DNA from: Deltaproteobacteria bacterium | GTDB lineage: Bacteria > Desulfobacterota > Desulfomonilia > Desulfomonilales > Desulfomonilaceae | NCBI GenBank assembly: GCA_023474025.1 | Contig: JAMCYH010000301.1 | Span: forward strand, 1 to 33,829 | Length of the DNA: 33,829 bases | Direction: 5' to 3' | Shown: positions 1-33,829 of the stretch, piece after piece | Layout of the letters: every line of letters begins with the position of its first letter | Position numbering within the stretch: position 1 is the first letter of the stretch | The notes under the pieces: generated by a model | Database searches by the model: none | What the model was told of the DNA's origin: nothing | Seen by the model: the letters and a program-made list of their open reading frames with translations, nothing else | Made by a program: the position numbers and the translations under genes

Positions 1-1
1 T

Positions 2-82
2 ATGGACAGCCAGATAAAGGACTGGAAAATGGCGCTGAACCAGTTCAGCATCATGTTTGAAGACAGGTTACCAAACTTTTGA
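2..82 (+). CDS. Short ORF or 3' end of a gene entering from the left
   Basis: An open frame runs from the window edge to a TGA at 80-82 and encodes 26 residues ending FEDRLPNF if read from the ATG at position 2. It may be the C-terminus of a longer gene cut by the window edge. No family is recognised. It lies 15 bases upstream of, and in the same frame as, the DUF2000 gene. Confidence 0.3.
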   Translation: MDSQIKDWKMALNQFSIMFEDRLPNF

Positions 83-97
83 AACCACGTACCCCAT

Positions 98-529
98 TTG
101 CACAAAATTCTTTACAGGTCCGGGGACGAAAAAGTTTATATTGTACTCTTTAATGATATGCCTCTGCAGCTATCTTTGAATACGACAGCTCTCTTGTCGA
201 TGGGCCTGGCCAAGTGTTTCCCCGATCTCGTAGGAGTTCCGGTTCACGATTCTGTTGGTAAGAAATATCCAAGTATAACACGAGTGCCTGTAATCATTAT
301 GAAGGCAAAAAGTGTAGGCAAGCTGAAAGCAGCGTTCAAGAGCATCCAAGAACTAGGCATGACGGTTGTTGCGTTTTTCGAGCATTCCAGAAGCCTGAAG
401 ACGTATGAGGATTACGAGGCGAGCATGAGGCAGACTCGTTTGGATGATCTCCAGCCTTCAGGCTTCGGCGTAATTGGATCGAGTCAAGCTCTCAAACCTC
501 AATTGAAGAAGTTCAGTCTCTGGAAGTGA
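98..529 (+). CDS. DUF2000 family protein
   Basis: A 143-residue soluble protein with no signal peptide or membrane segment. The run EKVYIVLFNDMPLQLSLNT, the following ALLSMGLAK, then LVGVPVHDS and SITRVPV match the layout of DUF2000, a small family with a peptidyl-tRNA-hydrolase-2-like fold and no firmly assigned reaction. The length fits the family. The start is uncertain: a TTG at 98 with no clear ribosome binding site, chosen because a stop lies just upstream in frame (80-82) and the next ATG, at 160, would cut into the conserved first strand. Family assignment is from recognition of the pattern. Confidence 0.6.
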   Translation: MHKILYRSGDEKVYIVLFNDMPLQLSLNTTALLSMGLAKCFPDLVGVPVHDSVGKKYPSITRVPVIIMKAKSVGKLKAAFKSIQELGMTVVAFFEHSRSLKTYEDYEASMRQTRLDDLQPSGFGVIGSSQALKPQLKKFSLWK

Positions 530-568
530 TGCTGCCATATATGCCGGTTCGTTTTCTAAACCACCTAA

Positions 569-793
569 AGGAGAAGATCCTTCGGTCATCTAAGAACGGC
601 TGAAGCGGGCACAGGGAAAGTATCGCCAAGTGGAACCCATGCCACTCCCCTTCCCCACATCAGGCGAGCTCACTGGCATTCATTCTGGAAAGGACCTCTA
701 AATCAGCCCGCGAAAAGATACCTTGTAGTTTACTGGTTACCGGCTATTCCGGTTGGAGTAAAGGAACTCGACGAACTCTTGCTGGCAAAATAA
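569..793 (+). pseudogene. C-terminal remnant of a HIRRAHWH-type accessory protein
   Basis: An open frame of 74 codons with no start codon begins straight after a TAA at 566-568. It contains SGTHATPLPHIRRAHWHSFW, then a WLPAIPVG segment near the end. The pattern [PH]-x-RRAHWH-x-x-W-x-GP followed by W-x-PPI is familiar as the C-terminal part of larger plasmid or mobile-element-associated proteins, some now labelled AcrVA2-like; I cannot confirm that label without a search. A short stretch in another frame just upstream (up to the TAA at 591) could be the preceding part, which would imply a frameshift as well as loss of the N-terminus. Confidence 0.45.
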
Positions 794-855
794 AACCCTA
801 ACCGCTTGAACGACCAGGGCTGAGTGAGTAACTGTCTCCCAGAAAATTACCCACG

Positions 856-882
856 AATAAAACCAACGGTGTTAACACCGTT
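856..882 (-). terminator. Probable terminator downstream of the dsrE-like selenoprotein gene
   Basis: Positions 865-882 are a perfect 18-base palindrome, AACGGTGTTAACACCGTT, able to form a 7-bp stem with a TTAA loop. Read on the minus strand it is followed by GGTTTTATT. It begins 40 bases after the TAA at 923-925, where termination is expected if the upstream TGA is read through. The T-tract is short, so an operator role cannot be excluded. Confidence 0.45.
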
Positions 883-922
883 TCCAAAGTATCAGTCCCG
901 ATATCAAAACTCAAGAAAACAC

Positions 923-1279
923 TTAGAAAGTAAAAACCTTCGAATCTACCGCCAAAGTGATTAGTGTCTTGGATGTGTCAAGCTTAGCATTCTCCAGGAG
1001 GTCCGTCTCGTCAACCTGACGAGATTTGGCACAGGGCACTCAAACGTAGAAAGGGACTTTGGCTTGCCTCAAGTGTTCCAAATAGGTGCTAGCGTCGTCT
1101 CCAGTAGTGGCCACAACGTTCTCCGCCATACCCTTCTTTGCCAGGAACACGGCGTCATCAGTGAGAAAAACCTTGACTTCATGTCCTTCCTGCTTGGCCA
1201 CGTGTGCTAATTGCAAACATCTGGTGGCCCTGGTAGGATCTTCTAAGCCTCGTGTGAGAACAAACAAAAAATCTGCCAT
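923..1279 (-). CDS. DsrE-like selenoprotein (in-frame TGA read as selenocysteine)
   Basis: The first 79 codons encode a DsrE-family fold (MADFLFVLTRGLEDPTRA..., ending KVPFYV). A TGA follows at 1040-1042. The same frame then stays open for 38 more codons (VPCAKSRQVDETDLLENAKL...) to a TAA at 923-925, giving 118 residues, the usual size of DsrE-like proteins. Relatives carry Cys-x-Pro-Cys-Ala-Lys at this point, so the TGA sits where the first cysteine of a CxxC pair is expected, giving Sec80-Val-Pro-Cys83. A perfect stem-loop lies just after the TGA. The start ATG at 1279 has AGGAGGT upstream. DsrE proteins act in sulfur relay or small-thiol redox chemistry; the exact partner is unknown. DsrE-like selenoproteins have, to my knowledge, been reported in deltaproteobacterial selenoproteome surveys. 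A plain TGA stop would leave a truncated protein lacking the redox motif. Confidence 0.8.
1006..1042 (-). promoter_or_regulatory. Bacterial SECIS element
   Basis: On the minus strand, the TGA (1042-1040) is followed by 15 bases and then TCTCGTCA-GGT-TGACGAGA (1024-1006), a perfect 8-bp stem with a GGU loop. The loop begins 23 bases after the UGA. Bacterial SECIS elements are known as stem-loops immediately 3' of the UGA, with the apical loop roughly 16-37 bases away and a G in the first two loop positions. All three conditions are met. It would bind SelB charged with Sec-tRNA; selA, selB, selC and selD are not in this window. Confidence 0.75.
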
Positions 1280-1373
1280 TAGTCGTACCTCCTCGAAAGA
1301 TTATAATTTGGAACACAAGTCCTACGGGAACAAAACTTTACTCATCATAACGGCCTAATTGTTGAAGCATTGT

Positions 1374-1401
1374 CATAAAATAACGGGCAAAACTTCCCGC
1401 C
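1374..1401 (-). terminator. Weak terminator candidate after the HU gene
   Basis: On the minus strand, CGGG and CCCG (1399-1396 and 1387-1384) can pair, with two possible flanking G-U pairs, and are followed by TTATTTTATG. It lies about 22 bases after the HU stop codon. The stem is short, so confidence is low. Confidence 0.3.
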
Positions 1402-1422
1402 AGAAACCTCACAAAACTAAAA

Positions 1423-1695
1423 TTACTTTATCGATTCTTTGAGGCTCTTTACGGCGCTAAACTTAGGCGCTTTGGTTTCCGGGATGTTGAGTTTTTCTTT
1501 GGTGTGTGGGTTTAAGCCGGACCGCGCTTTTCTAGTAATTATGGAGAATTTTCCAAAACCCGGGATGGAGATCTCCTCGCCGGCGGCCAACCCTTCTGCC
1601 ATGGTATCGAAAATCAAGTCTATGGCTTCAGTAGCCAGCTTCTTTGTTATCTTGCCCTTCTCAGCAAGCTTGTCCACAAATTCAGCCTTTGTCAT
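1423..1695 (-). CDS. HU-family histone-like DNA-binding protein
   Basis: A 90-residue protein starting MTKAEFVDKLAEKGKITKK. It carries the HU/IHF features in order: the N-terminal helical dimerisation region (residues 1-40), the GEEISIPGFGKFSIITR strand pair, and the DNA-binding arm beginning RKARSGLNPHTKE, ending KAPKFSAVKSLKESI. HU dimers bend and compact DNA in the nucleoid. The start at 1695 is preferred over an upstream in-frame start at 1734 because GGGAGG lies just upstream of it and family members begin here. It is encoded alone, downstream of a hypothetical gene on the same strand. Confidence 0.93.
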   Translation of the reverse strand: MTKAEFVDKLAEKGKITKKLATEAIDLIFDTMAEGLAAGEEISIPGFGKFSIITRKARSGLNPHTKEKLNIPETKAPKFSAVKSLKESIK

Positions 1696-1898
1696 GTCCG
1701 TTCCTCCCTCGAAATTGTAATAGTGTCCAACCAAAAATATGAATTGGGGCTATATAAGGCACTGGCGTATTGGGTGTCAAAAGGAATGAACGTAGATCAA
1801 GACACGATGACGATTGTACGGTATCTTGGACAACCTAGAATACGCCAATCATATGGACGTGGTGAGGGTCGACACGCCGCCACGTCCTCTGGCAAAAG

Positions 1899-2267
1899 TT
1901 ACGGACAGTCGATATTGAAATATGTCAGGCCCCTGATGGGAATCCCGGCCTTTTCATAGCGTCCGAAAGACCAGCAATCCCCGCGACGCATCATTAGATC
2001 CCACAGGATGAGACCATAAAACTGAGCGGCTGCGTTCACATCGCTTCTGCACGCGTAATAGATCGGCTCAAATGGTGTGCCGGTCCAATCACTGCCGGGA
2101 ATCCAACTGGATGTTAGCACTTCGGTTCCTTCGATGAGACTATCGAGGTAATTCACGATGGCCTCGTAGTCGGAGTCGGAAATCCTGCTGCGCCATATCC
2201 TATAGTCCGGTTGGTGTGGGATTTCCTGGATGAGAGCAGGGAGTCCTGATTCCAGTGAGTAGATCAT
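1899..2267 (-). CDS. Conserved-looking hypothetical protein
   Basis: A 122-residue protein with no signal peptide or membrane segment, acidic and aromatic-rich. It holds a segment VLTSSWIPGSDWTGTPFEPI around residues 50-69 and a C-terminal FGRYEKAGIPIRGLTYF. The start ATG at 2267 has a good AGGAGGT ribosome binding site, which favours a real gene. I do not recognise a family and assign no function. An opposite-strand open frame at 1723-1959 overlaps its 3' part and is treated as a shadow. Confidence 0.6.
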   Translation of the reverse strand: MIYSLESGLPALIQEIPHQPDYRIWRSRISDSDYEAIVNYLDSLIEGTEVLTSSWIPGSDWTGTPFEPIYYACRSDVNAAAQFYGLILWDLMMRRGDCWSFGRYEKAGIPIRGLTYFNIDCP

Positions 2268-2390
2268 CTGCGACCTCCTGAATGTTTCATCCTAAACGAT
2301 TGGGATTCGAAAAACCCTCCACCTTTTTGGGGCTGACGTAAAAAAATCACGGTCGTCGGAGCAATCGAAAACACAGTGTGTTGTGGATAG

Positions 2391-2702
2391 TCACGATTTT
2401 CCTGGGTGTTTCAATCCATTGCGACCAGTTCTGCGATCTCGATCTGCTTCTATTTCCAAAAGTATTTTCATGATTTGCCATTGATTCTTTTGGGCAGCAA
2501 GGCTTAGGGTCGTAAATGCCACCCCATTCCCTCGTGTTTAAATTGGCGCTCTTGTCCCGAGCAGTTTTGTAAATTCGGGGCCATCTCCTTCAGCGAGGGT
2601 CATGAGCAGTGAACCCGAATTTTCTAGATCATCTCTAACTGGGATTTCAGCAGATTGTGAAGCAAAATAATTGTAATTAGGCCCCGGAGTATAAAATATC
2701 AT
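2391..2702 (-). pseudogene. Ankyrin-repeat protein gene with one in-frame stop
   Basis: From an ATG at 2702 the frame encodes 54 residues (MIFYTPGPNYNYFASQ..., with LLMTLAEGDGPEFTKLL) to a TAA at 2538-2540. The same frame then continues for about 48 codons with TTLSLAAQKNQWQIMKILLE and ADRDRR to a TGA at 2391-2393. The pattern TxLxLAAQxxxxxIxKxLLExxAD is an ankyrin repeat, and the FTKLLGTRAPI just before the TAA looks like the end of the preceding repeat. A single nonsense codon therefore seems to split a roughly 100-residue ankyrin protein. The rest of the gap between 2268 and 2763 shows nothing further. Confidence 0.5.
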
Positions 2703-2763
2703 TGAATTGATTGTAGATGATGTAACCGGTCAACTGGGCCTATCCAAATTCAATCGCCTGACA

Positions 2764-3523
2764 TTAGTTCAAAGCCTTTTGTATCAACTCCCGAAATTCA
2801 GGTATGAGTTTGACGAGATGTGTTTGTAGCAGCCTATTCGCTGACTCCTTATCTCCTTGGTTGGAATTGAGATAGCATTTCAGTTGATTCAAGAAAAATA
2901 TTCTACACAAAAAGCACAAGACGTCAAAAACATCTGTGAGTTTTTTGTACCATAGGTCGAAACTTTTTTCTAAATAACGTGGAAAATTTTCGCGTCCCTC
3001 TTGAAACTTATAAACGTCTATTCCCTGTCCATGGACGTGTTCCGACAGAGAATCATAAACAGGTTTTAGTTTCTGGAATATTGTCTCTTCGTCAACCTTT
3101 ATTGACATGTCTGACCTTTTTGCTAATGATCTGGCGATCTTCCTTATATCCGCAGGGGAATCTCGTTTTCCATTTCGCCACTGTTTGTAGCGGGCTGTGG
3201 GTTGTTTATAATATTCTTTGCGGCTGTAAAAGACTCCGAGGATCGCTGTTTCAAAATATGGACGCAAGATTGTAAGAGCTTGACGATAAAAAACCTCCAT
3301 ACGCTAGATAAATGGTAGCTTTGATATCTGTTTCAGTTTCCAACCACAACTCTTTCACTGGATGGCCATCCTCAAACACACTCCAGAAGGCGAAATGTAT
3401 TAGAGAGTTAGCTTCAACCAGGTCGTAAATGTCCTTCGTTTCTTGCTGCTCGTGGATTTGGGTATCTTTCCGAGCATCGTCTGCGAAGAGCCAGTCAAAT
3501 CTAAAGCTAACATCCATCGCCAT
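2764..3523 (-). pseudogene. Hypothetical protein gene with a frameshift at an A6/T6 run
   Basis: The first frame starts at 3523 (MAMDVSFRFDWLFADD..., with AGGAGG-like CGGAGGA upstream) and ends out of frame near 3251. A second frame, 3300-2764, continues with EVFYRQALTILRPYFETAIL to a normal end. The two overlap at a run of six A (3288-3293; T6 on the coding strand). Removing one T joins them as ...YLAYGG-FYRQALTILR..., giving about 250 residues. The C-terminal part has SEHVHG in a helical context, reminiscent of HEPN-like or abortive-infection-type proteins, but this is weak and no function is assigned. The lesion may be a real mutation or a homopolymer sequencing error. Confidence 0.5.
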
Positions 3524-3669
3524 TATCCTCCGTTCATTTAATCGAAGGTTCTTAATACTATAGTTTCGCGAAATCCAAATATTTGAATCCGTGCTGATAG
3601 CGCGGCAGGTTTATTTTCTCGAACTCATTAATATCACTAGCCTCCGAAGAAATTCTTATAGAGAAATAA

Positions 3670-4877
3670 CTTCTTCGCGCCTATGGTGAGCATTACCGCG
3701 GAAAGTATCCAATGAGTCCTGAGCAGCGAAAGGCGACGCAAGACATTGAAACCTGTCGGACCCAGTCCCTGGGCGGCCATGTGGACATATGTGAGGACGG
3801 GTGTGGATACCAGCGTATCTCGTACAATTCCTGCCGGAACCGGCACTGCCCGAAATGCCAAGGCTTGCAGAGCATGCGCTGGGTCCAACAAAGACTTGAA
3901 AGAATCCTTCCCATACCCTACTTTCACATGGTCTTCACTGTTCCGCATGAACTGCACCCAATCATCCTCCAAAACCAGCAAACCCTCTACAAACTCCTGT
4001 TCCAGGCCGCTGCCAAATCTCTGCTCGAATTCGCACTAAAGTGGCGCCGCTCGCGAGCAGAAGTGGGATTCACAGCTAGACTCCATACCTGGAATCAGGA
4101 TATCCTCTTCCATCCTCATCTCCACCTCATCGTGACATGCGGCGGCCTGGACCAGACTCACACCAGATGGATTCATTCACGAGACAATTTCCTTGTCCCT
4201 GTGCGCCCCCTCTCCAAAATCTTCCGAGGCAAGCTGCTCGACTTTCTCAAAAGGCTTTTGCCAAAAACGTGCTCCGTTTCCAGGCAGATCTCCAACACTT
4301 TCAGAAATCGCATGCCTTTCAGCGTCTTATCAGGAAGCTCTACCGCAAGAAATAGGTGGTCTACTGTAAACGCCCTTTTGGAGGCCCTGAGCGAGTCCTT
4401 AAATACCTAGGGCTCTATACGCACAAAGTTGCCATCTCCAACCATCGTCTAGTTGAAATCAATTCCGGTATGGTTACTTTCCTTGCCAGAGACAATCACA
4501 ATCCGGGCAAAAGACGATCCGTTTGTCTGCCTGCTGATAAGTTTATCAAAAGATTCCTGATCCACATCCTCCCCTCAGGCTTCGTCAAGATCCGACACTA
4601 CGGATTGATGGCTCATAAAAACACAAAGACTAGCCTAGAAAAAGCCAGAACGCTTATCGAAGAAACTCTAGAGAGACCGCCTGAAATGGTCTCATCATCA
4701 TGCCCTAAGGGACCATCCAAAGCACGGGCCACAACGTGGTTAGAAATGCTATTCAAGATCACCGGAATAGACCTGGCGACATGTCCGAACTGCGGGGGAA
4801 AACTCGTTCGACAGCCACTAACCGTCCTAGAAAACCTCCAAACTCCACCACGCCCTTACCTTCTGGACTCATCATGA
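3670..4877 (+). pseudogene. IS91-family (HUH, Y2) transposase, inactivated
   Basis: The frame from about 3670 (LRAYGEHYRGKYP, then the ATG at 3712) shows the N-terminal zinc-binding region with CRTQSLGGHVD and YNSCRNRHCPKCQ, then FHMVFTVPHEL and the HUH nuclease motif HPHLH at 4111-4125. The homologous reading shifts frame near the AAAA at about 4248-4253 (LDFLK to KAFAKNVLRFQ), then meets a TAG at 4353-4355 where the family has Trp before VVYCKRPFGGP. The last part has YLGLY (the paired tyrosines), THKVAISNHR, RHYGL and a C-terminal CPNCG. A TAA at 3667 also precedes the recognisable N-terminus. IS91-type enzymes move DNA by rolling-circle transposition; with a frameshift and a nonsense codon this copy cannot make a full protein. 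Confidence 0.85.
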
Positions 4878-5152
4878 TTCTTGCTTTAAGCCCATACTCA
4901 ACCACTCGTCCGAGGCGTCTCTCCAAACGCTCGCCGCTACTGGTGCACCATGATCCCGTGCTTCTCGCAATTCCTCAACCCTGCCTTCTCTTTCACAAGG
5001 GCACAGCGGCATTCCTTCCCCGGAATTTCTTTCCAATCACCTCGGAATTATCTCCATTTAAGCATTGACCTAGCCCTAAAAAAATATTTCCTAATATTCT
5101 TTTCCCATAACCTCAAGAAAACAGCCCAAACAACGCAGCTCAGTCCAACTGT

Positions 5153-5188
5153 GGTTTGTGAGAATGCGCTCAGCGACTCTCACAAACC
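5153..5188. other. Strong hairpin, possible IS91 origin end (oriIS) or regulatory palindrome
   Basis: GGTTTGTGAGA (5153-5163) and TCTCACAAACC (5178-5188) form a perfect 11-bp inverted repeat around a 14-base loop. There is no T-tract on either side, so it is a poor terminator. IS91-family elements carry a hairpin near the end downstream of the transposase gene, which fits the position about 275 bases after the transposase stop. It also lies upstream of the tetR promoter region, so a regulatory role is an alternative. Confidence 0.4.
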
Positions 5189-5217
5189 TAATAGTTACAT
5201 GGCGGCGAAGAAAATGC

Positions 5218-5266
5218 TTGACATACATTATCGATGGCGCTAATGGATGTATGAACGTTCATTCAT
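5218..5266 (+). promoter_or_regulatory. tetR promoter -35 element and TetR-type operator
   Basis: A perfect TTGACA lies at 5218-5223; the -10 is unclear (TAATGG at 5241 after 17 bases). Directly after it, ATGTATGAACGTTCATTCAT (5247-5266) is a 20-base palindrome with one mismatched pair around a perfect ATGAACGTTCAT core. Its position about 90 bases before the tetR start, overlapping the likely -10 to +1 region, fits autoregulation by a TetR-family repressor. Size and symmetry match operators of fatty-acid or acyl-CoA responsive members. Confidence 0.6.
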
Positions 5267-5356
5267 GTTAGTTGGTGATAATATATGAGGGAGTTTCTAA
5301 AAACAGTCGCGAAAATGAAGTTTATTCGGTTGTTAACCAAACGCAGGGATTGATCT

Positions 5357-6013
5357 GTGTCAAAACAAGACAGCACAAAAGAAGTTTCCAACTTTAGAAA
5401 GAAGACAATTTTAGCACTCGCTCGCCATCTTTTCTGGCAAAAAGGCTATAATTCGGTCAGTATGCGAGATCTGGCCTCTGCATGCGGGTGTCAGCCTGCA
5501 AATCTCTACAACTACTTTAAAACCAAAGAGTCCATCCTGTTCGAAGCGCTCAAAGAAGAGATGGAAAAAATAATCCAACCGATATCACATCTTGAAGAAG
5601 CGGAAGACGGTAACCCCGTTGACCAACTGCGTTTCATCATCTCAAGTCATCTCTCTGTCACCTTGAGCTATCGCCGATCAGCGAAGACATTGTTTGATGT
5701 GGCTCTGGGTAACCTGTTGCCGCCCAACCGAGAGGTCATAATCTCGATGCGAGACACTTACGACCGGATAATTCGCAACGTGATCCGAAGGGGACAGAAG
5801 AAAGGAATTTTTCTGCCATGCGATGCAAAGTTGGTCGGTTTTATGATCTCCTCCATGGTTACTCGGTCCAGGATTTGGTTTCAGCCCAAGGGGGGGGTGA
5901 CCGTAGATGAGCTAGCTGATTTCATCTTTCGATTTAGTTTGAGAGGTATCCAGACCACCGAAGGAGTGGCAAAGGGGCACATGGCCCACCCACGCGCAAT
6001 AGTTGAGACCTAG
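5357..6013 (+). CDS. TetR/AcrR-family transcriptional regulator
   Basis: A 218-residue regulator from a GTG start at 5357. Residues about 15-60 form the TetR helix-turn-helix: KTILALARHLFWQKGYNSVS, MRDLASACGCQPANLYNYF and KTKESILFEAL. The C-terminal ligand domain contains RIWFQPKGGVTVDELADFI and FRFSLRGI, a layout seen in TetR members that sense acyl-CoA or steroid-CoA intermediates (KstR2-like). The gene precedes the thiolase/dehydratase/Liv cluster by about 300 bases on the same strand, so it most likely controls that cluster and itself through the palindrome at 5247-5266. The inducer is unknown. Confidence 0.9.
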   Translation: MSKQDSTKEVSNFRKKTILALARHLFWQKGYNSVSMRDLASACGCQPANLYNYFKTKESILFEALKEEMEKIIQPISHLEEAEDGNPVDQLRFIISSHLSVTLSYRRSAKTLFDVALGNLLPPNREVIISMRDTYDRIIRNVIRRGQKKGIFLPCDAKLVGFMISSMVTRSRIWFQPKGGVTVDELADFIFRFSLRGIQTTEGVAKGHMAHPRAIVET

Positions 6014-6309
6014 TTTGCTACTATCTGATGGAGTGCTGTGCGCTAATCATGCACTGGAGGTAAGTAGTGCGGAATATAGTGAAGTTTTTTGATTTCCTAT
6101 GGTTTTAGGTCTTGCGTAAGTAGCTCTACAATGTGCCGATTCACGAGGCTAGACCTGAGCTGAAAACCGATCAAACTCTAGTTCATGCACACCATGACCG
6201 GTACCATGTCAATGGGTAGCATCAGGCCCGAAACTAGGGTTAGAGTCTCTAACATCTCGCCGAAAATTGACCAGGAGGCGACAAGGCCCAAGAAGAAAGG
6301 TTATCTGTA

Positions 6310-7488
6310 ATGGACGTTGTTATAGTAGGAGCGTGCCGCACTGCTATCGGTAAGCACGGCGGAGCCTTGAAAACAGTTGATGCAGTGAGTTTGACTATTC
6401 CTGTCATTCAGGAGTTGATTAAGCGGTCAGGGCTAGACCCGGACTTGATCGAGGACGTGATTTGGGGCTGCAACTATCAGAAAACTTACAAAGAAAACAA
6501 TCTGGCAAGGGTTGCGGCCGTCAAAGCTGGTCTTCCAGTGAGCGTCCCGGGAGTAACGGTCCATCGTAACTGCACTTCATCGATGTCAGCCATACAAATG
6601 GCCTACTATCAGATTAAGGCAGGTGAAGCAGAAGTGATTATGGCTGGTGGAACCGATAGCATGAGCAATGCTTCGTATGTGGTCAACCAGATGCGATGGG
6701 GATCACGGATGGGCCACGTCGATGTACGGGACTCCATGTGGGACTCGCTAACTGAGTTGGGCATAGGTCCGGGAATGGGTATTACCGCTGAAAATTTGGC
6801 AGCGAAGTACTCTATCACTCGGCAGGAACAGGACGAACTCGCCCTAATAAGTCACCGAAGGGCCATAAAGGCAATTGACGAGGGCAGATTCAAGGATGAA
6901 ATAGTGCCCGTTCCTGTCACCCAGAAGAACAACAATACGGTAACATTTGATAGCGACGAACATCCCCGAAGGGATACTACATTGGAGCGCCTAGCCAGAA
7001 TGAAGCCGGCCTTTAAACAAGGGGGTACCGTTACAGCAGGTAACTCTTCCGGGATCAACGACGGTGCTGCTGGGATTGTGATAATGACCAGAAGCAAGGC
7101 CGAAGAGCTGGGACTGGGGGTCATGGCCAGTATAGTCGCCACAGCCACCACAGGAGTGGAACCCGAAATAATGGGCATAGGTCCGGTTTCGGCCACGCAA
7201 AAGGCCCTGCTAAAGGGTGGTATGACCTTGAATCAAGTTGAACTTCTAGAAGTAAATGAGGCTTTTGCTGCTCAGTATCTAGCTTGCGAAAAGGCCTTGA
7301 AGTTGAATCGCAACATAACCAATGTGAACGGCAGTGGTATAGCGCTTGGGCACCCCGTTGGCTGCACCGGCGCGCGAATCACCACAACCTTAATTTATGA
7401 GATGCAAAAGCGTGATGCTAAAATTGGGCTAGCTACTTTATGCGCCGGCGGCGGAATGGGCTCCGCATTGGTTGTGGCGAGAGACTAA
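6310..7488 (+). CDS. Thiolase (acetyl-CoA C-acyltransferase)
   Basis: A 392-residue thiolase, the normal length. The nucleophilic cysteine is Cys88 in HRNCTSSMSAIQ; His348 lies in GIALGHPVGCTGAR and Cys378 in LCAGGGMGSALVV. The signature GGTDSMSN and the NEAFAAQ motif are also present. All three catalytic residues are in place, so it should cleave 3-ketoacyl-CoA with CoA to acetyl-CoA (or run the reverse condensation) in the cytoplasm. It opens the plus-strand catabolic cluster and is followed by 4-hydroxybutyryl-CoA dehydratase and 3-hydroxyacyl-CoA dehydrogenase, so acetoacetyl-CoA or a short 3-ketoacyl-CoA is the likely substrate. A weak GAAAGG precedes the ATG. Confidence 0.94.
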   Translation: MDVVIVGACRTAIGKHGGALKTVDAVSLTIPVIQELIKRSGLDPDLIEDVIWGCNYQKTYKENNLARVAAVKAGLPVSVPGVTVHRNCTSSMSAIQMAYYQIKAGEAEVIMAGGTDSMSNASYVVNQMRWGSRMGHVDVRDSMWDSLTELGIGPGMGITAENLAAKYSITRQEQDELALISHRRAIKAIDEGRFKDEIVPVPVTQKNNNTVTFDSDEHPRRDTTLERLARMKPAFKQGGTVTAGNSSGINDGAAGIVIMTRSKAEELGLGVMASIVATATTGVEPEIMGIGPVSATQKALLKGGMTLNQVELLEVNEAFAAQYLACEKALKLNRNITNVNGSGIALGHPVGCTGARITTTLIYEMQKRDAKIGLATLCAGGGMGSALVVARD

Positions 7489-7632
7489 GCAAGCCATTTA
7501 CCCAAATCCATCGGCAGGAGTTTTGGTTATAGCGATCGACTTTCTGTGCGATATGCCGAATGGATTGTTTTTTCAAGACCACCCGAGATGCCGGAGCGTA
7601 AATACTCTGGGCTAGGAAACAAGAGGCGCGAA

Positions 7633-9087
7633 ATGACACTGAAGACTGGTGATCAGTATCTTAAATCACAGATCGGAAGAGCGTCTGAAGCTCATGTATT
7701 GGGGAAAAAGACCAACAAGCTAGAGCACCATGGACTTGTCGAGCCTTCACGAAAGGCCGTGGCGTTCACTTACGACGCGGCTCACAATCCTGAAAGCAAA
7801 GAGACCCTTCGGGCTGTTTCCCACCTATGCAAAGACGAGGTAAACAGATTTACCCATCTTCATCAGAGCGCTGAAGACCTTGTCAAAAAGATAAAGATGC
7901 AACGTTATTGCGGAGCTATGACGGGTTGTTGCTTTCAGCGCTGTGTGGGACTGGATGCGGCCAACGCGATCTACAGCACGACTTTCGACTGCGACCGTAA
8001 GCACGGTACCCAATTTCATGATCGGTTTCGAAACTATTGGACTTGGATACAGAAAGAAGACCTTGTTGTAGACGGAGCAATGACCGACCCGAAGGGTGAT
8101 CGCGGTCGGCGGCCAAAGGACCAGTTGGATCCGGACCTTTTCTTAAGAGTGAAAGAGCGGAAATCTGGCGGCGTTGTAATTAGCGGCGCAAAACTCCATC
8201 AGACTGGGATGCTAAATTCCCATGAAATCCTTATCATGCCCACCATGAGCATGCGGCATGGAGAGGAGCCGTGGGCAATCTGTTGCGCTATTCCAATAGA
8301 TACCCCAGGCGTGCGCTATATCTATGGCAGGCAGGCTAGCGATACCCGAAAGCTAGAATGTGACACGTTTGATGTCGGCAATCCCATATTCGGTGGACAG
8401 GAAGTAATGACCGTTTTCGAGGATGTTTTCGTTCCCGAAGAGCGCATATTCCTCGATGGTCAGGTGGATTTTACAGGAACTCTGGTAGAACGCTTCGCAT
8501 CTTACCATCGCCAGAGTTACGGTGGTTGCAAAGTTGGAGTTGGAGACGTCCTAATCGGCGCTACCGAATTGATCGCTCGTATGAATGGAGTGGAAAAGGT
8601 CTCTCACGTCAGAGAAAAGATTGTGGAGATGATCCACCTCAATGAGACACTCTATTGTTGTGGTCTTGCATGTTCAAGCCAGGGATACCCTACCCCAGGC
8701 GGCAATTATCAGGTTGATCTACTCCTGGCAAATGTCTGCAAGCTTAACGTCACTCGATTCCCATATGAGTTAGCCCGTCTTGCTACGGACGTTGCCGGTG
8801 GCCTACTGGGTACAATGCCTTCATCCGCGGATTTGGACGACCCCGAGGTCGGGCCTTACATCAGAAAATATCTTGCGGCTAATCCCAACTACGATGTGCT
8901 GGACCGCATGAAAGTTTTAAGACTGATAGAAAACCTTACCATTGGAGCAGGCGCTGTAGGCTATCTGGTTGAGTCAATGCATGGAGCCGGGCCGCCTGCG
9001 GCCCAAAGGATCATGATCGGCAGGCAGGCCCAACTCGATGAAAAGGTTGATCGGGTGATGAGTCTTTTGTCCATATCTGAATTATAA
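7633..9087 (+). CDS. 4-hydroxybutyryl-CoA dehydratase / vinylacetyl-CoA isomerase family
   Basis: A 484-residue member of the HpaB/AbfD flavin family. The four [4Fe-4S] ligands that separate the dehydratase from the HpaB monooxygenases are present: Cys100 and Cys104 in CCFQRCVGLDAANA, His292 and Cys299 in YHRQSYGGCKVG. The spacing (4 and 7 residues) equals that of the Clostridium enzyme (C99, C103, H292, C299). Also visible are HGTQFHDRF and an FGGQEVMTVFEDVFVPEERI stretch. The enzyme uses FAD and the cluster to convert 4-hydroxybutyryl-CoA to crotonyl-CoA by a ketyl-radical route and is oxygen sensitive. The start at 7633 (MTLKTGDQYL) is preferred over an upstream ATG at 7546 because family members begin here. 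Neighbouring thiolase and dehydrogenase would take crotonyl-CoA onward after hydration. A related hydroxyacyl-CoA substrate is possible. Confidence 0.88.
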   Translation: MTLKTGDQYLKSQIGRASEAHVLGKKTNKLEHHGLVEPSRKAVAFTYDAAHNPESKETLRAVSHLCKDEVNRFTHLHQSAEDLVKKIKMQRYCGAMTGCCFQRCVGLDAANAIYSTTFDCDRKHGTQFHDRFRNYWTWIQKEDLVVDGAMTDPKGDRGRRPKDQLDPDLFLRVKERKSGGVVISGAKLHQTGMLNSHEILIMPTMSMRHGEEPWAICCAIPIDTPGVRYIYGRQASDTRKLECDTFDVGNPIFGGQEVMTVFEDVFVPEERIFLDGQVDFTGTLVERFASYHRQSYGGCKVGVGDVLIGATELIARMNGVEKVSHVREKIVEMIHLNETLYCCGLACSSQGYPTPGGNYQVDLLLANVCKLNVTRFPYELARLATDVAGGLLGTMPSSADLDDPEVGPYIRKYLAANPNYDVLDRMKVLRLIENLTIGAGAVGYLVESMHGAGPPAAQRIMIGRQAQLDEKVDRVMSLLSISEL

Positions 9088-9130
9088 TTTGATTTGTTCT
9101 TGTTCATTTGAGCTGTAAGGGGAAATGCAG

Positions 9131-9170
9131 CCGGCCCAGCCTAAATTTGTTGCGTCCCATTGCTGGCCGG
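9131..9170 (+). other. Inverted repeat in the dehydratase-dehydrogenase gap
   Basis: CCGGCCCAGC (9131-9140) can pair with GCTGGCCGG (9162-9170), with one bulged C and a loop of about 21 bases. No T-tract follows, so it is not a standard terminator. It may stabilise or process the transcript between the two genes. The rest of the 294-base gap (9088-9381) shows no gene. Confidence 0.3.
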
Positions 9171-9381
9171 GGTCGTAAGCGTTGTTTCAATTTTTGATGA
9201 GATGGCAGTCTTTTCGTTTGAATCAATGTGTGGAGATCAATGAGGCATTTCGTAATCACATCGCCTATCGGCGCAACAAGGCACTGAGGGTGTTTTTGCC
9301 ACACTGTCCTGGTCCTGGCGCTGACAAGAGACATGTTCATTGTCCGAAGGCTAACATTTTCTACCATAAGGAGACTCTATA

Positions 9382-10242
9382 ATGGCTGAAGATTTAAAAG
9401 TGGGAATTCTGGGAGCAGGAATGATGGGAGCTGAGATAGCTCTTTGTTTTGCAGCACGGGGCTATCCTGTGATCATGAATGATATAAGCTTGGAGCTAGC
9501 CCAACGAGGAAAGGAGCGGCTCCAAGTGGTCTTTGACAAGGCGGTAAGGAAGGGGATATTTCAGCAGGAGGAGAAGGAATCGACGCTTGCACAAATTACA
9601 CCTACCGACCATTACGCAATGCTTGGCGATGTGGACCTTGTGATAGAGGCGGTAGTGGAAGATTTTGACACAAAAAAGAAAACCTTCCATGAATTGGACA
9701 ACGTTTGCAATCCAGGTTGTGTGTTTGCCACAAACACTTCCAGTATTCCCATCACTCGGTTGGCTACATGTGTTGCTTCAGAACGAAAGGCAAAGTTCAT
9801 AGGCGCTCACTTCTTTTCCCCTGCTTCTGTCATGCAGCTTGTTGAAGTTATCCCTGGGTTGGAAACCGGTGAAGAGACCGTAACGTTCATGATGGACTGC
9901 TGTCAAAGAATCGGGAAAACCCCTATTCGCGTCAAAGATGTCACTGGCTTCGTGGTTAATCGCATACTCAACGCGATGTGGGTAGAAGCCGCAAGACTAT
10001 TGGACGAAGGGGTGGCCAGCGCAAAAGACATCGACACCGGTTGCCGACTCGGTCTTGGCCACCCCATCGGGCCCTTTGCCTTAATGGATTTGACTAGTAA
10101 CGATCTGAATCTGAAGGTTCAGGAGATACTATTCGAGTCATATGGAGAACGCTTTAGACCCATGCCCATTCTCAAACAAAAGGTATTTGCCAACCATCTT
10201 GGCCGTAAAACGGGTCGCGGATGGTTTGATTACAAGGGATAA
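9382..10242 (+). CDS. 3-hydroxyacyl-CoA (3-hydroxybutyryl-CoA) dehydrogenase
   Basis: A 286-residue soluble NAD-dependent dehydrogenase. The Rossmann dinucleotide motif GILGAGMMGAEIA is at residues 8-20 with Asp34 of MND following. The catalytic His143 is in FIGAHFFSPA and Glu155 in QLVEVIPG; NTSS (118-121) and the C-terminal domain DVTGFVVNRILNAMW and GHPIGPFALMDL complete the family pattern. Length fits short-chain Hbd/PaaH proteins. It oxidises 3-hydroxyacyl-CoA to 3-ketoacyl-CoA, feeding the thiolase encoded upstream. The ATG at 9382 has AAGGAG upstream. Confidence 0.94.
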   Translation: MAEDLKVGILGAGMMGAEIALCFAARGYPVIMNDISLELAQRGKERLQVVFDKAVRKGIFQQEEKESTLAQITPTDHYAMLGDVDLVIEAVVEDFDTKKKTFHELDNVCNPGCVFATNTSSIPITRLATCVASERKAKFIGAHFFSPASVMQLVEVIPGLETGEETVTFMMDCCQRIGKTPIRVKDVTGFVVNRILNAMWVEAARLLDEGVASAKDIDTGCRLGLGHPIGPFALMDLTSNDLNLKVQEILFESYGERFRPMPILKQKVFANHLGRKTGRGWFDYKG

Positions 10243-10404
10243 GCGCCGTCCAGGTTTGATCCAGGCTATAACGTGATCTAACCCAAACAGGAGCAGTATG
10301 TTGTGTCTCAGAGAGATAGTGCTGGCAACAGCCCAGACCGAAGGACCCCAAAGCGGGTCTGTGGTCTCAAATGATGGCTACTGATGAGAGAGGAAGGCAA
10401 CCCC

Positions 10405-11184
10405 ATGAAGAACCAAGAAGTTCTAAAAATCGATGATATCTGGCTAAGCTTCGGTGGGGTACATGTATTACGTGGAGTAAGTCTTGCTGTTAGGCCGCAT
10501 GAGATCTTGGCCATTATTGGGCCGAACGGCGCAGGCAAGACCTGCATCCTCAATTGCGTTAATGCGTTTTATCGGCCGCAGAAAGGGCGCATTTTTTTCG
10601 ATAGTGTTGAAATTACCCACATGGCGCCTGACAAAATCTGTGCAATGGGTGCAGCGAGGGTTTTCCAGAACATCGAACTTTATGCCGGCTTGACCACCTT
10701 GGAAAACCTCATGGCTGCCAGGCATTCCAAGATGAAGCAGTCTATTTTGTCACAAGCTATTTGGTACGGGCCAGCCAGAAACGAAGAAGTCCGCCAGAGA
10801 GAGAGCGTGGAACTCATAATCGATTTTTAGAACTTCTAAGGCATAAGGAATCAGGTTGTTGGGATGCTTCCATACGGATTGAGGAAGCGGGTAGAACTCG
10901 GCAGAGCTTTAGCCCTGGAACCTAAGATATTGTTGCTTGACGAGCCGATGGCCGGGATGAACCTGGAAGAAAAGGAAGATATGACGAGGTTTGTTTTGGA
11001 CGCTGCCGAGAGTGGAGGGTTTCCGGTGGTGCTCGTCGAGCATGACATGGGAGTGGTGATGGATATTGCCGACCGGCTTGTCGTAATAGATAACGGTATG
11101 GTGTTGACGGAAGGTACGCCCAGCGAGATTTCCTCTAACTCAAAGGTGGTCGAGGCCTACATGGGGAGTGACGAATTATGGTAG
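10405..11184 (+). pseudogene. livG: LivG-type ABC ATPase gene with interrupted reading frame
   Basis: The N-terminal half (MKNQEVLKIDDIWLSFGG..., Walker A GPNGAGKT at residues 39-46) ends at TAG 10828-10830. The C-terminal half, with LPYGLRKRVELGRAL in place of the ABC signature and Walker B ILLLDEPMAGMN, runs to 11184. Both are in the same frame, separated by TAG and TAA (10837). In the +1 frame between them, the sequence reads DF-LELLRHKE, which is what LivG proteins have before xxVGxLPYG. Two compensating single-base indels (near the T5 run at about 10823-10827 and near 10845-10850) therefore explain the break. If these are sequencing errors the gene is a normal livG of about 260 residues; if real, the importer lacks one ATPase. 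It overlaps the next gene by 7 bases. Confidence 0.8.
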
Positions 11185-13163
11185 ACCGGACCCATAAAGA
11201 AAAAGAAGGAATGTCTATAGACCAGTTAAAAACGGGGATTGGCGACGTCCCTGGTCATCATGGCGAAAATTGGCGTCTCAAGACGTCTCCCCAGTTACTG
11301 GTAGAAAACGCGGTGATGTGGCGGGATAAACCAGCCTTACGGAAAAAACGCTACGGTATCTGGAATACCTACTCATGGCAGGATTACTTAGATAACGTCA
11401 AATATTTTTCGCTTGGCTTGATCAGCTTGGGTTTCAAGAGAAACGAAAAAATAGTCATCGTCGGGGACAATGACCCTGAGTGGTGGTACTGCCAGATGGG
11501 CGCCCAGAGTGTGGGAGGAGTCGGGGTTGGGGTTTTCATCGACTGTACACCGCCTGAGGTGAAGTACTTTGTTCAGCATTCTGCAGCAACGTTCGCAGTG
11601 GCCAAAGATCAGGAACAGTGTGATAAATTATTGGACATCAAACATGAGATACTCGATGTGAAGAAGGTGATCTACTGGGAGCCGAAGGGGATGAGGAAGT
11701 ACACAGATCCTTGGCTCATAGATTTCCGAGAGGTTCTCCAACTTGGCCGCCAATATGAAAAATCGCATCCCAATGCTTTCGAGGATATGGTCAAAACAGG
11801 GAACGTGGACGACATAAGCTGCTTGGCTTATACTTCAGGCACAACCGGATTGCCGAAAGCCGCCCAACTATCTTACCGAACTCTGATTGCCTGGAATTAC
11901 GCTCTCTGGAAATACTACCCGATATACCTTGGCCAGGACTACTTCTCCTTTCTCTGCCCCGCATGGGCGGTCGACCAGATCTTAGGATTTGTTGGATGCT
12001 TAGAACAGGGACTCGTTGTCAATTTCCCCGAAAGCCCCTCTACGGTCGTCGAGGATGCTAGAGAGATTTCGTCTGTCATAGAGCTGGCAGGGGCGAGGAT
12101 GTGGGAGGAAAGATACCGCAATCTATTCACCCGAATCAACGACGCTGACTGGTTAAAGAGAACTGCCTACCGAGTGGCCATGTCTATTGGTCGAATTTAC
12201 GTGGAGCGAAGGCAGACCAACCAGCTGAATCTCTTGTGTGAAGCGCTCTATAAATTGGCTGATCAGTTGGCTTTCCGGTCACTGCGGGACAGAATGGGGT
12301 ACGTGCGGTCCACTGTCTGCTTGGTTGCTGGGGCCATGATGAGCCCTGAGTTGTTCACTTTCTTCCAGATTGTCGGCATACCTCTTTACACATACTACGG
12401 GATCACCGAAGCTGGATTTATAACCATGCAGCAGCCTGGTGACATAAAGAGAGGTTCTTGCGGCAAGGTCCTCCCCGGCAGGGAGGTCAAGATTACAGGA
12501 AAGGAAAATGAGGTGTTGGTCAAAGCGGATAACGCCATGATGTTTTCCGGATATTTCAGAAACGAAGACGCTACTAAATCGGCTTTGCAGGACGGGTGGT
12601 ACCACACAGGGGATGCCGGGTACATAGACCATGACGGTCACTTCTTTTTCATGGACAGGATATCCGAAATGATGGCCTTGGCCGACGGGAACAAGTTCTC
12701 ACCTACCTACATCGAAAGTGAACTGCGATGCAGCCAATATATTGCCGACGCTATGGTTGTCGGTCAAGGGAAGGATTTTGTGGCTGCCCTAATCCAAATC
12801 GATTTAAAAAATGTGGGGCAGTGGGCTGAATCAAAACACATCGCCTACAACACTTATGTAGATTTATCTCAGAAGGCGCCGGTCTATGAACTAATTTCCC
12901 TGGAATTGAAAGTGATTAACGCGAGAATTCCTGAGCGCAGCAGGATAAAGGCCTTTGTTAATCTGCATAAGGAATTCGACGCCGACGAGGCTGAAATGAC
13001 CCGGACAAGAAAATTGCGTCGGGCACCTCTATTTGAGAAGTACGGCGAGATTATCGATGGGATATATTCGGAGGCTGACATGATTACAGTTGATACAGAG
13101 GTGAAATATAGGGACGGTCGAAAAGGATCTGTACGAGCCCAAGTCAAGGCCATGAGAATCTGA
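11178..13163 (+). CDS. AMP-forming long-chain-type acyl-CoA synthetase
   Basis: A 661-residue adenylate-forming ligase. The P-loop YTSGTTGLPKAAQLS is at about residue 217, YYGITEAG (A5 motif) near 410, and GWYHTGDAGYIDHDGHFFFMDR carries the adenylate-binding Asp. Length and the helical insert before GYVRSTVCLVAGAMM fit the FadD15/bubblegum-type long-chain synthetases rather than short-chain ones. It makes acyl-CoA from a free acid with ATP and CoA. The gene sits between livG and livF; this interleaving suggests that the imported acid is activated as it enters. Its ATG overlaps the livG stop (ATGGTAG), implying translational coupling. The true substrate is not readable from sequence. Confidence 0.9.
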   Translation: MVDRTHKEKEGMSIDQLKTGIGDVPGHHGENWRLKTSPQLLVENAVMWRDKPALRKKRYGIWNTYSWQDYLDNVKYFSLGLISLGFKRNEKIVIVGDNDPEWWYCQMGAQSVGGVGVGVFIDCTPPEVKYFVQHSAATFAVAKDQEQCDKLLDIKHEILDVKKVIYWEPKGMRKYTDPWLIDFREVLQLGRQYEKSHPNAFEDMVKTGNVDDISCLAYTSGTTGLPKAAQLSYRTLIAWNYALWKYYPIYLGQDYFSFLCPAWAVDQILGFVGCLEQGLVVNFPESPSTVVEDAREISSVIELAGARMWEERYRNLFTRINDADWLKRTAYRVAMSIGRIYVERRQTNQLNLLCEALYKLADQLAFRSLRDRMGYVRSTVCLVAGAMMSPELFTFFQIVGIPLYTYYGITEAGFITMQQPGDIKRGSCGKVLPGREVKITGKENEVLVKADNAMMFSGYFRNEDATKSALQDGWYHTGDAGYIDHDGHFFFMDRISEMMALADGNKFSPTYIESELRCSQYIADAMVVGQGKDFVAALIQIDLKNVGQWAESKHIAYNTYVDLSQKAPVYELISLELKVINARIPERSRIKAFVNLHKEFDADEAEMTRTRKLRRAPLFEKYGEIIDGIYSEADMITVDTEVKYRDGRKGSVRAQVKAMRI

Positions 13164-13188
13164 TACGGGGCTCAAAGGGGTGTGACTG

Positions 13189-13986
13189 ATGCTATTGGTT
13201 ATCCAAAACCTGGAAGTGGTTTACAACGACGTCATCTGGGTACTGAAAGGAGTATCCATGGAGATCCCGGAAAAGGGTATGGTCTGTCTTTTAGGAGCTA
13301 ACGGCGCTGGGAAGAGTACGACGTTGAAGGCTATTTCCGGGGTTCTCAAGCTAGAATGGGGTGAGATCACTGGTGGATTCATTGAATTTGACGGCAAGAG
13401 AATCAATTCATTGAAACCCCAAGAAATTGCAGAGATGGGTATCATTCAGTGTTTTGAAGGTCGGCGGCTGTTCAAACACCTGACCACGGAGGAAAACCTC
13501 AGGATGGGGGGATACCTTTTAACTTCCAACGCAGAGGTGAGACTCCGACTTGAGATGGTTTACCACTATTTCCCTAGGCTTGTGGAACTCAGGGACCGCA
13601 TCAGCGGATACCTCTCCGGGGGGGAACAGCAGATGATGATTATCGGGAGGGCTCTGATGGCCAGACCGAAAATCATGCTTCTGGATGAACCATCTCTTGG
13701 GCTGGCCCCTCTTATGGTCAAAGAGATACTCAAGGTCATCCAAAAAATAAATCAGGAAGAACAGGTAGCGATACTCTTGGTTGAGCAAAACACCAAGGCA
13801 GCGCTCGCTATTACTAACTACGGATTCGTGATGGAGAACGGGCGCACGGTTCTGGACGGGGAATCTGAGAAGCTGAAGGTCAACGAAGATATCAAGGAAT
13901 TCTATCTAGGGTTGACTCAGATCGGTTCAAGAAAGAGCTTCAAAGACACAAAGTTTTACAAACGGCGCAAGAGATGGCTGGCCTGA
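13189..13986 (+). CDS. livF: LivF-type ABC transporter ATPase
   Basis: A 265-residue ATPase of the branched-chain (HAAT) importer family. Walker A GANGAGKST is at residues 36-44, the signature YLSGGEQQMMIIGRALMARP follows, and Walker B is IMLLDEPSLGLAP; the His loop of other ABC proteins is replaced by VEQN as in LivF. A basic C-terminal tail (KSFKDTKFYKRRKRW) extends about 20 residues beyond typical LivF. It should pair with LivG on the LivHM membrane dimer encoded just downstream. Because livG is interrupted, this could be the only working ATPase of the system. Confidence 0.92.
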   Translation: MLLVIQNLEVVYNDVIWVLKGVSMEIPEKGMVCLLGANGAGKSTTLKAISGVLKLEWGEITGGFIEFDGKRINSLKPQEIAEMGIIQCFEGRRLFKHLTTEENLRMGGYLLTSNAEVRLRLEMVYHYFPRLVELRDRISGYLSGGEQQMMIIGRALMARPKIMLLDEPSLGLAPLMVKEILKVIQKINQEEQVAILLVEQNTKAALAITNYGFVMENGRTVLDGESEKLKVNEDIKEFYLGLTQIGSRKSFKDTKFYKRRKRWLA

Positions 13987-14020
13987 CCAGAAGGGACCAG
14001 CGGGAAAGGTAAGTGTCTCT

Positions 14021-14908
14021 ATGAATGTACTCATGCAGGCGCTTCTAGATGGAATCTGCATAGGGGCGATTTACGGTTTGGGAGCCATGGGACTTGTAGT
14101 CATACAGAAGTCTTCAGGTGTATTTAATCTTGCCCAAGGCATGTTAATGATGGTAGGCGGGTTCATTGCGGGTTCGTTGTCAGTCAATATGAGCCTGCCC
14201 ATGTGGGCCGCCGCCGTGTTGTGCATGTTGGCGATGGCTTTGATAGGTCTGATCATTAACTTTTTAGTGATGCGCCCCTTGGCCGGGGAGTCTCCCTTTA
14301 CCCAGATTATGGCCACGGTGGGTTTGATGAGCATTTTGTACGGTATCGTCATGGCCATCTGGGGAACACTACCGTACATCTACCCGACAGAAATTATCCC
14401 AATAGAGAACATCGAGATAGGGGTGGTTCTTCTGTCACCATCTTATTTAAACGGGCTCATCATTGCAGTGGTGGCTTGCATTGTCCTGAGTTTGTATTAT
14501 CGAAAGTCTAGGGAAGGCACAGCGATGCGGGCTACATCGGAAGATGAGGAACTGGCTGCTTCGGTGGGTATCCGTGTGACCAAAGTTCTCCAGCTGACCT
14601 GGATAATCGGCTCAATTTGCGCGGGCCTGGCCGGGATTCTTTTCGGCATGTTGGGATCAGTCAATTACATGATGGGCGAAATTGGTTTAATGGCTATTAT
14701 CCCAGTATTCGTTTTCGGCGGTCTTGAGTCCTTCGTCGGGGCTCTATTAGCCGGATTCATCGTTGGTGTCGTCAACATGCTCGCTGGCACGTATCTCGAG
14801 GTGACCTTTCCGGGTATCACTAACGTTGTTCCACTAGTCCTTATGTTGACAATCTTGATTTTCAAACCATACGGTCTGTTTGGTGAAGAGAGAATAGAAA
14901 GGGTTTAA
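14021..14908 (+). CDS. livH: LivH-type ABC transporter permease
   Basis: A 295-residue membrane protein with about eight hydrophobic segments. It starts MNVLMQALLDGICIGAIYGL and has the LivH hallmarks VFNLAQGMLMMVGGF near residue 35 and, at the cytoplasmic coupling loop, GTAMRATSEDEELAASVGI. FVFGGLESFVGALLAGFIVG near the C-terminus is also typical. It forms half of the transmembrane pore with LivM. The gene follows livF by 34 bases and precedes livM by 4 bases. Confidence 0.93.
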   Translation: MNVLMQALLDGICIGAIYGLGAMGLVVIQKSSGVFNLAQGMLMMVGGFIAGSLSVNMSLPMWAAAVLCMLAMALIGLIINFLVMRPLAGESPFTQIMATVGLMSILYGIVMAIWGTLPYIYPTEIIPIENIEIGVVLLSPSYLNGLIIAVVACIVLSLYYRKSREGTAMRATSEDEELAASVGIRVTKVLQLTWIIGSICAGLAGILFGMLGSVNYMMGEIGLMAIIPVFVFGGLESFVGALLAGFIVGVVNMLAGTYLEVTFPGITNVVPLVLMLTILIFKPYGLFGEERIERV

Positions 14909-14912
14909 TGCT

Positions 14913-15944
14913 GTGGATCCTGCAGGAATTTACCGAACTACCTATTTGGACGATATGTCCATTGTACGGACCAAGACACAATGGACGATCTTGATATCTG
15001 CCTTGATCTTGACCGTTTTGGCCCCCTTTTATCTGTCGAAGAACTTGATCGACGTGATGTCCTTATCATGCTGTATTCTCATATCCACTTTGGGTATACA
15101 GATCCTGACGGGTTACGCGGGCCAGATCTCCGTTGGACAGGCAGCCTTCTATGGAGTCGGAGCATATGCTTCGGCTATTTTGGTCAACGATTTAGGTGTT
15201 CCATTTATCTTCAGCGTCTTTTTGAGCGGTTTAATTGCCGCGGCTGTCGGTTCGGCGTTCGGGATACCGAGCCTCAGGCTCAAGGGCTTCTATCTAGTCA
15301 TGGCCACTCTGGCTGGACAAATCATAATCATCTACTTGGTCAGTCATATGCATTTTACAGGTGGTATGGTTGGTCATAAAGCCAATTATCCCTCTATCGG
15401 ACCGTTAACATTTGACACAGGTCCCAGGCTGTTCTGGCTGAATTTCAGTTTTCTTCTTCTCATGACCTTGATGGCCAAAAATATAGTCCGGGGGAGATGG
15501 GGTCGGGCTTTCATAGCGGTGCGTGACAATGATCTGGCCGCCAACGTGATGGGTATCAATGTTTATCGGACTAAAATTTTCGCCTTTGCCGTGGGGTGCT
15601 TCTTTGCCGGCATCGGTGGATCTCTGGCAGCCCACTATACTGGTATGATTCATCCTACACAGTTCACGCTGATGGATAGTATATGGTATCTCGGCTACAT
15701 CATCATTGGGGGTCTGAGCAGCATTACAGGTTGTTACTTTGGGGTGATTTTTTTCGTAACCATTAAAGAGATTTTAACTCATCTCCCAGTGAGCGCGGAA
15801 ATGGCCCAGTATATTCTACCAATAACCGATGTAGCTTTTGGCGTTGTGATCATTCTGATACTGATTTTTGACCCCAAGGGCCTTAACCACAGATGGGAGT
15901 TGTTCAAGGGCTACTATCGCATCTGGCCGCTAGGATACAAGTAG
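14913..15944 (+). CDS. livM: LivM-type ABC transporter permease
   Basis: A 343-residue permease with about nine to ten hydrophobic segments. GYAGQISVGQAAFYGVGAYA (residues about 67-86), the following LRLKGFYLVMATLAGQ, and the coupling loop RGRWGRAFIAVRDNDLAANV identify LivM. The chosen start is GTG at 14913, four bases after the livH stop, with AAAGGG about a dozen bases upstream; an internal ATG (MSIVRTKTQW) is a possible alternative. It pairs with LivH to form the inner-membrane channel. Confidence 0.92.
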   Translation: MDPAGIYRTTYLDDMSIVRTKTQWTILISALILTVLAPFYLSKNLIDVMSLSCCILISTLGIQILTGYAGQISVGQAAFYGVGAYASAILVNDLGVPFIFSVFLSGLIAAAVGSAFGIPSLRLKGFYLVMATLAGQIIIIYLVSHMHFTGGMVGHKANYPSIGPLTFDTGPRLFWLNFSFLLLMTLMAKNIVRGRWGRAFIAVRDNDLAANVMGINVYRTKIFAFAVGCFFAGIGGSLAAHYTGMIHPTQFTLMDSIWYLGYIIIGGLSSITGCYFGVIFFVTIKEILTHLPVSAEMAQYILPITDVAFGVVIILILIFDPKGLNHRWELFKGYYRIWPLGYK

Positions 15945-15994
15945 GGATTTACAGTCACTGAAGTTAGGAAAAACGACGTAAGGGAGGTGAAGAG

Positions 15995-16114
15995 TTGAAC
16001 GTGCTTTCATTTTTTTTGAGACAGTCTGGACAGTGTCTCACCATTGGAAAGGCGGGTTCTCACAAACACCAAATTCACTCACTTCGATTGAAGGTCGGGC
16101 ACATTAAACATTGA
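15995..16114 (+). CDS. Possible small ORF between livM and the binding-protein gene
   Basis: A very strong ribosome binding site, AGGGAGGTGA (15981-15990), is followed after a normal spacing by TTG at 15995 and a 39-codon open frame (MNVLSFFLRQSG..., basic C-terminus) ending TGA 16112-16114. No family is recognised. The good ribosome binding site is the only reason to list it; it may instead be a decayed start or a leader peptide. Its early codons overlap the hairpin at 16018-16039. Confidence 0.28.
   Translation: MNVLSFFLRQSGQCLTIGKAGSHKHQIHSLRLKVGHIKH
16018..16039. promoter_or_regulatory. Hairpin in the livM-livK intergenic region
   Basis: GAGACA (16018-16023) and TGTCTC (16034-16039) form a perfect 6-bp outer stem, with an inner GTC/GAC pair. 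Eight T precede it on the plus strand. Stem-loops between permease and binding-protein genes often protect the abundant binding-protein mRNA; that role here is inference. It is not followed by T, so a terminator on the plus strand is unlikely. Confidence 0.35.
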
Positions 16115-16132
16115 TGAAGGGAGTTAAATGTC

Positions 16133-17494
16133 ATGGTTAAAAGAAGTTATAATTTTGTCGTTAACTTGGTGTTGTTTACTTTCATTCCTTTGATTGCCTG
16201 GGGCCTTGCATCGACCCCCGCGTCAGCCCAGGCTAATGCGACCGGGGAGGTCTACCCTGGGATCAATGCGCCGTGGACTGAACCGAAAAACGTCAACTTT
16301 AAAGGCACGATAACCATCGGCGATGCTAGTGATCTTACGGGACCAGCTGCGAAAAGCGTCTCCCAGATGTCCCAAGGACTGGCTGATTGGTTCAAATACC
16401 AAAATGAATTTCTCGGCGGTGTTAAGGGCTACAAGATCACGGCTGACGTCGTTGATACCAAATATGATTCGCAAAATGTTATTAACGCCTTTAATCGTTT
16501 CATCGACGAGGGCAAGGTGCTTATATACAGTGGCATGGCTTACACCATCCCGGCCAGCACCGAGATCGCCAATCGTCGAAAAGTGCCCACCATTGGTTCT
16601 TCGGGGTCCGTAACGCAGGCTCTCCTGCTCCCTGAAGATGAGGCCAAAAAAGACAATTACTTCTTCCAGATGAGTCCCGTTGTGGCGAGCAGAATGGCTA
16701 TCTTGGTCAAATTCTGCATGGATGACTGGAAAAAGAAGGGTAAAAAGGGCATTCCAAAATTTGGAACTTTCAACTGTGACACACAAAATGGACATGAGGC
16801 GGCTACGGCCACCAGGATTTATGCAGAGAAACTCGGTGGTCATTTCACCATTCACACTTTTCATTCCCCTAGCATCACCGACGCGAAGGCCCAGGTTACC
16901 GCTTTAAAGGAGGCGCAAGTTGATTATATTCTCAATGGACCCGATTACGATCAGCCTCTGACGGTTTTCGCTCTTGAACTGAAGCGTCAGAAAAGCGCCA
17001 GATGGAAGCCAATCTTCGCAGGCCACACTGATTTTGGGACCGCCTATATTGACACGGGGAATAATGCTTTCGAAGGGAATTACTGCTATGAGTACTGCCT
17101 CGATTGGACAGACACAGATAAGCCAATCATAGCATTCCTCCACGAAATCAATAAAAAATGGCACCCGAAAATCAGTCAACGCCCGTTCCTTTACCAGACC
17201 GGCGTCCAGGCCGGCATCGTCATTTCGGAAGTGTTCAAGCGAGCTATCGAAAAGTACGGAGATCCGAAAAATATCGATGGGGTGAAAATCAGGGAGGTCA
17301 TGGAGACCCTTAAGGATTTTGACCCGTTGGGCATTTCCGGAACTTTTACTTATATTCACGGTGACCATCAGGGTACTCACAGCCTGAGGATTGCAGAGTG
17401 CAAGGATAAACATCTCGTCCCGGTAACCAATTTTATACAGGCGGTACCTCTTGAGCTTACGGAAAGAGATGGGAAATACTGGCTCAAGGATTGA
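16133..17494 (+). CDS. livK: Periplasmic substrate-binding protein of a Liv/HAAT importer
   Basis: A 453-residue type I periplasmic binding protein. A signal peptide with a lysine/arginine start (MVKRSYN), a hydrophobic core and an Ala-x-Ala-type site at about residues 30-34 (PASAQA) predicts secretion. The mature protein begins with GTITIGDASDLTGPAAKSVS, the usual first strand and ligand loop of Peripla_BP_6 proteins. It captures the substrate for LivHM. HAAT binding proteins bind amino acids, aromatic acids, dicarboxylates, urea and other ligands; next to acyl-CoA ligases a carboxylic acid is likeliest. The gene is preceded by a GAAGGGA ribosome site. Confidence 0.92.
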   Translation: MVKRSYNFVVNLVLFTFIPLIAWGLASTPASAQANATGEVYPGINAPWTEPKNVNFKGTITIGDASDLTGPAAKSVSQMSQGLADWFKYQNEFLGGVKGYKITADVVDTKYDSQNVINAFNRFIDEGKVLIYSGMAYTIPASTEIANRRKVPTIGSSGSVTQALLLPEDEAKKDNYFFQMSPVVASRMAILVKFCMDDWKKKGKKGIPKFGTFNCDTQNGHEAATATRIYAEKLGGHFTIHTFHSPSITDAKAQVTALKEAQVDYILNGPDYDQPLTVFALELKRQKSARWKPIFAGHTDFGTAYIDTGNNAFEGNYCYEYCLDWTDTDKPIIAFLHEINKKWHPKISQRPFLYQTGVQAGIVISEVFKRAIEKYGDPKNIDGVKIREVMETLKDFDPLGISGTFTYIHGDHQGTHSLRIAECKDKHLVPVTNFIQAVPLELTERDGKYWLKD

Positions 17495-17816
17495 TTCGTG
17501 GCCTATCGGTCTTGGCTGGAAATTCGAGTGGCTTTAAGGCTGATGATTAGTTTGATTGGACTTTAGATTGCCCTTGTCTGGGTTGCTGCGCAGTTCGGGT
17601 TTCGAGGTGAGTGGCATCCCAGATATGTTATGGTTTCGTCACAAGTAATGTTCACAGACGAAAATTTAAAATCTGTTAGGTATTTTTTAAATTCCCATTG
17701 TGTGAATTGCTGCAACACATTTTGCAAGGTTGGGAGTTGAGTTCGAAGTTTAGGTTTAACAACTCCGATAATCGAAATCTAAAAACTGAAATTAATTCAC
17801 TGAAAGGAGGCTGTGA
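17495..17816. other. Intergenic stretch without a recognisable gene
   Basis: No open frame with coding character is seen here. The strand just before the next gene has a strong AAAGGAGG ribosome site. A promoter for the MaoC pair could lie here, but no convincing -35/-10 pair was found. Confidence 0.5.
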
Positions 17817-18257
17817 ATGAATCAGGCAGAATATAATAAACAGGCCGTTGACTGGCGATATATTAAGGAAGGCTCGGTAGTGGCCACGCTGGTATATGGC
17901 GTCCCTCTCACGGACGTTTACCATTTCGCCGCCGCCGCTGTTGAGGACCCTGATCCATGGTATATTGAAGACTCCCCTTTTGGAGGGCCAGTCGTTCCGC
18001 CTGGCTATTTTTATGGGGAATACCTTAGGCTGCTTGTTGTACCAAATTACCCAATGGGGGTTCTGAATTCACAACTGACTTTTGAATCAAAAGGTCCGAT
18101 ATTTCCTGGCGAGCAGGTAACCATAACTGGAACGGTCGATCGTTTGTTCAAAAAAAGAGACCGCCCATATTTAGACTTAGGTATTACCATCACAAAAGCC
18201 AATGGACAGATCGCCGGCCATGGGATAGTCACGTTGCTTTTGGAATTGGGGGATTGA
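17817..18257 (+). CDS. MaoC-fold (FAS1-like dehydratase N-type) protein, probably partner subunit
   Basis: A 146-residue hot-dog protein. YHFAAAAVEDPDPWYIED matches the MaoC N-type pattern in which the hydratase motif D-x-N-P-x-H has become DPDPWY, so the catalytic histidine is absent. GGPVVPPGYF follows, and SQLTFESKGPIFPGEQVTI is the usual central strand region. Paired small MaoC genes where one partner lost the catalytic residues are known (ChsH1/ChsH2, HadAB) and work as heteromeric enoyl-CoA hydratases. The neighbour 4 bases downstream is the likely active subunit. AAAGGAGG precedes the ATG. Confidence 0.75.
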   Translation: MNQAEYNKQAVDWRYIKEGSVVATLVYGVPLTDVYHFAAAAVEDPDPWYIEDSPFGGPVVPPGYFYGEYLRLLVVPNYPMGVLNSQLTFESKGPIFPGEQVTITGTVDRLFKKRDRPYLDLGITITKANGQIAGHGIVTLLLELGD

Positions 18258-18261
18258 TGAC

Positions 18262-18687
18262 ATGAGTGTAGATACGAGCGCTACCCAAGTGGGTTACCAA
18301 CTACCGCCTGTGGTGAAGAAGATCACTGAGAATTTATTGTGTAATTATTCAAGAAGGTACCCAGGCATCTTTATTGCGACTATTCACACCGACAGAGAAG
18401 CCGCTAGCAATTGGGGCTTTCCTGACCTCGTGCTCCAGGGCTCTCAGACTATGAATTTCTGTGCTGAACCCCTTTTTAAAGCTTACAGGGAACACTGGAT
18501 CAATGACTCGACCCTGTCAGTCAAATTCCTCAAGCCGGTTTTCGCTGACGAGATAATCACCATCAAAGGTACAGTTGTCGAAAGGCAAGAGACAGCCGAA
18601 GGGAGGATTGACCTCAAAATTGATGTTTGGGCCACAAACACATCAGGTAATAAGGTAATAACAGGGGAAGCTAGGGTAGTCATCTGA
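18262..18687 (+). CDS. MaoC-like hydratase, probable catalytic subunit
   Basis: A 141-residue hot-dog protein with ATIHTDREAASNWGFPDLVL, in which the histidine of the MaoC hydratase motif (usually NPIHxDxExA) is retained though the NP is changed to AT. FLKPVFADEIITIKGTV is the conserved strand after the active site. With the preceding protein it should form an enoyl-CoA hydratase, supplying the 3-hydroxyacyl-CoA for the dehydrogenase encoded upstream; no crotonase-type hydratase is seen in the cluster. Exact chain length is not readable. Confidence 0.75.
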   Translation: MSVDTSATQVGYQLPPVVKKITENLLCNYSRRYPGIFIATIHTDREAASNWGFPDLVLQGSQTMNFCAEPLFKAYREHWINDSTLSVKFLKPVFADEIITIKGTVVERQETAEGRIDLKIDVWATNTSGNKVITGEARVVI

Positions 18688-19104
18688 GAGGGCGCTATTA
18701 TATAGGAAATCGCTTGTCAAAATAGAAAAGCCCGATGAATGAAAAACATCATGAGCCGATTTGGTTTTTGCCGGATAAAACCGGGACAGGAGCTTAAATT
18801 GTTTGTAGAGCTAGGTCAAAAGATCTGACGCGCCAATTAATTCGGCACGGAAAGGACATGTTTGAACCCTATTCTCAGGGAGCGTATCATAAGCTAAATT
18901 GGAGTAAACATCATTTCACACGATGAGAGGTATGTCTACACTTAAATTTTCACGAAGGGACATGATCAAGATATTGCAATTGTAATGATTTTGTTTACGC
19001 GAGGGATATTTAAAAATCCCTAATGATAAATAAAATCGCCACTAATAATTGCTCTCAACTGTTCTAAACCGCTAGACCAACTTAATTCAGCGAAGGGAAA
19101 ATAC
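18688..19104 (+). promoter_or_regulatory. Gene-free stretch with an AT-rich palindrome upstream of the PaaK-like gene
   Basis: No coding frame is convincing here. The notable element is AGGGATATTTAAAAATCCCT (19002-19021), a 20-base palindrome with one mismatched pair, about 85 bases before the start of the next gene. It could be an operator or a short hairpin. The stretch is distinctly AT-rich, as is the gene that follows. Confidence 0.35.
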
Positions 19105-20379
19105 ATGACCAGTGAAAATGAGATTTTATTCCGTCATGAAGATCCTCTGGAAAAAATGCCGATTCCGGAGAGAGAAAGGATAATGGGAGAAAAATTGCAT
19201 AGGTTGGCAAGGCATGCCTATAAAAATGCGCCAGCCGTAAAAGAACGTTTCGATAAGGCTGACATCAACCCGGAAAATGTCCACTGTATTAAAGACCTAG
19301 AAAAATTGCCGGTGCTTAGAAAAGATGAATTAATCCAGTTACAAAAAAGTTCTCCACCTTTTGGAGGATATCTTGCCGTACCTATAGAAAAATTGGAGAG
19401 GGTCTTTCAATCACCTGGACCAATCAATGACCCGGAAAGGAAAATTTGGGCTGGGACTGATTTGACCAGTTTTGGAAAAGGCCAAATTGTTATGAATACT
19501 TGGTCGTACCATATAAGCCCTGGAGGATTTATGGTAGATCAGATGCTACGCAATATGGGATGTACTGTTTTTCCAGCAGGGCCAGGAAATACAGATTTGC
19601 AATTGGAAATCATGCAGAACCTCAGGGTTTCGGGATTTGTGGGGACGCCTTCTTTTCTCTACGCCATAATACAGAAGGCTGAAAAACGGGGGTTGGATTT
19701 CAAAAAGGACTTCAATCTAAAATGGGCTATGGTCTTTGGTGAAATGGGTGGCGCCTCGCTTAGGGAAATGTTCAAAGAAAAATACGGTATCTACTGCCTA
19801 GGTGGCGATGCATATGCAACAGCTGATATAGGATTTATGGCTTTTTCTTGCGACAGGAATGTTGGGATGCATGTTAGTACTGATGTCATAGTGGAAATCG
19901 TGAATCCAAACACCGGGGAAGTCCTCGGCCCAAATGAAGTCGGTGAAGTGGTAGTAACTCCATTTGACGAAGTATATCCTTTGATACGTTTCGGTACTGG
20001 AGACTTGTCCACTTTAATCATAGAACCCTGTGAGTGCGGCAGGACAACCCCAAGATTACCGAAGATTATGGGAAGGTCTGGGGATGCAGTTAGAGTACGT
20101 GGCATGTTTGTTCATCCCAATCAAACTAACGAAGTTGTATCAAAGTTTCCAGAGATCGCGTCATATCAGTTAGTTGTAACTAGGGCCCAAAATAGAGATG
20201 AAATGACTATGTTGATAGAATTAAATTATCAACATCTAGCTGATAAAGATAAGTGGTTGGAAGATCTGGATAAAAGCTTCAGAGATGTCTGTAAGGTAAA
20301 ATTCGACAACTTGAGTTTTGTCACCAAAGGAACTGTTCCCGTCGGAGCTGCACGAATAATAGATAAAAGGATTTATTAA
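19105..20379 (+). CDS. Phenylacetate-CoA ligase-like (PaaK family) protein with altered P-loop
   Basis: A 424-residue protein of PaaK length. Family features are LVVTRAQNRDEMTMLIEL near the C-terminus, ECGRTTPRLPKIMGRSGDAVRVRGM, YPLIRFGTGDLS and a GGDAYATADIGF in the acceptor region. The usual phosphate-binding SSGTTGxP of PaaK is replaced by QSPGPINDPERKIW (near residue 98), so ATP binding may differ; similar SPGPI variants occur in other anaerobes' PaaK-like proteins as far as I recall. It may activate an aryl or other carboxylic acid, or have another role. GAAGGGA precedes the ATG. The gene is visibly more AT-rich than the operon before it. Confidence 0.82.
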   Translation: MTSENEILFRHEDPLEKMPIPERERIMGEKLHRLARHAYKNAPAVKERFDKADINPENVHCIKDLEKLPVLRKDELIQLQKSSPPFGGYLAVPIEKLERVFQSPGPINDPERKIWAGTDLTSFGKGQIVMNTWSYHISPGGFMVDQMLRNMGCTVFPAGPGNTDLQLEIMQNLRVSGFVGTPSFLYAIIQKAEKRGLDFKKDFNLKWAMVFGEMGGASLREMFKEKYGIYCLGGDAYATADIGFMAFSCDRNVGMHVSTDVIVEIVNPNTGEVLGPNEVGEVVVTPFDEVYPLIRFGTGDLSTLIIEPCECGRTTPRLPKIMGRSGDAVRVRGMFVHPNQTNEVVSKFPEIASYQLVVTRAQNRDEMTMLIELNYQHLADKDKWLEDLDKSFRDVCKVKFDNLSFVTKGTVPVGAARIIDKRIY

Positions 20380-20427
20380 ACGACGGTAACGGTTTTGAAA
20401 ACAAATGGTTCAGAAAATCGTTTCTCA

Positions 20428-21957
20428 TTAATAGAGATGGTCTAACGACTTGAGAAGCTTTTTGTCAATTTTACCTGAAGAAGTTTTCGGAATTTCATCA
20501 AGAAAATCAACTAATTTTGGAGCCTTGTAACTAGCAATATGTTGTTTGCAATATTCAATTATTTCCTTTTCAGTAGCCTTTTGCCCCGTTTTAAGAACCA
20601 CCATGGCCTTGACCGCTTCCCCCCATTTAAGGTGCTTTACACCAATAACAGCCGCCTCTTTTATCTTAGAGTGGGCAAAAAGCACTTCCTCTACCTCTCT
20701 TGGGTAAATGTTTTCCCCTCCGCTAATAATGATGTCCTTGAGCCGCCCGACGATAGAAAGGTATCCGTCCTGGTCTAGCATCCCGAGATCACCAGTATGC
20801 AACCATCCGTCACGTAACACTCGTCTGGTCTCTTCTGGATCTCTATGGTACCCTGCCATAATATTTGGACCTTTACAGATAATTTCGCCAACCTGGTTTA
20901 TTGAAACATCATGGCCTGTTCCGTCCACAACTCGTATTCGAGTGAAGGGAAGTCCCTTCCCTACACTTTGTGGCTTACTCAACCAGTCGTCCGCGTCTAG
21001 GATCGAGATATTGCAGGTGGCCTCGGTAGCGCCATAGACATCCAGCACCCCCTTTATATTTGGGAAAAAGCGGACAATATCTTCCTTGGTTTCTGTTGGA
21101 CAAATGGAGGCGCCAACTGAGCAAGATACCACAGAACTCACATCATACCTTTCTAGATCCGGGGACTCGAAAAGAATGTGGTACAACGATGGAGCAGCCG
21201 AAACTACTGTCACCTTATGTTGCTCAATCAGTTTCATCATATTTTGCGAATCGAACTCTTTCATCACTACCACCTTGGCACCGACTGTAATCTTTGGGGT
21301 CAGATGACTGTTAAGGCCAGCAGCATGGTACAGAGGTCCTACCAGTAATAGTACGTCTTTGTCAGAGTCTCTCCGAGTTAGCAGGCAGTTCATGACATTC
21401 CAGAGGACGTTGCCATGAGAAAGGATGACACCCTTTGGTTTACCAGTCGTTCCAGATGTGTATAGGAGTTGGCAAGCATCACTTTCAGAAACACTAGCGC
21501 CTGGAGCCGTGTCACTAGAACCCTCTAAAATCTGTTCGTAATTCAAAGAGCAAGGATGTAATACTCCACTGGCCTGAATTAGGAGATTAATTGAACAAAC
21601 ATCATTGAGATATTCCACTGCTCCACTAAATTCATGACCAAAGATTAGAGTCTTGGCTCCAGAATGAAGGATCAAATGTTCCAATTCTGTCTTTTGCAGC
21701 CTACAATTTAGAGGAGCGAATATGGCTCCAATTTTTGCACATGACCAATAGACCTCTATTTGAAAATTGGAATTCTTCATGAGCGTCGCGACGACGTCAC
21801 CCTTTCGTACTCCTCTCTCACTCATGAAATTAGCTAGGCGATTGACCCGACTGTTTAAATCGCTATAGGTGTAGTCGCGGCGTTCGTAAGACAATGCAAT
21901 TTTGTCGGCAAATCTGTTAGCAGCGTTTTCAAGGAGATAGCCTACCGTCATTCTCAT
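20428..21957 (-). CDS. AMP-dependent acyl-CoA ligase (medium/long-chain or aryl type)
   Basis: A 509-residue adenylate-forming ligase. The P-loop LLYTSGTTGKPKGVILSHGN is at residues 164-183, YGATEATCN is the A5 motif, DGWLHTGDLGMLDQDGYLSI carries the adenylate Asp, and the C-terminal KTSSGKIDKK includes the catalytic Lys at about 496. Length fits FadD/FcsA-type ligases. It lies on the strand of the glycyl radical enzyme operon but 1.1 kb downstream, and converges with the PaaK-like gene 48 bases away. GGAGGA precedes the ATG at 21957. Substrate unknown. Confidence 0.92.
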   Translation of the reverse strand: MRMTVGYLLENAANRFADKIALSYERRDYTYSDLNSRVNRLANFMSERGVRKGDVVATLMKNSNFQIEVYWSCAKIGAIFAPLNCRLQKTELEHLILHSGAKTLIFGHEFSGAVEYLNDVCSINLLIQASGVLHPCSLNYEQILEGSSDTAPGASVSESDACQLLYTSGTTGKPKGVILSHGNVLWNVMNCLLTRRDSDKDVLLLVGPLYHAAGLNSHLTPKITVGAKVVVMKEFDSQNMMKLIEQHKVTVVSAAPSLYHILFESPDLERYDVSSVVSCSVGASICPTETKEDIVRFFPNIKGVLDVYGATEATCNISILDADDWLSKPQSVGKGLPFTRIRVVDGTGHDVSINQVGEIICKGPNIMAGYHRDPEETRRVLRDGWLHTGDLGMLDQDGYLSIVGRLKDIIISGGENIYPREVEEVLFAHSKIKEAAVIGVKHLKWGEAVKAMVVLKTGQKATEKEIIEYCKQHIASYKAPKLVDFLDEIPKTSSGKIDKKLLKSLDHLY

Positions 21958-23055
21958 TTTCGATCCTCCGGAAAGGAAATAAGATCCGATGCTCTGGATC
22001 TCACAAAATTCAAAACTATTTTGGAAAATTGGCTTTGGGGCCTTGAATTTTGGTTAATGCTTCGGAAATCTCTAGTATCCACTTTAAAATAGGTGCCTAT
22101 CAACCCATCAGTGTGTCGAACATGGGTATGAAATTTATTATCTCTCATCCCGTAAGAATGGGTCTGTAAAAGTCATGGCCATACAAAAAACTCCGACCAT
22201 TTGTCTGTAATGATCTACGACTCTTGAACCTCCGGCAAAGTTTTTTAATCTCCCAAATTCCAAGTTATAAGTCCGCAAGGCCGAAACTCTTGACAAGCCC
22301 GATGAATTTCGCATCTTCTACTAAATTCCCCAGGAACCGTATGTCTGGTGATCCAACAAATGGCGCTATCGATGAGGCAGACTCGACACGAACTTTGTGG
22401 TTGACCTCCTCCACGCTAGAAATTAGCCTTAGACGATATCAATTGGTTATATTGCTAATCGCACTCTGTTCTCGTTCTGCGACGGTTAGAGTTTAGAAAG
22501 GTTTGCCGGTCACAGCCTTGAGCTAATAATCATTCCAAAACTGTATCGAACTTACCCTAAAATTCTAGTAATACCCGCATGGACATAAGGGGACTCAAAA
22601 CCTTTTTCAATTGCTTCCGAATGATACGTGTGCCTCCATCATCTCTCACCAGATTTGAACATGGCTACCAAATCCAGCGTCACGAGAAAGAAAATTATTT
22701 TACCACGGGCAGAACAATCTGCGCCCCCAGCGTGCGGGTTCCAAATAGCCCGATATCTTTAAGCTACAGCCAAAACAATTCGTAAATCCTTACTCTACTA
22801 AGATAGCCCCCGTACGACTAACGCACCGGAGTGTTTTCCCTGCATTTATCCTCAGGGTAAGAATTTCTCCTAGGCCGCTTTTAAATTGCGTTCGATTTGC
22901 TCAACTATTCTTGTTTCAGGAATTGGATAGCTGATTCCAATCGGATCCTAAACATGATAGCCTGTTCACTTTATCGCGTTGTGTAAAATGCTGCGAAGTC
23001 TCATCACCAATTGATCACAGTACCATAGAGATTTTTAGCCTTCTTGGAACCTTTC
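21958..23055. other. 1.1-kb gap with possible decayed coding fragments
   Basis: No intact gene is seen. On the minus strand several short open stretches have protein-like composition but change frame: a run near 22880-22960 with ISYPIPETRIVEQIERNLKA, one near 22555-22630 with HSEAIEKGFESPYVHAG, and an open frame from a GTG at 22414 to 22265 with APFVGSPDIRFLGNLVED. These may be remains of one or more genes between the Liv operon and the acyl-CoA ligase. No family is assigned. Confidence 0.3.
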
Positions 23056-23760
23056 CTAGAGACCGAGATAAGCCTTCCTAACTCTGTCATCATGAAGGAG
23101 ACTTTGCCCCTTACCTTGCATGGTGATTCTTCCCTCACTTAACACATAAGCCCTATCAGATATACTCAACGCTATGTTTGTATTTTGCTCAACTAGCAGG
23201 ATAGTTTTGCCTTGGCGATGTATACTAAGGATAATCTCGAAAATCTCTCCAACTACAATTGGCGCTAGCCCCAAAGAAGGTTCGTCTAAAATCAATAATT
23301 CGGGATCGGACATCAAACCTCTAGCCAAAGCCAGCATTTGCTGTTCCCCGCCCGAAAGTTTTCCGGCTGCTCGCATCTTGATTGAAGCCAAAACCGGGAA
23401 ATATGCAAATACCTTCTCAAGATTGGTTTTGCGCTGCTTTCGAGCTGAGGGGATATGAGAACCGAGTTCCAGGTTTTCCAAAACCGTCATGAGCGGAAAA
23501 ACGCAACGCCCTTCTGGAACTAACGATACCCTCATTTCTGAAATTTTGTGTGCCGGCAAATGCTCTATGCTGATACCTTTGAACAAGATAGATCCCCTTC
23601 GGGGGTGAACCAATCCAACCACAGATTTTAAAATGGTAGTTTTCCCTGCTCCGTTGTTTCCAACTATAGCGACTATCTCCTTCTCCCCGACCTCAAACGA
23701 GATACCAGACAGTACCTGGGAATCTCCATAATAACTATCTATAGCGTCAACCTTTAACAA
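23056..23760 (-). CDS. livF: LivF-type ABC transporter ATPase (second system)
   Basis: A LivF of about 234 residues. Walker A GNNGAGKTT, signature KLSGGEQQMLALARGLMSDP, Walker B LLILDEPSLGLAP and VEQN are present. The start is set at TTG 23760, because AAGGAG lies exactly 7 bases upstream and the protein then begins LLKVDAIDSYYG like other LivF proteins; an upstream ATG at 23790 would add ten residues without a ribosome site. The gene overlaps the livG end by 14 bases. It supplies one of the two ATPases of the importer encoded in the glycyl radical enzyme operon. Confidence 0.9.
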   Translation of the reverse strand: MLKVDAIDSYYGDSQVLSGISFEVGEKEIVAIVGNNGAGKTTILKSVVGLVHPRRGSILFKGISIEHLPAHKISEMRVSLVPEGRCVFPLMTVLENLELGSHIPSARKQRKTNLEKVFAYFPVLASIKMRAAGKLSGGEQQMLALARGLMSDPELLILDEPSLGLAPIVVGEIFEIILSIHRQGKTILLVEQNTNIALSISDRAYVLSEGRITMQGKGQSLLHDDRVRKAYLGL

Positions 23761-24487
23761 ATTGATTCTCCTTACCGAGATAGGCCTCAATTACCTGCAA
23801 GTCTTCCACAACCTCAACCGGCGAGCCCTCAGCGATTTTTGCCCCATGGTTCAGGACCACCATACGTTCCGCCAACCCCATGACAGCACGCATTAGATGT
23901 TCGACAAATAGCAAAGTCACACCATTTGATTGGATCCTCTTTAGCAATTTTATCATTTCTTCAACCTCTGAAGGGTTAAGACCGCCCATTACTTCATCCA
24001 AGAGCAGCATGTGTGGTTCTGTTGCAATGGCTTTGCAAAGCTCCAATCGTTTTTTGTAAGGCAGTGTCAATTCAGTGACTGGCGTGTCCCACTTCTGTTC
24101 CATCCCCATCGAATGAATTACTGACATGGCCATCTCACGGGCCTTTTTCAATGGATAGCTATTCTTTTTACCATAAATGCTGCCAACCATTACGTTCTCC
24201 AATACCGTCATCTTGGGAAATGGCTTGGCGATCTGAAACGTCCTCCCTATCCCCTTTCTACATATTTGGTAGGGCTTAAGACCCGTGATTTGACAATCTC
24301 TAAACAGGATATGGCCAGAGTAAGGGCTGAATACCCCGCAAATCAGATTGAACATGGTCGTTTTCCCTGAACCGTTTGGTCCAATCAGCGCTAGAATCTC
24401 TCCTTCGTGGATGTCAAATGAAACTCCAGCGATAGCCATTACTCCACCGAATTTCATATAGACGTCTTTGACTTGCAGCAGTGGCAT
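23747..24487 (-). CDS. livG: LivG-type ABC transporter ATPase (second system)
   Basis: A 246-residue intact LivG. Walker A GPNGSGKTT is at residues 36-44, the LivG-type ELTLPYKKRLELCKAIATEP takes the place of the ABC signature, and Walker B is MLLLDEVMGGLNP followed by VEHLMRAVMGLAERMVVL. AAGGAGGT lies 9 bases before the ATG. It pairs with the following LivF. Its intactness contrasts with the broken livG of the plus-strand system. Confidence 0.94.
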   Translation of the reverse strand: MPLLQVKDVYMKFGGVMAIAGVSFDIHEGEILALIGPNGSGKTTMFNLICGVFSPYSGHILFRDCQITGLKPYQICRKGIGRTFQIAKPFPKMTVLENVMVGSIYGKKNSYPLKKAREMAMSVIHSMGMEQKWDTPVTELTLPYKKRLELCKAIATEPHMLLLDEVMGGLNPSEVEEMIKLLKRIQSNGVTLLFVEHLMRAVMGLAERMVVLNHGAKIAEGSPVEVVEDLQVIEAYLGKENQFVKG

Positions 24488-24494
24488 TGTTTGC

Positions 24495-25415
24495 TTACCT
24501 CCTTGCCAACCGTTGCGCCCATCCTACGATTCCTTCAGGCAGAAAAAGCACAAATGCAACGAGGATGCACCCGTAAGCGATAAGGTAACCACTGCCAAAA
24601 TAAATTCTAAAAACTTCTCCAGCGGATGTAAGGACAAATGATCCGATGACAGGACCCAATATTGTGTACAGGCCCCCGACGAGAGGCATGATCTGGGCGT
24701 CAAGCGAAATATGCAAACCGAACACGGTGTAAGGGTCAATAAAAGAGATGTAATGGGCAAAAATCCCGCCAGCCACTCCGGTCATGAATGCGCTTACGCT
24801 GAAAGCAATTATTTTGAATTTCAACGGATTTACGCCCAGCATTCCCGCAGCTTCCTCGTCATCGTGAACGGCGGCAAAAGCGTAGTACAGCTTCGATTTC
24901 CTGATTGCGTAAGCGCAGGTCAAAGAAAGTAATGAAACAAAAAGGACCAAATAAAAACAGGCTATCTTCTCATACCCCACCCCGCCGAATATGGGGGGCA
25001 CCCTTATGCCTTCTGCGCCATCGGCAATACTTGGAACCATGATTACAAGGACTTTCAGTACTTCTGCAAACGCAAGTGTTACGATAGCTATCGCCCAAAC
25101 CGTCATCCTGCAACATATCACTCCGAGAATGACAGCGAATAAGGCGGCGATAATGCCTCCTACCAATATGTCCAAGGGAACTATCGGCATGAATTTTTCG
25201 CACAATGCGCCGCAGGTATATGCGCCAACCCCGAAAAATCCAGCGTGACCCAAAGAAATCTGGTGCGTCAAAAGCAAAATGTTCCAACTGGTCGCAACGA
25301 TTAGAGAGATCAAAGTCAATATCACGATGTGCAACGAATGTGGCCCAAGAAATATAGGCAAACAACACATTAGCCCCACGGCTAAGGTTACCACTAGGAC
25401 GTATATTGATTTCAT
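24495..25415 (-). CDS. livM: LivM-type ABC transporter permease (second system)
   Basis: A permease of about 306 residues with eight to ten hydrophobic segments. QISLGHAGFFGVGAYTCGAL and the coupling loop KLYYAFAAVHDDEEAAGMLG identify LivM; FAHYISFIDPYTVFGLHIS follows. The start at ATG 25415 (MKSIYVLVVTL) puts the first membrane helix at the N-terminus; a GTG at 25451 would add twelve polar residues and neither start has a good ribosome site. It forms the membrane channel with LivH. Confidence 0.9.
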   Translation of the reverse strand: MKSIYVLVVTLAVGLMCCLPIFLGPHSLHIVILTLISLIVATSWNILLLTHQISLGHAGFFGVGAYTCGALCEKFMPIVPLDILVGGIIAALFAVILGVICCRMTVWAIAIVTLAFAEVLKVLVIMVPSIADGAEGIRVPPIFGGVGYEKIACFYLVLFVSLLSLTCAYAIRKSKLYYAFAAVHDDEEAAGMLGVNPLKFKIIAFSVSAFMTGVAGGIFAHYISFIDPYTVFGLHISLDAQIMPLVGGLYTILGPVIGSFVLTSAGEVFRIYFGSGYLIAYGCILVAFVLFLPEGIVGWAQRLARR

Positions 25416-25466
25416 TTGGGCACCCACTTGATTTCTGTTATTTGTTGCCACGGGCCCGGACCATTT

Positions 25467-26330
25467 TCATGAAGAGAAGATACCCTTGGGCCTAAAAATA
25501 AGAACCAATATCAGCACTGTAAATGAAACGGCTTCTGCCCAGCCACCGCCGCCAGGGACGTAGGTCCCTACCAGCGACTCTGTGACCCCTAATATGAAAC
25601 TGGCTAGGCAAGCTCCTGCCACAGACCCCAAACCTCCGAAAACAACTATTGCGAAAGCTTTCATGATGAATTCAACCCCTACTGTAGGGAAAATAGACAT
25701 GACAGTGCTTGTCGCCGCGCCTGCCAAACCCGCTAATCCCGTTCCAATGGCAAAAGCAATCATGTAAGCCCGATTAATATCGATCCCCATCAACTGAGCG
25801 GTTTGGGGATCTTGGGAAACCGCTCTTAAAACTTTACCCGTCTCAGTTTTCTTCAGTATAATCCCAAGTAGCATCATAAGAATGATCGCCATAAAAAAGA
25901 TCCCAAGCTTCGCTACACTGATTCTTACAAAACCAACCCTCAACGAATGTGTAGAGTACCATGTCTGTACGGAAACGTAGTCGCTTGTCCAAAGGATCAT
26001 GGCGACATTCTGTAGAATTATGGCCAATCCGAACGTTAATAGGATCTGGTTAAGCGACGAGGCCCCGAGGACAGGATTAATAAGACATCTTTGGACTATC
26101 AACCCCAATCCGGCTAAGACAACCATGGAAATCAGTAGTGAAAGGAGAGGGTCCAATCTTAGCAAAACAAAAAGCCAATACGTGGTATAGCCCCCCAGCA
26201 TCATGAACTCGCCGTGGGCGAAGTTTATGACTCGCATCACCCCAAAGATTAAAGTCAGACCCACCGCAATCAAAGCATAAAGGCCACTGATTAAGGTTCC
26301 GTTGACCACTACCTGGATAAAGTTTTCCAT
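25467..26330 (-). CDS. livH: LivH-type ABC transporter permease (second system)
   Basis: A permease of about 287 residues. GLYALIAVGLTLIFGVMRVI, then NFAHGEFMMLGGYTTYWLF, and the coupling loop ETGKVLRAVSQDPQTAQLMG are LivH signatures; FGGLGSVAGACLASFILGV follows near the end. The start at 26330 (MENFIQVVVNG) is chosen because it has AGAGGG upstream and clears the stop of the binding-protein gene by 11 bases; an upstream start at 26360 would overlap that gene. Confidence 0.9.
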   Translation of the reverse strand: MENFIQVVVNGTLISGLYALIAVGLTLIFGVMRVINFAHGEFMMLGGYTTYWLFVLLRLDPLLSLLISMVVLAGLGLIVQRCLINPVLGASSLNQILLTFGLAIILQNVAMILWTSDYVSVQTWYSTHSLRVGFVRISVAKLGIFFMAIILMMLLGIILKKTETGKVLRAVSQDPQTAQLMGIDINRAYMIAFAIGTGLAGLAGAATSTVMSIFPTVGVEFIMKAFAIVVFGGLGSVAGACLASFILGVTESLVGTYVPGGGGWAEAVSFTVLILVLIFRPKGIFSS

Positions 26331-26341
26331 CCGCAAACCCT

Positions 26342-27592
26342 CTAGTGTCTGCTGTCCCAAACTGGAGTCGGATATATGACGGAACCCGTTTTTAAATTAT
26401 TAGGAAACACTATTTGTTTTTCGCCCTCTTGCCATTGAAAGACCAGCCCCTGTTTGTAGCCTTGGTGAATTGAGCCATACGACCCTGCTCCAAATTTCAA
26501 CCTTCCCATGGGGGTCATTGTATCCAATTTTTCCAACGCAGCGATGACTTTAGATTTTTCAGTCGTCCCAGCATCCTTAATTGCCTGGCACGTAGCCGCC
26601 AATGCCACATAAGAGATAAGCGACCAATAATTGGGATCCCGTCCGTTATAACGGTCTCTGTAATCTTTAAGCCACTGCTCAGAAGACGGAAAGAGATCAG
26701 GGTATTTTGTAGAAGTAGGAAACTTAACTTTTGGTGACCAAATATCAATTCCTAATACATAGTTACAGTCCTTCCCCAACTGTTTCTTGAACTCAGGGAA
26801 GCCTACTCCACCAGTGTCAGCGAAAATCCTAGGGTTAAAATTCATTTCTTTGCTCTGACGTATCAAAAGCACTGCGTCACCAACATAGCCTACCCAATAA
26901 AAAACGTCAGGAGTGGGCTGAATGGCCTTAAGTTTGGTAATCAGCGGAGCATAATCAAAAGAGCCTGACTTAAATGGCTCAAATGCGACTATTTTGAACC
27001 CGGCCTCCGACCAAAATTTCTTGGCAAATTTAGAATAGTCAACCCCATAGGACGTGTCTTCATAGGCAATGGCAACACTTTGTGGCTTCGGGTCCAGAGT
27101 CAGCATAAAGTCTTTCAAATCCAAGAGGGAATAATACCCCCAGGGATGAAGATGAAAAAACCACGGCTCCTTCCCATAGAGCTTTTCGATTTTTTCTGCG
27201 CCTGCTCCTTGCCAAACCACCACTGGCGCATAATTTTTTAACGCAGCCAAGGTTGCTAAAGTCTCTGTGGATCCATACCCACCTGTAATTGCAACAACCT
27301 TATCCTCGGCGACCAACTTTTCAGCGGCGGACACAGCTACCGAGGGATTAAACCGATCGTCTTCCAAAATTAACTTTACTTTTTTCTGGAGAACTCCGCC
27401 CAATGAGTTGATCTTGTCGATGGCCATGTCGTATCCCCGTTTCTCCTCCTGCCCCAGCGCAGCCTTGGGACCGGTCAAGGATATTATACCGCCAATCTTG
27501 ATCTCGTCTTGGGCAAATGACGGGATCACCGGACCAAATAACAAAAGAGCTACCAACCCCCACAAAGTTAAATTCTTCATGGCCCATTTCAT
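26342..27592 (-). CDS. livK: Periplasmic substrate-binding protein of the second Liv/HAAT importer
   Basis: A 416-residue type I binding protein. The signal peptide (MKWAMKNLTLWGLVALLLFG... cleaved after PSFAQ at about residue 28) is followed by DEIKIGGIISLTGPKAALGQ, the ligand-loop strand of Peripla_BP_6. GYGSTETLATLA and AYEDTSYGVDYS are further ligand-lobe elements. It should bind the compound used by the glycyl radical enzyme encoded 20 bases upstream of it in the same operon; this link is inferred from gene order. GAGGAGG precedes the ATG. Confidence 0.93.
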   Translation of the reverse strand: MKWAMKNLTLWGLVALLLFGPVIPSFAQDEIKIGGIISLTGPKAALGQEEKRGYDMAIDKINSLGGVLQKKVKLILEDDRFNPSVAVSAAEKLVAEDKVVAITGGYGSTETLATLAALKNYAPVVVWQGAGAEKIEKLYGKEPWFFHLHPWGYYSLLDLKDFMLTLDPKPQSVAIAYEDTSYGVDYSKFAKKFWSEAGFKIVAFEPFKSGSFDYAPLITKLKAIQPTPDVFYWVGYVGDAVLLIRQSKEMNFNPRIFADTGGVGFPEFKKQLGKDCNYVLGIDIWSPKVKFPTSTKYPDLFPSSEQWLKDYRDRYNGRDPNYWSLISYVALAATCQAIKDAGTTEKSKVIAALEKLDTMTPMGRLKFGAGSYGSIHQGYKQGLVFQWQEGEKQIVFPNNLKTGSVIYPTPVWDSRH

Positions 27593-27612
27593 GATGAAAC
27601 CCTCCTCTTTAG

Positions 27613-28533
27613 TTATCCGCCAACGCTCGTTGACAGTCCAAGGTGTTCAAACACTTTTACGATTTCCGCCACTTCAGCCTTTGATGGAACACTGACGCAT
27701 TTCATTAGATCCGGCTGGGGATAGCCAAGTTCTCGCCTCTTGGCGTCACCTAACCGGTGATAAGGAAGAATATGGATTTCCCTCGCGCCCAGCGTTTTTA
27801 GCCTTTTTCCTAAATTTTTGACATGAGTCGTGTCGTCGTTAACCCCCGGAATGAGGGGAAAGCGTGGAATCCATCGCACTCGGTTCGTCCGAGACAACTG
27901 TTCCAAATTCCGTTGGATTAGACGGTTCCCTACCCCTGCGAGATTTTTGTGGCGCTTAGAATCTAAATGTTTTACGTCAAACAAAACCAATTCAACGTGG
28001 GATATTAATTCAGCAAACCTTTCTTCTGGAAGGTGACCGTTGGTCTCTAAAGCTCTATGGAATTTTCGTCTACCGGCCTCTTCCAGAAGGGCTTGGAGAA
28101 ACTTAGACTGGACTGTCGGCTCACCACCCGAAAACGTGATACCACCGCCAGAATTTTCAAAAAAAACCCGGTCTGATTCTGTCTTTTGCATCACTTCGTC
28201 CACCGTCATCCACGTTCCTATTGGGCGTAAAGCCCTTGATGGACAAACTTGCGTACAAGCCATGCACGTCTGGCACGCCTTCCAATCAAACGTAGGAATT
28301 GACGGTGTCCGAAGAATGGCGTTGAAAGAACATGCGTCAGCGCATAAACCACAGTGGATGCAGCGTGTTTCACTATATGAGAGTTCAGGATTCATAGAAA
28401 TCGATTCTGGGTTCTGGCACCAGACGCACTTAAGGTTGCACCCTTTGAAAAAAACTACCGTACGTATTCCAGGACCGTCGTGGACACAAAAACTTTGGAT
28501 GTCAAATATTAGGCCCTTTGGTGTCGGTTCCAT
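27613..28533 (-). CDS. Glycyl radical enzyme activating enzyme (radical SAM)
   Basis: A protein of about 306 residues. The radical SAM motif Cys32-x3-Cys36-x2-Cys39 lies in FFKGCNLKCVWCQNPES after the typical IFDIQSFCVHDGPGIRT. An inserted two-cluster ferredoxin domain follows, with CIHCGLCADAC and CQTCMACTQVCP, as in activases of the non-formate-lyase (PFL2) group. SGGEPTVQ is the SAM-binding GGE. It reduces SAM to a 5'-deoxyadenosyl radical that takes an H atom from Gly804 of the partner encoded just upstream, whose stop codon lies 12 bases before the first possible start of this gene (GTG 28548). The start is set at ATG 28533; the GTG lacks a ribosome site. Confidence 0.93.
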   Translation of the reverse strand: MEPTPKGLIFDIQSFCVHDGPGIRTVVFFKGCNLKCVWCQNPESISMNPELSYSETRCIHCGLCADACSFNAILRTPSIPTFDWKACQTCMACTQVCPSRALRPIGTWMTVDEVMQKTESDRVFFENSGGGITFSGGEPTVQSKFLQALLEEAGRRKFHRALETNGHLPEERFAELISHVELVLFDVKHLDSKRHKNLAGVGNRLIQRNLEQLSRTNRVRWIPRFPLIPGVNDDTTHVKNLGKRLKTLGAREIHILPYHRLGDAKRRELGYPQPDLMKCVSVPSKAEVAEIVKVFEHLGLSTSVGG

Positions 28534-28560
28534 GCGTAGATATAACACCTCTAAATTAGC

Positions 28561-31050
28561 TTACAATATTGTATGTTCGGTCCTGTCAATAATGTCATCC
28601 TGCAATTCTCTGGGAAGACCAGTGAAATAAGCGCTGTAACCCGCAACCCGAACAAGCAAATCCTGGTGTGCTTCAGGACGCTGTTGCGCTTGACGTAATT
28701 TTTCAGCGCTGACAATGTTAAACTGACAATGCCATACATTTAGTTTGACAAAACTTTGCAGGAAGCTCACAAAGTTGGCCAACCCTTTTTCTCCTGCGAC
28801 TACCTGAGGGGGAAATTTGAGGTTTAGAATTGAACCGCCTGACAACTTTGCGTGATCCATCTTGCCAACTGATTTTAGAACCGCCGTCGGACCACGCTGG
28901 TCTAGGTTGTGGACTGGACCAATACCATCCGCAAGAGGCATCCCTGCTTTGCGTCCGTTTGGAAAAGCTCCCAACACCTGACCGAAAGGCCAGTGTGAAG
29001 AAACTGAACCAAACCCAGGCTGGAAATCACCTCCAAAATAGCTTTTGTGCTGTCGGAACTCATCAGTTAATATGAACAGAACATCTCGGGCTAAATCATC
29101 CGCATATTTGTCATCATTGCCGTAATGTGGCGCATAATTTACCAACTTTTGTCGCAATACTTCGTTATTCTCGAAATTATCATCTAATGCGCACAACAGT
29201 TCCTGCATAGGGACTGTCTTATCCTCAAAAACTAGTTTTTTGATAGCCGCAAGCGAATCAGCCACATCAGCAAGACCTACCGCTCTAAAGGACATCCCCA
29301 GATTGTAAATCGCTCCGCCATTCGTTTTATCAGTTCCATTCTCCAAGCAACCTTTTATGAGAGAACTCAAATAAGGGGTCGGACTATAATGCTTCTGCAA
29401 ATACTCGACCTTAACCGCCATTCCAAGGTGTATTCGGATCATGTGTCGGAATTGCTTGTCAAAAGCGTCCCACAGCTCGTCAAATGATGTGAAATTTCGA
29501 GGATCCCCTGTCTGAATCGAAATCCGTTTATTCGCCCGTCGCCAAACCCCATTGGTTAACGTAAATTCAAGGGCTGCGCCTACATTGAAATAGCCGCCGT
29601 TATGAGAACCCTTCCCGCATCCTGAGACTTGAACTCCCACGCATCCTACTGAGCTGTAGTTTCGAGCGTCTTCTATTGATATACCATTGTCCACCAGCGC
29701 AGGAATTACTATCTCATCGTTGAAAAATGAAGGGTGACCCGTACCAATCCGCGCCAGTTCACACGCCTTACGAAGGAGGTCTTTAGGAGAATCTTTGTGT
29801 AGACGAACTGTTATACTGGGCTGATGAAGCCGAGTGTTCATAGATGCCTGGATACATTGGTAAGTGAGGGCATTGCTTGCGTCAAGACCATCAGGAGTAA
29901 GGCCGCCAACAGGGATTTGTTGCTGTACGGGGAATCCAGCGGCAAGTTTACTGTACGAACCCCAGTTGATGAAATTAGTTTCCCCTAACTTTAACCATAA
30001 ACAATCAAGCAGTTCCTGCGCTTGATGAGTGGAAAGAACCCCTTGGCTTAAATCCCTTTCATAAAAGGGATATAGATAGTTGTCCATTCGACCAAGAGAG
30101 CAACATCTGTCATATTCCTCTTGTAAAATGCCTACATAGGTGAACCAGACGGCCTGAAGCGCCTCATGAAAACTAGTGGGAGGCGAGCCAGGCACCCTCG
30201 CGCAGATTTCACTAATTTTGTAAAGTTCCTGTCGACGTCTGGGATCCGCCTCTTTTGTGGCCATCATCTCGGCAAGCTTGGCAAAGCGTAACCCGAACCC
30301 AATCATTCCCTCACAACATTCTATAACCGCCTGGTAAAAGATATCCCGCTCCACATTGGTTTCGGGTAAACCCCTTGACCACTCTAGCTTAGCAATGGCT
30401 TCTTCCCTAATGCCTCGAAAGCCCTTTTCGAGCACTTTTGGAAAATCTAGTGTGATATGTCCCCCTGTGCCAAAAAGAGCCGGACTCAGACTCATGATCC
30501 CGGTCCCCTTGGAGAAATTTTCCAGTTCTGAAAAGATAAATTCCTTTTCTTCAGAACTTAATAAAGAAGCAAACCTTTCTACAGAGGATTTCCCCGTCCA
30601 ATAAGGGAGAATTTTTTCTTGTAGCTCAGTCTTATCCGCATCGGTAATTTCAAATGGATCGGGCCGGCGCGCAGATATTGAATTCAATTCGTTTGATATT
30701 AAGTCACCAGAATCTTCCGGAAAGACCGGGTATCCACGAGGGCGTGAGGATAAAGAACCTACGATGAGTTCATCTTCGTAAATGTTGACAGGAATTAGAT
30801 TTAGAATTCTACGGAACGCCCCAGCTTTTTGTAAAATTAATGGTAAGGAGCGGTTTTTGGCTTCATTATAATAGTCGAAGACTATTCGGGCCCGTTCGAC
30901 ACAAATTGATGGACTATTCTCGAAAAAGCGTTTCCTTAGCCTACGAATGCGTGGTGACGCCGAAATACCCACCAAAACATCTTGCGGTAAATCCCTAAGG
31001 GGACCCGCCAAATGACTAATTTCAGTTTTTTCTATTTTTAATGTCTGCAT
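28561..31050 (-). CDS. Glycyl radical enzyme of the PFL2 group, reaction unknown
   Basis: An 829-residue protein with the two-domain PFL/GRE layout. The radical site is Gly804 in LLVRVAGYSAYFT, 25 residues from the end. The thiyl cysteine is Cys470 in RNYSSVGCVGVQVSG. In choline lyase, diol and hydroxyproline dehydratases, isethionate lyase and arylacetate decarboxylases this loop reads GCVEP, with the Glu acting in acid-base chemistry; here it is GCVGV. There is no small subunit gene, unlike hydroxyphenylacetate decarboxylase or benzylsuccinate synthase. The activase follows 27 bases downstream, iclR precedes by 20 bases, and a Liv importer completes the operon. No microcompartment or aldehyde dehydrogenase genes are present. 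AAGGAG precedes the ATG. It is a GRE with high confidence; the substrate cannot be named. Confidence 0.95.
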   Translation of the reverse strand: MQTLKIEKTEISHLAGPLRDLPQDVLVGISASPRIRRLRKRFFENSPSICVERARIVFDYYNEAKNRSLPLILQKAGAFRRILNLIPVNIYEDELIVGSLSSRPRGYPVFPEDSGDLISNELNSISARRPDPFEITDADKTELQEKILPYWTGKSSVERFASLLSSEEKEFIFSELENFSKGTGIMSLSPALFGTGGHITLDFPKVLEKGFRGIREEAIAKLEWSRGLPETNVERDIFYQAVIECCEGMIGFGLRFAKLAEMMATKEADPRRRQELYKISEICARVPGSPPTSFHEALQAVWFTYVGILQEEYDRCCSLGRMDNYLYPFYERDLSQGVLSTHQAQELLDCLWLKLGETNFINWGSYSKLAAGFPVQQQIPVGGLTPDGLDASNALTYQCIQASMNTRLHQPSITVRLHKDSPKDLLRKACELARIGTGHPSFFNDEIVIPALVDNGISIEDARNYSSVGCVGVQVSGCGKGSHNGGYFNVGAALEFTLTNGVWRRANKRISIQTGDPRNFTSFDELWDAFDKQFRHMIRIHLGMAVKVEYLQKHYSPTPYLSSLIKGCLENGTDKTNGGAIYNLGMSFRAVGLADVADSLAAIKKLVFEDKTVPMQELLCALDDNFENNEVLRQKLVNYAPHYGNDDKYADDLARDVLFILTDEFRQHKSYFGGDFQPGFGSVSSHWPFGQVLGAFPNGRKAGMPLADGIGPVHNLDQRGPTAVLKSVGKMDHAKLSGGSILNLKFPPQVVAGEKGLANFVSFLQSFVKLNVWHCQFNIVSAEKLRQAQQRPEAHQDLLVRVAGYSAYFTGLPRELQDDIIDRTEHTIL

Positions 31051-31070
31051 TTTTCTTCAGCTCCTTCACA

Positions 31071-31877
31071 TCATTCGCTTAAAAATTTGTTCTCACGACT
31101 GTCGGAGTAACCTAACATCCTAGAAATCTCATTTCCGACCCTCACTAGTTTGGCTGCATAGGTAATGTGAAGCTGTTCCATAGTCAACGCTTGACTTGGA
31201 GCTACTATGTTGATGCTGTACTCTACTGAGCCATTATGAGAAAATATGGGCACGGCAATAGCCCGAATGCCCTCCGCGAATTCCTCGTCGGATGATGCAA
31301 AGCGTTCCTTTCTTGCTCTTTCTAGGGCAGCTATTAGCTTGTCCTTATTGTTTGCCATGTATTCAGAGGCATGAGAGTCGTTTCCAATTTTCTCTAATAT
31401 TGCCGCTAGCTGTTCTCTATTTTTGTACGCCAACACAGCCCTTCCTAATGCGCTGTTATAGATAGGGATTCTACTTCCAATCCGTATGTTTAACTCACGG
31501 AGATCAGGAAATCGAATTCTGTCTATATAGACCATTTCGTTACCATCGATCACACCCAAATTGACGGTTTGATGACATTCTTGTGACAATTCTTCTAGAT
31601 AAGGCCTTGCAATGTCTCGCACCTCCATGGCCTGAATTACTGAAAAGCCTAGGGAGAGGACTTTCGGGCCAAGAAAGTACCTTCTGTCTTGAGGTCTATA
31701 CTTCAGATACTCTAACTCGGATAACGTCTTTAATATTCTTGAAACGCTAGCTTTTGAAAGGCCATTTAATCTCGAGATTTCGGAAAGTGTGAGATTTGAT
31801 TTTTGAGGAGTGAAACATTCAAGAATCATTAAACCATTTCTTAGTGAAAGATTGTTTCCCATGGCCTGTCGTTCCAT
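31071..31877 (-). CDS. IclR-family transcriptional regulator
   Basis: A 268-residue regulator. Residues about 10-75 hold the winged helix: NGLMILECFTPQKSNLTLSE, then ISRLNGLSKASVSRILKTL and LKYRPQDRRYFLGPKVLSLG. The effector domain continues with HQTVNLGVIDGNEMVYIDRI, GSRIPIYNSALGRAVLAY and AVPIFSHNGSVEYSINIV. IclR members sense aromatic or small organic acids and often control adjacent catabolic operons. It is the first gene of the glycyl radical enzyme operon. The start is either ATG 31877 or ATG 31862 (MGNNLSLRNG); the second would leave the nearby inverted repeat fully upstream. Confidence 0.92.
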   Translation of the reverse strand: MERQAMGNNLSLRNGLMILECFTPQKSNLTLSEISRLNGLSKASVSRILKTLSELEYLKYRPQDRRYFLGPKVLSLGFSVIQAMEVRDIARPYLEELSQECHQTVNLGVIDGNEMVYIDRIRFPDLRELNIRIGSRIPIYNSALGRAVLAYKNREQLAAILEKIGNDSHASEYMANNKDKLIAALERARKERFASSDEEFAEGIRAIAVPIFSHNGSVEYSINIVAPSQALTMEQLHITYAAKLVRVGNEISRMLGYSDSRENKFLSE

Positions 31878-31932
31878 ATCTGCAACTCAGTATATTATAT
31901 GGAACTGTAGAAGACTTTTTATTCCTTGTCAA
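31871..31932 (-). promoter_or_regulatory. Promoter of the iclR-GRE operon and likely IclR operator
   Basis: On the minus strand TTGACA (31932-31927) is followed after 17 bases by TACAGT (31909-31904), a good sigma-70-type promoter. Overlapping the -10 and the start codon, GTTCCATAT (31871-31879) and ATATGGAAC (31897-31905) form a perfect 9-bp inverted repeat with a 17-base spacer, a plausible IclR dimer site giving autoregulation and control of the whole operon. Confidence 0.55.
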
Positions 31933-32141
31933 CAGAAAAAATGAGGAACAGGTTTCAAAACCAATTAAACATTTAGAGTTACACCGGACACCGTTAATAA
32001 CATGGGATTTATTGGTGCCACGAATTACAAGCGCCAAGGTTCGATCCTCAAATACAGCAGTAGGCATATTAATCGTTCGTGATTTTAACATTACGTGAAT
32101 CGGAACATATCCAGTGTAGCGTTCAATATGTTAAGCTGATA
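31933..32141. other. Upstream region of the iclR operon, no gene seen
   Basis: Open frames here on both strands overlap the iclR promoter or lack ribosome sites, and their translations have no recognisable pattern. I see no further structure. Confidence 0.4.
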
Positions 32142-32318
32142 TTAGGCTGCCAGCGCTTTACCTGTATAAGTCCATTTGGAATAAGCCTGGATAATTCCTG
32201 CTCCAGTTGATAGCCATCCGATCCAGTCCTGACGTAGACACAATGTCGCCGCATATTTCGCGTCTGCAACGCGACCTGGGAGCGGATTGGATTTAAGTGA
32301 GGAAAGATAGCACAGACG
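32142..32318 (-). pseudogene. C-terminal gene fragment of unknown family
   Basis: An open frame of 58 codons with no ATG runs to a TAA at 32142-32144. Its translation has protein-like composition, including NPLPGRVADAKYAATLC, and later QAYSKWTYTGKALAA at the C-terminus. It looks like the end of a gene whose front has been lost. No family is recognised, and chance cannot be excluded. The rest of the gap up to 32530 shows nothing else. Confidence 0.3.
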
Positions 32319-32530
32319 TCAGAAACTCGCGTGGTTTTGACCAGGGACGGAGGATTTGAGGTGTCGGTGATTAGGGATGAATATGATGTTTGTCTTTGTC
32401 ATCGTCGCCGCTCCTTCTATTTTGATTAGTTTAGAGCAGCTTATGCACTTAAACCAGTGTCCTTTTTTCTTGGACCATTAATGTCATCACAGGAAGAAAT
32501 ATCTCAACATAATGCAAGGAGACATTATAA

Positions 32531-32902
32531 ATGAAATCACAAAGTGAAATGAGAGAAGAAACAACCAAAGCGAAACTTAAGTATGGAGCTTTGGGTCTTG
32601 TTTTTGGGGCAGTTATCGTAATAATCATCGGCTTTGGATGGGGTGGCTGGACAACCACCGGCATGACCAAAAGGATGACCAAAGAAGCGGTTTTGGCGAC
32701 TCAAGCGGCGATCTGCGTCGCCCAATTTATGAAGGAACCGAACCATGTGGAGAAACTCAAAGAATTTGAGAAATTAAATGGCTGGGAGAAAGTTGACTTC
32801 ATTGAAAAGGGCGGCTGGGCTAAAATGCCCGGGGGAGAAAAGGCGGATCTTTATGCATGCCGAGCATGCGCCGATGGGCTTGAACTTCTTATCAAAAAGT
32901 GA
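32531..32902 (+). CDS. Small single-pass membrane protein, conserved hypothetical type
   Basis: A 123-residue protein. One hydrophobic segment, YGALGLVFGAVIVIIIGFGW (residues about 18-37), follows a charged N-terminus and predicts an inner-membrane anchor. The C-terminal part is soluble, lysine/glutamate-rich, with KMPGGEKADLYACRACADGL giving a CxxC pair near the end. Proteins of this layout (a short anchor, GGW, then a region on mutations such as TKEAVLATQAAICVAQFM) are common in Proteobacteria without known function. CAAGGAG precedes the ATG. It is encoded alone. Confidence 0.72.
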   Translation: MKSQSEMREETTKAKLKYGALGLVFGAVIVIIIGFGWGGWTTTGMTKRMTKEAVLATQAAICVAQFMKEPNHVEKLKEFEKLNGWEKVDFIEKGGWAKMPGGEKADLYACRACADGLELLIKK

Positions 32903-32966
32903 GTTTGGCTGTCAAAGGTGACTCATAGGTTTTTTATCGTAACTTTTCAATAACGGTCACGACATC

Positions 32967-33358
32967 CTATTGAATCAACGAATTACCACCGGACAACGGA
33001 ATATTGAGTATGAGTTTATTAGCCGGTATGGCGCTAACTTGTCCACAAGATGGGTCTATGATATTGGCCTCTTCCTTTGACACAAAACAAGTAAAAGCTT
33101 CCCTTTGATCAAGAATAGCAGCTAAAACGGCATAATTTGTATGAGAGATAAGAGAGATCGAAAACAGATTCCCTACGGTTCAAAAAAATAATACACATGG
33201 ACAACCTGAAGGGTATCAAGCGAGAATCCTCCGCCGGAATCCGAATCCGGCTCGCGATCTATTCGAATGATAGCTTGGGCCGTCCAAAATAGTTCCATAG
33301 CGCTGAATCGAGTATATGAGATAATTGCTGGCCGGCCGAGCCTGTCAGATAATTTCTT
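32967..33358 (-). pseudogene. Frameshifted gene of unknown family
   Basis: Two minus-strand open frames abut. The first (33358-33173) has RLGRPAIISYTRFSAMELFW and FSLDTLQVVHVYYFFEP with an internal ATG at 33298. The second (33179-32967) carries NYAVLAAILDQREAFTCFVS, then DPSCGQVSAIPANKLIL, and ends SLIQ at a TAG. They overlap by 7 bases, so one indel near 33175 would join them into about 130 residues; further coding-like sequence lies upstream in a third frame. A T7 run lies just upstream of the break. No family is recognised. Confidence 0.35.
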
Positions 33359-33671
33359 CTATGTGAATACCCCGTGTTCTAGCGCACTGTTGGTGGGTAC
33401 GTTCTTTCAAAAATGACCCCGTGGCGAAGCCTTGAGGTGGTCCTTATTTCTGTTTTTAGGTCTGTACATCCGTCATTCCATGGGCAGGCAGTTATGTTTT
33501 TGGTCAGCGTTTGAAAAGATTTCTATGCGTGGTCGCTCGAGGAGCGCCTACAATTCGTTGTGCCCGCCGACCATGGCCATGTTTGTGTCCGCGCTTCTGG
33601 GCTTCAGTTAACTATCGGCCTTTTTGTACGTCCTGCTCATGATCTATCGATAAATCTGACTGTTGACATTA
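33359..33671. other. Decayed or non-coding stretch
   Basis: Short minus-strand open pieces with protein-like composition appear in shifting frames (for example DTNMAMVGGHNEL near 33550-33590), but no intact frame, RNA gene or repeat was found. Confidence 0.3.
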
Positions 33672-33829
33672 TCAGGCTGGTGGACGGTTAATCGTCTGGT
33701 TCCAAAGGGTTTCGGGTATCATCAGAAGCATGCCGAGTTTCTTGGCCTGACGATCGAGATACAACGTCATTGACTGACTCCTTAGATTGATCAAATAGTT
33801 CTCTCCAAGGTCTTGGGTAAACCGGTGTG
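33672..33829 (-). CDS. Gene fragment running off the right edge
   Basis: A frame open from the window edge encodes RFTQDLGENYLINLRSQSM, then TLYLDRQAKKLGMLLMIPET and LWNQTINRPPA before a TGA at 33672-33674. It is either the C-terminus of a gene entering from the right or, from an internal ATG preceded by AAGGAG, a very short ORF of 32 codons. No family is recognised. Confidence 0.35.
   Translation of the reverse strand, partial: HRFTQDLGENYLINLRSQSMTLYLDRQAKKLGMLLMIPETLWNQTINRPPA

Follow-up and report, generated by a model that had tools for sequence, protein, structure and literature searches.

An in-frame TGA interrupts a small gene in this stretch of DNA, raising the question of whether the codon ends the protein or places selenocysteine (Sec) within it. 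The gene lies at 923–1279 on the minus strand of the window, by which we mean the whole stretch of 33,829 nucleotides that was analyzed. It opens with an ATG at 1279–1277, meets the TGA at 1042–1040 as codon 80, and closes with a TAA at 925–923. Translation through the TGA gives a product of 118 residues with the motif Sec80-Val-Pro-Cys83 (U80-V-P-C83), and a Shine-Dalgarno-like GGAGG (CGAGGAGGT, 1286–1294, minus strand) lies 5' of the ATG. The sequence-only reading of this locus, which proposed a DsrE-like selenoprotein with a SECIS hairpin, had its coordinates and counts right; it left out the strand. Elsewhere in the window TGA is an ordinary stop in 9 of 25 genes, so there is no general recoding of the codon.

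The machinery for Sec insertion, which the sequence-only reading had suggested looking for, is present in the host genome. It includes a tRNA-Sec scoring 68.4 bits, over the family cut-off, together with selA, selB and a selD truncated at the edge of its contig. Because the assembly is a draft of 353 contigs (completeness 85.9%, contamination 4.85%), these genes are found on contigs other than the one carrying the selenoprotein gene. An in-frame TGA also occurs in the host's formate dehydrogenase alpha genes, and among 11 genomes with the TGA form of the family, selA was found in all 11 and tRNA-Sec in 9. Several relatives (G010, G017, G127 and G046) contain, besides the main one, a second, weaker tRNA-Sec match of 52–58 bits, over the cut-off. 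Such a match might mark an unusual paralogue of tRNA-Sec, or else a tRNA whose variable arm is long. The nearest named relatives of the host are Syntrophaceae and Desulfomonile assemblies. The host encodes dsrA, next to which lies a weaker match, as dsrB would give, and a dsrC in which both C-terminal cysteines are present; dissimilatory sulfate/sulfite reduction is therefore very likely. The selenoprotein family has one copy in this genome, where two further, more remote matches to the DsrE domain also occur.

Were the TGA a true stop, a sequencing error or the sign of a decayed copy, the frame beyond it would be accidental. In favor of such a reading, a gene finder would end the gene at this codon, and the genome is a draft. 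The homologues argue otherwise. Matches were found in 44 of the 198 related genomes searched, and 80 further loci came from a named collection, which was scanned with a narrowed alignment as the initial one was too diverse. At the 111 matched places codon 80 is TGA in 41, TGC in 37 and TGT in 33, and nothing else; the same three codons account for all 105 distinct sequences (37 Sec, 68 Cys). The in-frame TGA, at the U of a UxxC motif, aligns with the Cys of the homologues, and the 41 TGA loci span many species, sit always at this Cys column and keep the downstream frame; the cultured species Desulfacinum infernum, D. hydrothermale and Desulfotomaculum copahuensis are among those with the TGA form. 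Every member without the TGA has Cys at position 80, as had been anticipated. The early-ending homologues and degraded frames that the sequence-only reading named as grounds against itself were not seen: homologues extend past position 80, and relatives at 60–98% identity retain both the TGA and the frame that follows. With Sec machinery present and a hairpin conserved in the TGA forms only, as described below, we give a stop, error or decay next to no credence; the comparative data refute it.

The candidate SECIS hairpin (1006–1024, minus strand) is a perfect 8-bp stem closed by a GGU loop (TCTCGTCA-GGT-TGACGAGA), and it begins exactly 15 nt past the TGA, just where it had been described. As in bacterial SECIS elements, the apical loop contains a G and the hairpin lies shortly past the TGA. 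This exact stem arises in 0.35% of random synonymous recodings of the same peptide, and any 8-bp stem starting 11–20 nt past the TGA arises in 0.9%. The folding energy of the 52-nt SECIS segment is ordinary compared with shuffles (z = 0.16), so energy is not the evidence here, and the hairpin alone would prove little. An Rfam search of the window returned no match at gathering scores.

Comparative conservation, by contrast, offers strong evidence that the hairpin is a SECIS element. The mean number of paired stem positions is 6.49 of 8 in Sec forms versus 3.0 in Cys forms, a difference reached by none of 10,000 label permutations, and sliding the stem partner by 1–3 bases lowers the Sec-form mean to 1.5–3.5. 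Across the 37 distinct TGA homologues, 240 of 296 stem cells are paired, a count reached by none of 2000 shuffles, which ignore kinship among the sequences. The stem-building codons CGT, CAG, GAC and GAG hardly vary among Sec forms but vary freely among Cys forms, and the inner stem is maintained by two-sided changes in distant TGA members (loci L089 and L042). Machinery, homologues and hairpin conservation together uphold the DsrE-like selenoprotein reading, and comparison makes it almost certain that the gene encodes a selenoprotein with a DsrE-type active site, a confidence that excludes the substrate. The earlier count of four independent signals overstated one of them, a palindrome (AACGGTGTT/AACACCGTT) about 40–58 nt past the TAA, which is irrelevant to Sec. 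The palindrome is terminator-like, at 882–865 on the minus strand (AACGGTGTTAACACCGTT, then GGTTTTATT), has an imperfect T tract, and was picked out by a pattern scan, which is weak evidence.

Reading on through the TGA also completes the DsrE domain, as had been claimed; the domain is of the DsrE/DsrF-like type. The Pfam DsrE model (PF02635, cut-off 22.7 bits) scores 39.5 bits on the part before the TGA and 68.9 bits on the whole product with Cys at position 80. In the AlphaFold model (mean pLDDT 96.7), residue 80 ends a strand, a helix begins at residue 81, and two domain strands are encoded past the TGA. At the UGA of a bacterial selenoprotein gene, Sec insertion and termination compete, and on that general ground a 79-residue cut product might also be produced in useful amounts and serve as a second isoform, for example at low selenium. 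Such a product would end ahead of the active site and miss the final two domain strands, and we regard its use as very improbable. Foldseek matched the full-length model to 3mc3, YchN (1jx7), DsrE (2hy5) and TusD (2d1p), and a profile search aligned column 80 to Cys78 of DsrE (2hy5_A). We can thus predict with high confidence that the read-through product is a DsrE/YchN domain in which Sec80 occupies the column that holds the catalytic Cys78 in DsrE and TusD. The TusD equivalog model fell far short on it, at 25.3 bits against a cut-off of 89.25. YchN, likewise a DsrE fold of one domain, matches the present protein in length and has a CxxC in the position of the UxxC; it has Cys where the present protein has Sec, and the two share about 23% identity.

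These comparisons suggest how the protein may be made and act. SelB, guided by the hairpin past the UGA, would deliver Sec-tRNA at codon 80, and the product would adopt a 118-residue, single-domain DsrE/YchN fold with a Sec80-x-x-Cys83 active site. Sec80 would stand where DsrE and TusD have Cys78, the catalytic residue that carries sulfur; in Allochromatium, DsrE Cys78 carries sulfur and passes it to DsrC (PMC3397948). The Sec80 selenol would most likely bind sulfane sulfur or attack a disulfide, persulfide or polysulfide; Cys83 could then resolve the resulting Se-S adduct through a Sec-Cys bridge. The protein would work in the cytoplasm of an anaerobe that reduces sulfate, as a sulfur-carrier or reductase component. 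We infer this chemistry, as we do the substrate and any partner (DsrC, for instance). The most likely role is that of a stand-alone sulfur-carrying or reducing protein with a Sec80/Cys83 pair in a sulfate reducer, and we give sulfur transfer and thiol-disulfide reduction roughly equal weight as its main activity.

The sulfurtransferase subunits DsrE and TusD have the same fold and align their catalytic Cys78 with Sec80. Unlike them, the present protein has an additional Cys three residues on, and its gene stands alone, with neither DsrF/DsrH nor TusB/TusC beside it. This CxxC-type motif, absent from DsrE/TusD, means that the protein might work chiefly as a thiol oxidoreductase and not as a carrier: a real selenoprotein, but one that acts through UxxC as a general thiol-disulfide or peroxide-type oxidoreductase and does not carry sulfur or selenium. 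The UxxC lies where a strand ends and a helix starts, a placement shared with redox-active CxxC folds, and DsrE-like selenoproteins have been classed with thiol-oxidoreductase homologues (PMC1794560, PMC1088965). However, the fold and active-site column agree with the sulfur-carrying DsrE/TusD, and the family members come mainly from sulfur-cycling anaerobes. We rate a purely oxidoreductase function as a serious contender, somewhat short of an even chance.

There is no conserved neighborhood to hint at a substrate or sulfur-transfer partner. Clustering of the neighborhoods of the 80 named loci revealed no recurring partner gene, and the partner subunits DsrF/DsrH were not found beside the gene, either in the window or among the neighboring genes of relatives. 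Directly upstream on the same strand is a gene for an HU/IHF-type DNA-binding protein (1423–1734, minus strand; PF00216). A near relative (L050) shows the same adjacency, more distant ones do not, and we therefore claim no functional link. Some TGA loci have redox or Fe-S neighbors (NifU-like, CGGC, FMN reductase); these are few, locus-specific and lack a background comparison, so we draw no function from them.

The family has switched between Sec and Cys repeatedly, with at least nine changes on the best tree of 104 sequences, only two of which are forced by well-supported branches. The residue that follows codon 80 differs between the two forms. In 37 distinct Sec sequences residue 81 is nearly always I or V, with L, P or A in rare cases, and in 68 distinct Cys sequences it is T, K or E, with zero overlap, apparently an unreported detail. 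In an independent-pairs test of residue 81 against Sec/Cys, only two pairs fell on well-supported branches, which puts significance out of reach. Shared descent would account for part of the pattern, which we present as an observation rather than proven coupling; the link between residues 81 and 80 is a concrete, testable point. It could be that Sec80, as a selenosulfide where DsrE has its Cys78 persulfide, relays sulfur within sulfate reduction (e.g. to DsrC), with the hydrophobic residue after Sec, versus Thr/Lys after Cys, reflecting an altered active-site chemistry that co-evolves with the U/C switch. We consider this unlikely; if true, the selenosulfide would be a selenium-based step in a sulfur relay. 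At one TGA-form locus (L094), codon 83 departs from the motif, which reads U-V-P-S and so lacks the second Cys, and the SECIS stem is retained; such a variant would have no Cys to resolve the adduct.

Earlier lists of selenoproteins include DsrE-like UxxC members from the Sargasso Sea (2005, PMC1088965), from Desulfovibrio vulgaris (2006, PMC1794560) and, as two groups, from GOS data (PMC2398784). Reviews of 2022 and 2026 include them and describe the functions of such proteins as largely uncharacterized (PMC9312934, PMC13188914). With publications going back to 2005, the gene adds a member to a known family, and the unusual redox or transfer role first suggested for it loses its unusualness; selenium/sulfur transfer may still be its role. 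The published proteins (e.g. WP_014524487.1) have the same Pfam domain (PF02635), a UxxC and a SECIS right past the UGA, and likewise occur in sulfate-reducing Deltaproteobacteria. The present gene represents a new species and sequence, likened to them by description and not by alignment. The selenium-linked YedF/FdhU, composed of SirA-like and DsrE-like domains (PMC5322559), shares the DsrE-like domain with a redox motif and the selenium link; the present protein differs in that it has no SirA-like domain, would carry Sec itself, and is not encoded next to sel genes. In the literature we found, the function of the family is not worked out since the 2005 listing. A gene that standard gene finders would truncate is shown here to encode a full selenoprotein, and a large Sec/Cys set with repeated switches helps to ask why sulfate reducers bear the cost of selenium in a protein that handles sulfur.

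Three further regions of the window drew our attention. At 10384–11184 (plus strand), a LivG-like ABC transporter ATPase gene is split by two in-frame stops (TAG and TAA, at about 10828–10840) near a T5 run; an alternate frame holds plausible coding sequence, making a compensating pair of indels, through assembly error or mutation, likely. A transposase-like gene at 3712–4877 (plus strand) occupies two overlapping frames, with ORFs of 232 and 173 aa, and judging by its translations is probably a frameshifted IS91-like element. At 27613–31050 (minus strand) lies a PFL-like glycyl radical enzyme of 829 aa with a radical-SAM activase, beside a branched-chain-type ABC transporter set and an IclR-like regulator.
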